NCBI GenBank assembly: GCA_003216715.1 | Contig: QCIK01000005.1 | Span: 1 to 64,000 of the forward strand | DNA: 64,000 nucleotides | Direction: 5' to 3' | Source: Prochlorococcus sp. AG-402-L09 | Lineage (GTDB): Bacteria > Cyanobacteriota > Cyanobacteriia > PCC-6307 > Cyanobiaceae | In this document: positions 1 to 64,000 of the stretch, piece after piece | Layout of the letters: the number at the start of each line of letters is the position of its first letter | Numbering within the stretch: the stretch's first letter is position 1 | The notes under the pieces: model-generated | What the model saw: only the letters and a program-made list of their open reading frames with translations | What the model was told of the DNA's origin: nothing | Databases searched by the model: none | Translations under genes and position numbers: made by a program

Positions 1-1
1 T

Positions 2-310
2 TACAATCTTGGAAGCATATTGAAAGATCTTGGCAACTTAAAAGAAGCAGAAATCTCCTATCGCAAAGTAATTGAACTTAATCCTGATTTCACCAATGCT
101 CATTTAAATCTAGGGAATATTTTAAGAGATCTTGGCAAGTTAAAAGAAGCAGAAATCTCTTATCGCAAAGCAATTGAACTTAATCCTGATTTTGCAATGG
201 CTCATTCCCATTTGGGAACCATATTAAAAGATCTTGGCAACTTACAAGAAGCAGAACTATACACTCGCAAAGCTATTGAATTGAAACCTGATTTCGCAGA
301 TGCTTATTTT
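2..310 (+). repeat. 102-bp coding tandem repeats (TPR units)
   Basis: Three copies of a 102-bp unit recur at about 25, 127 and 229, each with GATCTTGGCAA and then AAGAAGCAGAA. They encode the TPRs and are close to identical in DNA, which suggests recent repeat expansion or gene conversion. The gene at 24848 has related units. Confidence 0.85.
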
Positions 311-1252
311 AACCTCTCTCACATAGAGCTGCTAAATGAAAACTATAAGTCTGGTCTTGAACATTATGAATTTAGAGATAAAACAACGGAAACTAAATAT
401 AGATTTACTAAGCAAAAAATTCAAAGAATCGGTAATAATAAATTAAAAAGGGGAGAGAAACTTTTAATTGTTAGTGAACAAGCTCCAGGAGATGTGATTT
501 TTCATATGCGTTATTTATTACCTCTACAACATCAAGGGTTAAAAATCTCATTTTGTGCACCTAAGAAATTACATAGTTTAATTCAGGACTCAGGTATACA
601 TTCTAATCCTATTTCCCCTGAAAAATGCAGCTTTATCAAAGAAGGGAAATGGATACCCTTAATGTCATTACTTAAGTATTTTTCTGTTAGCCCTAATAAT
701 CCTGTCATTAATACCCCATATATTTCATCAACAAAACCACTAAAAGAAAAATGGAGAAAAATTCTCTCTAATGAAAAAAGACCAATCGTTGGTATTAATT
801 GGCAAGGAAGTAAAAATTTGGATAAATCTTATCAAGGGCGTTCAATTCCTTTAGAAGAATTCTCTAAACTTTTAGAAAAGAGTGACATTAGTTTCCTTTC
901 ACTCCAAAAAGGTTATGGTTCTGAACAATTGGAACAATGTTCATTTAAAGAGCATTTTGTTAGTTGTCAAAAACAGATTGATGAGATATGGGATTATTCA
1001 GAGACAGCTGCGATCATAGAAAACTGTGATTTAATTATTACGAATGACTGCTCCCCAGGTCCCTTGGCGGCTGGCATAGGTAAAAAAGTTTGGTTATTGC
1101 TAACAGATGTCCCTTTTTGGTATTGGGGACTTACTGGCGAGCGAACATTTTGGTATCCCTCGATGAGATTATTCCGTCAAAAAGAGCGACATAATTGGCC
1201 AGAGGTTATGGAAAGAGTATCAAATGAACTAAACACAGACATATGGAAGTAA
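2..1252 (+). CDS. TPR-repeat protein with C-terminal glycosyltransferase-like domain (5' partial)
   Basis: The frame stays open to the left edge and already reads as TPR (YNLGSILKDLGN), so the TTG at 20 in the ORF track is an internal Leu codon and the true start lies upstream. Residues 1 to about 110 are about three 34-residue TPRs of the form LGNxLKEAExSYRKAIELNPDF. The rest resembles the glycosyltransferase-like half of TPR-GT proteins: LIVSEQAPGD, then PIVGINWQGS, then a C-terminal ITNDCSPGPLAAGIGKKVW that looks like a nucleotide-sugar site of the GT-B/heptosyltransferase type. No signal peptide is visible in this part. A glycan or protein glycosylation role is inferred, and the acceptor is unknown. 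A second TPR protein with nearly the same repeats lies at 24848. Confidence 0.8.
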   Translation, partial: YNLGSILKDLGNLKEAEISYRKVIELNPDFTNAHLNLGNILRDLGKLKEAEISYRKAIELNPDFAMAHSHLGTILKDLGNLQEAELYTRKAIELKPDFADAYFNLSHIELLNENYKSGLEHYEFRDKTTETKYRFTKQKIQRIGNNKLKRGEKLLIVSEQAPGDVIFHMRYLLPLQHQGLKISFCAPKKLHSLIQDSGIHSNPISPEKCSFIKEGKWIPLMSLLKYFSVSPNNPVINTPYISSTKPLKEKWRKILSNEKRPIVGINWQGSKNLDKSYQGRSIPLEEFSKLLEKSDISFLSLQKGYGSEQLEQCSFKEHFVSCQKQIDEIWDYSETAAIIENCDLIITNDCSPGPLAAGIGKKVWLLLTDVPFWYWGLTGERTFWYPSMRLFRQKERHNWPEVMERVSNELNTDIWK

Positions 1253-1429
1253 TATTTTAATTTAATAACTCTATCTTAGTAGGTAGTTTGGGCTATTTAA
1301 GAGTCGTAATTTATTCAGATGGCAATATCTAATGTGTCAACTATCACACTCTGTAGCAAATGGCAATTTACTCTTGATTATGTACCATATGGTCGCATTT
1401 TGTTAGACGTTTATAGTCTTTTTTTGACT

Positions 1430-1822
1430 CTAATTTCCAAAAGTACAAACCTGATCGATTACACCCAAAATCAATTTATCTCCATTGGGATCTTTCCACT
1501 CTGAATCTTGATTTTTGAACTCATTAAATTCCTTTGCTCCTACTGCAACGTCTCTAAAAGAATTTCCCGAACAGTTGACATCCATCGTGTACAAAATGTC
1601 TTGAGTAATTTCAGTAGTGCTTTTAGGAATAAATTTGCTGAATACTCGTATGGATCCATCTTTATTTTTTTGAACGCTGTTCTTATCCCATAATTGCTCT
1701 CCATACTGACTCTTGGGAACTGCAACCCAGTCAGGAGATAGAGCATCTATTTTTGACGGATAGAAAATAAGTAGAAGTGCAAAACAACTAATACAAATTC
1801 TTTTAATAGTTTTGAAGGTCAT
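1430..1822 (-). CDS. Small secreted protein, possibly surface-adhesin E-like
   Basis: 130 aa. The N-terminus has a basic start (MTFKTIKR) and a hydrophobic stretch to about residue 27 ending in DALS, so a Sec signal peptide is likely. The mature part has WVAVPKSQYGEQLWDKNSV followed by alternating strands and two Cys (DVNCSG, QVCTFG) that could form a disulphide. The opening W-V-x(n)-Y-x(n)-W-D pattern resembles small periplasmic adhesin-E-type proteins, but this is a weak likeness. It stands alone, divergent from the small membrane genes at 1881. The two plus-strand ORFs over it (1319, 1508) are shadows. Confidence 0.65.
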   Translation of the reverse strand: MTFKTIKRICISCFALLLIFYPSKIDALSPDWVAVPKSQYGEQLWDKNSVQKNKDGSIRVFSKFIPKSTTEITQDILYTMDVNCSGNSFRDVAVGAKEFNEFKNQDSEWKDPNGDKLILGVIDQVCTFGN

Positions 1823-1880
1823 TAGATAAAAAACATTATTGTTATCGTTGATGGGAACTTCACATCAGTACGTCAATTTT

Positions 1881-2021
1881 ATGAACAGACTGCTCTCTGG
1901 TGAGAGATCTAAATGGATCTTTGTAATTGGACTGGTTGCGATAGGTGCTGGATTTACAGCAAAGAATGTGATCTCATATCCAACTGAATGCACTACTCCA
2001 GAAATGGTCACTTTGAGATGA
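1881..2021 (+). CDS. Small single-pass membrane protein
   Basis: MNRLLSGERSKWIFVIGLVAIGAGF..., 46 aa if the ATG at 1881 is used. An in-frame ATG at 1851 would add ten residues, and the ORF track's TTG at 1839 looks too early. There is one hydrophobic helix (WIFVIGLVAIGAGF) after a basic N-terminus, then a short tail with one Cys. Its stop overlaps the start of the next small gene (ATGA), a sign of translational coupling and that both are real. No family recognised. Confidence 0.5.
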   Translation: MNRLLSGERSKWIFVIGLVAIGAGFTAKNVISYPTECTTPEMVTLR

Positions 2022-2143
2022 AATACAACTGGAAAGATCTTTTAGTAGATGCTGCAATCGTGGCGGTTGTTCTTGGAGCAGTGGCGCTCATTGTTGGTTC
2101 GTTTCCAGCGACCTTCAGCAAGTTGCTTCCATTTCTCAAATAA
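2018..2143 (+). CDS. 41-aa membrane protein, coupled to the upstream small gene
   Basis: MKYNWKDLLVDAAIVAVVLGAVALIVGSF... then PATFSKLLPFLK. It is absent from the ORF track because of its length. The ATG overlaps the preceding stop as ATGA. It has one long hydrophobic helix (about residues 11-29) and an amphipathic C-terminal segment. A strong hairpin terminator follows 33 bases after the stop, so the two small genes form a short transcription unit. Function unknown. Confidence 0.55.
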   Translation: MKYNWKDLLVDAAIVAVVLGAVALIVGSFPATFSKLLPFLK

Positions 2144-2176
2144 GTATTAGTCAACCTAAAAGTTTCCATGAAAGAA

Positions 2177-2206
2177 GGGAGCGAGATTTTGATCGCTCCC
2201 TTTGAG
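2177..2206 (+). terminator. Intrinsic terminator after the small membrane gene pair
   Basis: GGGAGCGA (2177-2184) and TCGCTCCC (2193-2200) form a perfect 8-bp stem with an 8-nt loop, followed by TTTGAG. The T tract is weak, but the position behind the 2018 gene fits. Confidence 0.65.
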
Positions 2207-2279
2207 TCAAGCACTCAACTGACTGAACTTAAATTTTCATCCTTTATTGAACTTTGACCCACAGAAGGTGCTGTGACTC

Positions 2280-3602
2280 CTATTTCATTCCTAGCAAATC
2301 TAGATCAGATGAACATGAGAAAAAACTCCTGTTTAACCAACGACCCAATAATCTTTGTGCTTTCTGAGGATTAGTTTGAGAAGATCGAGAATCATTCTTT
2401 TTAAGTAATGCTTTTCTAACAGCAATAGCTACTTGATACGCTACTGGAGGAGCAACGCTGTTTCCGACTTGTCCAATATTTTTATAAACAGGGCCTTTAA
2501 TTTGCCAACTAGAGGGAAAACCTTGAATTAGTGCTACATCGTCGGTGCTCAACCTCATAGTTCCATTTTCAGGTGGAAATGCTCTAGCAGCTTCTTTAGA
2601 AGGTGCTACGCCATTTCCCCATATACCCATATTTTTTAAGACCTTTTGACTTGAAGACCCATTCAAAATAGAGGTTGAGTTGCGAGGTCCAGTAAAACCA
2701 CTTCTAAATGTTGGAGCCAATCCATCTGGTTTTGAATCATCCAATCCAATTGATTCTCTAACTCCACTAACAGGAGGCAATTGATCATAGTCAACATGCA
2801 ACTTTGCTTCTTTGATATGTTTCTTTAATCCTTTATGAATATCTACAAAATTATCTAGACTATGAGTAGGTTTAGGGATGATAAAACGATTAAATGCTGC
2901 TTCACTTTTAAATCCAACAATAAATAGTCTATTCCTTTGTTGAGGAACTCCGAAGTTTGGAGCAAACATATAAAACTTCTTATAAAAATAAGAGTGAGAA
3001 ACATTTCTTTTTAACTCTGAATCTAAATATGGAGAAAATTTTGCACTCCCCAGAGCGGGAACATTTTCCATAATGAAGGCATCTGGAAGAAGTTCATTCA
3101 CTGAACGAAAAAACTCTGGAACCATATTTCTAGAATCTTCCTCTCCAAGTTGTCTTCCTGAATTGGAGAAAGGTTGGCATGGAGGCCCTCCATGTATTAC
3201 CAACAGATTATCTTTATTAGGGACTTCTTTTTTCCAATCAATATTTCGAATATCTCCTTTCTTTTCACCAGAAAGAACTTTCCATGATGGTCTATTAAAT
3301 TTTAAAGTTTCACCGCAAATATCCAAAATGTCAACTGATAAAACATGATCAAAACCTGCTCTTTCAAATCCAATATCTAGACCACCACATCCTGAAAAAA
3401 GAGAAATCGAGTCAATAGAGGATGGAGATAGAGTAGGCATTAACTTTTCAATATCTAACCTTGATTCCCTTAAAGGCTCCTCTGATGCCTTGAGTGATGT
3501 TAATCTTCTTTTTCTAGAAGCAGACGCAATGGATTTCTGCCTGAACCATTCTCTTTTCTCTTCAGAGATATCATTTCCTCTTCTCCAGGATGCTGATGTC
3601 AC
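2280..3602 (-). CDS. C5-cytosine DNA methyltransferase (solitary)
   Basis: 440 aa with a GTG start. The ordered motifs of the family are present: motif I SLFSGCGGLDIGF (about residues 67-79, AdoMet site), motif IV GGPPCQPFS with catalytic Cys142, motif VI ENV (179-181), motif VIII QQRNR (221-225), a target-recognition region (about 240-340), motif IX MRLSTDDVALIQGFP, and motif X GNSVAPP (380-386). The roughly 60-residue N-terminal extension is basic and Ser-rich. It should transfer methyl from S-adenosylmethionine to C5 of cytosine within a short site that I cannot predict. No endonuclease or Vsr-type nickase gene is adjacent, so it looks like an orphan enzyme. It sits in an accessory stretch next to the cynS cassette, which suggests acquisition by transfer. 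Confidence 0.93.
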   Translation of the reverse strand: MTSASWRRGNDISEEKREWFRQKSIASASRKRRLTSLKASEEPLRESRLDIEKLMPTLSPSSIDSISLFSGCGGLDIGFERAGFDHVLSVDILDICGETLKFNRPSWKVLSGEKKGDIRNIDWKKEVPNKDNLLVIHGGPPCQPFSNSGRQLGEEDSRNMVPEFFRSVNELLPDAFIMENVPALGSAKFSPYLDSELKRNVSHSYFYKKFYMFAPNFGVPQQRNRLFIVGFKSEAAFNRFIIPKPTHSLDNFVDIHKGLKKHIKEAKLHVDYDQLPPVSGVRESIGLDDSKPDGLAPTFRSGFTGPRNSTSILNGSSSQKVLKNMGIWGNGVAPSKEAARAFPPENGTMRLSTDDVALIQGFPSSWQIKGPVYKNIGQVGNSVAPPVAYQVAIAVRKALLKKNDSRSSQTNPQKAQRLLGRWLNRSFFSCSSDLDLLGMK

Positions 3603-3933
3603 ACTAATAGTATATTTATACCATTATTCTACTGGCTGCTGATGGTTTATCAAGTCTAAATTCAAAACAACACATAAATTAAGGATAAAAATCAAATAAC
3701 ATATTGTTTATTTACTGATCAAAATTAAAAATAAGTATTAAGAAATATATGCCAGTAGTTAACATTAAAAAACGAAATTATGGATTCAAGGATATAAGTA
3801 TACTTTAGTAAATATTATACTTATTGGTCTAATAACAAAATCACACAATAGTCACATATACTAAAATTATATATAAATTAAACCTAAAATCAATTGACAT
3901 GACTGCGATATAGAAGAATCATAATTTTAGGTT

Positions 3934-3965
3934 GTATAGGCGGCATTGATACGTACATAAGAATC
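3934..3965 (-). repeat. Partial duplicate of the argJ 3' end (att-like, left boundary of cynS cassette)
   Basis: GTATAGGCGGCATTGAT... here matches GTATAGTCGGCATTGAT... at 5241-5272, the last codons of argJ. About 26 of 32 positions agree, and the first 24 are closest. Same orientation, 1.3 kb apart, with cynS between. This is the pattern left when an element inserts at the 3' end of a gene and keeps the gene intact. Confidence 0.65.
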
Positions 3966-4003
3966 AAAATCCAGTGATAGTAGTTGATTGCAAGGATTAA
4001 GTT

Positions 4004-4083
4004 AGTGGTATTTTAGTGGTATATTTGCAGTTTTTCACCCGAAAACCCAGTTGTAGAAGACTTACCGGTATTTTAGTGGTATA
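4004..4083 (+). repeat. Paired GTGGTAT direct repeats inside the left cassette end
   Basis: GTGGTATTTTAGTGGTAT at about 4005-4022 and GGTATTTTAGTGGTAT at 4067-4082 are short direct repeats 11 bases apart. They resemble arm-type binding sites of tyrosine recombinases. The same motif recurs at 5165-5189 inside the right end. Confidence 0.55.
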
Positions 4084-4318
4084 CAACTAACTCATGTAGA
4101 TAATATAAAAAATAAAATTTTACTTATTTACATTTACTTTAAATAAATTTCGGTACAAAAGGGTATATATCAATTTTATATAGAGAATTTTCACCAATAT
4201 ATTAAAGAAATGAAAATGGTGATTAACTATTAAAAGTACTTATATTGTAGCGACTATCACTTGTCATGATATTCAAGAAAATTCATTATTAATATTATTA
4301 ATTATTAGGCTTAAACAA

Positions 4319-4474
4319 ATGTCTGATTCCTCTAGTGAAATGACTCCGCAGGAAAAAATTATTCAAGATAGAGTTAATCAATCTAGAAGTTTCCTCAGAT
4401 TAAATGGTTTCAATCAATCATTAGGAGACCTTTGGAGAGAGATAAAGGAGGATTCAAAATATGATTTATTATAA
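4319..4474 (+). CDS. 51-aa hydrophilic hypothetical protein in the cynS cassette
   Basis: MSDSSSEMTPQEKIIQDRVN... ending EIKEDSKYDLL, 51 aa, not in the ORF track. It is charged, soluble and probably helical (QEKIIQDRVNQSRSFLRL). There is no clear Shine-Dalgarno, which is common in this organism. It lies upstream of cynS in the same orientation, separated by 222 bases of AT-rich DNA. No family recognised. Confidence 0.5.
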   Translation: MSDSSSEMTPQEKIIQDRVNQSRSFLRLNGFNQSLGDLWREIKEDSKYDLL

Positions 4475-4696
4475 AAATTTTTAGAAGTCTACTAAGATTT
4501 AAAATTTTAGCCATAAAAATAAATGAACTCGATCGCACAAAAATACAATTTTTATTGTTAATTTGCATACATTATTAATCATGCAATTTTGTAACTATTC
4601 TAACTGAAACAATCAAGATTTAATCGTATTTAATTACCTATCTAATGAATATCACTCGTTAGATATACCTCTTTTTACGTTGTTAAATTTGTTTCT

Positions 4697-5140
4697 ATGT
4701 CATTTCCTGAATCAACTCAATTATTATTAAAGGCAAAAAAAGAAAAAGGATTAACCTTTGCAGATATTGGAATTCTATTAGGACTAGATGAAGTCTGGGT
4801 TGCTAGTCTTTTTTATGGACAATCAACTGCCAGTGATGAAGAGGCTGATAAATTATTAACTACTTTAGGACTTGGTACGGAACTTAAAGAGATATTGACA
4901 ACTCCACCAGTAAAAGGATCACTAGATCCAGTAATTCCCACCGATCCATTGATATATCGTTTTTATGAAATCATGCAAGTTTATGGCATGCCAATGAAAG
5001 ACGTGATTCAAGAAAAGTTTGGTGATGGGATCATGAGTGCAATAGATTTTACAATCAATGTAGATAAAGTCGAAGATCCGAAAGGTGACAGAGTGAAGGT
5101 TTCAATGTGTGGGAAGTTTTTACCCTACAAGAAATGGTAA
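4697..5140 (+). CDS. cynS: Cyanate hydratase (cyanase)
   Basis: 147 aa, the usual family length. The N-terminal half is a helix-turn-helix-like bundle ([31 protein letters not shown]). The C-terminal half carries the signature [17 protein letters not shown] and [13 protein letters not shown]. By comparison with the E. coli enzyme the catalytic residues are Arg88, Glu91 and Ser114. It decomposes cyanate with bicarbonate to CO2 and ammonium, a cytoplasmic decamer in known cases, giving a nitrogen source or detoxification. No cyanate transporter (cynABD) is adjacent. The gene lies alone in a 1.3-kb segment bounded by argJ-end duplicates and paired repeats, so it is probably a horizontally moved cassette. 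Confidence 0.95.
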
Positions 5141-5164
5141 AGATTAATTCCTTTTTTTATGTTC

Positions 5165-5189
5165 AAGTGGTATAAAAGTGGTATATTTG
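5165..5189 (+). repeat. Paired GTGGTATA direct repeats inside the right cassette end
   Basis: AAGTGGTATAAAAGTGGTATA lies between cynS and argJ. It has the same unit and similar spacing as the pairs at 4004-4083. The argJ stop region itself supplies another AAGTGGTATA at 5236. Confidence 0.55.
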
Positions 5190-5233
5190 AAAAAGTAATC
5201 CCTCAAATCCGTTCCAGTAGAATAGATCTCAGG

Positions 5234-6496
5234 TTAAGTGGTATAGTCGGCATTGATTCGAACATATTGATCGGACAAATCACATCCCCAAGCTGTAGCA
5301 GAACCTTTTCCTGTCCCTATCCTTAATCTGATACTGATAAGATCATCGATCAAATATTTCCCTTTTAATCGTGCTTTCATAAAGTTACTCACTTGTTGTC
5401 TATCAAAGTCATGAGGTGTTCCATTAGAAAATATTTCATAAGGGCCAATCCATAATTGAACATCATTTAAATTAAAAGAACTGCCTGCACGACCAAGTGC
5501 AGCAATAATTCTTCCCCAATTAGGATCGGAACCATGAACTGCAGTTTTCACTAAAGAAGATGAAGCAATTGTACGAGCTATTGTATGAGCATCTAAATCA
5601 TTTGGAGCGCCCTCAACTTTTATCTCCAGCAAACAATTAGCCCCCTCTCCATCTCTTGCAATCGCTTTAGCTAGGTATTGAGCTGTTAAATGTAATCCCT
5701 CTTCAAGAGATGGTAAATATCTCGTCTCTAATTTTGGTCCAGAAGCAAAAGCTAAAAAAGTATCATTTGTACTCGTATCTCCATCAACTGTAATGGCATT
5801 AAAAGATGACTCTGCAACTCGTTTAATCATAGCCGACCATAAAACAGGATCTATACCTACATCACACGTGATATAACTCAACATTGTTGCCATTGAAGGA
5901 TGAATCATTCCTGAACCTTTAGCCATTCCTCCAATAGATATTTTCTTCCCTCCTAAAACTGCTTGATATGCAATTTGCTTCACCTGAAGATCAGTTGTCA
6001 AAATTGCATTTGCTGCATCCAGAGATGCCTCTTTATCTAAATTGTTTACAAGTTGATCCAAGTTACTATTTACCTTATCAACAGGTATTGGCTCTCCAAT
6101 TACACCCGTTGAACATATCAAAACTTCTTCATTAGATAATCCTAAGCGTTGAGCAAGCTCATGTGTAATGATTTCACTATCGAGTTTGCCTCGACTACCT
6201 GTACACGCATTTGCGTGTCCAGAGTTGATAATTACAGCACGTATTTTCCCCTCAGATATCTTGATTCGATCAATACATAGATCTACGCAATAAGCACGAG
6301 TGACTGATTGAGTAAATGTCCCACTGCAACAAGCACCATCTGGTGCATATAGCAAAGCAAGATCTTTCTTCCCGGAAGGCTTCAACCCTGCGGAAATGCC
6401 GGCTGCTAAAAAACCATCAGGGGTAGTAATACCACCAGATATTGGAGACCATACAGAAGATGTCAAAAGACTCAAATCCAGAAGAGCATTTTTCAC
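5234..6496 (-). CDS. argJ: Glutamate N-acetyltransferase / amino-acid acetyltransferase (ArgJ)
   Basis: 420 aa with a GTG start. Family landmarks are ITTPDGFLAAGISAGLK near the N-terminus, NSGHANACTG, and GMIHPSMATMLSYITCD. In the last, Thr204 is the expected nucleophile released by self-cleavage into alpha and beta chains. It transfers acetyl from N-acetylornithine to glutamate, the cyclic route of arginine synthesis. Its 3' end appears to be the attachment site of the cynS cassette and reads through intact to the stop. It is divergent from coaE with only 15 bases between starts, so the two promoters must overlap the genes. Confidence 0.96.
   Translation of the reverse strand: MKNALLDLSLLTSSVWSPISGGITTPDGFLAAGISAGLKPSGKKDLALLYAPDGACCSGTFTQSVTRAYCVDLCIDRIKISEGKIRAVIINSGHANACTGSRGKLDSEIITHELAQRLGLSNEEVLICSTGVIGEPIPVDKVNSNLDQLVNNLDKEASLDAANAILTTDLQVKQIAYQAVLGGKKISIGGMAKGSGMIHPSMATMLSYITCDVGIDPVLWSAMIKRVAESSFNAITVDGDTSTNDTFLAFASGPKLETRYLPSLEEGLHLTAQYLAKAIARDGEGANCLLEIKVEGAPNDLDAHTIARTIASSSLVKTAVHGSDPNWGRIIAALGRAGSSFNLNDVQLWIGPYEIFSNGTPHDFDRQQVSNFMKARLKGKYLIDDLISIRLRIGTGKGSATAWGCDLSDQYVRINADYTT
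5241..5272 (-). repeat. Intact argJ-end core (right boundary of cynS cassette)
   Basis: These bases encode the last residues of argJ (RINADYTT) and are the counterpart of the copy at 3934-3965. They are listed as the presumed attachment core. Confidence 0.55.
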
Positions 6497-6511
6497 TTAC
6501 TATCAATATTA

Positions 6512-7156
6512 ATGATTGACCAAAAACAAACAAAAAAACTTTGTCTTAGATGGAAAGGCAAGCAAAGAAGAATAGGTATCACTGGAGGTATTGCCAGTGG
6601 AAAAACAATGATTGGAGATTTTATATATCAATCCAAGCAATGGCCTATTTTAGACGCTGACTTATATGCTCATGAAGCATTAAGAGCTGAAAGTCAAATA
6701 GCCAAAAAAGTCTTATTAAGACATGGAAGTAAAATAATTCAAAATTCAAGTACAAATGATCAAATTATTAATCGCAAAGCATTAGCTAAAATAGTTTTTC
6801 AAAATGATATTGAAAAAAAATGGCTAGAGGGAGTAATACATCCATTCGTAAATAAAAGAATCGAAGAAGAATTAGAAAAATTGAAATCAAATTCTATAGT
6901 GATTTTGATTATCCCACTCCTATTTGAAAAAAATTATACAGGTTTATGTAGTGAAATTTGTTACATAGATTGTCCTAGAACCATTCAATTAAAACGACTT
7001 CAGTCAAGAGATAAGTTAAGTCTTGAAGAAGCAAATCAAAGAATTGATGCGCAATGGGACAACTCTTTTAAAAAACAATTTGCAGATCACATAATTAATA
7101 ATTCTAATGATGATGAGACATGGAAAGTACAATTAAAAAAATTATATAACTTCTAA
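6512..7156 (+). CDS. coaE: Dephospho-CoA kinase
   Basis: 214 aa. P-loop GGIASGKT at residues 25-32 after a short basic N-terminal extension. Other family positions are ILDADLYAHEAL, VIHPFV and VILIIPLLFE, followed by the lid-region RLQSRDKLSLEEANQRI. It phosphorylates dephospho-CoA, the last step of coenzyme A synthesis. Its 3' end overlaps the gatB stop by 4 bases in convergent orientation. Confidence 0.93.
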   Translation: MIDQKQTKKLCLRWKGKQRRIGITGGIASGKTMIGDFIYQSKQWPILDADLYAHEALRAESQIAKKVLLRHGSKIIQNSSTNDQIINRKALAKIVFQNDIEKKWLEGVIHPFVNKRIEEELEKLKSNSIVILIIPLLFEKNYTGLCSEICYIDCPRTIQLKRLQSRDKLSLEEANQRIDAQWDNSFKKQFADHIINNSNDDETWKVQLKKLYNF

Positions 7157-8628
7157 CCTTGTAATTTTTTATTTAATATTTGATTAGCGAGTTTTGGATC
7201 TGCTTTCCCTTTTGTTTCCTTCATTAATTGACCAACAAAAAAACCTAACAATTTCTTCTTCCCAGCCCTAAAAGATTCAACCTCATTCGGATGCTTAAGG
7301 ATCAATTGATCAATAATTTCCTCAATAATTTTAGGATCGCCAATCATACCTAGACCACGTTCTTCTACCAATCGCTTTGGAGAACCACCTTTAGTTAAGA
7401 GTTCAGGTAATATATCTTTGGCAATTTTTCCACTTATTTCGCCAGCATCAATCATCTTTAACATTTCTGCTAATTCATTTGGCTTAAAAGATAATTGATC
7501 AAATGATAATCTATTAGATTTAATATATGCTGCTATATCTCCCGTTATCCAATTTGCTGAAGACTTTGCTGCTCCACCTTCATTAACAACTTTTTCGAAA
7601 TATTTAGCCATTGAAAATTCATCAGTCAAAACTCGTGCATCATAAATAGAAAGACCGAGCTCTGCTGAATATCGATTTCTTTTGGCAGCTGGCAATTCTG
7701 GTAATTCTGAACGCCATTTTTCTTTTAAATCATTACTTACTTCAATAGGACCTAAATCAGGATCTGGAAAATAACGATAATCGCTACTGCCTTCTTTAGA
7801 TCTCATACTTTTAGTTAATTGCTTACCTTCATCCCATAACCTCGTTTCTTGTTTTACTTCTTCTCCAGATTCATAAGCTTTAATTTGCCGTTTAATTTCA
7901 TATTCACAAGCTTTCTGAATAGCTGAAAATGAATTCATATTTTTTATTTCTACTTTTGTACCAAATGGATCATTAACAGTTGGTCTGACTGAAATATTGA
8001 CATCACATCGTAAAGAACCTTCCTGCATATTTCCATCAGATACTCCCAAATAACGCATGATTCTTCTGATCTCAGAGGCATACTCAGCAGCCTCTCTACC
8101 TGTCCTTAAATCAGGCTTACTGACTATTTCGGCTAGTGCTACTCCTGCTCTGTTGTAATCAACCAAAGAATGAGTGGAGCCTGACAATTGATCGCTCCCG
8201 GCATGTACAAGTTTTCCTGCATCCTCCTCCATATGTAGTCTTTCAATACCTACTTTTTTGACATAAGTTTCTTTACCTTTTTCAGCTACTTCTACCTCGA
8301 TCCAACCATCTTCAGCAATAGGTTCATCAAACTGTGATATTTGATAATTTTTTGGTAAGTCTGGATAAAAATATTGTTTTCTATCAAATTTACTATGAGA
8401 AGCAATATTTAGATTCAAAGCCATCGCTGCTTTAACTGCATATTCCAAAACCTTCTTATTTAGGACTGGCAAAGTACCAGGTAATCCACAAACAACTGGA
8501 TCAATATGAGTATTGGGATCATCACCAAAGTTTGTTGATGCGCTAGTAAATATTTTGCTATTGGTTCCTAGCTGGACATGCGTCTCTAATCCGATTACCA
8601 CTTCCCAATGAACATTTGAGTCTGTCAT
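7153..8628 (-). CDS. gatB: Aspartyl/glutamyl-tRNA amidotransferase subunit B
   Basis: 491 aa, full family length. It begins WEVVIGLETHVQLGTNSKIFTSAS, with RCDVNISVRP and DYRYFPDPDLGP in the catalytic cradle and a C-terminal tRNA-binding YqeY-like tail (GFFVGQLMKETKGKADPKLANQIL). With GatA and GatC it converts Glu-tRNA(Gln) to Gln-tRNA(Gln). It is a single gene here, with no gatA or gatC in the window, as is usual in cyanobacteria. Confidence 0.97.
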   Translation of the reverse strand: MTDSNVHWEVVIGLETHVQLGTNSKIFTSASTNFGDDPNTHIDPVVCGLPGTLPVLNKKVLEYAVKAAMALNLNIASHSKFDRKQYFYPDLPKNYQISQFDEPIAEDGWIEVEVAEKGKETYVKKVGIERLHMEEDAGKLVHAGSDQLSGSTHSLVDYNRAGVALAEIVSKPDLRTGREAAEYASEIRRIMRYLGVSDGNMQEGSLRCDVNISVRPTVNDPFGTKVEIKNMNSFSAIQKACEYEIKRQIKAYESGEEVKQETRLWDEGKQLTKSMRSKEGSSDYRYFPDPDLGPIEVSNDLKEKWRSELPELPAAKRNRYSAELGLSIYDARVLTDEFSMAKYFEKVVNEGGAAKSSANWITGDIAAYIKSNRLSFDQLSFKPNELAEMLKMIDAGEISGKIAKDILPELLTKGGSPKRLVEERGLGMIGDPKIIEEIIDQLILKHPNEVESFRAGKKKLLGFFVGQLMKETKGKADPKLANQILNKKLQG

Positions 8629-8727
8629 TAATTTGACCTAGATATATGAATCTTATGAAAGAAAAGCTCTGTCATGGAAGCTAACGTAATCTAAAACATT
8701 GAAAATAACATTTTCCAATTCCAAGCA

Positions 8728-9831
8728 ATGGGTGTCTTAAATGAAAAACCATTGTTAATCCTCGGAGGAGGATTAATGGGCCTTGCAATAGCCCATGAAC
8801 TTGCTCAAAGAGGTATACGTGTAGAAGTTTTAAGTAGAAGCAGAAGTGAAGCAGCAGGTTTTGTTGCTGCTGGAATGCTTGCTCCTCACGCTGAAGGGCT
8901 TCAAGGTGATCTTTTACATCTTGGTCAAAGTAGTCTTCAAAGCCACCCTAGATGGATAGAAAGCATTGAGGCCAATAGCAAAATGTCATGTGGTCTCAAA
9001 ACCTGTGGGATTGTTGTCCCCTTTGAAAGCCTTAAAGACTGTGAATCCTACCCAACATATAAATTTGGTGAAAAGCTAAACAGGAAGGAGCTCCTTCAAG
9101 AAGTTCCAGGACTCTCAGAAAAATGGAAATTAGGTTTACTTTTTAGGCAAGACGGTCAAATTGATAATCGAAGACTATTAATGAGAGCACTTGAAAAAGC
9201 TTGTGTTGAAATGGGTGTTCACTTTCAAGAAGGGGTTGAAGTAATTGAAATAATGAAAGATTCCAATCAATTTCATGGAGTCAAAATTAAAGACATTAAT
9301 GGAAATATCAATCATTTAAAAAGCGAAGAGGCAGTTCTCTGCTGCGGAGCCTGGAGCAAACAAATTTTCAAAACACTCCCTATTTTTCCTGTCAAAGGCC
9401 AAATGTTATCTATTCAGGGACCAAAACAGATTCTAAAAAGAATTATTTTTGGACCTGGCATTTACTTAGTTCCAAGAGACGATGGTCTAATAATTGTAGG
9501 GGCAACCAGTGAGCGTGAGGCAGGTTTCCAGAAAGGACTTACTCCCAAAGGACAAAGCGAGCTACAAAAAGGAATACAATCTCTTATTCCTGAACTGAAT
9601 CAACTACCTCATATGGAGAGATGGTGGGGTTTCCGTCCATGCACACCTGACGAAGGACCTTTATTGGGAATGTCATCCATTAATGGTCTCTGGCTTGCTA
9701 CTGGGCATCATCGCAATGGAGTTCTGTTGGCGGCGATAACTGCAGAATTAATTGGAAAATCAATTTGCTCGAGCTCTTTAACTAATGAGGAAAGTAGTTT
9801 TTTGTCCCAATTCAGGTGGGACAGATTTTAA
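8728..9831 (+). CDS. thiO: FAD-dependent amine oxidoreductase, ThiO-type
   Basis: 367 aa. N-terminal Rossmann GGGLMGLAIAHELAQRG (about residues 13-29) with an acidic/basic strand end, AAGMLAPHAE typical of glycine oxidase/ThiO, and C-terminal WWGFRPCTPDEGPLLG and LATGHHRNGVLLAAITAELI for FAD binding. It probably oxidises glycine to the imine that feeds thiazole synthesis for thiamine. A broader D-amino-acid oxidase role cannot be excluded. It is divergent from gatB across about 100 bases and convergent with ndk. Confidence 0.82.
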   Translation: MGVLNEKPLLILGGGLMGLAIAHELAQRGIRVEVLSRSRSEAAGFVAAGMLAPHAEGLQGDLLHLGQSSLQSHPRWIESIEANSKMSCGLKTCGIVVPFESLKDCESYPTYKFGEKLNRKELLQEVPGLSEKWKLGLLFRQDGQIDNRRLLMRALEKACVEMGVHFQEGVEVIEIMKDSNQFHGVKIKDINGNINHLKSEEAVLCCGAWSKQIFKTLPIFPVKGQMLSIQGPKQILKRIIFGPGIYLVPRDDGLIIVGATSEREAGFQKGLTPKGQSELQKGIQSLIPELNQLPHMERWWGFRPCTPDEGPLLGMSSINGLWLATGHHRNGVLLAAITAELIGKSICSSSLTNEESSFLSQFRWDRF

Positions 9832-9868
9832 AAACCACTCTAAAAAGATTGTGAAGTTTAACAATAAT

Positions 9869-10324
9869 TTATTCAACTCTCCATGATTGATCTGATGGAG
9901 TCCAATCAACAAGTTCATTTTTCTGGAACCATAGATCAATTTCAAATACTGCTGTATCAGAACCATCAGAACCATGAATGACATTACGACCAATGTTCAC
10001 AGCTAAATCACCTCTAATAGTTCCAGGTTCAGCCTCAAGAGGCTTTGTTGCTCCAATCAATTTTCTCGCACTTGCAATAACACCTTCACCCTCCCAAACC
10101 ATCGCTACAACAGGTCCACTTGTTATGAAATCAACTAAACCTGAAAAGAACGGACGATCTTTGTGAACACCGTAGTGTTTTTCGGCAAGTTCTTTGCTTG
10201 GTGTTAGTTGCTTTAGGCCTACTAATTTGAATCCTTTGGTTTCAAAACGACCAAGAATCTCAGCGATTAAACCTCTCTGCACACCATCTGGCTTGATAGC
10301 AACAAAAGTTCTTTCCAAAGTCAT
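9869..10324 (-). CDS. ndk: Nucleoside diphosphate kinase
   Basis: 151 aa from the second Met ([18 protein letters not shown]), the family's usual start. The ORF track adds MNIS. Active-site phospho-His is H117 in NVIHGSDG. The body includes [12 protein letters not shown] and [11 protein letters not shown]. It balances NTP and dNTP pools by gamma-phosphate transfer. Monocistronic, convergent with the ThiO-like gene and divergent from speA. Confidence 0.96.
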
Positions 10325-10466
10325 TGAGATATTCAATAATATGAAGCCATAGTCTTCCTAAAACTACCCTCTTGGCAAGTAAAACATGACACTTAATAAA
10401 ACTGTTCTTAGATTTAATTGTATGAATCGTGAATGATCAAAACTTGGCAACTTTGTTATCGCATAA

Positions 10467-12410
10467 ATGGCTGTGAAAAATACTAATCAATCTCTCTCTT
10501 GGACTATCCAAAATAGCTCAGACCTCTATGGGATTGATCGATGGGGAAAAGGTTATTTCATAATTAATGAAAAAGGGAATATTAGTATCTGTCCTAACGG
10601 TTCTAAAAATAAATCTCATGATTTGATGGAACTCTTAGATGAACTCGAAAGTCGAAAACTAAAATTTCCTCTGTTAATAAGATTTGATGATATTCTCGAA
10701 GACTGCTTAAAAAACTTACATAAAGCTTTTGAAAAAGCAATTAATGACTATCAATATCAAGGAAAATACCAAGGTGTATTTCCAATCAAATGTAATCAAC
10801 AGCGTCACGTAGTTGAAGAATTAATCACCTGTGGTTCCAAATGGAATTTTGGCTTAGAAGCTGGAAGCAAACCAGAGTTACTAATTGCTTTATCAATCCT
10901 AGAAAATCCTAAAGCTTTACTAATCTGTAATGGCTATAAAGATCAACGTTATATTGAAACAGCTATTTTAGCACGTCAGCTTGGACGTCAACCTATAGTA
11001 GTTATAGAACAAGCAAGTGATGTTGATCTTATAATCAAATCCAGTCATTTACTTGGAGCCTCTCCACTCATAGGAATAAGAGCCAAACTATCAAGTCAAA
11101 GCAGTGGAAGATGGAGTAGCTCGATTGGTGAAAAGTCGAAATTTGGACTTTCAATTCCAGAAATATTGAAAGCAATCAAAAGGTTAAAAGAAGCAAATCT
11201 TCTCCATGAATTAAAGCTTTTACATTTTCATCTAGGTAGTCAAATTAACGATATAGGTGTTTTAAAAGATGCCTTACAAGAAGCAGGACAGATTTATGCC
11301 GAATTAATTAATCTTGGGGCACCTATGGGATACTTAGATGTTGGAGGTGGTTTAGGAATTGATTACGATGGAAGTCAAACAGCCTCAATAGCATCTACTA
11401 ACTACTCACTTCAAAATTATGCAAATGATGTAGTAGCAACAATTAAAGAGTGTTGTGAATCAAAAAAGATACCACTACCTACTTTGATTACGGAGAGTGG
11501 AAGAGCTATTGCTAGTCACTTTTCTATCTTAATCTTCAATATTTTAGGCAAAAACTCGTTACCTTCTGACATTCCTAAAGAAGATGAAAAAGAATGTCTC
11601 TCTGTCAGAAATTTACGTGAAACATTAGTCCATCTAAATTCTCTAGAACTTAAGCAAGAAGAAGATTTAGCCAAACTACAAGAAGCATGGAATGATTCTC
11701 TTAAATTTAAAGCAGATGCACTAGCGGCTTTTCGTCTCGGTTATATAGATTTAGTTGAACGTGCAAAAGCTGAGCAGTTGACATGGGCTTGTGCAAAAAC
11801 AATTGTTAATCAGTTACCAAAAAATATACTTCTACCTAAAGAACTAAAGAAATTAAGTGAAAGTTTAGCCGTAACGTATTACGCAAATCTTTCCGTATTT
11901 AGATCCGCTCCAGACACTTGGGCCATTGATCAAGTTTTTCCAATTATGCCAATCCATCGACTTAGCAAAGAACCGAACAAACTTGGTCACTTTGCAGATT
12001 TAACATGCGATTCAGATGGAAAGCTTGATCAATTCATTGACAATGGAAAAATTAAAAATTTGCTACCACTTCATGAATTTAATCAAGAAGAAAAATATCT
12101 AATTGGTCTTTTCTTAGGTGGTGCTTATCAAGAAGTAATGGGAAATCTACATAATTTATTTGGGAGTACTAATGCAGTCCATATAAGATTTACAGAAAAA
12201 GGAAAATACAAAGTTGAGCATGTCATTCGTGGGAATACAAAATCAAATGTTCTTGAATATTTGGAACATGATCCAGAAATATTATTAGAGCGATTACGAA
12301 AATCAAGCGAAGCAGCTATTCAAGGCGGGCATCTAAAAATTCAGGATGCACAAAAACTAATAGAGCATGTAGAAGCAAGTCTCCGTCAAAGTACTTACCT
12401 ACAGAGCTAA
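10467..12410 (+). CDS. speA: Biosynthetic arginine decarboxylase (PLP)
   Basis: 647 aa, full length. GVFPIKCNQQRHVVEEL carries the PLP-lysine. LEAGSKPELL, LHFHLGSQI and DVGGGLGIDYDGS form the alanine-racemase-like barrel. The C-terminal part has FADLTCDSDGKLDQFI and LFLGGAYQEVMGNLHNLFG, the acidic substrate/dimer region. It produces agmatine from arginine, the first step of polyamine synthesis in cyanobacteria. It ends 1 base before the convergent alaS stop. Confidence 0.96.
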   Translation: MAVKNTNQSLSWTIQNSSDLYGIDRWGKGYFIINEKGNISICPNGSKNKSHDLMELLDELESRKLKFPLLIRFDDILEDCLKNLHKAFEKAINDYQYQGKYQGVFPIKCNQQRHVVEELITCGSKWNFGLEAGSKPELLIALSILENPKALLICNGYKDQRYIETAILARQLGRQPIVVIEQASDVDLIIKSSHLLGASPLIGIRAKLSSQSSGRWSSSIGEKSKFGLSIPEILKAIKRLKEANLLHELKLLHFHLGSQINDIGVLKDALQEAGQIYAELINLGAPMGYLDVGGGLGIDYDGSQTASIASTNYSLQNYANDVVATIKECCESKKIPLPTLITESGRAIASHFSILIFNILGKNSLPSDIPKEDEKECLSVRNLRETLVHLNSLELKQEEDLAKLQEAWNDSLKFKADALAAFRLGYIDLVERAKAEQLTWACAKTIVNQLPKNILLPKELKKLSESLAVTYYANLSVFRSAPDTWAIDQVFPIMPIHRLSKEPNKLGHFADLTCDSDGKLDQFIDNGKIKNLLPLHEFNQEEKYLIGLFLGGAYQEVMGNLHNLFGSTNAVHIRFTEKGKYKVEHVIRGNTKSNVLEYLEHDPEILLERLRKSSEAAIQGGHLKIQDAQKLIEHVEASLRQSTYLQS

Positions 12411-12411
12411 A

Positions 12412-15072
12412 TTAAGATAATTGTTGAGTCAAATCCTCATTAGCTTTTTCTAAAGCTAGATCCAACGATTGAGGTTGACTACCACCAGCTTGGGCGAGAT
12501 TTGGACGACCACCACCACCACCACCACACATTGTTGCAACCCCACTTATAAATTTACCTGCATGAAAACCATCTAAGACTAAATCAGGAGAAAATGCAGC
12601 AACAAAAACTAATTTATTATCGATCTCCTGATTTGGAATGCCTCCAAAAATAACAGCAGAGTACTTGCCTAAATGATCTATCAAACTTGAAGCCGCAGAT
12701 TGCAATCCAGATCCGTCAACTCCATCTAAACGTCTGATTAATAATTTACTTTTACCAACAGATTTTGCATAACTCGCCAAACCCAATGCCTTCGCTAATG
12801 CGAGCTCATTCTTTACTTTGATAAGTTCTTTTGTTTTATCTTTCAATTCCAGTTGAAGAGATGCAACTCTCTCAACAATTTCATATGATTGAACCTTGAA
12901 TGATTTACTTAACTCCTTAACTACCAAATCACGTTCATTAAAATAATCTAAAACGGATGGACCAGCTATGGCCTCTATTCGTCTGATACCTGAAGCAATA
13001 CCTGTCTCATTAATAATCTTAAACGTACCTAGTTGTGACGTGCGAGTCACATGGGTTCCCCCACATAACTCCATAGAAACACCTGGAACATCTACAACAC
13101 GTACCACATCACCATATTTCTCACCAAACATTGCCAAAGCACCAGCAGCCATAGCCTCCTTAATTGGCATTGTTTTAATTTGAATTGGATGATCTTCGTT
13201 AATCCATTGATTTATTCGTACTTCCATATCTTCAAGTTCTTTTAATGTCAAAGGTTTTGGAGCATTAAAATCAAATCTCAATCGATCATTTGAAACTAAC
13301 GAGCCTCTTTGACTTACACTTGAGTCAATCGATAATTTTAAAGCTGATTGCAATAGATGTGTAGCGGTGTGATTTGATGTAGTTCGTTGACGAAAAGATG
13401 GAGCAACATTCATCTGAACAGATGAGTTGACTTTTAGAACTCCAGTGTTAACAATTCCAGAATGAATAAAAATATTCTTCTTTTTTCTAACATTTTCTAT
13501 AGACACCTCTAAATCTTTAGACGTTATTAGGCCTTTATCTCCGATTTGGCCACCCGACTCGGCATAAAAAGGCGTTTTATTAACAATAATCTTGACTAAA
13601 TCACCCTCAACAGCTTGTTTCACTAATTCATTATTTTTAAAAATGCCTATCACAGTTGAAGTGGTTTCTAATTCTTCATAGCCCTCAAATCTTGTTTCAT
13701 CAAATAAAGAAATTTCTCTTTCAATTGAACCTTCTTCAGTTAAATCAATACTGATAGAAGCATCTTTTGCACGTTTACGTTGCTTTGCCATCTCGTTCTC
13801 AAAACCATTAATATCAACAGAAATACCTTTTTCATTTGCGATCTCTTCTGTTAATTCCAAAGGAAAACCATAAGTATCATAAAGCTCAAATGCCTGAGCA
13901 CCAGAGATAAGATCACATTCATGGGTTGTTATCTCTGCCAAAAGTTTTTCTCCCCGTTCAAGAGTTTCAAGGAAACGAGATTCTTCTATTTTTAACTCAT
14001 TAAGAATAATTTTCTTTTTCTCCATTAATTGAGGATAAGCATTTTTCATCAGCTCAATAGCAACTTCAGCTAGCTGAGGTAAAAAAGACTGATTAATCCC
14101 TATCAGTCGACCATGTCGAATCATACGTCGTATGAGACGACGCAGAATATAGCCTCGCCCTAGATTACTAGCAGTTACTCCATCACAAATTAAATGAGTG
14201 ACAGCTCTGCAGTGATCTCCAATAATTTTTAATGATGTTTGATTTTTTTTATTTGTAGTTTCATAATTAATTTTAGCTAATAAAGCCGCTGACTCAATGA
14301 GAGGAAAAATAAGATCCGTTTCGTAGTTATTAGATTTTTTTTGTAAAATTTGAGCCATTCTTTCTAAGCCCATTCCTGTATCAATATGACAATTCGCTAA
14401 TGGTTCAAGAGTGCCCTTTACGTCTCGGTTGTATTGCATAAAAACCAAATTATAAAATTCTATAAAACGACTATCGTCTTCTAGATCTATGCCATCACTT
14501 CCTAATTCGGGTTTAAAATCAAAATACAGTTCCGAACATGGACCACAAGGTCCTGTAGCTCCAGATGACCAAAAATTATCCGAAGCACCCATTCTAATGA
14601 TTCTCTTTGCATCAACCCCTTCAACTCCTTTCCATATTTGCTCTGCTTCTAAGTCTTCTTCAAAAACACTAATGACTATATTCTTTGGATTTAGTCGAAA
14701 AACATCAGTAGTTAATTCCCACGCCCATTGAATTGCCTCTTTTTTAAAGTAATCACCAAAAGAAAAATTACCGAGCATCTCAAAAAATGTATGATGCCTA
14801 GCTGTTCTTCCTACATTTTCAATATCATTTGTTCTAATACATTTTTGACTGGATGTTGCTCTAGGAGTAGGAGATTCTTTCAATCCTAAAAAGATAGGCT
14901 TAAAAGGTAACATCCCCGCAATTGTCAATAAAACAGTTGGATCATCTGGAATTAAAGAAGAACTTGCGAGTTTCTTATGATTATGTTTGGAAAAAAAGTT
15001 TATAAATGCTTCTCTTATTTCATCTCCTGAAAGAGATGGCGGATTCATTAAGGTGGAAGAATTTTTTTTCAT
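12412..15072 (-). CDS. alaS: Alanyl-tRNA synthetase
   Basis: 886 aa from the ATG at 15072. The ORF track starts at a TTG two codons earlier. Class II catalytic domain: TIAGMLPFKPIFLG, RHHTFFEMLGNFSFGDYFK (motif 2 region) and DTGMGLERM (motif 3). The editing domain has the zinc/active-site HTATHLLQ and CGGTHV. The C-Ala domain ends in a Gly-rich CGGGGGGRPNLAQAGG. All parts are present, so activity and editing are expected. Confidence 0.97.
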   Translation of the reverse strand: MKKNSSTLMNPPSLSGDEIREAFINFFSKHNHKKLASSSLIPDDPTVLLTIAGMLPFKPIFLGLKESPTPRATSSQKCIRTNDIENVGRTARHHTFFEMLGNFSFGDYFKKEAIQWAWELTTDVFRLNPKNIVISVFEEDLEAEQIWKGVEGVDAKRIIRMGASDNFWSSGATGPCGPCSELYFDFKPELGSDGIDLEDDSRFIEFYNLVFMQYNRDVKGTLEPLANCHIDTGMGLERMAQILQKKSNNYETDLIFPLIESAALLAKINYETTNKKNQTSLKIIGDHCRAVTHLICDGVTASNLGRGYILRRLIRRMIRHGRLIGINQSFLPQLAEVAIELMKNAYPQLMEKKKIILNELKIEESRFLETLERGEKLLAEITTHECDLISGAQAFELYDTYGFPLELTEEIANEKGISVDINGFENEMAKQRKRAKDASISIDLTEEGSIEREISLFDETRFEGYEELETTSTVIGIFKNNELVKQAVEGDLVKIIVNKTPFYAESGGQIGDKGLITSKDLEVSIENVRKKKNIFIHSGIVNTGVLKVNSSVQMNVAPSFRQRTTSNHTATHLLQSALKLSIDSSVSQRGSLVSNDRLRFDFNAPKPLTLKELEDMEVRINQWINEDHPIQIKTMPIKEAMAAGALAMFGEKYGDVVRVVDVPGVSMELCGGTHVTRTSQLGTFKIINETGIASGIRRIEAIAGPSVLDYFNERDLVVKELSKSFKVQSYEIVERVASLQLELKDKTKELIKVKNELALAKALGLASYAKSVGKSKLLIRRLDGVDGSGLQSAASSLIDHLGKYSAVIFGGIPNQEIDNKLVFVAAFSPDLVLDGFHAGKFISGVATMCGGGGGGRPNLAQAGGSQPQSLDLALEKANEDLTQQLS

Positions 15073-15366
15073 ACCCAAAAATTATCTCTAAAAAGGTTTT
15101 TGAAAACAATCACGAAAATGGTCAGATTGGCTCAACTTGCTCTTAAACAATAACAAAATGGAAACCCATGAGACTTCGAAAGACAAAATATCCAAAAAAA
15201 TCAGTCGAGATCCATACCTATTGCAAACAAATAATATTTACGGGAAGCAGTATCACACTTGCAAACCTCAATATCCTATTATGGTAAATATTGATCTAGG
15301 TATTTTCACTCAGCAATCTAATTTGTTGCAGCTTTCTAGCTCTCTCTGATTAATGGCTTTTGGAAC

Positions 15367-17142
15367 ATGGTTTTTACTGAATCGACAGCTTTAGAAAATC
15401 AGAAAAATGATACTCCTAGGCTTTCACTGCAATATGAAAAAATTGCTGAAGATACACACACTTTTAGATCGTTGGATTGGGATAGGAGCAGGTTTGATAT
15501 TGAATTTGGCCTTCGAAATGGAACTACGTATAATAGCTTTTTAATAAGAGGCAAAAAAACTGCACTTATAGATACAAGCCATTTAAAGTTTAAAGATATT
15601 TGGTTTGAAAAACTAAGACAAGAAATTAATCCAACAGAAATTGATTATTTAATAGTCAGTCATACAGAACCAGATCATTCAGGACTCATTAAATACTTAA
15701 TTGAATCAAACCCAAATATTGAAATCGTCGCATCTAAAGTAGCTATAAAATTCCTAGAAGACCAAATTCATCAACCTTTTAGGTCAAGAGCAGTCAAAAG
15801 TGGTGAGGATCTAAATTTAGATATTAATGTAATTAGCGGAATCGAGCATAAAATTGAATTTATTAGTGCGCCAAATCTACATTGGCCCGATACTATTTTT
15901 TCTTTTGATCACGGTACTCAAGTTTTATATACTTGTGACGCATTTGGTTTGCATTACTGTTCTGAAAAATTATATGACGAAAATCCAAGTCTCTTAAAAG
16001 ACGATTTTCGATTTTATTACGACTGCCTCATGGGTCCTAATGCCCGAAGCGTAGTTCAAGCATTAAAAAAAATTGATGCATTGACAACTATCAAGACCAT
16101 TGGTGTTGGACATGGACCAATCCTTAATTTTAATACGCAGTTATGGCTGGATAATTATAGAGAATGGAGTAAGCAAAGAAGTACAGGCGAAAATTACGCA
16201 GTGGTTTGCTATCTAAGTCAATATGGTTTTTGTGATCGGCTTAGTCAATCAATTGCTCATGGCATAGGCAAGGCAAATGCTCAAGTCCAATTAGTTGATC
16301 TTATTGCTTCAGACACTCAGGAGTTAAGTGCTCTAATTAGTGATGCAAGTGCAGTCGTTGTGCCAACATGGCCTATCAAATCTGATTCAGAATTACAAAG
16401 CAACATTGGAACCCTACTTGCATCCTTAAAACAAAAGCAGTGGATAGCTACTTATGACTCCTATGGCGGAAATGAAGAGCCTATTGACTTTATTACTAAC
16501 CAATTAAGAAAGCTTGGACAAAAAGAAGCTTTTAAACCACTTCGAGTGCGTGATGAACCAAATAAAAATGTTTACCAACAATTTGAAGAAGCTGGCACAG
16601 ATTTAGGTCAAATTCTTACTAGAAAGAAAAATATAGCTGCTACTAAAAGCCTTGATGGAGACTTAAATAAAGCACTTGGTTGCTTAAGCGGGGGACTCTA
16701 CATTGTTACAGCAAAAGATAGCGAAGGCGCAGATAGTCGAGACGGTGCGATGGTTGCAAGTTGGGTTAGTCAAGCAAGTTTTGAACCCCCTGGAATAACC
16801 GTGGCGGTAGCCAAGGACAGAGCCATTGAATCACTATTGCAAGTCAATGATCGTTTTGTTCTGAACATCCTTCAAGAAAACAACTATTTGCACCTCTTCA
16901 GGCACTTTTTAAAACGTTTTCCACCAGGTGCTAATCGATTTGAAGGAGTTGAATTAATGAATGATCTTGCTGCTGGAGGACCAGTTCTATCTGATGCGTT
17001 AGCGTTCCTTTCATGTAAAGTTATTCAAAGAATGGAGACAACAGATCATTGGATAATTTATTCATCAGTTGAAACAGGTAATTTATCTAATACTCAAAGT
17101 AAAACAGCAGTTCATCACAGAAGGGTTGGTAGTAATTATTAA
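15367..17142 (+). CDS. flv3: Flavodiiron protein with canonical diiron ligands (Flv3-like)
   Basis: 591 aa. Metallo-beta-lactamase domain (about 30-260) with canonical HTEPDH at 99-104 plus downstream HWPDT and GHGP ligands. Then a flavodoxin-like FMN domain (about 270-410) and a C-terminal flavin reductase-like domain (about 430-591, GAMVASWVSQASFEPPGITVAVAKDR). This three-domain layout is the cyanobacterial class C type. With the downstream paralogue it should pass electrons from photosystem I to O2, giving water (Mehler-like reaction). The assignment as Flv3 rests on the intact ligands. Two bases separate it from the next gene, so they are co-transcribed. Confidence 0.9.
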   Translation: MVFTESTALENQKNDTPRLSLQYEKIAEDTHTFRSLDWDRSRFDIEFGLRNGTTYNSFLIRGKKTALIDTSHLKFKDIWFEKLRQEINPTEIDYLIVSHTEPDHSGLIKYLIESNPNIEIVASKVAIKFLEDQIHQPFRSRAVKSGEDLNLDINVISGIEHKIEFISAPNLHWPDTIFSFDHGTQVLYTCDAFGLHYCSEKLYDENPSLLKDDFRFYYDCLMGPNARSVVQALKKIDALTTIKTIGVGHGPILNFNTQLWLDNYREWSKQRSTGENYAVVCYLSQYGFCDRLSQSIAHGIGKANAQVQLVDLIASDTQELSALISDASAVVVPTWPIKSDSELQSNIGTLLASLKQKQWIATYDSYGGNEEPIDFITNQLRKLGQKEAFKPLRVRDEPNKNVYQQFEEAGTDLGQILTRKKNIAATKSLDGDLNKALGCLSGGLYIVTAKDSEGADSRDGAMVASWVSQASFEPPGITVAVAKDRAIESLLQVNDRFVLNILQENNYLHLFRHFLKRFPPGANRFEGVELMNDLAAGGPVLSDALAFLSCKVIQRMETTDHWIIYSSVETGNLSNTQSKTAVHHRRVGSNY

Positions 17143-17144
17143 TA

Positions 17145-18995
17145 ATGACAATAGAAAATATTTCGTCGCCAAATTTACATACTTTCTTAAAAAAAACCAT
17201 TCAGATTCCCATTGAGGAGAACTTCATTTGCTTAAGAAGCCTAAACCCAAAAAGAACAAGATTTGAAGTTGAATATTCTCTTGAAAAAGGTAGTTGTACT
17301 AATTCTTTTTTATTTAAATCTTCTCAAGATGAACATTCTAAATCATATGACTATATTTTAATTCATCCTCCTGGTTTAACATTTGAAAAAGAATTTTTAG
17401 AAGAGTTTGCGACATTAATTAGTAGTGATTCGTCTGCAATAAAGTTAGTCATGGGTCATATCAATCCCAATAAAGTAGCTTTTGTGAAAAGAATGAAGAT
17501 GAAATATAAAAATTTAACGGTTATTTGTTCTAATCCAGGTGCAAAATTATTCAAAGATATTTGGAATTTACGCAAACCCTCGAAAAATACAAATGCGAAA
17601 GAAGCATTGGAGACAGTTGAAGTTCTTCCAAATATACAAATCATTAAACAATTAGAAACTCTGTCACTCGATAGTAATTTTGAGGTTACGTTCATTCCTG
17701 CGCCAACTGCTCGCTGGCCTGGTGGACTAATTGTTTTTGAAAAGCAAACTGGGTTGTTGATGAGTGATAAATTATTTGGTGCGCATATTTATGAAGAAAA
17801 ATGGGCTGAATTAAACAGTAGTAGCACGGAAGAAGAGAGAAGACATTACTTCGATTGTCTAATGGCACCAATGTCTACTCAAGTTAATAGTATTATCGAG
17901 AAATTTGAGGACTTTGAGATTGATACGATAGTACCCGGACATGGACCTGCAATCAGTGGTAGTTGGAGGAGTTTATTAAACAACTACCAAAGCTGGGGAG
18001 AAAGCCAAAAATACAGCAACTTAAGAGTTGCTCTATTATTTGCAAGTGCATATGGAAATACTGCTGCTATTGCTGATGCCATTGCTAGAGGAATTAGTAA
18101 AACAGGGGTAAATGTTAAGATTATTAATTGTGAATTCACCGCATCAGATAGCTTGGTCACTGAAATTCGTAAAGCAGATGGATATTTAATTGGATCGCCA
18201 ACATTAGGAGGACATGCACCCACCCCGATTGTTTCAGCACTTGGCTCACTTTTGGCTGAGGGAGATAGAGGAAAGCCGGCTGGAGTATTTGGAAGTTATG
18301 GATGGAGTGGAGAAGCTCTTGATTTACTTGAAAAAAAATTAAAAGATGGAGGCTTTAAATTTGGATTCGAACCTATCAAAATCAAATTTAGTCCTGATCC
18401 TTTAATGATTAAAAAACTTGAAGAAACAGGTATCCAATTTGGTAAGCAATTAATTAATGCAAAATTACGTCAACAAAGAAAGGCTAATGTTGGTTTAAAT
18501 ACAAGTAAAAGTGATCCAACAATTAATGCACTAGGAAGAGTCGTCGGATCACTATGTATTTTGACTGCTCAAAAAGGAGATGAAGATAATCTGATTAGCG
18601 GAGCTATGGTTGCAAGTTGGGTGAGTCAAGCAAGCTTTTCTCCTCCTGGTATTACGATTGCAGTCGCTAAAGAAAGAGCTGTAGAAAACTTACTTCATAC
18701 AGGAGATAACTTCGCTCTAAATATTTTAGAGCAAAACAATTACCAAAGCCTCCTGAAACAATTTCTCCAATCATTCAAACCTGGAGATAATAGATTTACC
18801 GATCTTGAGATTAAATTAAGTCCAAGCAATCAGCCATTATTAAACGAAGCTTTAGCGTGGCTGGAGGGTACAGTTAGTCAACGAATGGAGTGTGGGGATC
18901 ATTGGCTGATATATGCTGAGATTAAACATGGAAAAGTCATTAAAAAAGATGGAGTAACAGCAGTTCATCATCGAAAAACTGGAGCGAACTACTAG
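17145..18995 (+). CDS. flv1: Flavodiiron protein with degenerate diiron site (Flv1-like)
   Basis: 616 aa, same three domains as the upstream gene, with very similar C-terminal flavin reductase text (GAMVASWVSQASFSPPGITIAVAKER). The HxExDH motif is replaced by GHINPNK, so Glu, Asp and the second His are lost. That substitution of diiron ligands is the mark of Flv1-type partners, which work as heteromers with Flv3. The flavodoxin domain has SAYGNTAAIADAIARG and GSPTLGGHAPTP. It starts 2 bases after the flv3-like gene. Confidence 0.9.
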   Translation: MTIENISSPNLHTFLKKTIQIPIEENFICLRSLNPKRTRFEVEYSLEKGSCTNSFLFKSSQDEHSKSYDYILIHPPGLTFEKEFLEEFATLISSDSSAIKLVMGHINPNKVAFVKRMKMKYKNLTVICSNPGAKLFKDIWNLRKPSKNTNAKEALETVEVLPNIQIIKQLETLSLDSNFEVTFIPAPTARWPGGLIVFEKQTGLLMSDKLFGAHIYEEKWAELNSSSTEEERRHYFDCLMAPMSTQVNSIIEKFEDFEIDTIVPGHGPAISGSWRSLLNNYQSWGESQKYSNLRVALLFASAYGNTAAIADAIARGISKTGVNVKIINCEFTASDSLVTEIRKADGYLIGSPTLGGHAPTPIVSALGSLLAEGDRGKPAGVFGSYGWSGEALDLLEKKLKDGGFKFGFEPIKIKFSPDPLMIKKLEETGIQFGKQLINAKLRQQRKANVGLNTSKSDPTINALGRVVGSLCILTAQKGDEDNLISGAMVASWVSQASFSPPGITIAVAKERAVENLLHTGDNFALNILEQNNYQSLLKQFLQSFKPGDNRFTDLEIKLSPSNQPLLNEALAWLEGTVSQRMECGDHWLIYAEIKHGKVIKKDGVTAVHHRKTGANY

Positions 18996-19045
18996 ATCCA
19001 TTTCAAAAACGACATCATCCATTCACACTTCCTTTTTGATTCACA

Positions 19046-19570
19046 ATGTCTAATAAAAAGCTTCTTGTTATAGCTGCTAGTAATGGTGAAAATCTCAAAC
19101 TAGCCAAAAGATTTCTAGTCGCAGCTAAGGAACTAAATTACTCATGCGAATTACTCGATTTGACAGAATCAAAAAATGATTTACCTATATTTAATCCACG
19201 TCATAATTCAAAAGATAAAGCACCAGAAAATCTTATGTCGATCAATACTCAAATGGAGAGTCACTCACATTGGGTCATTTGTGCGCCTGAATATAACGGC
19301 TCAATTCCTCCGATTCTTACAAATGCAATAGCTTGGCTATCTGTACAAGGAACAGATTTTCGTAGTTTATTTAACGAACGTCCAATTGCAATTGCAAGTT
19401 TTTCAGGAGGAGGATGTATGGAGTTATTACTTTCGATGCGCATTCAATTAACTCATCTTGGAGCTTTAGTCTTAGGTCGTCAATTAGCTACGAATAAATC
19501 AAAAATAGCTGAGGATAAATCAATCAACACAATTATAAATCAACTACTAAAACTCAATCATTCTAATTAA
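19046..19570 (+). CDS. NADPH-dependent FMN reductase family flavoprotein
   Basis: 174 aa flavodoxin-like fold. The N-terminal strand is followed by IAASNGENLKLAKRF (phosphate-binding loop), then ICAPEYNGSIPPILTNAIAWLS, the family signature around FMN, and IASFSGGGCMELLLSMR. It probably reduces FMN or quinones with NAD(P)H. It follows the flavodiiron pair by about 50 bases in the same direction, so it may feed reductant or flavin to them; this link is inferred from position only. Confidence 0.82.
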   Translation: MSNKKLLVIAASNGENLKLAKRFLVAAKELNYSCELLDLTESKNDLPIFNPRHNSKDKAPENLMSINTQMESHSHWVICAPEYNGSIPPILTNAIAWLSVQGTDFRSLFNERPIAIASFSGGGCMELLLSMRIQLTHLGALVLGRQLATNKSKIAEDKSINTIINQLLKLNHSN

Positions 19571-19578
19571 TTCAATAT

Positions 19579-21408
19579 CTAATCTGTACTGCTAGTTAAC
19601 TCATTATCAGATTTTTGCTCATACCATGCTTGCAACATTTTTTTTGCCATGGGTAGAGCATGTACTGAACCTCCACCAGGAGTATTCTGAGCAAATGCAA
19701 CAATAACTATTTCTCCAGAGTCATAAGGTGCAAAACCAGCAAACCATGCATGGTCAGCACCTCCACTACTATCTTCTGCAGTTCCAGTTTTACCAGCAAC
19801 TGGAGGAATAATAGTGGTATCTATATTTATTCCCATAGCAGTTCCACTAGTTACTACTTTTCGAAGCCCACGACGGATTGTGTCGAGTGTCTTATCTTGA
19901 ATGTCTACTTTTTTTAGATATTTTTCTGATCTCCAGTCTTTATTAGCATCAACTAAATGAGGAGTAATTAAATAACCACCATTTGCAAAAACTGCATATG
20001 CTCGTGCTAATTGCAATGGAGTAACTAGAACAACAGATTGACCAATAGATGCACTAGCCATATCCTCGACAATCCAGGGAGTTTCTCCAGGCCTCCCCCA
20101 TCCACGCCCCTCATCTGCCCATTTCTTATTCCCTACTAAGCCTTTATTTTCATCAAGAAAAGTCTCTATTCCAGTGTAATTATCGAAGCCAAGTTTGATT
20201 GCCGCATCATACAAGGCCTTCGACCCAGCCCCAACCCCCACTTGATAAAAGAAAGTATTACTAGAGACTCTAAATGCATCTTCATATCCAATCCACCCAA
20301 AACCTCTCTTATTATATTCTGGAAAACAATGACTCCCATATGTAATACAAGGAACCGTATTTAATTTTTGATTAGCAGGAAATAGACCACTTTCCATACC
20401 TGCAATAGCCGTTACAGGTTTCCATGTACTTCCTGGATCGTATGCATTAAATGCTCTACTCAAAAGAGGAAGATTAGATGACAAAAAAAGTTTGTTATAT
20501 TGTTTATTCGTAAAAGGCTGAGAAAAAAAATTTAGATCAAAAGTAGGTTGACTAGCAATTGCTCTAATTGCACCTGTACGTGAATCAATCGCTACTATTG
20601 CTCCTCCAGCTTTATCTGACAAGACTTCTTCGGCAGTCCTTTGTAGCTCTAGATCAAGAGTTAATTTAATATCTTTACCGGCTTTAGGCAGCTTTAACCC
20701 TAGACTTCGTTGAACCGTACCTATTGCATCAATCTCAAGCATTTCTCCTCCCCATTTGCCTCTCAATTCAGATTCAAAAGCAGCTTCAATACCTTTTCGT
20801 CCAATTCGATCAGAAAACTTATAACCTCTTTCTGAAAGCTCAGAAAACTCGTTTTGAGTTATCAATTGTGTATAACCTAAAGCATGTGCGGCTAAAGATT
20901 TATAAGGATAATTTCTCACTAAACCAATATCTATCTGAGCACCATATAAGTTACTTTCTTGTTCCTTAAATCTAATAACTTGCTCTACCGATAAATCAGT
21001 CAATAAAACTTTTTTATAGGGAGTATCCGAGTTAGTTTTGTTAAATGCGATCTCTAATTGATTTATAGAAATATTTAACAACTCAGACAAAGACTTTCTT
21101 AGATTAATCCATTCACTATTAGTTAAAAGCCTAGGTTGAATAGATAAAGAATAAAAGAGTTTATTATCTGCGAGAACCACACCATTACGATCTAATAATC
21201 TTCCTCTTATTGGTGGATTAGCAATTAGCTTAATTCTATTTTCTTCTGAAAGTTTTTTATAGTAGGGGCCATTAATTATTTGTATCCAAAACAGGCGGAC
21301 ACCTGTTACTGAAAAAATCAAGCACGTAAATAAAAAGAAAATTAAGGGTTGATTGAAACCTCCTACATGCTTTTTAGAACTGAGATGTAGTTTTTCTTTT
21401 TTCTTCAT
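19579..21408 (-). CDS. mrdA: Penicillin-binding protein 2 (class B transpeptidase)
   Basis: 609 aa. One N-terminal membrane helix (PLIFFLFTCLIFSVTGVRLFW, about 20-40), a dimerisation domain with NPPIRGRLLDRNGVVLADN, then the transpeptidase: SxxK in DPGSTWKP, SxN in SSNTFFYQVG, and AGKTGTAED. It crosslinks septal or lateral peptidoglycan in the periplasm as part of the elongasome. Convergent with the flavin reductase-like gene. The two small genes upstream (21417, 21811) run the same way and may be co-transcribed. Confidence 0.93.
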   Translation of the reverse strand: MKKKEKLHLSSKKHVGGFNQPLIFFLFTCLIFSVTGVRLFWIQIINGPYYKKLSEENRIKLIANPPIRGRLLDRNGVVLADNKLFYSLSIQPRLLTNSEWINLRKSLSELLNISINQLEIAFNKTNSDTPYKKVLLTDLSVEQVIRFKEQESNLYGAQIDIGLVRNYPYKSLAAHALGYTQLITQNEFSELSERGYKFSDRIGRKGIEAAFESELRGKWGGEMLEIDAIGTVQRSLGLKLPKAGKDIKLTLDLELQRTAEEVLSDKAGGAIVAIDSRTGAIRAIASQPTFDLNFFSQPFTNKQYNKLFLSSNLPLLSRAFNAYDPGSTWKPVTAIAGMESGLFPANQKLNTVPCITYGSHCFPEYNKRGFGWIGYEDAFRVSSNTFFYQVGVGAGSKALYDAAIKLGFDNYTGIETFLDENKGLVGNKKWADEGRGWGRPGETPWIVEDMASASIGQSVVLVTPLQLARAYAVFANGGYLITPHLVDANKDWRSEKYLKKVDIQDKTLDTIRRGLRKVVTSGTAMGINIDTTIIPPVAGKTGTAEDSSGGADHAWFAGFAPYDSGEIVIVAFAQNTPGGGSVHALPMAKKMLQAWYEQKSDNELTSSTD

Positions 21409-21416
21409 TTCTATAA

Positions 21417-21794
21417 TTATTCATCATCTATATTTTTTGAGTCATTATTAATAAAATGTCTCAATTGTTCTAGATTACTATCAATATTATTTAAAGTTGA
21501 AACCAAAGAATCTTGATCATTACTTTTATAATCAGGATAACTCTTTTCAACAGTCACATCAACAGAAACAACTGGATAGCCTAAACCAGGAATCAATTCA
21601 TCAATCTTATCCCTGACTTTCTTTGCAGAAGTTTTCCCATCAACCTGGAATTCTGATAACGGATCTTTTGATTTAAATACATCCATTATTTTTTGAAATC
21701 CACCAGTTTTAGCATTGTGAATAATGCCCATACCAAAAGGCAACGCAGACTCCATTGCAAATAGATGCAAATCCCTTATTTGATCTTTAGCCAT
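21417..21794 (-). CDS. Conserved-looking hypothetical protein
   Basis: 125 aa, soluble. It opens MAKDQIRDLHLFAMESALPFGMGIIHNAKTGG, has a middle KVRDKIDELIPGLGYPVVSVDVTVE, and an acidic Asn/Asp-rich tail likely to be helical (SLVSTLNNIDSNLEQLRHFI). It sits 8 bases upstream of the PBP2 stretch in the same direction and 16 bases after the next gene, so a three-gene unit is likely. I do not recognise the family. Confidence 0.75.
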   Translation of the reverse strand: MAKDQIRDLHLFAMESALPFGMGIIHNAKTGGFQKIMDVFKSKDPLSEFQVDGKTSAKKVRDKIDELIPGLGYPVVSVDVTVEKSYPDYKSNDQDSLVSTLNNIDSNLEQLRHFINNDSKNIDDE

Positions 21795-21810
21795 AATGGC
21801 TTAACAAAAG

Positions 21811-22422
21811 CTATTTAAGAATACCTGTTTCTGACGATGAAAAGTACGGAGTACAACTATTATTAGAAATACCTATAGACCACCCACCAAAGATAGACAT
21901 AACAATTATTGCTGCAAAGGGAAGAAAAGCTTGATGAGTAGTTTCAAGAGTTAACCATTCTCTCCAACCTCTTACAAAACGTTCTCTAGCAAATCTATTA
22001 CGCTCTTGTGAAGCTTGATTAATTTTTTTTCTAAAAGATCTTTTTACCCAATGCTCAAAAGACTTTTTCTTAGTTACTGCCATTTTTCTCTCGACCTCTA
22101 ACAATTGTCCTGCAGTAAGCTCAGGGTGAAAAGTGCTTATTAATTCAAGCGTTTTCAAAAACATTTCCACAGCTGCATCTTTTATTAATACCTCTTCATC
22201 TTTTAGAAAAGTCCAATCAACTTCAGGATAAAAGCGTGCTCTATTGAGGTTTATCTGCTCTTCACTTAACTGTCCAGGCTCTCTCAACCATCTATCAGTA
22301 TTGTTATCAAAACGTCGCCAATATAAAAACGGATTAATATAAACAACCTTTCCTGAGATGGTTATACTATCTTTCTGAAGGCGACGATTCAACCTTACCT
22401 CAGTCTGTTGTGCAACTGTCAA
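21811..22422 (-). CDS. Hypothetical protein with one C-terminal membrane segment
   Basis: 203 aa. The N-terminal 150 residues are highly charged, with WRRFDNNTDRWLREPG and a Lys/Arg-rich SFRKKINQASQERNRFARERFVRGWREW. A single hydrophobic helix follows near 168-183 (FLPFAAIIVMSIFGGWSIGI). The cytoplasmic domain with C-terminal anchor suggests a membrane-associated role. First gene of the probable unit leading to the PBP2 gene. Function unknown. Confidence 0.75.
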   Translation of the reverse strand: MTVAQQTEVRLNRRLQKDSITISGKVVYINPFLYWRRFDNNTDRWLREPGQLSEEQINLNRARFYPEVDWTFLKDEEVLIKDAAVEMFLKTLELISTFHPELTAGQLLEVERKMAVTKKKSFEHWVKRSFRKKINQASQERNRFARERFVRGWREWLTLETTHQAFLPFAAIIVMSIFGGWSIGISNNSCTPYFSSSETGILK

Positions 22423-23097
22423 AAGTATTTAGCTATTGAACCAACTTATCTTTTTTTTTGGAACTAGACCACCCCTTCATTAGATTATTCAACTAAAGAA
22501 TCTCCAAGTTGATCTAACTTCATAGCAATATTGAACTTCTATCAAATATTGAAATCATTTCTACAGCAAAATTCACTAAGATCAAATTACGAAAATGATT
22601 TTGGAATTAGATGAGAATTTTAATCTTTTAAAACTATAAAATACAAATAGCTAAGTATTTTCTCTTAATTAAAATGACTAATTGCTGCGCTAAGTAAATC
22701 AAATTACTTAGGATAATATTTAATGATGTACTGCTCTAATTTTTATTTAGATATAACTTGAAAGAAGTTTGTTGCTTCTGATATTACTAAGGATTACATG
22801 AGTGAAGGTTAAAAAAATTAATCAAAGCTCATTTGATTATTCCTTTAGGAGACGTCATCATGATATCCCTTGCAAAATTCAACAGCACAATATAGGCCTT
22901 ATGCTTATCAATTTTTATTTGGTTCTCTATGGTTTGAATCTCATTTGTAATCCTATCTAACTAATTCCGTACAATTACTCTATAAATTATTAAAGCAAAC
23001 ATCCTAATTCTTACAGGAATAAGTATCTTTTTATAATAGGTTTGGCATAACATCAATAATTCAGTTATGTTCATTGCGAACATAATTAAAAATCACA
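22423..23097. other. Gene-poor stretch
   Basis: No ORF that I can support. Near 22840 a good Shine-Dalgarno (AGGAG) precedes ATGATATCCC, but the frame closes after 11 codons (MISLAKFNSTI), and a second short frame follows the stop. It may be a decayed small gene. Otherwise AT-rich DNA. Confidence 0.5.
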
Positions 23098-23415
23098 ATG
23101 CTACGCAAGCAAGAAAAAAATGCTGTAACAAGGGGAATTCTCCTTGTCATCGGTTGGGGATGGGGTTTAGATAGGTTTTATGAAGGTGATAAAAAAGGTG
23201 GAATATTCTCAATAGTTGGTTGGGGAATTGTTTTCACAAGTTTTCTATTTTTAAAATGTTCAGGCATAGAATATGTTGATGGAGTAAAAGATTTTTCCAA
23301 CTACAGTCCAAATCCTTTAATTGTTCTCCCATTAATTGCTGGTTTATATGGAGTGTATTTAATTATCCGAAAGGGATTTAGATTAGCAAAACAGTTTGAA
23401 AACGCAGAAAACTAA
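23098..23415 (+). CDS. TM2-domain-like small membrane protein
   Basis: 105 aa. GWGWGLDRFYEGDKKGGIFSIVGWGIVF matches the TM2 pattern (Gly-rich helix, xDRFYxG turn, second helix). A third hydrophobic region follows at about 76-92 (LIVLPLIAGLYGVYLII). The N-terminus is basic (MLRKQEKNAVTRG). Function of TM2 proteins in cyanobacteria is unknown. Stands alone; a candidate small RNA follows on the same strand. Confidence 0.75.
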   Translation: MLRKQEKNAVTRGILLVIGWGWGLDRFYEGDKKGGIFSIVGWGIVFTSFLFLKCSGIEYVDGVKDFSNYSPNPLIVLPLIAGLYGVYLIIRKGFRLAKQFENAEN

Positions 23416-23504
23416 GCTTGATAGTGGGCTTAAAATCAAAATAACTTATTCATGTAAGTCATTTTGTTTTTTGCTAGTGACAAACAGTCCGTAAAGGAGT
23501 AAAA

Positions 23505-23585
23505 ATAAACTAACAGGACAACTCCTCACACAATCGTTCTGTTAAAAAAAGCACCCAACTTCTTGTAAGCAGGGTGCTTTTTAAA
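23505..23585 (+). ncRNA. Candidate small RNA, hairpin with AACTCCTCACAC loop plus terminator
   Basis: AACAGGAC (23512-23519) and GTTCTGTT (23536-23543) form an 8-bp stem with one G-U pair. The loop displays AACTCCTCACAC. Directly after it AAAAAGCACCC / GGGTGCTTTTT (23546-23582) is a strong intrinsic terminator. The loop contains CTCCTCAC, the ultraconserved core of the cyanobacterial sRNA Yfr1, but in Yfr1 that core is single-stranded between two stems, so this is Yfr1-like at best. The 5' end is not defined. A second member lies at 27829. Confidence 0.6.
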
Positions 23586-23880
23586 TGATTAATTGTACCC
23601 ATGGTAAATATGGGAATCAGAAACTACTCTGCTCATACTTGAGAGTATTGCTTCAAAAGCATGTTTGAAATTTGTAGAGAGTTAGATTTTCCGAAGTGGA
23701 AACAAGCAAGTCATTAATACTGAGCTCTAAAAAATAGCCCTATGCCCAACAAACAAGGCTGTTATTGTTTTTATTTTTGATCTAGAAAAAGAAATGCAAG
23801 CACCAAGCAATCAGAACGGTTTTCTTTACAATCTTTAAGCTAAAATCTTTAATAAATCAATTATTATTGGACTTTATCCA

Positions 23881-24123
23881 ATGACTGAAGACACTAACAA
23901 AGAGAAAAATAAATGCAGAAACAAAGGAAAAGCGATGTTTGCCTATGGAATTATTCAATTAAGTTCCAACGTAGTCTCTGCTGTTGCGCTTACAGCTATT
24001 GCATTTAGTTTTTGCTCAGTAAAAAAGGAAGCAAAAGTTTTCAATGATTGTGTAGACGAAGTGCGAGCAAGTGGGAAAAGTTCTTCAAATGCAGTTCGCT
24101 TCTGCAATGGCGGAAAAAAATAA
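23881..24123 (+). CDS. Small membrane protein with Cys-containing tail
   Basis: 80 aa. A charged N-terminus (MTEDTNKEKNKCRNKGKAM) precedes one hydrophobic helix (about 20-46, AYGIIQLSSNVVSAVALTAIAF). Then a soluble tail with FNDCVDEVRASGKSSSNAVRFCNGG, where two Cys could pair. This looks like a real small protein by its composition. Family not recognised. The minus-strand ORF over it is a shadow. Confidence 0.6.
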   Translation: MTEDTNKEKNKCRNKGKAMFAYGIIQLSSNVVSAVALTAIAFSFCSVKKEAKVFNDCVDEVRASGKSSSNAVRFCNGGKK

Positions 24124-24847
24124 TTTTTTGAAATGTAAAGGTAAATTTTTTCTTCCAAGTGAATTAATCAAAAAAAAGGGGGGGGTGAATATTTTTATCA
24201 CTTCCCTTTTATTTATCTATATAAATTGCTTCCTTAGAAATCGTATATTTCTTCTATCCTTGCCCATTGCTCAATTTCATTTGTTGCTCGCTGAAATTCA
24301 GTCAGTTTAATTGCGCTTGTTCTTCCTCATTTAATTAATTTAAAACCCAGGAAGATATAAAAAAAGTAGCTAAATCTGGTTTAGAGCTATTTTTTTTCTA
24401 TCTGGAAATTTCTATTTTAGAGTTCTTTCAAATAAGCTTTATCCAAATAGTCAATTCTCCTTTATTCAACTATGAGATTTTATGTGATTCGATAAATGTT
24501 TTCAATGCCTATACTACCCATTTTATAACTGAGTTTTAAATATCGTTTACTAGAAGCCTCATGATTTTTTCTTGGTTTGGATTGTTTGCCCTCAATATTG
24601 TAATGAATTTATTAATTCATCTTCATTAACAATTTGCTGTTAGACAATATCGTATAGAGAATTGTAAGATTTTGTCATTTGTAAGTGACGTATGAAGCTT
24701 TTTTCCTTTCCCAAACTGTATGTTTGGAGACATAGAATAGATCACAGATAGACTCTTCAAGTTCTATTAATTAATACAAAGAGTTTTAAGAAGTTTAAAA
24801 TACTAATAGAGCTAGAATAAAATTACTTATATGAGTATTTCTGAGAA
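24124..24847. other. Gene-poor stretch with one terminator
   Basis: The ORF at 24071 is a shadow of the preceding gene running into AT-rich DNA. A G-run (about 24179-24185) and a terminator at 24366 are the only marks I see. Confidence 0.5.
24366..24398 (+). terminator. Candidate intrinsic terminator
   Basis: TAGCTAAA and TTTAGAGCTA pair with a 2-nt bulge and are followed by eight T. It would serve transcripts arriving from the 23881 gene or an unseen RNA in between. Confidence 0.5.
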
Positions 24848-26425
24848 ATGAATGAATCTGAGAAAATAAAAGAAGTAAGAAAGCAAGCTAGTGAAATAAA
24901 AACATTTACAGTTCCATCTGCTCTAGTAGAAATTAAAGAAAATATTTCTATTTCTTCCAATACTCATTCTCAATCTGCTAAGCAAGAAATAATTAACCAG
25001 GCATTTAAGTTTCATGGAGAAGGAAACATTACTGAAGCAGCAAAATATTATAAATCATTTATTGATCAAGGCTTTAAACATCATATAGTGTTTTCTAATT
25101 ATGGAGCAATTTTAAAGGCTTTAGGTAAATCACAAGAAGCCGAAAAATCATATAGGCAAGCTATAGAATGTAATCCTAATTTCGCACAAGCTTATGCCAA
25201 TCTTGGAAACACTCTAAGGGATCTGGGGAAATTACAAGAAGCCGAAATATCAACACGTAAGGCTATTGAGCTTAATTCTAATTACGCAAAAGCACATTCT
25301 AATCTTGGAAATATATTGAGAGATCTTGGAAACCTAAAAGAAGCAGAAAAGTCCTATCTCAAAGCAATTGATCTGAAACCTGATTTTGCTAATGCGTATT
25401 CTAGTCTTGGATTATTACATCTACAAAAACATGAGCACGAATTATCATTAAAATATTTTTCAGAAAGTTGTGAATTACTTAGAGGAGTAAACAATAAAGA
25501 ATATACTAATAAAAGGTTTACAAGAATTAGCCAGGTTAAAATAAAACATGATATTGAACAATTTGAATATTTAGCATCTCAAAGTTACGATACTAAAAAA
25601 TATACTCAGCTTGCTATTCTTTATAAAAAAGTTGCCTCCGAAATTCATTGGCCATCGATAAATGCATTAGTTCTTTTAAATGATAAACATATCAACCTTC
25701 TAAAAGATAGTTATAATCGTTTATTAAATCAAAGAAATACTTCTATATTAAAAGAGGAAGCAGTTAATAACCTATTAGATGTTGATAAAATTACAAGCAA
25801 TTATTTTGACCATGATTTTGGATTAACTTACATTGATAATTTCTTAAGCAGTGCCGCTCTTGAATCTCTTCGACAATTTCTCCTTGAAAGTACAATTTGG
25901 TTTGACGTCAGAGAAAATGGATATCTCGGAGCGTATTTAAAAGAAGGTTTAGCTAATCCTTTAATTTTTCAGATAGCAGATGAACTTAGAAAAAAATTTC
26001 CAAAAATATTTTTGGATTATCCTATCAATCAAATATGGGCTTTCAAATATGATAACAGTGCAAAAAAGAAAAATTCATCTCTGAAAGGCATCAATGTTCA
26101 CGCAGATTTCGCCGCTATAAATGTCAATTTTTGGATTACTCCTAAGGAAGCAAACTTAAATCCTCAGTCTGGTGGATTAATCGTTTATGACGTAGAAGCA
26201 CCAAAAGATTGGGATTTTAAAACTTATAATCATGATGAGAAACGAATCAGAAAAGAACTAGAGAAAAGCCAAGGAAATACACATGTTATACCTTATAACG
26301 AAAATCGCGCTGTCGTCTTCAATTCAAATTTATTTCATGAAACTGATGATTATGAATTTCAAGAGGGCTATGAGAATCGTCGAATTAATGTCACGATATT
26401 ATTTGGAGAAAGAAGTAAAAGTTAA
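24848..26425 (+). CDS. TPR protein with 2-oxoglutarate/Fe(II) oxygenase-like C-terminus
   Basis: 525 aa. TPRs run from about residue 50 to 200, four to five units, with LGNxLRDLGxLxEAE text nearly identical to the gene at the left edge. The C-terminal 200 residues resemble a double-stranded beta-helix oxygenase: INVHADFAAINVNFWITP (HxD), FNSNLFHETDDY (distal His), and RRINVTILFGERS (Arg for 2-oxoglutarate). The target may be a protein held by the TPRs, or a glycan. No signal peptide. The repeats shared with the 5'-truncated gene make the two a likely recombination pair. Confidence 0.8.
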   Translation: MNESEKIKEVRKQASEIKTFTVPSALVEIKENISISSNTHSQSAKQEIINQAFKFHGEGNITEAAKYYKSFIDQGFKHHIVFSNYGAILKALGKSQEAEKSYRQAIECNPNFAQAYANLGNTLRDLGKLQEAEISTRKAIELNSNYAKAHSNLGNILRDLGNLKEAEKSYLKAIDLKPDFANAYSSLGLLHLQKHEHELSLKYFSESCELLRGVNNKEYTNKRFTRISQVKIKHDIEQFEYLASQSYDTKKYTQLAILYKKVASEIHWPSINALVLLNDKHINLLKDSYNRLLNQRNTSILKEEAVNNLLDVDKITSNYFDHDFGLTYIDNFLSSAALESLRQFLLESTIWFDVRENGYLGAYLKEGLANPLIFQIADELRKKFPKIFLDYPINQIWAFKYDNSAKKKNSSLKGINVHADFAAINVNFWITPKEANLNPQSGGLIVYDVEAPKDWDFKTYNHDEKRIRKELEKSQGNTHVIPYNENRAVVFNSNLFHETDDYEFQEGYENRRINVTILFGERSKS

Positions 26426-26967
26426 CTAGGCTCGTCCTAAAATCTTCCAGGGTTTTAGGAATAATTTATAGATAAAATTTATACAACAACCTATTATAGG
26501 TATATATTTCAAATTAATGGTAATTGAAAATCATAATTCTATTAAATATATTCTTTTTCATTCCTGTCGCTCATTTTACCAGCGCTCCTTAACCTTTTTT
26601 GGAATATACTGGTCTAGAAGCACTAAGAACTTTATCAGGATTACTATTGCTTAGAAAGTGAATCGCATATAAAAATAATTAAATTTTCCTAATATTGTAG
26701 TCGTTTTCTGTACACCTATTTAAAAGTGCTAAATAATTTCAATTAGAGAAAATATCACTCTAAAAGGGAGTGTTTGAAATATATGACATTACAGCAATTT
26801 ATATGGATGCATCAATCTTCTATTTGCAATTAAGAGAAATAAAGAACAACTATTTATATATAGTTCTTTTAGATAAGAGATACACTCAATCTCACCAGTA
26901 AGCCGGGTTATCTGTTTTAACGTAAGTAGTCAAGATGACTAGAGCATCAATTTAATGAGGATGTTGT
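26426..26967. other. Gene-poor stretch
   Basis: CCTAAAA / TTTTAGG at 26436-26459 is a plausible weak terminator for the TPR-oxygenase gene. A second hairpin, ATGAGGATG / CATCCCTCAT (26955-26982), spans the stop of the next, minus-strand gene. I see no ORF in between. Confidence 0.5.
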
Positions 26968-27696
26968 TTAAGCATCCCTCATCTCTAGAGATGCCCTAGT
27001 TTCATCTACAAAATGGATTTCCAGTTCATTACTAAAGATGTCCGTGCCGTTGGAGGGAACTTCAAGCGGTAAATTTCTATAAGTCAGCAAACAATTTTCC
27101 ATATTTAGTTCTTTTGATGAAAAATTTCCATCGTGCCGTCCACCCTTTGTCTTAAATTCTCCTGCTTCTGTTCTCGACCAGATGATAAACCAATCAAGTT
27201 TTTCCAATTTTTCTAGTTTTGCCTCATTCTCGTCGTGGTAGTTATCAGAATCAAAAAACTCCATTAGAGATGTCTCAATACTCTCACCATCAACTTCTAT
27301 TCCTCCTTCTTCCAAGTGAATCTTGTATTCCTCTGCTCCATCCTCTTCAAGAAGAACTTCATTATTAAAAGTCTTCTGAGCTAGTGCTAACATTTTTTCT
27401 TTTCTGTCATCAAGAATCTTGCTGATAACCATGTCTTCGTCCCAGTGACGCTCATCAATAACATATCGTAGTGCACCAAATCTTTCGGAAAGTGCCTTGT
27501 TAGCAGCATTTTTAGCAATCTTCGCTGCCTTTGCACTATCTTCATCAAGTTCCTGTTTCAAGCGTTTTATGTCACTCGCTAGTGCATCCATTTTTTTATA
27601 GAACTCGCCATAATATTTTCCCGCTCTCGTTTTTTCAGTTGAGTAGAAGACCTTAATGTATTGAATATCCCCGTTGTAAGTAACTTCAAATGACAT
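26968..27696 (-). CDS. Coiled-coil hypothetical protein
   Basis: 242 aa, acidic, no membrane segment or signal peptide. Residues about 30-75 are heptad-like and Ala/Lys/Glu rich (YKKMDALASDIKRLKQELDEDSAKAAKIAKNAANKA, split here only for description), fitting a coiled coil. The C-terminal half is strand-rich and acidic. Its base composition is less AT-rich than its surroundings, hinting at a different origin. No family recognised, and it has no coding neighbour on the same strand within 650 bases. Confidence 0.65.
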   Translation of the reverse strand: MSFEVTYNGDIQYIKVFYSTEKTRAGKYYGEFYKKMDALASDIKRLKQELDEDSAKAAKIAKNAANKALSERFGALRYVIDERHWDEDMVISKILDDRKEKMLALAQKTFNNEVLLEEDGAEEYKIHLEEGGIEVDGESIETSLMEFFDSDNYHDENEAKLEKLEKLDWFIIWSRTEAGEFKTKGGRHDGNFSSKELNMENCLLTYRNLPLEVPSNGTDIFSNELEIHFVDETRASLEMRDA

Positions 27697-27819
27697 TGGA
27701 TCTGAACTATTTTTTAATACTTGATATTGTGTATCAAATGATAACTTGATTATTCTACTCTTTTTGGAACACTAAAAATAGGTACTTTTTCTGTTGATTT
27801 TCTTTTTGGTCGAATTAAA

Positions 27820-27912
27820 AAGTTAATAACAGAACAACTTCTCACACATTAGTTTTGTGATCAAGAAAGACCCTCGATGCCACTTCTTCGCAGGGGGGTC
27901 TTTCTTGATGGA
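27820..27912 (+). ncRNA. Second candidate small RNA with AACTTCTCACAC loop plus long terminator
   Basis: ACAGAAC (27829-27835) and GTTTTGT (27852-27858) form a stem whose loop shows AACTTCTCACAC, one base different from the 23.5-kb copy. It is followed at once by a 14-bp perfect hairpin, ATCAAGAAAGACCC / GGGTCTTTCTTGAT (27860-27909). The flanking GTTAATAACAGAACAAC also resembles CTAACAGGACAAC of the first copy. It lies in a region with no ORF on its strand, so it is not a gene terminator alone. Confidence 0.55.
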
Positions 27913-28080
27913 ATCAAAGGGAGTCCTTGGTAGAAAAATGAAACAATCATTTGACCGAACAGAGGAAAGTATTACTTTTATCTCTGTCGTAAGTAGCTAA
28001 GGATCCGCCAGTGAGTAGGTTGTTCCTTTTTCTCTGGCAATTGAAATGATTCCTCCATCGGGAATGACTTACACCAGCAA

Positions 28081-28179
28081 TCAACCAATAAGAGAAGTAT
28101 TACCAACTCCAACAGGATGATTAGTCGCTCCTACTAGAGTTTTTTGTTTGTTCTTCATTCGAGATTCGTAATCTGTCAT
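28081..28179 (-). CDS. Tiny ORF, uncertain
   Basis: MTDYESRMKNKQKTLVGATN..., 32 aa, preceded by CGGAGCAACC before ATG, a fair Shine-Dalgarno. Composition is protein-like but there is no recognised family. It starts on the same bases as the plus-strand remnant at 28178, so one of the two may be chance. Confidence 0.25.
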   Translation of the reverse strand: MTDYESRMKNKQKTLVGATNHPVGVGNTSLIG

Positions 28180-28346
28180 GGTTGCTCCGACTGTCTACAC
28201 ACAACTCTGGTATTGCACTGAGGAAGGTATCCCAACCAAATTAAAACACAAGATGATTGGACGATGAATCTGCTTATGAAACGTGGAACGAACTGCTATC
28301 AAATGATTGGGAATTATTAGAGCATCAAATCAATGCTGTCTCTTAG
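28178..28346 (+). pseudogene. Frameshifted small gene remnant
   Basis: One frame reads MVAPTVYTQLWYCTEEGIPT...HKMIG to a stop at 28267. The +1 frame continues from 28263 as DESAYETWNELLSNDWELLE...NAVS to a stop at 28346. Both halves look like protein and would join into about 57 residues after a single-base change near 28260. No function recognised. Confidence 0.35.
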
Positions 28347-28489
28347 TATTTCATCAATACCTTTCTATTCACTACTCTGCAAAACGGATTTCTTGCTTTT
28401 GCAACTTGATCGGCATCCTCAAATCTATCTACATGAACTATTTCTTTGATGACCATCCCTCCAACGAAACAAGAAACTTCGACTTTCAT
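28343..28489 (-). CDS. 48-aa small protein with a perfect Shine-Dalgarno
   Basis: MKVEVSCFVGGMVIKEIVHV... then DRFEDADQVAKARNP and VVNRKVLMKY. AGGAGG lies 6 bases before the ATG, unusual in this AT-rich genome and strong support for translation. Compact alpha/beta composition, soluble. Too short for the ORF track. The overlapping plus-strand ORF 28307..28495 is rejected. Function unknown. Confidence 0.6.
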   Translation of the reverse strand: MKVEVSCFVGGMVIKEIVHVDRFEDADQVAKARNPFCRVVNRKVLMKY

Positions 28490-28715
28490 TGTTGACCTCC
28501 TCCCGGTTTGGAATCAAGAGTTCATCTTTAATTGATATCTCTATGAAAACCCATTCACCTTTCTCAAGCAATAGAGCATCAGCATTACATCAATAATCAT
28601 TCTGTCAGGTTCTTTTTTGCTGTGTGCGAATCTTTTTGACAACGTCTACAAGATATACATTAAGGATATGATTGGATTTGTATTTATCCGGAACTAAAAT
28701 GAGGATTGCTTTTTG

Positions 28716-29462
28716 CTAGTACTTATCAAGCTGGTTTAGAAATTTTCTACTTCTTTCATGCTTTGCATTAGAGAAGAAAATATCTGGAGTAGTTGTTTCT
28801 ATAACTTTGCCTGAGTCCATAAACAAAACCTGATCACTTACCTCTTTAGCAAAACCTATTTCATGTGTTACTACAATCATTGTCATTCCTTGCTTAGCAA
28901 GTCTTCTCATCGCATCAAGTACTTCGTTTATTCGCTCTGGATCTAGAGCGCTAGTCGGTTCGTCGAATAAAAGTAATTCAGGCTTTAAGGCTAGAGCTCT
29001 TGCAATCGCTACTCGTTGTTGCTCTCCACCACTAAGTTGACTTGGATATTTTTTTGCATGTGAATCTATTCCCATTTGGCTCAAGAGATACATACCATAT
29101 TCTTCAGCTTCAATTTGACGACGTTTTTGTACATGTACTGGAGCGAGAGTGATATTCTCAAGGATTGAAAGGTGAGGAAATAAATTGAATTGTTGAAAAA
29201 CCATTCCTACTCTTTTTCTTATTTTTTGGATTTTTCGTTCATTATGATCAGGATCTATTTTAATTCCTAGAACATTGACTTCTCCCTTATCAAAAGTTTC
29301 AAGGCCATTGAAAGTACGAATTAAAGTACTTTTTCCTGACCCTGAGGGTCCCATAACTACAAGGACTTTGCCTTGATTGACGGTAAGAGAAACATTATCA
29401 AGAGCTAGCAATCCTTTTGTATAAGACTTGGTTAAATTTTTAGCAATAACAATAGGTTTCAT
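28716..29462 (-). CDS. Polar amino-acid ABC transporter, ATP-binding subunit
   Basis: 248 aa. Walker A GPSGSGKST, Q-loop FQQFNLFPH, signature LSGGEQQRVAIARAL, Walker B LLLFDEPTSALDP and switch His in VVTHEIGFA. This is the GlnQ/AapP/BgtA-type ATPase energising uptake by the two upstream permeases. It is the last gene of a four-gene operon (binding protein, permease, permease, ATPase) with gaps of 3-18 bases. Confidence 0.95.
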   Translation of the reverse strand: MKPIVIAKNLTKSYTKGLLALDNVSLTVNQGKVLVVMGPSGSGKSTLIRTFNGLETFDKGEVNVLGIKIDPDHNERKIQKIRKRVGMVFQQFNLFPHLSILENITLAPVHVQKRRQIEAEEYGMYLLSQMGIDSHAKKYPSQLSGGEQQRVAIARALALKPELLLFDEPTSALDPERINEVLDAMRRLAKQGMTMIVVTHEIGFAKEVSDQVLFMDSGKVIETTTPDIFFSNAKHERSRKFLNQLDKY

Positions 29463-29468
29463 GAATTA

Positions 29469-30503
29469 TCAAAAATTGGCCGGATTAATTGTCATTCTTT
29501 TTTCAAGATGTCTTGCGAGAACAGCCATGATTGTACAAACCAACCAATAGACAAATGCTAGCCAAACATAAACTTCAATATATTGACCAATAAATTCTGG
29601 ATTAGCCAGGATACTTCTTCCTACTCCCAGTAACTCGACTAATCCTAAAATGGCCATTAACGATGTATTTTGAAAAAGTCCGATAGATTGATTAGTAAGA
29701 GCTGGTAATGCAATGCGTAAGGCTTGAGGAATTAATACAAGTTGAATGATTTGGTATTGATTAAGGCCAAGACTATTTGCTGCGTCTATTTGCGTTTTAG
29801 GGATTGATTGCAAGCCGCCACGAATGTCTTCTGCTATGTAGGCAGAGACAAATAGGGTGAAAGCAAAAATAGCTCTCCAAACACGATCAATTTCTATTCC
29901 TACTGGAAGAAATAAAGGTATCAGTAGTTGTCCAAAAAACAGGACTGCAATAAGAGGAATTGCTCTCATTACATCTATATAGATTGAACTTAGCTTTTGA
30001 ATTAATGGTAATGAACTCTGGCGACACAATGCTAAGACTATACCCAATGGCAAAGATAATAATGAACTACAAGTAGTTAGGAGAATAGTCAGTGTTAATC
30101 CACCCCAATGTCTACTCATTATAGGTGTTAAGCCAAAACCACCATATAGTAAATAAAGTCCGAGAGGTATAGTGCTTATCCAAGCCATCAATAGATTTTT
30201 ACGTAGCCATTTCCACTTAGGGCCAAAAAGAGTGATGATGCTTATGACTAGAAGACTAATAATCCAAATAGCAGGTCTCCAGTGTTCATTAGATGGAAAA
30301 CTACCAAATGCGAATAAAGGAAGATTTGATCCTACTACTTTCCAATTAGCGTCAAAAATAAGCCATTCAAAAGTATTTAAACACACTAAACTAATGATCA
30401 ATAAGAGAACTAAACTGAGAAAAGTATTGAATAAATTTGAAGATAAATTTCTCCTTATTTTTTGAAAGTAAATAATAATTGAACTTATACTGATATTCGT
30501 CAT
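29469..30503 (-). CDS. Amino-acid ABC transporter permease (AapM/NatH-like)
   Basis: 344 aa. Several membrane helices, with the polar amino-acid permease EAA region AYIAEDIRGGLQSIPKTQIDAANSLGLN and IIQLVLIPQALRIALPAL. The long N-terminal part before the ABC permease core (about 100 residues with two to three helices) is typical of the AapM side of the AapJQMP system. Forms a heterodimer with the 30507 product. 3 bases from that gene. Confidence 0.92.
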   Translation of the reverse strand: MTNISISSIIIYFQKIRRNLSSNLFNTFLSLVLLLIISLVCLNTFEWLIFDANWKVVGSNLPLFAFGSFPSNEHWRPAIWIISLLVISIITLFGPKWKWLRKNLLMAWISTIPLGLYLLYGGFGLTPIMSRHWGGLTLTILLTTCSSLLSLPLGIVLALCRQSSLPLIQKLSSIYIDVMRAIPLIAVLFFGQLLIPLFLPVGIEIDRVWRAIFAFTLFVSAYIAEDIRGGLQSIPKTQIDAANSLGLNQYQIIQLVLIPQALRIALPALTNQSIGLFQNTSLMAILGLVELLGVGRSILANPEFIGQYIEVYVWLAFVYWLVCTIMAVLARHLEKRMTINPANF

Positions 30504-30506
30504 GAA

Positions 30507-31406
30507 TTAATTATATTTTCGTGAGTTAAGGATTGTTTTATTAATTATTTCCATGCAATTACATATCAATAGATTTAATAATAAAAAACTAGTAAGTAAT
30601 ATAAGAAAACACTCAATTGCTCTCCCTGTTTGATTGATAATAGTATCATTTATTGCATAAATATCTGAATATCCTACTGCTATAGCCAAAGTACTATTTT
30701 TAGCAAGATTCAAATACTGACTTGTTAACCCTGGTAAAATTGCTGGTAATGCCTGTGGAATTATTATACTTAGAAGACCTTTTTTTTCAGAAAGTCCTAA
30801 ACTTCTAAAAGCCTCCCATTGCCCCTTTGGTACAGACAGAATTCCTCCACGAATTACTTCAGCTATGTAAGCACTTGTAAATATACCTAGACCAAATAAT
30901 AATGCTGAAAACTCAGAGGATAGTGTTAATCCTGATAACTCTATTCCTTGATTCGAAATTTTAATTATATTTTTTATATGGATAAATGTATTATCTTTGA
31001 AACCTAAAAACCCAATAAAATACCAAAACATAAGTTGAAGTAATAGAGGGGTTTGTCGAATTATGGTTATATACCCCGCTGAAAGTAGACTTAGTAAAGC
31101 ATTTTTACCTGTTCTGGCGAAACCTATTAGTGTTCCTAAGACAGTAGCTAACATCAAGGAAGAGACTATCACTTTGAGGCTATTGAGCCATCCAATAAAC
31201 AATGCCCAAGCATAGTTATCTGAAGATGAATAGGGTAAGGGATGTTCAGCTAAAGCAAAACTGGCTGGCTTGAAAAGCCAATTAAAATTAAAACCTAGAC
31301 CAGTTCTAGTAAGATTAATTGTTAGATTATTAATTAGTAGTCCTACCAGACTAATAACGAAAAAACAAATTCCAAATTGTACAAATATTTTTTGGCTTTT
31401 CTTCAT
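30507..31406 (-). CDS. Amino-acid ABC transporter permease (AapQ/NatG-like)
   Basis: 299 aa, inner-membrane permease with TSAYIAEVIRGGILSVPKGQWEAFRSLGL (EAA loop that docks the ATPase) and ITIIRQTPLLLQLMFWY. N-terminal helix, then a periplasmic segment, then the core. Partner of the 29469 subunit. Second gene of the operon, 18 bases after the binding-protein gene. Confidence 0.92.
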   Translation of the reverse strand: MKKSQKIFVQFGICFFVISLVGLLINNLTINLTRTGLGFNFNWLFKPASFALAEHPLPYSSSDNYAWALFIGWLNSLKVIVSSLMLATVLGTLIGFARTGKNALLSLLSAGYITIIRQTPLLLQLMFWYFIGFLGFKDNTFIHIKNIIKISNQGIELSGLTLSSEFSALLFGLGIFTSAYIAEVIRGGILSVPKGQWEAFRSLGLSEKKGLLSIIIPQALPAILPGLTSQYLNLAKNSTLAIAVGYSDIYAINDTIINQTGRAIECFLILLTSFLLLNLLICNCMEIINKTILNSRKYN

Positions 31407-31424
31407 TCTAGAAATAATTTACTT

Positions 31425-32504
31425 TTAGTTAAACGGCGGAGAAATATGTACGCCTCCCTTGTTATATAGCTCATTTAAGCCCCTTGGGATGGGTACTTCA
31501 CTCTCTTGCCCCAAATGTCTATTATAAATCTCTCCATAATTTCCAGTGGTTTTAATTACCTTAACTACGAAGTCATTGCTAAGACCAAGTTTTTCTCCGA
31601 GCCCTCCGTCAATACCTAGAAATCTTCTTAATGGTTTTAATTGAGGATTCCTATTTGCAAGTTGTACTTTTTTATCAATGTTTGATTTTGTTATTCCTTG
31701 CTCTTCTGCTGATATGAGAGCAAAAACGACCCATCTCATTGCATCACCGAGTTTCTGGTCTTGACCATCAGAGGCTGGAGCCAGTGGTTCTTTACTGAGT
31801 ACATCTTTGAGAATAATATGGTCTTTTCGATTTTTAAAACCTGATCTGGCTGCTGCTAACTGTGAACGATCAGAAGTCATAGCTGAACAACGACCCTGTA
31901 AGTATCCTGCAACTACTTGATTTAGATCTTGGTATTTGATTGGAGTATAAGGAAGCGAGGCACTTTCAAATGCATCATTTATATTTTGCTCCGTAGTTGT
32001 ACCTGACCCTACGCAGATTGATTTATTTGCAAGTTCTTCAAGACTATTGATTCCACTATCTTTCTTGACCATTAATCCTTGACCATCATGGAAAACGACT
32101 GGGCCAAATGTTAGTCCATTGCCTCCTAATGAATCTCTACTAAGAGTAAAGGTGGTATTTCGTGATAAGAGGTCGATATCACCAGTTTTAATAGCTGTGA
32201 ATCTTTCTGCCGCAGTTAGAGGTCTATATTGGACTTTTGTTGAGTCTCCTATTATTGCAGCAGCAAATGCTTTGCATATGTCTATATCTAATCCTTGATA
32301 ACTACCATCACTCTCAAGAAAACTAAATCCAGGAATTTTGCCACTAACGCCACATATCAATTCATTTCTCTTTTTTATGAGATCAAGTCTCGAACTATTT
32401 TCCTGACTAGGGCTCGCACACCCAGTTAATAGAATTGTCATACCAACTATTCCTGAAACCAATCGACGCATAATTTTTAAATCACTAGAACTGATCTTCG
32501 CCAT
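31425..32504 (-). CDS. Amino-acid ABC transporter substrate-binding lipoprotein (AapJ/NatF-like)
   Basis: 359 aa as listed. A start at the internal Met of MRRLVSGIVGMTILLTGC (32471) would give a standard lipoprotein signal with the lipobox LLTGC, and I prefer it. The mature protein is a family 3 periplasmic binding protein: KKRNELICGVSGKIPGFSF, GLDIDICKAFAAAIIG, TTEQNINDAF. General or neutral/acidic L-amino acids are the likely ligands. First gene of the operon, so its promoter lies in 32505-32630. Confidence 0.92.
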   Translation of the reverse strand: MAKISSSDLKIMRRLVSGIVGMTILLTGCASPSQENSSRLDLIKKRNELICGVSGKIPGFSFLESDGSYQGLDIDICKAFAAAIIGDSTKVQYRPLTAAERFTAIKTGDIDLLSRNTTFTLSRDSLGGNGLTFGPVVFHDGQGLMVKKDSGINSLEELANKSICVGSGTTTEQNINDAFESASLPYTPIKYQDLNQVVAGYLQGRCSAMTSDRSQLAAARSGFKNRKDHIILKDVLSKEPLAPASDGQDQKLGDAMRWVVFALISAEEQGITKSNIDKKVQLANRNPQLKPLRRFLGIDGGLGEKLGLSNDFVVKVIKTTGNYGEIYNRHLGQESEVPIPRGLNELYNKGGVHISPPFN

Positions 32505-32630
32505 TTTTTTCTATTTTTAGTACAACTAAAGAAAATCTTTTACTTTTTCTTCATTGAAAGTTGTGATATGAAAAATAGAATTTGAAAAGACTCTTGCCTC
32601 TATAGGCTAATACGGCATCAGAAATTTATT

Positions 32631-32837
32631 TTGTGTAGATTTGAGATATTGTTGACTAATATTATCGAGTACGCTTTGAAGATAATCTTTTTAATTTTTA
32701 TTCTTTGTGGTCTCACTTTTCCTAGTGTTCGTATCACCCTTGCAGCTGTGCTAGAAGGTACTTCTGATTATCTATATGATTCAGCAAAGAAGGAAAAAAC
32801 TTTTATTCCATATTGGATAAAAAAAATCAGTGATTAA
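32631..32837 (+). CDS. Small membrane protein, uncertain start
   Basis: 68 aa from a TTG. There is no in-frame ATG near the 5' end. One hydrophobic helix (about 8-38, IIEYALKIIFLIFILCGLTF) then a charged tail ending KKEKTFIPYWIKKISD. Composition is plausible for a real protein, but the start is doubtful. It is divergent from the transporter operon. Confidence 0.35.
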   Translation: MCRFEILLTNIIEYALKIIFLIFILCGLTFPSVRITLAAVLEGTSDYLYDSAKKEKTFIPYWIKKISD

Positions 32838-33075
32838 TAATTATTTCTTCCTCAGAGTTTTATTCCTTTGTTTAATCTCATTCATATTTAGATCAATTCT
32901 ATTTCGCTTCATTTAATCCTGTTGTATTGCAGGTGTGCTCATAAGGCACATTCAAATTTTCTCATTGTCAGGAGAAAACAAAAGCTATTTTTTAGAAATA
33001 AATGCAAAAGATGTTTTTCGTCCCAACCATTAGTGCCTTTGTATAGATGTTATATACTATATATATAATAGTTAT

Positions 33076-33960
33076 TTGGAAATGAAACCTTTTTGCGTTG
33101 TGATTTCAGCTTTATTTCCTTTTCAATTATTTAGCACAGTGAACGCAAGCGCAATACATCCTGAGTTTTTAGCTGAGAAACACGCTGCGGCAATCAATTT
33201 AAATGCTTTAGGTTCAAAAGAATTTTTAAAGTTAGAAGGTACTTGTGGACGAAATACTTCTTGTACTATTGGAATTAATGGTGAAAGTATTTTGACTAGT
33301 AATGGACTACGAATCAGTTCAGATAGGATTATTGGGTGGACATTAACTAATGCTTCCAATCGAGGAGGTGTATTGCTAGTGGGAAAAAATGAAGACTATA
33401 GGTTTTTAATTAAATATTTTAGTGGATCAGGTAAACGAAGGATTAGTGAATTTGGTTTTTTCAATTTTAAATCTGCTCAAAGTTTTTTAGGTTCTTTGGA
33501 ACTGTTATCTGGTCTTGCGGCTAATCATGATCAAGCTGGAGCGACTACTAAATGTAGCTCAAGTGGAAAAGATGCATTCTCGGGAATGGATAATATTTCT
33601 ACGGCATCTTTAAATGAAAATAGAGATACCTTTACCAGTGCAAGGAATAGACAAATTGGTGGCATAGTCGGCGGTTCAACAGGAGCAGTAATAGGTGATA
33701 TTGTTGGATCTACAGCTTCAATTGCTACAGGTGCAGTACTAGGAGGTATTACAGGCGCTGTTATAGGTGATTCACTTGGACGTACCTCAGGAGGTTTGAG
33801 TTTAAAAAGAAATGTTTTTAGTGATATTCGACCAATTCCAGCATCTTCTCAAGCATTTTTCGATGATTCCTTTAATTATAGATCAGATTGTATTGACGAA
33901 TCTTCTAATAATATAAAAGTAGAACTTAGTAATCCTATCCCAGTGAATGTTCCTAATTAA
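33076..33960 (+). CDS. Secreted protein with paired-Cys domain and C-terminal glycine zipper
   Basis: 294 aa. Signal peptide MEMKPFCVVISALFPFQLFSTVNA. Residues about 50-150 form a domain with CGRNTSCTIGI, GLRISSDRIIGW and FGFFNFKSAQSFLGSLELL. Residues about 195-240 are a glycine zipper (GGIVGGSTGAVIGDIVGS, then GAVLGGITGAVIGDSLG), a membrane-inserting or oligomer-forming motif. The Cys domain recurs in the gene at 60230 with the zipper placed inside it. Probably periplasmic or outer-membrane associated. Function unknown. Confidence 0.7.
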   Translation: MEMKPFCVVISALFPFQLFSTVNASAIHPEFLAEKHAAAINLNALGSKEFLKLEGTCGRNTSCTIGINGESILTSNGLRISSDRIIGWTLTNASNRGGVLLVGKNEDYRFLIKYFSGSGKRRISEFGFFNFKSAQSFLGSLELLSGLAANHDQAGATTKCSSSGKDAFSGMDNISTASLNENRDTFTSARNRQIGGIVGGSTGAVIGDIVGSTASIATGAVLGGITGAVIGDSLGRTSGGLSLKRNVFSDIRPIPASSQAFFDDSFNYRSDCIDESSNNIKVELSNPIPVNVPN

Positions 33961-34039
33961 TTTTTTAACTTGTAAAATATTTGAAAATTTGATAGGACCA
34001 ATAATCCAATTTATAGATATCAATTAAAGATAAGAAATT

Positions 34040-35968
34040 TTACTTGATTTTTTCAATTACTAATCGATTAATATAAATACTTGATCCATTATCAATATAA
34101 GAGCGTGCTTCGTAACCTTGTAAACAGTTATCTTTCTTTGAACTTTTGATCAATAGTTCAGTAACCTCTCCATTGCCTATGTTCAAATTGTTTGATTTTA
34201 ATTTTTTAAATTGTTTATCTTTGGATAGACATCCTATCTCTAAAAAATTATCAGATAAAGTATTATTGTTAATTAAAGAATAGAAAATTTTAACTTTATA
34301 CTTGCCATTGCCAAGTTTAACATAGGGACCGTGGCTAGCAAACCCCTTATTTTTAGCAAAGAGAACCCCATTTTGTTTTAGTTGTTCTCTTGAAGAAGAT
34401 GGTAATTCATTTCCATACCAATATAGAGTGTTTTTGTAATTAGTTAGGATATCAAATTCAAACTCTGAGATTTTTGAATAATATTCAATGAAATCTTTTG
34501 CATTATTTTTTAGTTCCTGAATTTCAATTCCAACATTTTTACATGTTTTATAATTTTTAAATTTAAAAGGTAATAAATATTTTTGATTATCTTTTTTTAA
34601 TAGATAAAAATTATCATACCTACTATTTAAAGTTCCTATATTCTGCATCCAAAGTCTAGGCGAACCTGATGGACTTAAAACTACAATATCTATCCTCGGA
34701 TCTTTTAATTTTGCAGCTGAAATATTTGCATCCCAATAGTCTTGAATTCCAATTCCAATCCTTTGATCCTTATCTTTTAATATAACTGATTTATTAATGC
34801 AATTTGCAATTCCATTACTATCTATTGTTTGAATGGATTCTTTTAATGAATTAGTATTATATTTAATAAATTCGTAATATGGTAAGAAAGAGATTGTAAT
34901 TCCAAGAATAGTTATAAATTTTGGAAATCTTTTATAAGATATGCTTATTACATATATTATATTGACTATAAAAATAATAATGTTAGCATAAAAATATCGA
35001 TAATAAGCAACGTCAACTATTCCACGTAAATTAATTAATATGATAAATAGTAAAGTCGATGATATCGAATTAATTTTATTAACTTGTTTTAGTAAGTCTG
35101 GGATATTTGGATTTTTAAAAAGAAATATACTTAGAAAGCCAAAAATAAAAATAAATGGCGTTGTTCTCAAATTAATAGTTAAAATGTGCTCGAATGCAGA
35201 GAATAATGGTATATTATTTTGCCAAATAAGTCTTTCTCCAAGGCCATTTAGATTTAAAAATTTATTGTCAGAAAAATATCCAATTATAAGTCCAGAAAAT
35301 ATAGCGATAGTATAATTTATATTATTTCCATGATAAAAATCTTCAAAAGTTTTTTTAAGACCTTTATCTAGCCAATTTTGAATTAAATATCCAAATATAA
35401 ATGAAAATATAACTAGTAAAGTCACTCTGGTACTAATGGCACTAAAGAAACAAAGGAGAAATGTATAAAAAGTTGAACCAAAATTTGTTTTAAATGTACT
35501 TTTTATTAGTTTAGGAATAACTAAAAGTGTTGTTAATGTATAGGCAAAATGGTTATTCTCAATACGATATAATGGCATCAAACCACTTTTATAAGATGGG
35601 ACAAAAAGTAGAACTACAATTGTGCTAATTATGTATGATTTAATATTAGAAGTAGAATATAATGTTTTAATATAATATTTTAATACATATAGAAGTAATA
35701 TGATTTTACTTATCGCAAGTATCAATATTGTATTGTTAATATCAAATTTTTTTCGAAATAAATAATATATAATTTGATCAGGAAAATATGCAGAAGCTGG
35801 CATTTTGAGCCATCTATCGCCATGTGAAATATCTCTAAAATATGAATTTTGAAATATCTCTATATATAGAGAATCACTATTTAGTTTTAAGCTATAAAGT
35901 GATAGTATTATAAATAATAAAGATATACATACAAGTAAAATACTATAAAATATTCTTCTTGATTTCAT
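34040..35968 (-). CDS. Large multi-pass membrane protein of the glycan operon
   Basis: 642 aa. About ten hydrophobic helices lie in residues 1-370 (the first at 6-26, ILLVCISLLFIILSLY), and the early loop has RDISHGDRWLKMPASAYFPD, reminiscent of GT-C transferases that act on lipid-linked sugars. The C-terminal ~250 residues are soluble. It may be a glycosyltransferase or a glycan-modifying enzyme; the assignment is by topology and context only. Last gene of the operon, overlapping the previous one by 4 bases. Very AT-rich and Ile/Asn/Lys-rich. Confidence 0.7.
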   Translation of the reverse strand: MKSRRIFYSILLVCISLLFIILSLYSLKLNSDSLYIEIFQNSYFRDISHGDRWLKMPASAYFPDQIIYYLFRKKFDINNTILILAISKIILLLYVLKYYIKTLYSTSNIKSYIISTIVVLLFVPSYKSGLMPLYRIENNHFAYTLTTLLVIPKLIKSTFKTNFGSTFYTFLLCFFSAISTRVTLLVIFSFIFGYLIQNWLDKGLKKTFEDFYHGNNINYTIAIFSGLIIGYFSDNKFLNLNGLGERLIWQNNIPLFSAFEHILTINLRTTPFIFIFGFLSIFLFKNPNIPDLLKQVNKINSISSTLLFIILINLRGIVDVAYYRYFYANIIIFIVNIIYVISISYKRFPKFITILGITISFLPYYEFIKYNTNSLKESIQTIDSNGIANCINKSVILKDKDQRIGIGIQDYWDANISAAKLKDPRIDIVVLSPSGSPRLWMQNIGTLNSRYDNFYLLKKDNQKYLLPFKFKNYKTCKNVGIEIQELKNNAKDFIEYYSKISEFEFDILTNYKNTLYWYGNELPSSSREQLKQNGVLFAKNKGFASHGPYVKLGNGKYKVKIFYSLINNNTLSDNFLEIGCLSKDKQFKKLKSNNLNIGNGEVTELLIKSSKKDNCLQGYEARSYIDNGSSIYINRLVIEKIK

Positions 35969-36696
35969 GCCTTGTGATCAAGAAAATATTGAAGGTCTTC
36001 TGGTGTACCAAGGCCATACATGTTTTGCCCATCTTTATCTATATTATATAGTTCTATTCTTTGTTTATTTTCTATCATATATTTATAGACAGGCGCTACA
36101 TAATACTCTCCTTTTGACATATTTTCATCGACAATCATTTGTTCGGCATATTTGCAAAATATTTCACCTCTTGAAAAATTATATATTCCTACTGTCGCTT
36201 GATTAGAAACTACTACTTTCTCTACAACATCAATTATTTTTCTATTATTGTCAAATCTTATATAAGACCATTTAGGGTCATCCGATAACATTGTCATTAT
36301 TTGACCTTGTACATCTGATTTTTGACAAAAATCTAGATAATCATCTATTGATATATTCACCCATTGATCCGAATTAGCTATCATTAATGGCTGATCATTA
36401 TTTATATACTTCTTGCTTTTTAAAACAGAACATGCAGCACCTTTTGTGATTTCTTCTATTGGAATAATAATACAATTTGGACATAATACTTCCAGCAGCT
36501 TATCAACTGAATATTTTCTTATATGATCTTTTTGTACAATAAATATAAACCTATGTGGAGTATTTGGTTTAAGATTCTCAATGACTAATTGGATCATTGT
36601 TTTACCATTTATTTCAATCAGTGGCTTAGGTTTACTAAAACCCTTGTTCACAAAACGACTTCCTTTGCCAGCCATGGGAATAACAATATTTAGCAT
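35965..36696 (-). CDS. Sugar-phosphate nucleotidyltransferase
   Basis: 243 aa GT-A-like fold. N-terminal signature IPMAGKGSRFVNKGFSKPKPL (shown in part) binds the NTP and metal. IANSDQWV provides the metal Asp. It should couple a phosphorylated sugar or polyol to an NTP, giving an activated donor for the neighbouring transferases. The substrate cannot be told. Its paralogue at 37045 lacks the signature. Confidence 0.85.
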   Translation of the reverse strand: MLNIVIPMAGKGSRFVNKGFSKPKPLIEINGKTMIQLVIENLKPNTPHRFIFIVQKDHIRKYSVDKLLEVLCPNCIIIPIEEITKGAACSVLKSKKYINNDQPLMIANSDQWVNISIDDYLDFCQKSDVQGQIMTMLSDDPKWSYIRFDNNRKIIDVVEKVVVSNQATVGIYNFSRGEIFCKYAEQMIVDENMSKGEYYVAPVYKYMIENKQRIELYNIDKDGQNMYGLGTPEDLQYFLDHKA

Positions 36697-36712
36697 CTGA
36701 CTAATTAATTTC

Positions 36713-37036
36713 CTAATTAATACTTATCTTATCATTAGGGTTAGAAGGGTACTTAACTACCACTAATGAACTATCTTCAATACATTCGAATGCAGAGATA
36801 TCTCCAGGCTCAAGCAAAATAATTTCATTCTTTGATAATACTTTATTATACATCTTGATTACACCTGAAATGACAACAGTTATTTCCCAGGTGTATTGGT
36901 GGACTGATTGATCTTCTCTTTCTCCTTTTTTATATGATTTAATACCTACTTCAATTTCTTTAGTTCTTAATATCGAAGGAAAAAAGTCTCCTATAATCCA
37001 ACCCCTAGTATATTCTTTTAATTTAAAATACTTCAT
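36713..37036 (-). CDS. Cupin-fold protein
   Basis: 107 aa single-domain cupin: VHQYTWEITVVISGVIKMYNK as the first motif (His and Glu) and LEPGDISAFECIEDSSLVVVKYPS as the second. The length suits a small sugar epimerase or isomerase-type or regulatory cupin. It lies between two nucleotidyltransferase-like genes, so a role in sugar-nucleotide conversion is likely. Confidence 0.75.
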   Translation of the reverse strand: MKYFKLKEYTRGWIIGDFFPSILRTKEIEVGIKSYKKGEREDQSVHQYTWEITVVISGVIKMYNKVLSKNEIILLEPGDISAFECIEDSSLVVVKYPSNPNDKISIN

Positions 37037-37044
37037 TTATATAG

Positions 37045-38115
37045 CTAATTAATAAATTCTTTTATAGATAAAATTTTCATATTTATAAATTCAATTATAT
37101 GTATTAATTCTATAATCCTGTTATCTAAGTTGTTTTTGATATGGCAAATCATGGTTTTATTATCTATGAAGGATGAGCTAATTATTTCCATTCTATTCTT
37201 AGAATTAGAATCAAATAAAGTTTCATAATATTGCATTGCATTTGTATGCCCATTTATTTTCTCATTATTTGCTAAGTAAAGTGTTATTTTATTATCGATT
37301 AATTGTGATAATTTAGACTTATCTCGTGAGTTAAGATGATGATAATAATCTTTGATAGTTTCGCAATTGACATTTTTTTTATCATCTAAATATTTCTTAA
37401 ATTCATCTTTAACGCTATTTGCATAAAAATTAAAATAATTTTTCGTTGGGATTTTTGAAAAAGCTACCTTATAGTTATTGATAATTAATTCATTCATGCA
37501 CGGTGCTAAATAATATCTATTATTAACTAAATCTCTTCTAATAATATTTCTTTTAATGCTATCAGTCATTAAATGCCCTGTTGAGAAATAGTATGAACTA
37601 GTTAGTGCATTTTGGCTAATAGGAACTTTTTCTATCACTCTTGTTATGTAGTTTTTTTGATTTACTTCAGCATATGACCATTTTGGATGAACTGATTTGA
37701 ATCCAATTGTGCCTCCCGCTGCTTTCATATCTTTGAAAAAATTGATATGATAATTTAGATCAGTATCAATATATTGATCTGCTGATGTCACTAGAAATGG
37801 CTCATCAAGATTGTATCTGTCCATTCCCATCAAAACAGCACAAGGCATTCCCATCGTATTATTATTTAAATTGATAATGTTTATCTCTGTGTTTGTATGT
37901 AATGATATAATTTTATCAATATAATTCTCTTGTATATATTTATCTGTTGATATTATAAAATATCTTTTTGGCTCAGTATATTGTTCTATGTGTGTAAGAG
38001 ACCAGGATAATATAGATCTATCTTGTATATGATCTAAAATATTAACTCTATTAATCGAGTCTATATCTTTAGCTTCTTTTTGAAATCCATAAATTGGAAT
38101 GATTATGTTTAACAT
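37045..38115 (-). CDS. Degenerate nucleotidyltransferase fused to SnoaL-like domain
   Basis: 356 aa. Residues 1 to about 235 follow the fold of the gene at 35965: LNIIIPIYGFQKEAK, TMGMPCAVLMGMDRY, TSADQYIDTD, HPKWSYAEVNQ. The NTP-binding GxGxRF loop is missing, so catalysis is doubtful. Residues about 255-356 read as a SnoaL/NTF2-like cone: YYHHLNSRDKSKLSQLI, INGHTNAMQYYETLFD and IIELIHIIEFINMKILSIKEF. I do not know this fusion from described enzymes. It is 1 base from the HAD gene. Confidence 0.75.
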   Translation of the reverse strand: MLNIIIPIYGFQKEAKDIDSINRVNILDHIQDRSILSWSLTHIEQYTEPKRYFIISTDKYIQENYIDKIISLHTNTEINIINLNNNTMGMPCAVLMGMDRYNLDEPFLVTSADQYIDTDLNYHINFFKDMKAAGGTIGFKSVHPKWSYAEVNQKNYITRVIEKVPISQNALTSSYYFSTGHLMTDSIKRNIIRRDLVNNRYYLAPCMNELIINNYKVAFSKIPTKNYFNFYANSVKDEFKKYLDDKKNVNCETIKDYYHHLNSRDKSKLSQLIDNKITLYLANNEKINGHTNAMQYYETLFDSNSKNRMEIISSSFIDNKTMICHIKNNLDNRIIELIHIIEFINMKILSIKEFIN

Positions 38116-38747
38116 TATTGTCTTTCCAAGTTCATAATAAATTGTTTAATATTATTATATGTAACCTCATTAGTTGACTCTACTTCTAGCACATTGGTTC
38201 CTGCTGCTTTTGCTGCTTCAATTCCATTTTTATTATCTTCAACAACAACAACTTCTTTTGAATTTAAATTTAGTTTTCTAAGAGCTTTTAGATAAATTTC
38301 TGGACTTGGCTTGGGATTATTCACATCTTCATTCGATAAGCTAAATTCTAAGTATTCTGATAATGATGCTAATTCCATCATAGTATTAATAGTTTTTATA
38401 ACACTATTTGAGGCTAAGGCTAATTTGTAACCATCTAATTTCAACATAGACAGCGCATATTGATGAATAAATCTGGGCTTACATCTTACAGCTGTGATTT
38501 CCATTGTAAATGCTTGCTTTAGTTCATTAATGAACTCATGCAGATGAATAGGAATTCTTCCGCTTTTAGATAACAAATCTAATTTACTTCTAGTTGGTAA
38601 CCCATCAAAAGATGAAAGATGCTCTGATCTATCAATTTTTTCACCAAATATTTCTAGAGCTTGATTTAGAGCATCGTAATGCCATTCTTTAGCATCAATT
38701 AGAACACCATCCATATCAAATATAATTGCCTTTATCTTTTTACTCAT
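38115..38747 (-). CDS. HAD-superfamily phosphatase / beta-phosphoglucomutase-like
   Basis: 210 aa. Motif I FDMDGVLID (Asp11, Asp13), motif II LALASNS, motif III/IV KPSPEIYLKAL and VVVEDNKNGIEAAKAAG. Cap helices after motif I are of subfamily I. Likely dephosphorylates or isomerises a sugar phosphate for the nucleotidyltransferase step. It overlaps its upstream neighbour by 8 bases and touches the downstream gene. Confidence 0.88.
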   Translation of the reverse strand: MSKKIKAIIFDMDGVLIDAKEWHYDALNQALEIFGEKIDRSEHLSSFDGLPTRSKLDLLSKSGRIPIHLHEFINELKQAFTMEITAVRCKPRFIHQYALSMLKLDGYKLALASNSVIKTINTMMELASLSEYLEFSLSNEDVNNPKPSPEIYLKALRKLNLNSKEVVVVEDNKNGIEAAKAAGTNVLEVESTNEVTYNNIKQFIMNLERQ

Positions 38748-39396
38748 GATTAAAGAATAAAAAAGCTTTGTTTGGTTTGTCTGTACATAATTGTACCTTA
38801 TCTGAACTTATTTTTCTGGTCTTAATCCATTTTTTTAGCATTATCCAGAATTTTATTTCAGATCGATTATGTATTTCAGGCGAGACAAAACAAAAAATAT
38901 ATTTAGAATTAATAAAAGTATCTAAGTAATTAAATTCAGGATAACTTCCGTAAAATGAATCTATCCAGAATCCTTTTGATTCATTTAAAAACAATGGATA
39001 TTTTTCTATATCACTTATTCTTGTAATAAAATTAATGCAAGAATCTTCAGCATATTTTTTTGTTTCAGGTATTGACATGTCGAATAAATAATAATTTGAG
39101 ACATCATATGAATTTAAATCATGCTTTACAATTTGCATTATTCCATCGCTTTTTATATTTAGAAATAGTGGCAAGTTTTTCTTTGAATTTCTATATAAAA
39201 TAAGAAATTCTTTGAAGTATAAAAACTTTTTATCAATTTGAATATCATGAGATATTATAATTTCTCCATCTCTATCTCTCAAGTCCGTTTCTATACCATA
39301 GTTATTTATTAGTGATCTACTAAAAGCTATCATTTTATTCTGCTCAACTTTTTTTTTCCAGTAGCCTCTATGACTAATTATTTGTATTATGCTCAT
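38740..39396 (-). CDS. Glycerophosphodiester phosphodiesterase-like (PI-PLC fold) protein
   Basis: 218 aa TIM barrel. ISHRGYW near the start, then GIETDLRDRDGEIIISHD, giving the His/Glu/Asp/His set of GDPD enzymes. LNIKSDG and FDMSIPE are further barrel strands. Shorter than typical GDPDs, and no signal peptide, so it is likely cytoplasmic. In this operon it may cleave a phosphodiester intermediate; that is inferred. Confidence 0.75.
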   Translation of the reverse strand: MSIIQIISHRGYWKKKVEQNKMIAFSRSLINNYGIETDLRDRDGEIIISHDIQIDKKFLYFKEFLILYRNSKKNLPLFLNIKSDGIMQIVKHDLNSYDVSNYYLFDMSIPETKKYAEDSCINFITRISDIEKYPLFLNESKGFWIDSFYGSYPEFNYLDTFINSKYIFCFVSPEIHNRSEIKFWIMLKKWIKTRKISSDKVQLCTDKPNKAFLFFNHE

Positions 39397-39408
39397 TACT
39401 AATAATTT

Positions 39409-40200
39409 TCAGACAACTTGTTTATAAACAATATTTAATTTATTACTTGATATTTGCTTTGAAGCTTTATCTTTAGCGATGAAAGAATTTTTATTTAGAC
39501 AGTAACTTAATAGAAGTTTTAATGTAATAATTGACTGCGAAATTATCTTTACATTTGAAATTTGATCATCTTCTCTCCATGTAATAGGAATAAATCTAAT
39601 TGATCTTTTTCTGTATGAGTGAGAAATTATTCCACAATAATCAAATGTTAAATCATTTGGAAATTTTTGATAATCTCTCTCTAGAAATGCATTTAATTTA
39701 TAAATATTTATTCCAGCACCTAAGTCTAATATTTTTTTTCCTAATATTATGCTAAAAAGATAATTATATACTTTATTACCAAAGGTTCTAAACCAGGAAT
39801 AGTTTTTAAGTTTAGATTTAGGGTGAAATCTAGCACCTAATGTGCAATCATATTCTTTGATTGATTGGTCATTAATATATGGGATCATATCCATTACATC
39901 ACCTTGATCATCACCGTGCAATATCATAATAAAGTCATAATTCTTTTCAATTGCATAATTAAACCCTATTTTTAACGTTCCTCCGTAACCAACATTATTT
40001 TCATTGGTACAAATGAAACCATTTAGGTGTTGATTTGCTTGGAAAGCTTTTGTCGCTGAATTGATTGTTTGATCTTTACTTTTATTCTCAATTATCATTA
40101 TTTCTTCGAATAGATGACTAATAGCAGGGCTAAATTGATTGATAACTCTACCAATCTGATTCTCGCAATTATATGCTGGAATTAAGGCTAATATTTTCAA
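39409..40200 (-). CDS. Family 2 glycosyltransferase (dolichol-phosphate mannosyltransferase-like)
   Basis: 263 aa. ILALIPAYNCENQIGRVINQ at the start, NNVGYGGTLKIGFNYAI, and ILHGDDQGD with the metal-binding DxD-like Asp. RFIPITWREDDQISNVK is the acceptor side. No membrane helix. Usually moves a sugar to a polyprenyl phosphate; the GtrA-like neighbour would help flip it. It overlaps the GtrA gene by 4 bases. Confidence 0.87.
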   Translation of the reverse strand: MKILALIPAYNCENQIGRVINQFSPAISHLFEEIMIIENKSKDQTINSATKAFQANQHLNGFICTNENNVGYGGTLKIGFNYAIEKNYDFIMILHGDDQGDVMDMIPYINDQSIKEYDCTLGARFHPKSKLKNYSWFRTFGNKVYNYLFSIILGKKILDLGAGINIYKLNAFLERDYQKFPNDLTFDYCGIISHSYRKRSIRFIPITWREDDQISNVKIISQSIITLKLLLSYCLNKNSFIAKDKASKQISSNKLNIVYKQVV

Positions 40201-40640
40201 TTACCCTTCCTGTAGCTAAAATATTTTTCAATTATACCATATGTTATTGTATAGTTAGCTAATAAACTAAATGGAGATATAATTAATTTAATTATTGTTA
40301 GTATTAAGTCTCTTGCTATTAATCCACTTAATATTAACTCTAAGTTTGGAAGTATATTAGCTTCCAGAAATAACAATATAAATGAGATTATATTAATTAC
40401 TAATATTTTTGCTAAAGTCTGAATTATTAACTTCCTTTTGAAATTAATTCTTTGATGATCAAATATGTAATACCAAGAGAATATATATACAAAAATGAGA
40501 GCTATAAAATCACCGATTATATTGCTACTGAAAGCTTTTAGTTCAAATATATTCTGACATGTAAAAAAAATAATAACAGATAATAACAATCCACAACCAG
40601 AAATTATAGAATATTTTAGAAATTTGATTTTATGATTCAT
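40197..40640 (-). CDS. GtrA-family membrane protein
   Basis: 147 aa with four hydrophobic helices (about 8-28, 36-57, 70-93, 108-136). The N-terminal FLKYSIISGCGLLLSVII, then an aromatic loop FSWYYIFDH, matches GtrA (flippase-like) proteins. It pairs with the adjacent GT2 gene, as in bactoprenol glycosylation systems. First gene of the eight-gene operon. Confidence 0.85.
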   Translation of the reverse strand: MNHKIKFLKYSIISGCGLLLSVIIFFTCQNIFELKAFSSNIIGDFIALIFVYIFSWYYIFDHQRINFKRKLIIQTLAKILVINIISFILLFLEANILPNLELILSGLIARDLILTIIKLIISPFSLLANYTITYGIIEKYFSYRKGN

Positions 40641-41153
40641 TAGAACTCTATCTTATTTATTTAAATAAAGAATGTATCTTATTCAGCTTAATAGTATTCT
40701 TTATTTTTATCAACTATTTATATTTCTAAATATTCATTTTGTCAAGTATTTAATTTAGAGAATTTTTATTCTTCATAACTTATGAATCATTATATGCAAA
40801 ACCAATACTTGATAAACAATTAGATCGTTTTATCTATCCTTCCCTAATACAACTCGTGAAATACACCCTCCTCCAGAAGTTTTTGATCTAAATCCACAAA
40901 TATTATAGAGATCTCAATTCCCATAAAAAAATATTTACTAGATACTTTTGAATATGACATGATTTGAAAAGAGCTTATTATTTTTATACTCAAATAGATC
41001 CTCTTGTAATAACTAATTTGATTCTTTACTATTCAAGATAAGTAACAAGCTAAATCTTTTATCACCATTTTTATTCATAAATCGTTAATGATTTATCTTT
41101 TTTTTTATATTACACAATTTTTTATTGGTTTGGTATAATTAATTAGAATAATT
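40641..41153. other. Divergent intergenic region
   Basis: Between the divergent glycan operon and the 41154 gene pair. Very AT-rich, with no ORF. Promoters for both directions must lie here; AT-rich -10-like boxes are too many to choose between. Confidence 0.5.
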
Positions 41154-42623
41154 ATGGTTTTGAATTTAAATCTCTATAACAGTGGAAAGCTTACTAATGT
41201 CAATGATCACGGTCCTTTTAATCGTATTATAGCAGTATATGGAATTGAAGTCGGAGGTCTCAATGCTATTGGTGGTAATTCAGCTGTTGATGATGAATTT
41301 TTGCGAAAAGTAGCTCAAACAATAAAAATATTGCTCAATCCAAATGGTAAAGATATAGATCAAAATTCACAATTAAGTGCTATAAAAAAGCTTAAAGAAG
41401 TTGATACGTTACAAAGAGTAGGTGCTGGAGAATATACTTCTTATACCCCAAGATTAGATGACGGTAATTACTCAGGTTGGGATATAACTAATGATAGTCA
41501 TTCTCTTACTGACTTTATCTGGCAATATAATCTTCCTGGAGAACCATATAAAACAAGTCATGATCAAATTACAGAAGTCTTGGAACATTTACTTCATACT
41601 TTGGTTAGATTTGCACTTCCTGGTGCTTACCCGGAGGTATTCCTATTAATTGATGAAAGAAGTGAAAAATTTAGAAATTATGAAAAACCTATTTTATCGG
41701 GTTTGCTTTATGAAGCTGCAAAAGAAGCAATTAAAAATAAGGTTTTCGATCCCTCTAGTTATTATCATTTAGGTCAAGATAGTTATGATTATTGGAAAAC
41801 TGTTATGGTGGAGTATCAATATGCTTTAACTTTCGCTGAGTGGAATTATATCAAAAAATACGTACAAGGTGGAAGTCTTGATCCTGAATGGTCTGATTCG
41901 TTTTTAACTGTTGATGCGATAAAAAATAGTAATCCTTTAGGGCATCAATTATATGAGGATTATATTTCTAAAGTAATAGTAAAACCTTCCGAGGATGAAC
42001 TTGAAGTAATGTTTAAAGATGATAATTTAGGAACTTCTAATTACATACCTGATAGTACAAATTACCAATTAGATTCATTTTATATCTTGGATAATATCAA
42101 GGATTATGATGGTAATATTCATGGATATTTAGGGAATAATGTTCCTATTGGCGTTATTTCTGCATATAAGTATCAAGGTAAATTAGATGTAAATAACGAT
42201 GGAATAATAGAAGCGATTTTTACGAATGCCGATAGTGGACGGTGGGTTACAGCATCGATTGATCCTGTGACTGGAGATTTTGACTATACCAAGTATGGAG
42301 CTGGCGGAACAACAAGAATTGTCGGTATTTACCAAGATCCCTTAGTCGCTAAAGGTCTTGTCGAGAAAGACAGTGATCTAGATGGATCTAGAACTTTTAT
42401 TAATGATCTTAAGTTAGATAATCTTGTTTTGAAATCTGTTGGTGACTATGACAGGGATGGATATCAAGAGATCTACTGGAGCAAAGTAGATAACTCTGCA
42501 TACTTAAGGGCTGTTATGCATTCTGATGGCAATATTCAATATGCTAACTATCAAAACCTCGAGCAAATGACTGATTACCTAACTAGGAATAACTTCATTG
42601 ATACAATTAAACTAATTGCATAA
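41154..42623 (+). CDS. Exported-protein candidate with shared C-terminal domain
   Basis: 489 aa, no N-terminal signal. Residues about 30-300 resemble a domain I recall from cyanobacterial calcium-binding (RTX-associated) proteins: GGLNAIGGNSAVDDEFLRKVA (quoted in part), HDQITEVLEHLLHTLVRF with clustered His/Glu that could bind metal, and NPLGHQLYEDYISKVI. Residues about 310-489 are the domain shared with the next gene, with calcium-loop-like DVNNDGI and DYDRDGYQE and a conserved LRAVMHSDGNIQYANYQNL end. A C-terminal, uncleaved export signal would explain the lack of a signal peptide (inference). 21 bases upstream of the FKBP gene, so one operon. Confidence 0.7.
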   Translation: MVLNLNLYNSGKLTNVNDHGPFNRIIAVYGIEVGGLNAIGGNSAVDDEFLRKVAQTIKILLNPNGKDIDQNSQLSAIKKLKEVDTLQRVGAGEYTSYTPRLDDGNYSGWDITNDSHSLTDFIWQYNLPGEPYKTSHDQITEVLEHLLHTLVRFALPGAYPEVFLLIDERSEKFRNYEKPILSGLLYEAAKEAIKNKVFDPSSYYHLGQDSYDYWKTVMVEYQYALTFAEWNYIKKYVQGGSLDPEWSDSFLTVDAIKNSNPLGHQLYEDYISKVIVKPSEDELEVMFKDDNLGTSNYIPDSTNYQLDSFYILDNIKDYDGNIHGYLGNNVPIGVISAYKYQGKLDVNNDGIIEAIFTNADSGRWVTASIDPVTGDFDYTKYGAGGTTRIVGIYQDPLVAKGLVEKDSDLDGSRTFINDLKLDNLVLKSVGDYDRDGYQEIYWSKVDNSAYLRAVMHSDGNIQYANYQNLEQMTDYLTRNNFIDTIKLIA

Positions 42624-42644
42624 TTACCTTAACGAGGCTCTTAA

Positions 42645-43550
42645 ATGACAACAGAGGTTTCTTCTAGTGGATTAAAAATTCAAGATTTAGTTGTTGGTCA
42701 AGGCCCAGAAGCTTCCTCTGGAAATCCTTTAATAGTTAATTATCTTGGAACACTTGATGATGGAACTGTTTTTGATAGTACTTATACTCTCAAATCTCCT
42801 TACAGCTTCCAATTAGGAGCAGGTACTGTTATTCCAGGATTTGAGGAAGGTGTTACTGGTATGAAAGTTGGTGGTAAGCGGAAACTAGTTATTCCACCTG
42901 AACTTGCTTATGGAGATCAAATAAATGGATTAATACCTGCCAATTCAACTTTAAATTTTGAAGTTCAATTGTTAAGTACATCATATAATCTACAAAAGTA
43001 TTCTACGTACGAAATAAATCCACCTTTTAAAGATTATGATGGGAATACGCATGGATATTTAAATGAAGCACCTGAAGATATTAAACCTCTTTATAAATAT
43101 CAAGGAGTTTTAGATGTTAATAATGATGGTATTTATGAATTCATTTTTACTAATAAAGGAAGTGGGCGTTGGGCTACTTCATCAATAGATCCAATTACTG
43201 GATTTATTGATTCTTCTAAGCATGGTGAAGGCGGCTCTACAAGAATTGTTGGCATCTATGAAGATCCTTTAGTTGCAAATGGTACTGTGGAAAAAGATAG
43301 TGATTTTGATAGCTCTAAAACATTTTTTAATGATCTAAAACTTGATAATCTAATACTTAAAACTGTTGGTGATTTTGATGGGGATGGATTTCAAGAATTG
43401 TATTGGAGCAAGGTAGATAATACTGCTTACTTAAGAGCTGTTATGCATTCTGATGGCAATATTCAATATGCAAATTATCAGAATTTAGATCAGATGACTA
43501 ATTATTTAACTAGTAATGGATTCGCAGATACTGTTGCTTTAATCGCCTGA
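42645..43550 (+). CDS. FKBP-type peptidyl-prolyl isomerase with shared C-terminal domain
   Basis: 301 aa. Residues 1-112 are a canonical FKBP: VNYLGTLDDGTVFDSTY, GAGTVIPGFEEGVTGMKVGG and LVIPPELAYGD. Residues about 118-301 match the C-terminus of the previous gene almost domain for domain, including DVNNDGIYE, DFDGDGFQELYW and the terminal LRAVMHSDGNIQYANYQNL. No signal peptide. AACGAGG before the ATG is a fair ribosome site. The isomerase domain may help fold the partner or itself outside the cell (inference). Confidence 0.88.
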   Translation: MTTEVSSSGLKIQDLVVGQGPEASSGNPLIVNYLGTLDDGTVFDSTYTLKSPYSFQLGAGTVIPGFEEGVTGMKVGGKRKLVIPPELAYGDQINGLIPANSTLNFEVQLLSTSYNLQKYSTYEINPPFKDYDGNTHGYLNEAPEDIKPLYKYQGVLDVNNDGIYEFIFTNKGSGRWATSSIDPITGFIDSSKHGEGGSTRIVGIYEDPLVANGTVEKDSDFDSSKTFFNDLKLDNLILKTVGDFDGDGFQELYWSKVDNTAYLRAVMHSDGNIQYANYQNLDQMTNYLTSNGFADTVALIA

Positions 43551-43623
43551 TTTTGCTAATCAGATTTAAGTTACTGTTTCACTAAAAGTTAGCTCTCAGT
43601 GACTATAGTTAACTGTTGAATAG

Positions 43624-43782
43624 ATGATGAATGTTGATTCTTTATTGGAACATCTAGAGTCATCGGAGGGAATTAATAAAATCATCTTGGTGATTATTAT
43701 CTTCGCTGCTATCAATGTCATTTTTATTACATATAGCATAGTATTAGGAAAACTTACGGAATGGCAAAAAACAACAAGATAA
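43624..43782 (+). CDS. 52-aa single-pass membrane protein
   Basis: MMNVDSLLEHLESSEGINK, then one strong helix (IILVIIIFAAINVIFITYSIV) and a short basic tail ending EWQKTTR. Not in the ORF track. An amphipathic, acidic N-terminus facing a single helix is common in cyanobacterial small thylakoid or plasma-membrane proteins. Function unknown. Confidence 0.55.
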   Translation: MMNVDSLLEHLESSEGINKIILVIIIFAAINVIFITYSIVLGKLTEWQKTTR

Positions 43783-43837
43783 ACAAAAAATTCAATAAGC
43801 TAAAATTGATAAATTATCTCCCAAAAAGAAATAGTTT

Positions 43838-43866
43838 ATATTTATTTATTTATTTATTTATTTATT
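43838..43866. repeat. (TTTA)n simple repeat
   Basis: About seven TTTA units in tandem. Simple repeats of this length are rare in bacteria and could slip during replication. It lies between the 43624 gene and a minus-strand gene. Confidence 0.8.
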
Positions 43867-43992
43867 TTGGCTATACAGATAACTATAAATAGGTAGTCGA
43901 CTCAAGATGAAATTTCATCTTCTGTTCTTTTCAATATAACTTCTGAATCTCAATTTATAGCCATAATAATTTAAAGATATTTTGTGATTTGA

Positions 43993-44523
43993 TTATTTAA
44001 TTTCGCATTGGAGCTCTGCCAGAGCTTCAGTTGGAAGGCAAAGGAAGGTGTCCAATACTTTATTTTCAGTAAGAGGGATTGTTGATATACCTACTAGTTT
44101 TGCTTTACCATTTTTCTGCAGAATAAGACCTTCTCCTTCATGTAATTTGCCTTTTACTTTTCCTGTAGTAAGTGTTGTTTGAACTAATAAAGCAGGAAAT
44201 TTAATTATAGGTCCAATACTAAAAATAAATTTGGATTCAAATTTCAATAACACTTCTCCAGAATTTATATCAATAGTTCCCTCTAGATTATCCAAAGACA
44301 TATCAATTTTCAAACCTGGCGGTAATGGAAGAGATAAGAATTTTGTCGTTCGTGATGTCAGAGAAGGAATTGAAAATGTTTTAGACGAAAATCTTAAGCA
44401 AAGGATTTTATTGTTTGGACTTGGAAGTAATGTTGCTTTACCTCCTCCTCCATTAGCATTGTAGGTAAAAGGTGGATATGAACCAATTTTTAATCGACAT
44501 CCATCTAAGCTTTTTAGTTGCAT
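43993..44523 (-). CDS. Conserved-looking cytoplasmic hypothetical protein
   Basis: 176 aa from the ATG at 44523. The track starts at a TTG two codons before. Strand-rich: LKIGSYPPFTYNANGGGGKA, FLSLPLPPGLKIDMSL, GTIDINSGEVLLKFESKF, and C-terminal LCLPTEALAELQCEI. It looks like a beta-sandwich or lipid-binding type, without signal or membrane segment. No family recognised. Confidence 0.65.
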   Translation of the reverse strand: MQLKSLDGCRLKIGSYPPFTYNANGGGGKATLLPSPNNKILCLRFSSKTFSIPSLTSRTTKFLSLPLPPGLKIDMSLDNLEGTIDINSGEVLLKFESKFIFSIGPIIKFPALLVQTTLTTGKVKGKLHEGEGLILQKNGKAKLVGISTIPLTENKVLDTFLCLPTEALAELQCEIK

Positions 44524-44529
44524 GTGCAA

Positions 44530-44848
44530 ATCAATAACTTATTATTTATACTCTAATAGATATCAATTTTTCATCGTAGTAAAAAAATAGCTAATAATAG
44601 AAAGATTAGTAGGCTATTTCCCGAACTTACATACATCGCATGTAGACGATCCAAGCATTTCTTAATTTGTTTCCTAAACTATGACTGATAACTTAAAAAA
44701 GTCAGTAGTTCTTTTACCATAGTTATCCTTATTCATAGGCTGTATGGGCACATTTTAATTTTTAATTAAATCATTATGTGCATTTGGTCATTCCACGTAT
44801 TTTTTAATGATCAGATAAATTATAATGGTTAATTAAACCTTGTTCTTG
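44530..44848. other. Intergenic stretch
   Basis: About 320 bases between divergent genes. No ORF or strong hairpin that I can support. Confidence 0.4.
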
Positions 44849-45157
44849 ATGTCTTCAAATTTAACTCCAGATTGGTCTTCAGAATTTGAACATTATAAGA
44901 AATTATCTAGAGAAGTAGTTACCAATGAAGATATAATTAATTTTTTTAATCAGAACCAGAAAGCTTTTTATCTTGATAGCTTTTCTTCTACTTGGTCTCA
45001 AATGATGGAAGCTTACGAAGTTAAAGAAAGTTTAACTTCAGATCAATTAAATCAACTCGAAGAAATGCAATGGCAGGAAATGCCTGAATCGTTAAAACTT
45101 TTTGCATACGACTTTTGCATTAAGAATGGTTTTTGTTACACTGCTACTTGTAGTTAG
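44849..45157 (+). CDS. Small soluble hypothetical protein
   Basis: 102 aa from the ATG at 44849; the track begins at a TTG three codons earlier. Acidic and helical: SEFEHYKKLSREVVTNEDII, LTSDQLNQLEEMQWQEMPES. Cys appear in the tail (CIKNGFCYTATC). No family recognised. Composition supports a real gene. Confidence 0.6.
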   Translation: MSSNLTPDWSSEFEHYKKLSREVVTNEDIINFFNQNQKAFYLDSFSSTWSQMMEAYEVKESLTSDQLNQLEEMQWQEMPESLKLFAYDFCIKNGFCYTATCS

Positions 45158-45223
45158 ATTAATACTTATCTATTTTGAATTAGCGATATAAAATAAGTAT
45201 AGAGGGATTAAAATAGCTTGACT

Positions 45224-45430
45224 TCAATTATCTTTTCTTTTATCTTTTAATTTCTCTCTATTTGAAACCCATGATTTAAAGTTTTCATCTTCTACTTTTT
45301 CTCTCCACTCTTTAGATGAAATAGGTAGTTTCGTTTTATTCTTTTGTATTCTTATTTTCTTCAAGGTTAAATATAAATTTAAATAAGCAGCGATTACTAA
45401 TAGAAAAAGGAAAATAGTATTGATGCTCAT
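45224..45430 (-). CDS. Small membrane-anchored protein
   Basis: 68 aa. An N-terminal helix (TIFLFLLVIAAYLNLYLTL) is followed by a highly basic, Lys-rich soluble tail (KKIRIQKNKTKLP, WREKVEDENFKSWVSNREK). Probably an inner-membrane anchor with cytoplasmic tail. An A-rich stretch precedes the start. Function unknown. Confidence 0.55.
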   Translation of the reverse strand: MSINTIFLFLLVIAAYLNLYLTLKKIRIQKNKTKLPISSKEWREKVEDENFKSWVSNREKLKDKRKDN

Positions 45431-45660
45431 TTTTCTTTTCTTTTTAATTATTTATATAAATGATAATCTAATTGGTGCAAGAAGTATATAAATTAATAAG
45501 TGATAGTTAATATTGTATAGTGCGAAAGTGTTTACGATGTATTTGAGATAACTTTTATCTATTTCATGAGCCTTTTGATTTTCAACTGATTCTAAAAATA
45601 AAATTTTATATCTAGTTTCTATTTGATTTTTGACTTGACTTAATTAGTGGTTGACCTCCC

Positions 45661-45666
45661 TAGTAT
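45661..45666 (+). promoter_or_regulatory. Candidate -10 box for the structured RNA
   Basis: TAGTAT at 45661 would place transcription starts near 45672-45675, just before the first stem of the candidate RNA at 45676. No matching -35 at standard spacing, which is usual in this group. Confidence 0.35.
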
Positions 45667-45669
45667 CCT

Positions 45670-45757
45670 CATCCCTGCCGAGCACATGTAAGGATGTGTA
45701 TAGCCAACAGATAAATTAGAGCCGTTTTTCTATAACGTTGGATGAATTCGGCATAGT
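45670..45757 (+). ncRNA. Candidate three-way-junction RNA
   Basis: Closing stem TGCCGA (45676-45681) / TCGGCA (45748-45753). Inside are CACAT / ATGTG (45683-45698) and CCAAC / GTTGG (45704-45741), the latter with a further inner pairing. This nested order gives a multibranch fold in an otherwise gene-free 660-base stretch (45431-46089). No terminator follows, so it may be a leader for the 46090 gene or a processed RNA. Based on base pairing by eye only. Confidence 0.4.
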
Positions 45758-46089
45758 GTAAGTATATATAAGATTTTCTTAATCATCTAATCATCAACTC
45801 AAATTGTTAATCTCAAAAGCAGACTATCTTGATTAAGTAGTTATGTTGACGAAGTATAGCTAATGGTTTTATTGAATTAACGAAAGCATAGATTTATACT
45901 ATTAATTTCTTTGAAAGGAAAAGGTTTGATAGCATTGAGGAGTCTGAAGCATTAAGAGTTTGTTCATCTTCCAGCTGTCGTAAATTTCTTTATTTTTTTA
46001 TATAATATTTGTATAAATACTTTGTAAGTAGGTATGAGTACATAGTGTTATCTTCTACCCCCTTTTGGTGAATTCTAAAATTGCCTTTT

Positions 46090-46485
46090 ATGATTAATTT
46101 TAATAAACTATCTGCTTTAGCTAGAATTATAATTTTATTTTTAATTCTTTGCTTAAATACACCCGTTTTACAAGCAATAGAGCTAGATATAACTTCAGCT
46201 CAAAGTTCAGTCGGCAAAAGATTTGCAAGTAAATTTTGCGAAGCAAAAGTTGAAGGTTTCTCCTTAGAAGCTTCCAGTGAGTTTGCGTTAAATAATACTT
46301 ATCTAAAATTTGTAGCTTTTCCTAATGATAAAAAATTTATAGAAGATCTTTGGGACTTTACTGTTGCGCGAATTAAAAAAGATTGTGGCGACTATATAAC
46401 TAAAAATGAAGAGAATGACCTAAAAGATTTCTTTCAGGAAGAGGGAGATATTGCAAGTAATCGTGATTTATATTTGCCACATTAA
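46090..46485 (+). CDS. Small secreted protein upstream of a flavoprotein
   Basis: 131 aa from the ATG at 46090. Signal peptide with ARIIILFLILCLNTPVLQA, cleavage after QA. The mature part is SSVGKRFASKFCEAKVEGFS..., with two Cys (KFCEAK, KKDCGDY). It resembles small periplasmic proteins conserved in marine picocyanobacteria, but I do not recognise a named family. Its stop overlaps the start of the oxidoreductase gene (ATGAG), so the two are coupled. Confidence 0.65.
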   Translation: MINFNKLSALARIIILFLILCLNTPVLQAIELDITSAQSSVGKRFASKFCEAKVEGFSLEASSEFALNNTYLKFVAFPNDKKFIEDLWDFTVARIKKDCGDYITKNEENDLKDFFQEEGDIASNRDLYLPH

Positions 46486-47594
46486 TGAGTCGTTTTTATG
46501 ACATTATCGTTGTAGGTGCTGGTATTTCTGGATGTACTTTTGCATCATCTTTCAATAAAAGATTTTCTGATGCATCCATATTATTGGTTGAATATGGAAG
46601 GCGACTTGGCGGCAGGTCAACAACGAGAAAATCAAGAAAAAATAAAAATTTTATATTTGATCATGGATTGCCAGCAATCAGCTTTAGTGAAAATATTTCA
46701 AATGACTTATTTTCAATAATTTCTCCATTAATAAAGTCAAAAAAATTGATTGATATAACTCAAGATATTTTAGTGATTAATGAATTTGGCAAAATATATC
46801 ATGCAGACAGCAATGAGAAAGTTTATAGGAGTTTACCTTTTATGATCAATTTTTGTGATGCAATAATTAGTCAATCTAGTAATCCAAAAAAAATTAATTT
46901 TTTATTTCAATCATTGACTAAAACAATTAGACGTAGGAATGATTTATGGGAGTTAAAAATTAATGATAAAAGATTAGTTAACTGTAAAAATTTAGTTATT
47001 TCAAGTTCTCTAATAGCGCACCCACGATGTTTAGGGATTTTGAATATCAATTCTTTGCCACTTAGAGATGCGGTTAAGGAAGGTAATGATAAGACTATAG
47101 ATTCTTTACTTAGTATAATAAATAAGCAAGAATATATAAAGAGAAAAAATTATATTTTTTATGTATCCAATTCTAAAACTGTGAGTAATTTTAAGTACAA
47201 ATATCTACAACTATATTTTTCAAAAGCTATTAGGGATGATTTTAATTTTGAAAGAATAATTTTTCAAGGACAGTCTGATGGATCGATGATTATAGTCTTA
47301 CACTGTTTTTATATTAATAAATTTATTGGTGATAATGATAATAGAATTATTGAATCTTTAATGATGATTTTTTGTAACCAAAATAAGTTCTTAGATTTAT
47401 TTATGCAAGCTAAACTTTTCGATATAATGTATTGGAGAGCATCTCAACCTATTAATAACTTAGTATCTAAGGAATTACAGTGGTCTTCTATTAGTAATAT
47501 TGGATTTTGTGGAGATTGGTTTGATTTTGAGGGTTGTTCACGTGTAGAGGCCGCTATGAATAGTTCAATCAGATTATCCCAATTAATTAGCTGA
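46485..47594 (+). CDS. FAD-dependent amine oxidase / renalase-like protein
   Basis: 369 aa. Rossmann VVGAGISGCTFASSFNKRF at residues 9-27, then LVEYGRRLGGRSTTR, the dinucleotide-binding and GGRxxT motifs of the amine-oxidase and renalase families, and C-terminal IGFCGDWFDFEGCSRVEAAMNSS for FAD. The middle is AT-rich and divergent. Substrate unknown. Translationally coupled to the secreted protein gene. Confidence 0.8.
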   Translation: MSRFYDIIVVGAGISGCTFASSFNKRFSDASILLVEYGRRLGGRSTTRKSRKNKNFIFDHGLPAISFSENISNDLFSIISPLIKSKKLIDITQDILVINEFGKIYHADSNEKVYRSLPFMINFCDAIISQSSNPKKINFLFQSLTKTIRRRNDLWELKINDKRLVNCKNLVISSSLIAHPRCLGILNINSLPLRDAVKEGNDKTIDSLLSIINKQEYIKRKNYIFYVSNSKTVSNFKYKYLQLYFSKAIRDDFNFERIIFQGQSDGSMIIVLHCFYINKFIGDNDNRIIESLMMIFCNQNKFLDLFMQAKLFDIMYWRASQPINNLVSKELQWSSISNIGFCGDWFDFEGCSRVEAAMNSSIRLSQLIS

Positions 47595-47718
47595 AACTTA
47601 TTCCCTTTAGAATTATATAGAATTCTAGACTTGCTGATTTAAAATTTTATTTTTCTATCTATTGACTTTTTATAAAAACTTATTAGCTTGATGTAGTAAA
47701 TAAAACTAATTTGATAGG

Positions 47719-47892
47719 ATGACTTCTTCGACTTTATCTATTAACAGTAAAAGAAGTACTTTTGATATAACGATTTTAATTCATCCATTTAAGTTTTTTA
47801 TTATTAATACCATCGTAGCTTTCATTTTTTTATTTATTGCCATTGAAGAAATTGAATGGGCTTTATTTTCAGTTCTTGTTAAAAATAGATGA
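47719..47892 (+). CDS. 57-aa membrane protein
   Basis: MTSSTLSINSKRSTFDITIL, then one long hydrophobic helix (FKFFIINTIVAFIFLFIAI) and a short IEEIEWALFSVLVKNR tail. Too short for the ORF track. Plausible by composition. No homology recognised. Confidence 0.5.
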   Translation: MTSSTLSINSKRSTFDITILIHPFKFFIINTIVAFIFLFIAIEEIEWALFSVLVKNR

Positions 47893-48024
47893 TTTTATTA
47901 TTGATAATACATCTTCGTATATAAAAAAAATATTTTAAGTTTATTAAAATTCTGGAAAATACATGTATTACTGCTTGCTTTATTCGTGTGTAATAGATAT
48001 ACATGATTTATATTCTTCTTTATT

Positions 48025-48297
48025 ATGATTACGCTCGTTTTTCTACTCGTTCTCGGATTGGCTGGGTGGACTGTCTCAACATTAATGAGTAAAGGCAAGC
48101 ATCAAGATGAAATTCAAAAAGAATTAGGAAATATATTTGAGAGCTTTAAGTATCTAGTGGCTTCTGTTACGTCTCTTGTAAAGTTATTGATGAAGGATTC
48201 TATTGCCTCTGCTAAAGATGATGACTTTGGGCCTATGAAGTCTAATGTTATTGATCTTCTTAAGCTTGAAAAGAAAGATAAAGAGGAAGCTGCTTAA
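48025..48297 (+). CDS. Small membrane-anchored helical protein
   Basis: 90 aa. N-terminal helix ITLVFLLVLGLAGWTVSTLM, then a helical amphipathic tail (IQKELGNIFESFKYLVASVTSLVK, quoted in part) ending in an acidic/Lys-rich KKDKEEAA. Probably a membrane anchor plus a short coiled coil. Function unknown. Confidence 0.65.
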   Translation: MITLVFLLVLGLAGWTVSTLMSKGKHQDEIQKELGNIFESFKYLVASVTSLVKLLMKDSIASAKDDDFGPMKSNVIDLLKLEKKDKEEAA

Positions 48298-48343
48298 TTA
48301 TTACTTAATTTTTATACTCAATACTTCTTCTTTCAGTTAAATA

Positions 48344-48646
48344 CTAGCTTCTTCTAATCCATGAAGGTGCTCCCGAGAACCATTCTCCAAGATCATCTTT
48401 CTCTGGATTGTAAGTGGAATGTGGGTCAGGTGAACATAAATCTAGTCCATTCAATAATTTGTCTATTGGATTGTTGCTAATTTTGTTTCTTTGCATATGT
48501 GATGCTTTTCGTAACCAAGAAGATACGTTTTGATTACGCGATGCAAATTTGTTTATATAAATTCTCTCTTCAAGACTTACTTCATTACCTTGACTGATTC
48601 TAATTAATATTTCTTGTATTCGAATTCTAGTGGATGTGGAAAGCAT
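48344..48646 (-). CDS. Small conserved-looking hypothetical protein
   Basis: 100 aa. Helical N-terminus (TRIRIQEILIRISQGNEVSL), then SSWLRKASHMQR and a C-terminal GLDLCSPDP...EWFSGAPSWIRRS. It has the feel of a conserved picocyanobacterial small protein, but no function is known to me. Confidence 0.65.
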   Translation of the reverse strand: MLSTSTRIRIQEILIRISQGNEVSLEERIYINKFASRNQNVSSWLRKASHMQRNKISNNPIDKLLNGLDLCSPDPHSTYNPEKDDLGEWFSGAPSWIRRS

Positions 48647-48757
48647 GCAATCTTTTATATTTTTTTATTTCTAGCTTGTAATAGATAAAGTGCAAGACAA
48701 CTAGATAAAAATTTAGAATTTATTAAAAAACCTTTCAAATTAGTAAACTGAGATGAT

Positions 48758-49171
48758 CTATGAATCTTTATGTAGTCTATTTTGCCTATTTTTCTTAACC
48801 TCTCCTCTTTTTTTCTTTGATTCAACTCTTTTCCTTTTAGACGAATTAGTGGGTGTTGTAGGTTTTCTTACTTTTTTTTCTGATATTATTATATCTTTTA
48901 TAAGAGAGATTAATTTTTCTATAGCTAACTTTCTATTTTCATATTGACTTCTTTTTTCTTTAACCTTTATATAAACACATCCATTATTAATTTTATTGTT
49001 AAATGCCTTTAACAGAAGATATTTTTGTGATGAATTTAATGCTTTTGAATTATGAATGTTGAAAATTAACTCAACTTGAGTTTCTATTTTGTTTACATTC
49101 TGACCACCAGGACCTGAAGAGCGTGAGAAACGCCATTTGATTTCATTATTTGGAATAATTAATTTTTTCAT
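48758..49171 (-). CDS. arfB: Alternative ribosome-rescue factor / peptidyl-tRNA hydrolase ArfB
   Basis: 137 aa. RSSGPGGQNVNKIETQVEL carries the catalytic GGQ (residues about 22-24) of class I release factors. The basic C-terminal tail (SKRKRVESKKKRGEVKKNRQ, quoted in part) is the ArfB hallmark that threads into the empty mRNA channel. It frees stalled ribosomes without mRNA, backing up the tmRNA system encoded 14 kb away. The plus-strand ORF at 48753 is a shadow. Confidence 0.9.
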   Translation of the reverse strand: MKKLIIPNNEIKWRFSRSSGPGGQNVNKIETQVELIFNIHNSKALNSSQKYLLLKAFNNKINNGCVYIKVKEKRSQYENRKLAIEKLISLIKDIIISEKKVRKPTTPTNSSKRKRVESKKKRGEVKKNRQNRLHKDS

Positions 49172-49314
49172 TGATTTCTAGACTCATGTTTTATTTGATC
49201 TACATATTTGTCATTATCATCGCACATATTATATGTTTTTAACTATTATTATACTTCTTATATTAATCTAATTCTTAGCTTCATATGTTAATAATAAAAA
49301 TCTTTCCTAATAGA

Positions 49315-49674
49315 TTATTTGTTATGCGAGAATTTCTTTAATATTTCTATTTCAATAATTTTTAATGTACTCTCCTCTGTCGCCTCAAGATCAATTAAAG
49401 GTGCCATTCCGTCATCAAATGCTTCTTTCCATCTAGGAGCACAAAGACACCAGTGATCACCTTTTTTTAATCCTGGAAATCCTATTTGAGGTGTGGAGAG
49501 ATCATTCCCTTGGGCTTTACTGTAAGAGAGAAACTGTTCGGTCATAACAGCACAGACTGTATGCATCCCTTGATCAGATATGTCTGTTTTGCATGACCCA
49601 TCTCGATACCATCCTGTCATTGGCTTGCAACTACAAGATTTTAGTTCAGTCCCTAAAACGTTTTTTTCAGACAT
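49315..49674 (-). CDS. DUF2237 protein
   Basis: 119 aa. NVLGTELKSCSCKPMTGWYRDG, GMHTVCAVMTEQFLSYSKAQ, GNDLSTPQIGFPGLKKGDHW and CLCAPRWKEAFDDGMAP reproduce the DUF2237 consensus with its conserved Cys residues, which may bind metal. Function of the family is unknown. Monocistronic. Confidence 0.9.
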   Translation of the reverse strand: MSEKNVLGTELKSCSCKPMTGWYRDGSCKTDISDQGMHTVCAVMTEQFLSYSKAQGNDLSTPQIGFPGLKKGDHWCLCAPRWKEAFDDGMAPLIDLEATEESTLKIIEIEILKKFSHNK

Positions 49675-50551
49675 GACTTTTTGCTTTAACTGCAGAATGA
49701 ATGAATGAACTAATTATATGATTAATAATATTAAAGATAAAAAAGAATATCTTCTAAACAATATAATTATTTTTGATTTAGCATGATAATTATTAAACTC
49801 TGAAGTTACTAATGATAAGAAATGAGAAATTTTAATTTAAATTTCTTTTTAAGTATTCAATTTGTGGCTATTTGTATAACATATTTTGAGTTATGATTGA
49901 CATTTTGAATTTCAATTATTGCCTATCATCCTAGTCTGCATCAGAGCTATTCAAAATATTCGCTTATAAATCATAAGCCTCATCATATTTTTTCATTTCT
50001 TGAGTATTTATTTCACATTCTCTCCATCTGGCTTTTTGATTTCATATTTCATCTTGCGTTGGAAAGTTTTAATGATAATAAGTAATCTTTTTCGTATTCT
50101 CATTATATATGCTCAATTTATTCGGTTTCTTAAGATAAAGATTTGGAGTATTTAATTTTTATATTTTGGGAAGTGACTGGAGTTTGACTTTCATGTTTAA
50201 TCTAAAATTTCAAAAAGTCCTTATCTATTTTAGTTTTTTAAGCTATTCCACTTCATAAGGTGTATAGTATATTAGTACTACGCACTCTAGAAGTGGAAAT
50301 TCTTGCAATTCTTTTGATTCTGCAAAGTATTCTTTTGATTACTTCAGGAAACTTTGTTGTTCCGTTCTCTAATTAAATTAATTTTTTAAGTACTCTTCGA
50401 AGCTTGATAAGAGGATGGTTTGATTTTTAAAAACGTCAATTTTCATCGAATATAATAAATAATAGTCAAAATCAGAAAAAGTTAACTATTCATCCCTTGG
50501 CGAAAACTTTTGCACAACAAACTAATCGTAGGTATTCCGATCTCTGAATAC
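49675..50551. other. Gene-poor stretch
   Basis: 880 bases of AT-rich DNA. The only hint is a GTG-start frame at 50293-50376 reading MEILAILLILQSILLITSGN..., a possible 27-aa membrane peptide, which I do not call. Directly before the Hli gene a short frame reads LAKTFAQQTNRRYSDL and stops at 50546, six bases before the Hli start; it may be a lost Hli N-terminus. Confidence 0.4.
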
Positions 50552-50695
50552 ATGAACTGTTGGTTAACTTTAAATTTTTATAAACCAATAAATTTTGGTG
50601 TTGAGGGTTTTAACGGATTAATGGCAATGTTAGGTATTTTTGCCGGTATAGGCGCCTATGCCATTACAGGTCAAGTAATTCCTGGTATTTTTTAA
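50552..50695 (+). CDS. hli: High-light-inducible (Hli/SCP) protein, short form
   Basis: 47 aa from the ATG at 50552. The track extends to a TTG at 50510. NFGVEGFNGLMAMLGIFAGIG contains the exact chlorophyll-binding motif ExxNGxxAMxG (EGFNGLMAMLG), then AYAITGQVIPGIF. One helix in the thylakoid membrane, binding chlorophyll and carotenoid in photoprotection. The N-terminus is poor and the preceding frame holds a basic peptide that would suit a longer protein, so a frameshifted start is possible. Confidence 0.75.
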   Translation: MNCWLTLNFYKPINFGVEGFNGLMAMLGIFAGIGAYAITGQVIPGIF

Positions 50696-51155
50696 TTAAA
50701 AAAACAAGTTAGTAAACGATTTACCTATTAACTAGTTTTTTATTTAGCAGAAACTAATATTTTTGTATTTGATACAATTTAGCTTTACAACTTATTTTTT
50801 CAATTCGTTTAGCTTGCTGATTTATTCTTTCACTGTCTGACCTAAAATTGTTAAAAACATAATAAATGCCCTCTCTATGATTCGGTCTGTAGGTTCGGGA
50901 GTGGATAACAACTCATGCATTTATATACTCATGAAATTCACATTAGAAGTACTTTTCTATCGAGATATCATTGTCAATGAGTGTCAGAACAAAATATCTA
51001 CATCTTTTCTTTTGTGATTCCTCTATTTAAAGAGACCTTTCTTATTCTTTATTTATAATCAAATCTTTTTTTTTTTTGAAATTTTTGACCTAATTTATCG
51101 ACATAGATTATTTTTTGACTATTCTCTGTATATGTTTATCTACGGAGGTGATCCA

Positions 51156-51257
51156 TTGTCGCATCTACCAATCGGTCAAGAGTCAATGGTAATGAGAAAT
51201 ACATTTTTTTCTGTTGCTCCTGCCTTGAAGGGTTTTATTATTAATAGATTTATATAG
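51156..51257 (+). CDS. Tiny ORF with strong Shine-Dalgarno
   Basis: CGGAGGTGATCC precedes a TTG that opens MSHLPIGQESMVMRNTFFSV (33 aa, partly quoted). A near-perfect anti-16S match (GGAGGTGATC) is notable here, but the start codon and the short length keep it uncertain. A terminator follows at 51282. Confidence 0.3.
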   Translation: MSHLPIGQESMVMRNTFFSVAPALKGFIINRFI

Positions 51258-51281
51258 TCAAATCTATCTATTAATTGTTTA

Positions 51282-51308
51282 GCCAGTTACTATGTAACTG
51301 GCTTTTTT
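51282..51308 (+). terminator. Strong intrinsic terminator
   Basis: GCCAGTTAC TAT GTAACTGGC is a perfect 9-bp stem with a 3-nt loop, followed by TTTTTT. No large gene precedes it on this strand; the tiny ORF at 51156, the hli gene or an unseen sRNA may use it. Confidence 0.8.
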
Positions 51309-51346
51309 GTTGCTTTATTTTCTTCTACCGATCTTCTTGAACCATA

Positions 51347-51390
51347 AATTTTTCGACTCAAGAATTTTTCGACTCAAGAATTTTTCGACT
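51347..51390. repeat. 16-bp tandem repeat, 2.75 copies
   Basis: AATTTTTCGACTCAAG occurs twice in full and once in part, head to tail. It lies between a terminator and the 51452 gene, within the upstream region of the latter. Confidence 0.85.
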
Positions 51391-51451
51391 ATCTATTGAT
51401 ATATCTTTTTAAAGGGTTATTCTATAAGTATATTAGTTATTGTTGATTTCG

Positions 51452-51610
51452 ATGTCTAATGAAGAAAAAATTGAAATAGCCGAGCAACGGATAATTGAGT
51501 TGAAAACCTTAATAAATCACTGGAAGACAAGTAATATCTCATCAAGAAAATCTACTTTAGATTTTGTGGAAGCAATTCTATCTGAAAGACAAAGTTCTAA
51601 AGCAGCTTGA
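51452..51610 (+). CDS. 52-aa soluble helical protein
   Basis: MSNEEKIEIAEQRIIELKTL, LINHWKTSN, STLDFVEAILSERQSSKAA. Charged and helical, possibly one coiled coil. Missed by the ORF track because of length. Composition supports translation; function unknown. Confidence 0.55.
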   Translation: MSNEEKIEIAEQRIIELKTLINHWKTSNISSRKSTLDFVEAILSERQSSKAA

Positions 51611-51684
51611 TTTCTTATGATTAGGTATTTTTCACTAAATATTCTTTGGATTGTTGGAGTAAGTAAGACGAATTAATTTATGTA

Positions 51685-52320
51685 TTGAATAATACAAGTA
51701 AGTTTATTGATAATAAAATTTACAGTAAAGAAGTTAAAAATAATTATAATATTATAAATTATCTTTTATATAAGAAAATGAAATATGGACTGCATTTAAA
51801 GGTAAAAGAATATTTTTGGAATAGTTTAAAAAGAATTAGTAATACTTTTAGTAATTTACGAGTTAATAATTTAGGTAATGGTTATATAAAATGCTTTTGG
51901 GAGCTCAGTCCTATTGACAGTTTTAGAATTGATTTAAGTAAAAGTTGTTTTTACGCGATTAGATGCTTTGATATAAGTAATAATAGAAATCAAAATAATT
52001 CAACTTGTATAATGAAAGAGATTGAGGTTAATAAATTTCAATCTTCTATTTCATTCCCAATTCCTATTAATAAAGGTGTATATTACTTCGAATTTGGCTA
52101 TCGAAAGAGAAATGGTGAATGGAGAAAGCTTGCTTATCAAACTCTAAACTTGGGATATAGGATAAAAAAAGTAATTCATAGATTTGATAATGATAATTGG
52201 TTTAATTCTAAAAATTTAAGTTCCAATACTCATTTAAGTTTCCATGAAGAGGCTTATCAAATGTCATTTAATTCACTTATTGGTGGCTCTGAAAAGATTA
52301 TTCATGATCAAAAAATATAA
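51685..52320 (+). CDS. DUF4912-like protein
   Basis: 211 aa from a TTG; the true start may be further in, at the Met of KKMKYGLHLKVKEY. The middle has the DUF4912 pattern: a Trp-containing strand (GYIKCFWELSPID), IRCFDISNN, and PINKGVYYFEFGYRKRNGEW. This domain is a carbohydrate-binding-like beta fold of unknown role in cyanobacteria. Very AT-rich. Confidence 0.55.
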   Translation: MNNTSKFIDNKIYSKEVKNNYNIINYLLYKKMKYGLHLKVKEYFWNSLKRISNTFSNLRVNNLGNGYIKCFWELSPIDSFRIDLSKSCFYAIRCFDISNNRNQNNSTCIMKEIEVNKFQSSISFPIPINKGVYYFEFGYRKRNGEWRKLAYQTLNLGYRIKKVIHRFDNDNWFNSKNLSSNTHLSFHEEAYQMSFNSLIGGSEKIIHDQKI

Positions 52321-52439
52321 AATATCAATCTTAAATATTTTTAATATAATTTTTTGTTTATTTAATTTTGATAATAGTTTACTTTTTTTAAATTATAGTT
52401 ATAAACTTAATATGATATTATTGTTCTCAGGAAGAGAGA

Positions 52440-52856
52440 ATGAATGACGATTTGCGACTTGTATCAATCTTAAAAACGCATAGTTTGAGTAAAATTGATA
52501 TTGATCAAATTCTTAATTATTTAGAGACGTTAGATTATGATCTACCGAATACTAGATATATCGGAACAATTATTTCAAAAAATGAACGGCTTGCAAAATA
52601 TTTTTTTTTAAGAGATCAATTAAAGATGGAAATTAATTCGTCAGATGAAACTTTTCACATAACTGAGATTCTAGACCAGTGCTTAGATTGGAGTGAGTTT
52701 TGGCGATTACTTGTTATTAAAAAAGGATTTTGTTGTATTAAATTATCTGGAGAGATATCTGCTAGAAAAAGATTTATTTTTTTATCTGGTCCTAATATTC
52801 TTTCAGGACCTTCTTCAGATCTCTCTGATTCAATATATGAAGATAACGATTATTGA
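52440..52856 (+). CDS. Hypothetical protein
   Basis: 138 aa. AGGAAGAGAG precedes the ATG. A helical N-terminus (LVSILKTHSLSKIDIDQIL) and C-terminal strand and acidic tail (SDLSDSIYEDNDY). No family recognised. The two other frames over it (52244, 52693) are shadows. Confidence 0.55.
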   Translation: MNDDLRLVSILKTHSLSKIDIDQILNYLETLDYDLPNTRYIGTIISKNERLAKYFFLRDQLKMEINSSDETFHITEILDQCLDWSEFWRLLVIKKGFCCIKLSGEISARKRFIFLSGPNILSGPSSDLSDSIYEDNDY

Positions 52857-52968
52857 TGATTGGTTTTATATTTATTTACTAATTTCTAGTACTTGGTCTT
52901 AATTTGTATCAATTATATTTAATTATTTTATTTTTATTTTTTTGTTTTAGGCTAGTCGTAGCATAAGG

Positions 52969-53640
52969 TTGATTTTGTCTACTTACTTAATTACAGGAGC
53001 AAATCGAGGCATTGGTCTAGAACTAGTTCGACAATTAAAAAATAGAGGTGAAGATGTAATTGCTACTTGTCGATCTACGTCTTCAGAATTAAATTCTTTG
53101 TCCGTGAGAGTTGAGTCAGGTATAGACGTTACCTCAGGTGACTCGGTTATTAAGCTTCGAGAGAATTTAAATGATACTAAAATTGATGTTTTGATACAAA
53201 ATGCTGGTATTGCAGAATTTAATTCTCTCTCTAACTTGGATCCGCAAAGTATAATTCATCAATTTGAGGTGAATGCGCTAAGCCCATTGTGTTTTGTACA
53301 AAGTATGCTCAGCCATCTTAGTCAATCTGCAAAAATAGCGTTAATAAGTAGTCGTATGGGTTCTATAGAGGATAATAGCTCTGGTGGTTCGTATGGATAC
53401 AGGATGTCTAAAGTAGCTTTGTGTATGGCTGGAAAATCTTTATCAGTAGATTTAAAGTCTAAAGATATTTCCGTGGCAATTTTACATCCTGGTTTAGTAA
53501 GTACTCGAATGACAGGGTTTACTTCAAATGGTATTCAACCTGAACAATCCGTCAAAGGACTGATTCAAAGAATTGATGAACTTACAATTGCAACTACTGG
53601 AACTTTCTGGCATTCCAATGGTGAGGTTTTACCCTGGTAG
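52969..53640 (+). CDS. Short-chain dehydrogenase/reductase
   Basis: 223 aa from a TTG. TGANRGIGLELVRQL is the cofactor loop, IQNAGIAEF the NAG motif, LISSRMGS and YGYRMSKVAL the catalytic Ser and YxxxK. The C-terminal LHPGLVSTRMTGFTSNGI matches SDR families that act on short carbonyls. Substrate unknown. Confidence 0.9.
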   Translation: MILSTYLITGANRGIGLELVRQLKNRGEDVIATCRSTSSELNSLSVRVESGIDVTSGDSVIKLRENLNDTKIDVLIQNAGIAEFNSLSNLDPQSIIHQFEVNALSPLCFVQSMLSHLSQSAKIALISSRMGSIEDNSSGGSYGYRMSKVALCMAGKSLSVDLKSKDISVAILHPGLVSTRMTGFTSNGIQPEQSVKGLIQRIDELTIATTGTFWHSNGEVLPW

Positions 53641-53712
53641 AAATTTTTTTATTTAATTACGCGTTTGTTTGTATAACTTAAATTTTATATATATTCTATT
53701 TTCTCTTTGAAT

Positions 53713-53982
53713 TTATAGTCTACCTAATGTTTTTCTTAATTTTTTAACAAAGCTAATACCAACTCCTGGTATGTTTAAAAGTTCTTCATCGGATGCTGAA
53801 ATAATTGACTCTGGTGTCATATATCCTGCTTCATAGAAATTATTGCAATTTTTTGCTCCTATTCCTGGAATAGATGTCAGGTTTTCACACCTATCTGATA
53901 AGCTTTGTTCCTCTCTATTGAAAAGACTTAAAATATTTGAAAGTTTTCTTTTCGTATTTAATAAAATTCTTTCGATGAACAT
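53713..53982 (-). CDS. Helix-hairpin-helix protein
   Basis: 89 aa. Two HhH hairpins, LTSIPGIGAKNCNNFYEAGY and LLNIPGVGISFVKKLRKTLG, after a basic N-terminus. Such pairs bind DNA or RNA backbones. The remainder (LSLFNREEQSLSDRCE) is short. Possibly a small DNA-binding protein or a fragment of a larger repair or topoisomerase-like gene. Confidence 0.65.
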   Translation of the reverse strand: MFIERILLNTKRKLSNILSLFNREEQSLSDRCENLTSIPGIGAKNCNNFYEAGYMTPESIISASDEELLNIPGVGISFVKKLRKTLGRL

Positions 53983-54236
53983 TTCTTTATCTAATGCTTA
54001 TACTTAAATATGCAGTAGATAAAACTTCTTGCAAGCATAAATATTTTCTTTTGATGATTGATTAACTAAATAATGGCATAAAATGTAGTATTAAATACAA
54101 AATAAGCTTAAATATATTTGTTTTTCTTATGCTTGAAATATATCTCATGAGTATTACTTGATAAGTCTTTCTTCTGCTACTTGACTTTGTATGGAGATCC
54201 TGCAAATTATTTTTAGATGTTATTTCTTTCCTTCAT

Positions 54237-54908
54237 TTGTTCATAACTGTATGTGGCCAAAAAGGTGGAGTAGCTAAAACTTGTACTTCAATCCATCTAG
54301 CAAGTGTTTGGTCTTATCAAGGTAAAAATGTTTGTCTAGTTGATGCTGATAGAAATCGATCTGCTCTGGCATATGCATCAAGAGGCAATCTCAAATTCAA
54401 TGTTGTCGCTGTAGAGGCGGCTGCTAAAGCAACAAGATTCTCGGAAATTGTTATAACTGATGGCCAAGCTAGTACTGATGAAGAAGAGTTGAAACACCTA
54501 GCAGCTGGTTCTGATTTAGTTCTTTTGCCTACAGCTCCAAAAGCAAGATCTGTTGAATTAACTGTTGAATTAGCATCTTTACTGAAGCAGTTAAATATTC
54601 CTCATGCAGTTTTACTTGTTAAAGTTGACTTGCGCCAAAAGAGAATTGCACTTGATGCAAGAGAAGCTCTGGAAAAATTCGATTTAACTGTATTAGAGGG
54701 CGATATTCCTTTATTGTCAGCCTTTGATAAAGCTGAAAACCAAGGTGCAGCAGTACTTGATGCAGTTGATGATAAAGGTCGATCCGATCCCAGGCGAATG
54801 TCAGGTTGGTCGGCCTATTGTTCTATTGCCAAACAAATTCAATGCCAGATTTCGAAGCCCTTGTTAGACATCAACAAACCAGTCGTAGGCCTGCCACTGA
54901 GCGCTTAA
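54237..54908 (+). CDS. ParA-family ATPase
   Basis: 223 aa from a TTG. Deviant Walker A GQKGGVAKT near residue 7, LVDADRNRSALAYASRG for Mg and nucleotide contacts, then LVLLPTAPKARSVELT. Shorter than chromosomal ParA, like the small MinD/ParA relatives that position cargo. No ParB nearby. Its 3' end overlaps a small membrane-protein gene by 67 bases in another frame. Confidence 0.85.
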   Translation: MFITVCGQKGGVAKTCTSIHLASVWSYQGKNVCLVDADRNRSALAYASRGNLKFNVVAVEAAAKATRFSEIVITDGQASTDEEELKHLAAGSDLVLLPTAPKARSVELTVELASLLKQLNIPHAVLLVKVDLRQKRIALDAREALEKFDLTVLEGDIPLLSAFDKAENQGAAVLDAVDDKGRSDPRRMSGWSAYCSIAKQIQCQISKPLLDINKPVVGLPLSA

Positions 54909-55078
54909 AAGTTGTTGCAAAACCCCCTATTTCTACGACACGCACTATCTCTGATGGGAAAAATTTGAGTACATTATTTTTTGGTGTTATTGGAGGGTTA
55001 TTGGGATCCATAATTGGAACAGGTCTAATTTTTTATCTTTCAGCTAAAGAATTGATAGATTTAAAAATTCTTTTTTAA
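54842..55078 (+). CDS. Small C-terminally anchored protein overlapping the ParA-like gene
   Basis: 78 aa from the ATG at 54842; the track begins at 54806. MPDFEALVRHQQTSRRPATE, then a basic linker, then one Gly-rich helix (LFFGVIGGLLGSIIGTGLIF, about 46-65). The first 67 bases lie inside the ParA-like gene, a tight coupling that suggests the two act together. It may be the membrane partner that recruits the ATPase. Confidence 0.6.
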   Translation: MPDFEALVRHQQTSRRPATERLKVVAKPPISTTRTISDGKNLSTLFFGVIGGLLGSIIGTGLIFYLSAKELIDLKILF

Positions 55079-55126
55079 CCTTTTATATTTATCAATTAGT
55101 ACCTAAATCTTAATTTATATATCAAC

Positions 55127-56962
55127 TTATATATTGGATTCGTGTGTTCTTTTTGCAATCTCAACCATATCAAAAAAGGTATTGGACTTGTTTAGTAGTT
55201 CTTGATAATTACCAAAGGAAATTATTTTTCCATTTTTAAATTCATATATGCAATCTGATCTTTTAATAGTAGATAATCTATGTGCAATAGTTACTATTGT
55301 GCATCGTCTACCTATGATTTCAATTGCATTCATTACTTCTGCTTCTGTTCTGTTATCTAACGCACTAGTAGCTTCATCTAAAACTAATAATTTTGATTGT
55401 CTATAAAAAGCTCGTGCTATGGCTAATCTTTGCCGTTGTCCTCCAGATAGTCTGATGCCATTATCACCAACTTGTGTTTGCAAACCCATTGGCATTTCTG
55501 CGACTAATTCCGCTAGTTGAGCTGCCTTAAGTGCATCCCATAATCTTTCCAGATCTATAAATTCTTTATCTAGACCGTATGCAACATTTTCAATAATATT
55601 GCTATTTAATAAAGTAATTGATTGTGGTACATAAGAACAACAATCTTGCCATGCAGGTACTTCCTTATCAGTAACTTCAACTCCATCTAACAAAAGATTT
55701 CCATTTGTGGGTCTAAGAAGACATAGTAATTGATTAGCGGTGGTTGTTTTGCCACTTCCAGTTTCTCCAACAAAAGCTATTCTCGAACCAATAGGTATAG
55801 TGAGATTGATACCTTTTAATGTGTATTCATTACTATTGGGATATTTATAACTTAAATTTTCCAGTTTTATTATTTTTCTAGGCTCTATTCCTTGTTTTGT
55901 AGGAACGCCTATTGAATTTTTTGTTAGCCTATTTGATGGTAGTTCTATCAATTTCAGTATTTCTTCTAAATCTGGAATTGATGCTCGCATTGATGTTAGA
56001 GCTCTAAATGAATCTTGTAATGGAGGTGTTAATTTGAGTGCAGCAACTGCTATCGTCGCAAGGAATGGAACTATCTCAATAAGTATTGAATCGTTTTGCC
56101 CAGTAATATAAGGTAAAAGACCAATAGCGAAAATTAACGTAATACCAAAAGGCTCTATTAATGATCTGGGGAACTCTGGTAGAACTTCCGCTTTCCAAAT
56201 AAAAGGGAAAGAGTTTTTACCTGCTAATTTGTATCTTTTTTCAAAATAAGATTCTGAGCTAGTAAGATGTACATCTATAATTGTTCTCATTGATTCAGTT
56301 AGTATATTGTTTGTTTCTTTCTCTAATTTAATTCTTTGACGAGAAGAGTAGCGTATATATGGTGTTACAAATAATGATATAAATATATAAAAAACTAAGA
56401 GACTAATAATTAAATAAAGTGCTATCGATTTAGCTATAACAAGAACAGCGATACATATAAAAGTAATAACACATAAGCCGCTAGAAATCTGCAGGATTGG
56501 TCTAACTAGAAATTCTGAAACTCTGGAGATATTGATCAAAACCTTTGAAGATAGATCAGATCTTTTCTTATTTAGGAAAAATTCATATGGTTGAGATAGT
56601 AATTTTTTTTGGGCTAGTTCTGATAAATCTCGCCAAATTGCTACTCGAAGTCTTTCTTGCGCTGCTTTAAGAAATAATTTAGAAAATGATGCAAGCCAAT
56701 TCATCCCAATATATATGACGACTAGACTGATAACTTTTGTTTTTGGATCTTCAGGTATAAAATTTTGAAATGGTAAAGGAGGTTGATTAGGCTGACCTAT
56801 AAAGACAGTGAATAATCTAGAAACAATACCAACGACAATTACATCTACTAATCCAGTCAGGGCTGCTACTGGAATTAGTTTTAGTAAAGACTTTTTTCTT
56901 CTAACTGGTAGTGCCTTTAGTAGACGCACCAATAGATGATAAGTTCTGCTGGTGCGAATCAT
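55127..56962 (-). CDS. ABC transporter, fused permease and ATPase (exporter type)
   Basis: 611 aa. N-terminal permease of about six helices (residues 25-330), then the ATPase: Walker A VGETGSGKTTTANQL, signature IRLSGGQRQRLAIARAFYRQ and Walker B LVLDEATSALDNRTEAE, switch TIAHRLSTIKRSD. Homodimeric exporter of the MsbA/HepA class, probably moving lipid-linked sugars or polysaccharide to the envelope. A GT4 gene lies 700 bases upstream on the other strand. Confidence 0.92.
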   Translation of the reverse strand: MIRTSRTYHLLVRLLKALPVRRKKSLLKLIPVAALTGLVDVIVVGIVSRLFTVFIGQPNQPPLPFQNFIPEDPKTKVISLVVIYIGMNWLASFSKLFLKAAQERLRVAIWRDLSELAQKKLLSQPYEFFLNKKRSDLSSKVLINISRVSEFLVRPILQISSGLCVITFICIAVLVIAKSIALYLIISLLVFYIFISLFVTPYIRYSSRQRIKLEKETNNILTESMRTIIDVHLTSSESYFEKRYKLAGKNSFPFIWKAEVLPEFPRSLIEPFGITLIFAIGLLPYITGQNDSILIEIVPFLATIAVAALKLTPPLQDSFRALTSMRASIPDLEEILKLIELPSNRLTKNSIGVPTKQGIEPRKIIKLENLSYKYPNSNEYTLKGINLTIPIGSRIAFVGETGSGKTTTANQLLCLLRPTNGNLLLDGVEVTDKEVPAWQDCCSYVPQSITLLNSNIIENVAYGLDKEFIDLERLWDALKAAQLAELVAEMPMGLQTQVGDNGIRLSGGQRQRLAIARAFYRQSKLLVLDEATSALDNRTEAEVMNAIEIIGRRCTIVTIAHRLSTIKRSDCIYEFKNGKIISFGNYQELLNKSNTFFDMVEIAKRTHESNI

Positions 56963-57141
56963 CTTATAAAATTACTGAATTTTTAGAAGTTATTTATCCT
57001 TATTAAGCCAGTTCCTTGGGTGTTTGCGTATGAGATGTTTAAGCCAATGCTAGGAAAATCAAAAACACTTTTTCAAAAGTCTTCTTTATATGGTTTAAAT
57101 TTTAAAAAATAAATCAGTCTTGATTTATATTAAAAGATTGC

Positions 57142-57654
57142 TTAATATTTTTTTGTAGCTAATAAATAGCCTAGGAAAATTAATATTAACAGTGGCAGTA
57201 AATAAATAAGAATCATAAAACCAGATAAAAATATAAATATAATTAAAAAGATGAAAAATCCTAAGCAAATAATTTTCAAAAATCTTTTGAATTGATTCAG
57301 CCAAAATGTACCTTTAATTTTTTCTAGATTAATTTGTAATTCTCTTCTTCGAAAATATAATTCTTGGATTTGTTTTTGATGCCAATTAATTGACTGCTCT
57401 AATTTTTTCTTATAGATATTTGTCCCTAATGTTTCTATAAAATTATTTTGTTTTGAGAAAGTGGATCTTAATTTGATCATTTGTGCTTGAAGCAACGCTT
57501 GGCTATTTTCTGATATGTTTTGATCTATTTCTATGATTTTATTATTTATTTGCACTTCTAGTTCAAATGTCTTATTTGAATTGTAGTTCACAATTTCATT
57601 TCTATTATTTTGCTTGTATTTAAACAATTTATCAAAAAAGTTTGCTAACATCAT
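57142..57654 (-). CDS. Coiled-coil protein with C-terminal membrane helices
   Basis: 170 aa. Residues 1-100 are charged and helical, with EVQINNKIIEIDQNISENSQ and HQKQIQELYFRRRELQINLE as coiled-coil parts. The end (about 120-166) is hydrophobic, IFLIIFIFLSGFMILIYLLPLLILIFLGY. Gene runs the same way as the exporter gene, 180 bases upstream. Function unknown. Confidence 0.6.
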   Translation of the reverse strand: MMLANFFDKLFKYKQNNRNEIVNYNSNKTFELEVQINNKIIEIDQNISENSQALLQAQMIKLRSTFSKQNNFIETLGTNIYKKKLEQSINWHQKQIQELYFRRRELQINLEKIKGTFWLNQFKRFLKIICLGFFIFLIIFIFLSGFMILIYLLPLLILIFLGYLLATKKY

Positions 57655-57700
57655 TTGACTTACTATTATCTAAATAGATTTGTATGTGAATAGTATACCC

Positions 57701-58765
57701 ATGTCTTCTATAGTTTTTAATGGTAGCTATATAACGAAAAAAAATACAGGTATTGGAGTTGTTTCTCTGGAATTGCTTAATTCTTTATCTACTCAAAAAA
57801 TAATTTCACTCATTCCACAAGATTTAGGAATAAAAGGTGATATTTATATTCCTAATAATCTTTCTCCAGGGCAAGGTTTTAAAAGTCATTTTAAAAGATT
57901 GTATTGGCTCCAAAAAGTCGTTCCAAAAATTATGAATAATTTAAATGCTGAATATTTCTTATCACCATTGTTAGAAGCCCCATTATTTGAAAATGTAAAA
58001 TCCATTGTTTTGGCGCATGATGTGATACCACTTAGGTATCCTTCAATATCATTTTTAACTCTATATCATTTGATTTATATTCCTTTAATTTTAAAACAAT
58101 CAAAGATAGTTCTATGTAACTCTATCTCTACTGCTAAAGATTTGAATAATTTTTATAAAGTACCAAAGCATAAACTATTTCCAATTAAATTAGGTTTTAA
58201 TAATCAAAAATATTATCCCTTAAAAAAAATTAGAAAAAAGTTCTTTCTTATTATCGGAAGACATAATCCTCACAAGAATTTAGAAATGGTGATTAAAGCA
58301 TTTTCATTTGCCAAACTTAATGATTATAAGCTTATTTTTGTAGGTGCTTTTGATAAGAGATATACACCAAGTCTTTTCAAACTTATTGATGATCTAAATC
58401 TTAGACATTTATGTGTATGGAAAGGTTGGATTGATGATGATGAAAAAATTTTATTACTAAACGAATGCCAAGCATTAATTATTGCAAGTCTTTGGGAGGG
58501 TTTTGGCCTCCCAGCTCTTGAGGCAATGGCTTGTGGAACTCCTGTTATTGCTTCTGAAAGAGGTGCACTTCCTGAGGTGATTGGTAGCTATGGTTATTTT
58601 GTTAATCCATTTAATCTTCAATCAATAGCATCTGCGATGAATAGAGTTATCGAAGATAAAAAATGTTTTGAAAAAGCTTTTCATGAAGGACCTAAAAGAG
58701 CTGCATCTTTTAATTGGTTTGATACTGCGAGAGAAATAGAAAAAATAATTCAAGAAATTGATTAA
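57701..58765 (+). CDS. Family 4 glycosyltransferase
   Basis: 354 aa from the ATG at 57701; the track begins at a TTG seven codons upstream. GT-B fold: N-terminal YITKKNTGIGVVSLELLNSL, the C-terminal domain with IIGRHNPHKNLEMVIKAF and EGFGLPALEAMACGTPVIAS (EGFGLPALE, the E-x7-E motif). Resembles mannosyl- or glucosyltransferases of envelope polysaccharide synthesis. Divergent from the 57142 and exporter genes. Confidence 0.9.
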   Translation: MSSIVFNGSYITKKNTGIGVVSLELLNSLSTQKIISLIPQDLGIKGDIYIPNNLSPGQGFKSHFKRLYWLQKVVPKIMNNLNAEYFLSPLLEAPLFENVKSIVLAHDVIPLRYPSISFLTLYHLIYIPLILKQSKIVLCNSISTAKDLNNFYKVPKHKLFPIKLGFNNQKYYPLKKIRKKFFLIIGRHNPHKNLEMVIKAFSFAKLNDYKLIFVGAFDKRYTPSLFKLIDDLNLRHLCVWKGWIDDDEKILLLNECQALIIASLWEGFGLPALEAMACGTPVIASERGALPEVIGSYGYFVNPFNLQSIASAMNRVIEDKKCFEKAFHEGPKRAASFNWFDTAREIEKIIQEID

Positions 58766-58966
58766 TTTTCCTCTAGATACTTCAAAAATATTGAACTTAT
58801 TTAATCAAAAATCTTTCATTATTAAATTCAAAATCCAGTACATTCTTGCAATTTATTCCCATTAAAAGTTATAAACTATACTTTCATTAGATGAAATTAC
58901 TTTATCTAATATAGCTTCTCTTATATAATTAAAATTGCTATTATTGTTTTTTAGTCTATTTCTGGT

Positions 58967-59137
58967 ATGCCTAGTAAAAAATCAAAAAAAAATGTACCTT
59001 CAAAGATTGTTGATGCAAATGGAGAGAAAATAACAACGCCTAGAACTGCAAAAATTGTGCTCTTTGTGTTTGGCGTAGGACCTTTACTTCTTATGTGCTT
59101 GTTTTTATTTTCGAATGGGTTTTTCAATTCTCCTTGA
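58967..59137 (+). CDS. 56-aa membrane protein
   Basis: MPSKKSKKNVPSKIVDANGE, then TTPRTAKIVLFVFGVGPLLL as a single helix start. A basic N-terminus and one helix. The ORF track lists only the minus-strand shadow (58951). The Lys-rich N-terminus and typical layout resemble conserved small cyanobacterial proteins. Function unknown. Confidence 0.6.
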   Translation: MPSKKSKKNVPSKIVDANGEKITTPRTAKIVLFVFGVGPLLLMCLFLFSNGFFNSP

Positions 59138-59306
59138 TAATTTATGGAACCTAAAGCAGACAAGTTACCATTATTTTTTCACAAAAAATAGGTTCTGATG
59201 ATTTGATTTACCGTATGTCTACTTTTTATAACAAGTTTGTTTATTGATTGATATATCATCATTTATTTTGCTTTTATCGCTAAAATTGGTTTTTATCATA
59301 TTACTA

Positions 59307-59624
59307 ATGCAACTCTATTTGGTTGATTGTCAATTCCCTAATATAGAAAATCAAGTTGCAGCCTATAAGCAATTTGTGGAGTTTTGGGAAAATGGAGAGA
59401 TGTCTAAACAAGATAATTTTGATGGATTCGAAATGCTTTTTCGTGTTCATGCTCCTGGAGAAGGACGTGTGGTAATTCTCTGTAATGCAAAAGGAGACAA
59501 GGAACTTTTCTTACACTTTGCTCCATGGAGAGCACAGTTTGGTATTGATATGGAAATTACTCCAGTGATAAGTTGTCAAAACGTAGTTGACTATCACAAG
59601 GATCTCTTTGAAAAGATGTCTTAA
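59307..59624 (+). CDS. DUF3303-like conserved small protein
   Basis: 105 aa from the ATG at 59307. I prefer this start because MQLYLVDCQFPNIENQ is the natural beginning of this family, and the 21 residues upstream in the track are low-complexity. FVEFWENGEMSKQDNFDGFE, LFRVHAPGEGRVVILCNAKG and APWRAQFGIDMEITPV are the remaining conserved blocks. Ferredoxin-like small domain of unknown function. Confidence 0.75.
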   Translation: MQLYLVDCQFPNIENQVAAYKQFVEFWENGEMSKQDNFDGFEMLFRVHAPGEGRVVILCNAKGDKELFLHFAPWRAQFGIDMEITPVISCQNVVDYHKDLFEKMS

Positions 59625-59664
59625 TTTTAATTAAATAATATACGCTTAATTAGAAATATATTAT

Positions 59665-59961
59665 TTATCGATTTGATAGAGCATTTCCACTAGTCCATAT
59701 GTTTTTTAAACCTGCTTTATCCTTAAGTAATAGAATTGGAAGGGCAGCTAATATTCCTAGAGAGATGAGTGCAAAAGAATCTGTTGTAAATCTAGCAACC
59801 CCCCAGTCTGATGAGGCTAAGGCGATAATACTTAAATGCATAGAAATACCCAATTTATAATTAAATATATTATCAAAATATTTTTTTAAATTTAATTCCT
59901 TATTAAAAATTATTATATCTAGTAGTCTTTTAAAAGTTAAAAAAGTGAAATTTATTTTCAT
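59665..59961 (-). CDS. Small membrane hypothetical protein
   Basis: 98 aa from the Met of MKINFTFLTF. One hydrophobic stretch near the middle (LISLGILAALPILLL). Low confidence in the exact start; the composition is credible. No family recognised. Confidence 0.45.
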   Translation of the reverse strand: MKINFTFLTFKRLLDIIIFNKELNLKKYFDNIFNYKLGISMHLSIIALASSDWGVARFTTDSFALISLGILAALPILLLKDKAGLKNIWTSGNALSNR

Positions 59962-60115
59962 GTTGTTATAGCCCAATATCTCCTATTTTTATTATTTCTG
60001 AAAACAATTTGGCCCCCTTTCTTTTTTTAAGATGTATTTTTGTATTTTTGCTCTATTCCTCATGTTCAATATTTGAGTTTTTTCTATTTCTAAAATTAAA
60101 GTCATAAAAATCAAA

Positions 60116-60157
60116 AGGAAGCCCTCCAGCGTCCCTGGATTAATTAGGTAATAATGA
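60116..60157 (-). repeat. Degenerate copy of tmRNA coding-piece 3' region (copy 1)
   Basis: AGGAAGCCCTCCAGCGTCC..., then GGATTAATTAGGTAATAA. Matches the same part of the tmRNA (GGATCACTTGGGTAATAA at 63400). Left boundary of the first compartment. The strand refers to the tmRNA. Confidence 0.6.
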
Positions 60158-60229
60158 TAGGTATTCGCTTGAATTTTGATTCATCTCTGATTTAATTTAA
60201 GAATTACAAGTAATTAAAAAAAATTAAAT

Positions 60230-60736
60230 ATGCGTAAATTTTTCTTTTTCGTTTTAACTGCGAGCCTTTTAGCGCCTATTGCTGCTATTGCAGATACTTA
60301 TGAAGCACTTTGCAGTGAAAATGATTGCGAAATAACTATTAATGAATTTGGTTTGTCTGCTCCTAACGGTTTTATATCCAAAGATAAAATTAGTCAATGG
60401 TATACAGGAGGAGATGATTACAATCTCGCTTTAGGAACAGCTGGTGGAGCTGCTGGAGGAACAGCTGGATTAGCCGTTGCTACAGCGGCTTGTATGACAG
60501 GAGTATTTTGTCCTGTTGCATTGGCTGTTGGTGTGTTTGGAGGAGGAAAGACTGGATCAAAATTAGGAAAAGGTAAAAATGTATTTTTTACTGTGATGGG
60601 AAAAAAAGATGATGGATCAAATTATGTTCAAAGTTTTAGATTTATCAACAAGAGAACTGCAAAGAAGCTCAAAAAAGAATTAATCCAATTAACTAATTTA
60701 CAAATGGGTCAATTCAGAGAAACGACTTCTTCATGA
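60230..60736 (+). CDS. Secreted protein with glycine zipper inside a paired-Cys domain
   Basis: 168 aa. Signal peptide MRKFFFFVLTASLLAPIAAIA. CSENDCEITINEFGL and KDKISQWYTGG match the Cys domain of the 33076 gene (CGRNTSCTIGI..., DRIIGW), as do FRFINKRTAKKLKKEL and the C-terminal end. The glycine zipper (LALGTAGGAAGGTAGLAVAT and GVFGGGKTGSKLGKG) is inserted between them. It is the single gene of the first tmRNA-side compartment, flanked by two tmRNA-end copies. Probably envelope-associated; function unknown. Confidence 0.7.
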   Translation: MRKFFFFVLTASLLAPIAAIADTYEALCSENDCEITINEFGLSAPNGFISKDKISQWYTGGDDYNLALGTAGGAAGGTAGLAVATAACMTGVFCPVALAVGVFGGGKTGSKLGKGKNVFFTVMGKKDDGSNYVQSFRFINKRTAKKLKKELIQLTNLQMGQFRETTSS

Positions 60737-60782
60737 AAGTCATTTTCAAATAAATTGATTTGTATGAGCTGCTTGAACAAAT

Positions 60783-60829
60783 AAGGAAGCCTTCCAGCGT
60801 CCACGGATCAATTGGGTAATAAGGCTAAT
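60783..60829 (-). repeat. Copy of tmRNA coding-piece 3' region (copy 2)
   Basis: GGATCAATTGGGTAATAAGG matches GGATCACTTGGGTAATAAGG of the tmRNA at all but one position, and the neighbouring hairpin (GGAAGCC...GCGTCC) keeps its pairing with different bases. Separates the glycine-zipper gene from the first cupin. Confidence 0.7.
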
Positions 60830-60974
60830 TTCTAACTAAAAAAGGTTTATCTCAGCTAATCAAATCGATACCATCATTGTCTTGATCGATTCATTTCCTA
60901 GGACTCTTGTATTAATTCAGACTACTCAAATTTTTTGCATTGGATACAATCGAGATTCATACAGTTTCAAATTA

Positions 60975-61418
60975 ATGCTTCAAAAGATCTTCAGCCTTTT
61001 AGCCTGCATGGCTTTCGCCTTGATGAGCAGCTATGCGCCGATTGCTATGGCAGTTGATGAGAAGCCTCCAGTAGATGTACAAGAACTTTTCACAAGCACA
61101 AAACCAATTTATGGAGAGTCTTTCACATACCCAGAAGGCAAAGGGGAAATGCGTCTTTATAAAGTTGATGTTCAACCAGGAGGCGTTGTGCCTCTTCATT
61201 TCCATGAGGCACCATTAACTAGTTTTATCGAAGAAGGTCAATTAACACTGAAGACTAAGAAAGGTAAGAGCACCACTTTCCGGGAGGGAGATTCTTTTGT
61301 TTTATCAGCTGATACTCCTCCTCATACCATGGCTAATAATGGAAAAGTACCAGCAGTGATGTGGGTGACTGTTGCAGCCGCTGAAGGAGTTCCTACACTA
61401 ACGAATGTTGAAGGATAA
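60975..61418 (+). CDS. Secreted cupin protein, paralogue 1
   Basis: 147 aa from the ATG at 60975. The track starts 31 codons early in non-coding DNA. Signal peptide MLQKIFSLLACMAFALMSSYAPIAMA. Cupin motif 1 VPLHFHEAPLTSFIEEGQL and motif 2 FVLSADTPPHTMANNG supply His/His/Glu and His metal ligands. Probably a periplasmic metal-binding cupin; the ligand is unknown. Its body and downstream region are duplicated at 62737. Confidence 0.75.
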   Translation: MLQKIFSLLACMAFALMSSYAPIAMAVDEKPPVDVQELFTSTKPIYGESFTYPEGKGEMRLYKVDVQPGGVVPLHFHEAPLTSFIEEGQLTLKTKKGKSTTFREGDSFVLSADTPPHTMANNGKVPAVMWVTVAAAEGVPTLTNVEG

Positions 61419-61434
61419 TTAGTTTAGTTGACAG

Positions 61435-61482
61435 CCGATTGCTATCGGAACCAGAAGGGCTGACTGAGATCAGTCCTTCTTT
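61435..61482 (+). terminator. Conserved hairpin plus terminator after cupin 1
   Basis: CCGAT / ATCGG (61435-61448), then AAGGGCTGA / TCAGTCCTT (61455-61478) with T tract. The same pair follows cupin 2 (63208-63250) almost base for base. Confidence 0.8.
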
Positions 61483-61554
61483 ATTTTTATGAGACGATTG
61501 AGAATTACTTTTGAAGAGGAATATTGGATTTTTGTGCATCTTTCCTCCCTAATG

Positions 61555-61636
61555 TTTTCCCGCACATTTTCCCGCAACTTTATTTTTATGATTTTTTGAG
61601 ATTATGAGACTTGTTCTGGCGGAAAGTGCTTGCGTA
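61555..61636. repeat. Boundary module A: paired TTTTCCCGCA plus partial tmRNA core
   Basis: TTTTCCCGCA occurs twice 12 bases apart (61555-61576). About 30 bases later GAGACTTGTTCTGGCGGAAAG resembles GAGACTCTATCTGCGGGAATG of the tmRNA end at 63353, shortened on the right. Corresponds to modules at 62552 and 63301. Confidence 0.6.
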
Positions 61637-61756
61637 GATATTTTCAGAATCATCCATGAAGGGGTGGAAGATGCAGCAATGAGGCAAAAACTCGAAGCGA
61701 TTAAAGAGCAACTGGCTTCTCTAGAATGCGCTGGTCCAACTGTTATTGATGCCTAG
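61604..61756 (+). CDS. Short ORF starting inside a boundary repeat, doubtful
   Basis: 50 aa: MRLVLAESACVDIF..., ending AIKEQLASLECAGPTVIDA. The first ten codons fall in the tmRNA-derived repeat, so the protein, if real, may start at the internal Met (MRQKLEAIKEQ, 61679). The end is amphipathic and gene-like. It may be a broken gene. Confidence 0.3.
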   Translation: MRLVLAESACVDIFRIIHEGVEDAAMRQKLEAIKEQLASLECAGPTVIDA

Positions 61757-61807
61757 ATTAGATAGACTAGCTAGAATCTTGTGGAATTTATAATTAATTA
61801 TTAGATT

Positions 61808-62449
61808 TTGGATTTTATTTGGTTAGCGTCATATCCTCGAAGTGGAAATTTTCTAATAAGGACAATATTATTTAATTGTTTTAATATTAAAAGTGCTGCT
61901 ATTTATTCTAATGATTGCGACAATAAAAAATTATCAAATTATGTTGGTCATTTAGATCATATTAATCTTGATAATGGGAAGATAAATATAATTTTTCCTG
62001 AAGGTAAACCCAAAATAATTAAAACCCATCAATTACCTAATGATAATAGAAAGACTATTTATATCATTAGAGACGGTAGAGCATCTTTGGTTAGTTTATA
62101 TGAATTTTTTAATAAAGAAGTTCCGTTGAAAACAATAATGGAAGGTAAGACTAAATTTGGTAAATGGTGCGATCATGTTGAATCTTGGGATCCATTGCAT
62201 AGAAAAGATACTTTATTGTTGTCATATGAGGAATTAGACAATGATTTACAATCAAATTTGATAAAAATTAGTGATTTCTTAAAAGTAAAAGTAATTAAGA
62301 ATAAAATTCCTAGTAGAGATGAAATAGCGGCAATAGATGGAAGATGTGTAAGGAAAAAGAGTAATTGGAGGGAAAAAATTAGTCAGGAAGATGTAAGAAT
62401 GTTTAATTTGATTAACCAAGGAACTCTTGCGAAATTCAACTATCTTTAA
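61808..62449 (+). CDS. Sulfotransferase domain protein
   Basis: 213 aa from a TTG. WLASYPRSGNFLIRTILFN gives the PAPS 5'-phosphosulfate-binding loop (SYPRSGN). IYIIRDGRASLVSLYEFF is the 3'-phosphate motif. Slightly short, and N-terminally compact, compared with full sulfotransferases, but both motifs are present and the C-terminus has RKKSNWREKI. It could sulfate a carbohydrate or lipid. AT-rich and unlike the neighbouring core genes, so probably acquired. Single gene of its compartment. Confidence 0.85.
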   Translation: MDFIWLASYPRSGNFLIRTILFNCFNIKSAAIYSNDCDNKKLSNYVGHLDHINLDNGKINIIFPEGKPKIIKTHQLPNDNRKTIYIIRDGRASLVSLYEFFNKEVPLKTIMEGKTKFGKWCDHVESWDPLHRKDTLLLSYEELDNDLQSNLIKISDFLKVKVIKNKIPSRDEIAAIDGRCVRKKSNWREKISQEDVRMFNLINQGTLAKFNYL

Positions 62450-62521
62450 GAAATAGTATTAATTTTTGCTAGAGCATTTTTTAAATTTGAATGATATTCA
62501 ATGTTTACAAGTTACAGAATA

Positions 62522-62544
62522 GCTGACTTGGTCAGTCATTTTTT
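62522..62544 (+). terminator. Terminator homologous to the cupin terminators
   Basis: CTGAC TTG GTCAG, then a T-rich tail. The surrounding GCTGACTTGGTCAGTCATTT matches GGCTGACTGAGGTCAGTCCT at 63230 in order and length. Ends the sulfotransferase unit. Confidence 0.6.
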
Positions 62545-62551
62545 ATGGATA

Positions 62552-62672
62552 TTTGTTCTGAAATTTGTCCTAACTTCGATATTCCTTGAATTGCTGAATT
62601 ATTAGACTCGTTCTACTGGAAAGAGAGTGAGACACTTGCAGGCTTCTTGGATTACTTGAGTAATACGGGACC
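62552..62672. repeat. Boundary module B: paired TTTGTYCT plus degenerate tmRNA core
   Basis: TTTGTTCT and TTTGTCCT are 13 bases apart (62552-62573), then AGACTCGTTCTACTGGAAAG to GGATTACTTGAGTAATACGG (62605-62672), matching the tmRNA end at 63353-63423. Separates the sulfotransferase from cupin 2. Confidence 0.65.
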
Positions 62673-62736
62673 TCAAAGATTATTCATGTTTAATCGGACT
62701 AGTTCAGCTATAACTTGCTGGTATCTCTAGAACTCA

Positions 62737-63168
62737 ATGCGCCGTTTTTTACTTCTTGCACTAACAGCTGGAATTTCTATACCAATAGTTGCTTGTAGTC
62801 CTAAGCAGCAAGCATCCCGTGAACCGGTGGTGGTGGAAACTCTGATTAGTGCAACTGAATCTTGGAATGGAGATTCATTTAAGTATCCAAGAGGGCAAGC
62901 AGAAATGAAACTCGAAAAAATAACTGCTCAACCTGGGTTTAAAACACCTCTGCACTTACATCCACAGCCTGGAATTATTTATGTGCAAAGAGGAACTCTC
63001 TATTGTGAAACTAGTGATGGAAAATCCTTGACAGTAGCTGCTGGAGAAAGCTTTGCTTCATCGCAGGATACAGTTCATTACTGTGAAAATAATGGTGAAG
63101 AAGATATGGTGGTTTTTGTTGCCTCCGCAGGTGCTAAAGGCAAAAAGACAACTGTTACTACTGAGTAA
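62737..63168 (+). CDS. Cupin lipoprotein, paralogue 2
   Basis: 143 aa. Lipoprotein signal MRRFLLLALTAGISIPIVAC with the lipobox IVAC. Cupin motif PLHLHPQPGIIYVQRGTL, then GESFASSQDTVHYCENNG. Shares SFKYPRGQAEMKLEKITAQP with SFTYPEGKGEMRLYKVDVQP of paralogue 1. It is anchored rather than free because the Cys follows the signal. Metal-binding, role unknown. Confidence 0.8.
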   Translation: MRRFLLLALTAGISIPIVACSPKQQASREPVVVETLISATESWNGDSFKYPRGQAEMKLEKITAQPGFKTPLHLHPQPGIIYVQRGTLYCETSDGKSLTVAAGESFASSQDTVHYCENNGEEDMVVFVASAGAKGKKTTVTTE

Positions 63169-63207
63169 ATTAAACCTTTCAATGCTTGAATGAAACTGGT
63201 TGACAGC

Positions 63208-63256
63208 CGATTGCTATCGGAACCAGAAGGGCTGACTGAGGTCAGTCCTTTTTTGT
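63208..63256 (+). terminator. Conserved hairpin plus terminator after cupin 2
   Basis: CCGAT / ATCGG, then AAGGGCTGAC / GTCAGTCCTT followed by TTTTTTG. Same arrangement as after paralogue 1, and the last gene terminator before the tmRNA locus. Confidence 0.85.
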
Positions 63257-63300
63257 GGCTTTGAGACGATAGAGAATTGTTTTTAAAGAGGAATATGGGA

Positions 63301-63324
63301 TTTTGCCCTTAACTTTGCCCTTAA
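63301..63324. repeat. Boundary module C: paired TTTGCCCTTAA
   Basis: TTTGCCCTTAA at 63302 and 63314, 12 bases apart. It stands about 30 bases before the intact tmRNA 3' end, in the place taken by other repeat pairs in modules A and B. Confidence 0.7.
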
Positions 63325-63349
63325 GTTGTTTTTGACGATTTTATAAGAT

Positions 63350-63632
63350 CTTGAGACTCTATCTGCGGGAATGAGAGTGAGGCCCTCGCAGGCCTCGTGG
63401 ATCACTTGGGTAATAAGGCTGATCTGACCCCATCTCCGTTAAAAGATCAAGCAGCAACAGGGGCTGTTTGACGGGAGAAACTAACGATGTTGTTAGCAGT
63501 TATGGTTTTGCTCTGACCGAGCAGGCTTCAGTCACTCGCCTGATACCCCGTCGAAGCCATTGCAACCCCATTTTATGGAGCTGAGCGGAATCGAACCGCT
63601 GTCCGAGATATTGGTGTGAATCACCTAGTCCA
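63350..63632 (-). ncRNA. ssrA: tmRNA, permuted two-piece form
   Basis: On the minus strand the acceptor piece comes first: AGCGGTTCGATTCCGCT (T arm) and CAGCTCC, ending in A at 63576. The coding piece then starts at 63569 with GGGGTTG, which pairs with CAGCTCC. The spacer is only about six bases. The tag ORF (63497-63447) reads ANNIVSFSRQTAPVAA from resume codon GCT, then TGA. CCA is not encoded next to the acceptor end. Two hairpins (about 63353-63398) close the coding piece; the exact ends are approximate. It rescues stalled ribosomes with SmpB. Confidence 0.95.
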
Positions 63633-63726
63633 TTAGAAAATAGACAAATATATTCTGACAGATGTTTTGGAATTAATCGATTAGTGTTTAAAGAAGTTTT
63701 TGAGAGTTTTTATTAACTTACAAGTA

Positions 63727-64000
63727 ATGAAACTTGTTGCATCTATTTCTCAAGGTCTGGAACAAGAGGGCGCGAAAGAGTTGATTGAACTTGGAGCTAC
63801 ATCAGTTCAACCTTCAAGGAGACACATTTTATTCGAAGCTGATTTGGCTTGTTTATATAGATTGCATCTAAGGGCTCGCTTGTCTTTTAGATTTTTAAGA
63901 GAGATTTCCAGATTTCCTTGTCATGGTCCTCATGAACTATATAGCTGTGTTCAAAGAGCAATTGATTGGGAAAAATGGCTCCAGCCCAAAAGAAGTTTTC
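63727..64000 (+). CDS. THUMP-domain rRNA/DNA methyltransferase-like gene (3' partial)
   Basis: Starts MKLVASISQGLEQEGAKELI (quoted in part) and continues VQPSRRHILFEADLACLYRL and LHLRARLSFRFLREI to the right edge, 91 codons seen. The THUMP-like N-terminus (repeated in the RlmL/Trm14 class) precedes a Rossmann methyltransferase that would lie outside. Function is likely 23S rRNA guanine N2-methylation. Not in the ORF track because it is cut. Confidence 0.8.
   Translation, partial: MKLVASISQGLEQEGAKELIELGATSVQPSRRHILFEADLACLYRLHLRARLSFRFLREISRFPCHGPHELYSCVQRAIDWEKWLQPKRSF

Follow-up and report, generated by a model that had tools for sequence, protein, structure and literature searches.

The window analysed here comprises 64,000 nt of a Prochlorococcus genome, and a sequence-only reading had noticed in it two hairpins that display a core like that of the cyanobacterial small RNA Yfr1 in their loops. 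They had been proposed as Yfr1-like regulators with a different presentation of the core, possibly forming a separate family. This raises the question to which kind of RNA gene the two sites belong and in which condition they are.

Structure and surroundings of the two sites

Site A (23507..23583, + strand) comprises a stem, a motif-bearing loop and a terminator, while site B (27823..27907, +) is a second, diverged gene of the same type. Both assignments are based on sub-threshold matches to the Rfam family RF02362, on a covariance model of our own (R1) and on the predicted fold, complemented in the case of site B by three orthologues. According to the predicted folds, AACUCCUCACAC or AACUUCUCACAC is displayed in a loop of 16 nt at each site, followed by a strong terminator hairpin. 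The motif at site A, AACTCCTCACAC (23520..23531, +), represents the Yfr1/Yfr10 core and lies inside the loop, and its counterpart at site B, AACTTCTCACAC (27836..27847, +), differs from the core by one C to T, the orthologues carrying AACTCCTCACAC. Both 12-mers were found exactly where they had been placed before, and the presence of motif hairpins with immediate strong terminators at two sites is confirmed. Allowing up to one mismatch, the window contains three matches to the motif compared to 0.36 expected, and none of 100 shuffles reached three.

The predicted minimum free energy is -24.6 kcal/mol for site A (z -6.1) and -25.7 kcal/mol for site B (z -4.4), with no shuffle as stable in either case. 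The loop-bearing stem has 9 bp at site A and 7 bp at site B. Since the small 5' hairpin alone is thermodynamically not exceptional (z -1.7 and -1.0, respectively), the case has to be carried by comparative evidence. The intrinsic terminator hairpin of site A (23545..23582, +), which is apparent from the predicted fold and from compensatory changes, was not flagged by a simple terminator scan. A probable promoter precedes site A at 23477..23506 (+). Its elements GTGACA and AAAAAT, separated by 18 nt, end about 6 nt ahead of the stem. Shuffles give a mean of 1.0 for this pattern, which is thus weak alone, but 13 locus-A sequences, one of them from the window, share the conserved region TAGTGACAAA...GGAGTAAAAAT.

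The neighbouring ORFs of 242, 105 and 80 aa showed no match in Pfam. Locus A is syntenic: among 18 contigs with the 105-aa ORF, which in the window precedes site A, 16 carry a Yfr10-like gene at its 3' side. Matches to the 242-aa ORF were obtained only from Prochlorococcus single-cell genomes and MAGs (AG-402-M18, AG-402-O21 and others), and the clade is probably low-light I. Between site A and this ORF, the intervening stretch varies in length and content among relatives. A TPR-repeat protein is encoded at 24848-26425 (+), the C-terminal part of which resembles, by eye, a putative 2-oxoglutarate/Fe(II) oxygenase; since the number of its homologues at this spot varies among relatives, it marks a variable region. 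At the far end of the window, a cyanobacterial-type tmRNA gene was identified (63380-63661, -; RF01851, 297 bits).

Covariation and family assignment

In an alignment of 32 homologues, which has both window sites among its rows, 98.8% of the cells are paired in the loop-bearing stem and 97.1% in the whole structure. Over the whole structure, 8 pairs changed on both sides compared to 3.7 in shuffles, and none of 500 shuffles reached any of the five measures. As related sequences can beat such shuffles without any structure, more weight was given to a slid-register control, in which the paired fraction amounts to 97% in register versus 38-58% when slid. In one relative (L040:4336-4416), for example, a C-G pair of the stem is replaced by G-C. 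These compensatory changes support the stems and bear out the earlier observation that the stem bases differ and pairing is kept. The loop, likewise described as conserved, is indeed nearly invariant across the homologues, although the U in CUUCUC of site B looks derived.

R1 was built from this alignment. Since both window sites were part of the training set, their own R1 scores of 96.6 bits (A) and 56.7 bits (B) are not independent, which most other R1 matches are. The sequence-only reading had named a covariance search across relatives as a check and the lack of further members as evidence against its proposal. Such members were found in 39 of the 41 congeneric genomes, among them every one of the 17 with a completeness of 90% or more; outside the genus, weaker R1 matches occurred in a minority of the family.

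The best Rfam match at both sites is Yfr10 (RF02362), an RNA described in 2008, with targets mapped in 2019, that presents the Yfr1 motif in a loop atop a stem. The scores of 39.5 bits (A) and 28.4 bits (B) lie below the gathering cut-off of 43 bits, which is a curator's threshold and not a biological feature. When 60 related genomes were searched with RF02362, 36 had a match, mostly below the cut-off, and all of these belong to this genus. Only two genomes exceeded it, with 45.9 bits at G027:C11:5281 and 44.0 bits at G001:C17:2230, the latter of locus-A type, so that the Rfam model misses nearly all of the genes present in 39 of the 41 congeners. Because it is homologous to members that pass the cut-off, site A is filed as Yfr10, while site B is filed only as Yfr10-like due to its paralogy. 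The conserved 11-nt sequence ACUCCUCACAC is exact at site A and in the site B orthologues, and site B itself shows one C to U. Altogether, two paralogous sRNA genes of the Yfr10 kind are the best explanation, a conclusion in which we have high confidence. The reasoning from a Yfr1-like core in a different presentation to a separate family was accordingly right, but this family is the already known Yfr10 and not a new one.

Some further candidates were discarded. Yfr10 matches on contig C24 of the same genome (Rfam, 30.3 bits) and several minus-strand R1 matches are probably due to chance or to a terminator only. No match to site A was obtained in phage and plasmid records. The short pattern occurred in 14 viral contigs, none above 16.4 bits with R1, and these look like chance matches.

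The Yfr2 partner and a proposed mechanism

Among 103 strong R1 copies, 90 are followed on the same strand by a Cyano-1 (RF01701) gene within 400 nt, mostly at a distance of 66-90 nt. Viewed from the other side, 90 of the 130 Yfr2 genes have a Yfr10 upstream. The Cyano-1 RNA (GTGAGGAGTT... GTGGAAACAAGGAAACACTT) is equated here with Yfr2, which we infer from its sequence together with published data showing that Yfr2 5' ends are complementary to the Yfr1/Yfr10 motif (PMC2518516). The Yfr10-Yfr2 arrangement has been stated for high-light strains (PMC6778093); for the present clade, no such statement was found in the accessible literature.

Behind site A, a decayed Yfr2 was recognized at 23676..23785 (+) by alignment with the intact Yfr2 of locus-A relatives. 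Compared to these, the anti-Yfr10 stretch GTGAGGAG and the second GGAAACA are gone, and Rfam gave no Cyano-1 match behind site A even at an E-value of 10. A possible weak remnant of the site B partner is indicated by a partial alignment at 27985..28075 (+), where Rfam likewise returned no Cyano-1 match behind the site. Two of the site B orthologues (G006 and G015) have an intact Yfr2 40-44 nt behind. Since Yfr2 is also low-scoring or absent at locus A of three relatives (L030, L025 and L031), its loss or decay at this locus is not confined to the genome studied. Elsewhere, this genome holds three intact Yfr2 genes as well as a complete Yfr10-Yfr2 cassette on contig C8. With Yfr2 decayed behind A and unrecognizable behind B, both copies would rely on Yfr2 from other loci of the genome.

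A third Yfr10-like hairpin-terminator often follows Yfr2 in the same orientation at a distance of about 360-370 nt (L003:994-1079, -; G000:C8:80162-80247; L126; L127; L134). Its loop keeps ACTCCTCACAC in L126, L127 and L134 and reads AACTCCTTACC in this genome.

For the pairing of either site with the three intact Yfr2 RNAs of the same genome, cofold energies of -6.2 to -8.9 kcal/mol were predicted after paying for the opening of both structures. Duplex-only energies were discarded in favor of these values, since they ignore intramolecular structure. The predicted duplex of each loop with the Yfr2 5' end comprises 12-15 bp. Replacement of UCCU (UUCU at site B) by AAAA abolishes most of the predicted pairing energy, and none of 100 loop shuffles reaches the original value. 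For the decayed Yfr2 behind site A, the predicted pairing was nothing beyond shuffles.

These predictions can be compared to the findings in strain MED4, where pull-downs, RNase E assays and primer extension demonstrated pairing of Yfr10 with Yfr2 and with mRNAs via the motif (PMC6778093). There, the partners bound by Yfr10 are Yfr2 and over 200 mRNAs; it needs its UCCU core to bind the ppa mRNA, which is displaced by Yfr2, and its level increases in darkness (PMC6778093). Each of the present genes would be transcribed from its own promoter into an RNA of roughly 75-85 nt, consisting of a hairpin with AACU(C/U)CUCACAC single-stranded in the loop and a subsequent terminator. The loop would most likely serve as an antisense seed that recognizes UGAGGAG-like stretches in mRNAs, presumably the targets. 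The 5' end of Yfr2 (GUGAGGAGUU), the gene of which forms tandem cassettes with that of the sRNA in relatives, is predicted to pair even better with the loop and could thereby titrate the sRNA. What is shown for sites A and B comprises sequence, predicted structure, conservation, covariation, cassette synteny and predicted pairing. By analogy to MED4, both are likely trans-acting antisense regulators, the activity of which would be set by the Yfr2 pool.

The earlier expectation of a target signature in leaders did not hold: TGTGAGGAG is not enriched, with 8 occurrences in the genome compared to 5 of the reversed control. Four of the 8 belong neither to a Yfr2 nor to the strand opposite a Yfr10, and none of these is closely followed by a start codon, leaving no plausible leader site. 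This null result for perfect complements in leaders names no targets. It agrees with published data that place the majority of Yfr10 contacts within coding regions (PMC6778093).

Alternative readings and comparison with known systems

The shared 11-nt core (PMC2518516) could suggest that sites A and B are copies of Yfr1 itself. This reading is already contradicted by structure and location and has practically no probability left. In the congener examined, Yfr1 has a gene of its own (RF01116, 65.1 bits), in which the motif is unpaired and flanked by a stem on either side. Its neighbours, named by eye from their sequences, are IMP dehydrogenase (guaB) and thioredoxin (trxA). At sites A and B, the motif is located in a hairpin loop, the neighbours are others, and RF01116 was not among the matches at either site. 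The true Yfr1 exceeded the RF01116 cut-off in 29 of the 41 congeners, with one copy each. None was detected in the genome of the window by the same search; since this assembly is 92.5% complete, absence is not claimed. It is very improbable that the hairpins belong to the 3' ends or leaders of adjacent mRNAs instead of representing separate sRNAs. Site A starts about 92 nt past the stop codon of the 105-aa ORF on the same strand, for which it could also act as terminator, but the conserved promoter-like block lies between this ORF and the hairpin. Upstream of site B, the neighbouring gene is divergent, and no ORF in the orientation of the site follows closely; the paralogues occupy many other contexts.

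More serious is the possibility that only site A is functional and site B a decaying pseudogene, i.e. a former Yfr10-Yfr2 cassette with a drifting sRNA. The three site B orthologues (84%, 78% and 78% identity) all carry the CUCCUC core, which makes the U in the core of site B probably a derived change. With its motif mutated in this way and a weaker stem that includes a G-U pair, site B may be degenerating. In line with decay are also a second C to T besides that in the core, located in the 3' arm of the stem, the shorter stem, the lower R1 score, and a Yfr2 of which at most a weak remnant is present. Furthermore, a possible third Yfr10 copy between A and B (26835..26916, +; R1 30.1 bits) looks decayed, having kept a 5'-stem-like hairpin and lost the loop motif. 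On the other hand, both substitutions of site B still allow G-U pairs, in the stem and in the duplex with Yfr2, and the energy predicted for its pairing with Yfr2 (-6.2 to -8.3 kcal/mol) is comparable to that of site A. The terminator of site B is strong in the predicted fold, and the AACTTCTCACAC variant also occurs in another genome (G036:C10:5819-5835, -). Considering both sides, we regard a pseudogene at site B as somewhat doubtful.

Two paralogous Yfr10-type genes thus remain the preferred explanation, and a wider picture can be drawn for the clade, although we are slightly less than evenly confident in it. It would carry a repeated cassette of Yfr10 and Yfr2, sometimes with a third hairpin about 450 nt on, that multiplied around a variable region and lost one partner at a time, so that cells such as the present one, with orphan Yfr10 genes, would shift the ratio of regulator to sponge. 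What is new here is how widely these genes occur in the clade, that they form multi-copy cassettes, and that the Yfr2 half has decayed at site A and has likely been lost at site B. Yfr10, so far mapped as single genes in high-light strains, is thereby extended to a further Prochlorococcus clade, in which it forms a multi-copy, syntenic set. For an organism in which genetic manipulation is difficult, the recurring tandem of Yfr10 and Yfr2 with its occasional loss of Yfr2 represents a natural experiment on sRNA sponging.

Compared to known systems, the two sites resemble Yfr10 of MED4 and its relatives Yfr12 and Yfr18 most closely, which also present ACUCCUCACAC in a 5' hairpin loop followed by a terminator. 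The known RNAs measure about 78 nt, and their genes are located upstream of Yfr2-type genes. Sites A and B differ by their scores below the Rfam cut-off, their terminator and stem sequences, the several copies per genome, the decayed Yfr2 behind site A and the one core change at site B. Yfr2 (Cyano-1, RF01701) is related to them through its 5' end, which is the exact complement of the loop, and as the tandem partner in relatives; it is, however, a partner and not the sRNA itself, and the window holds it only in decayed form behind site A and at most as a weak remnant behind site B. With Yfr1 (RF01116) the sites share the pairing core, but Yfr1 presents this core unpaired between two stem-loops and is a single-copy gene at guaB-trxA.
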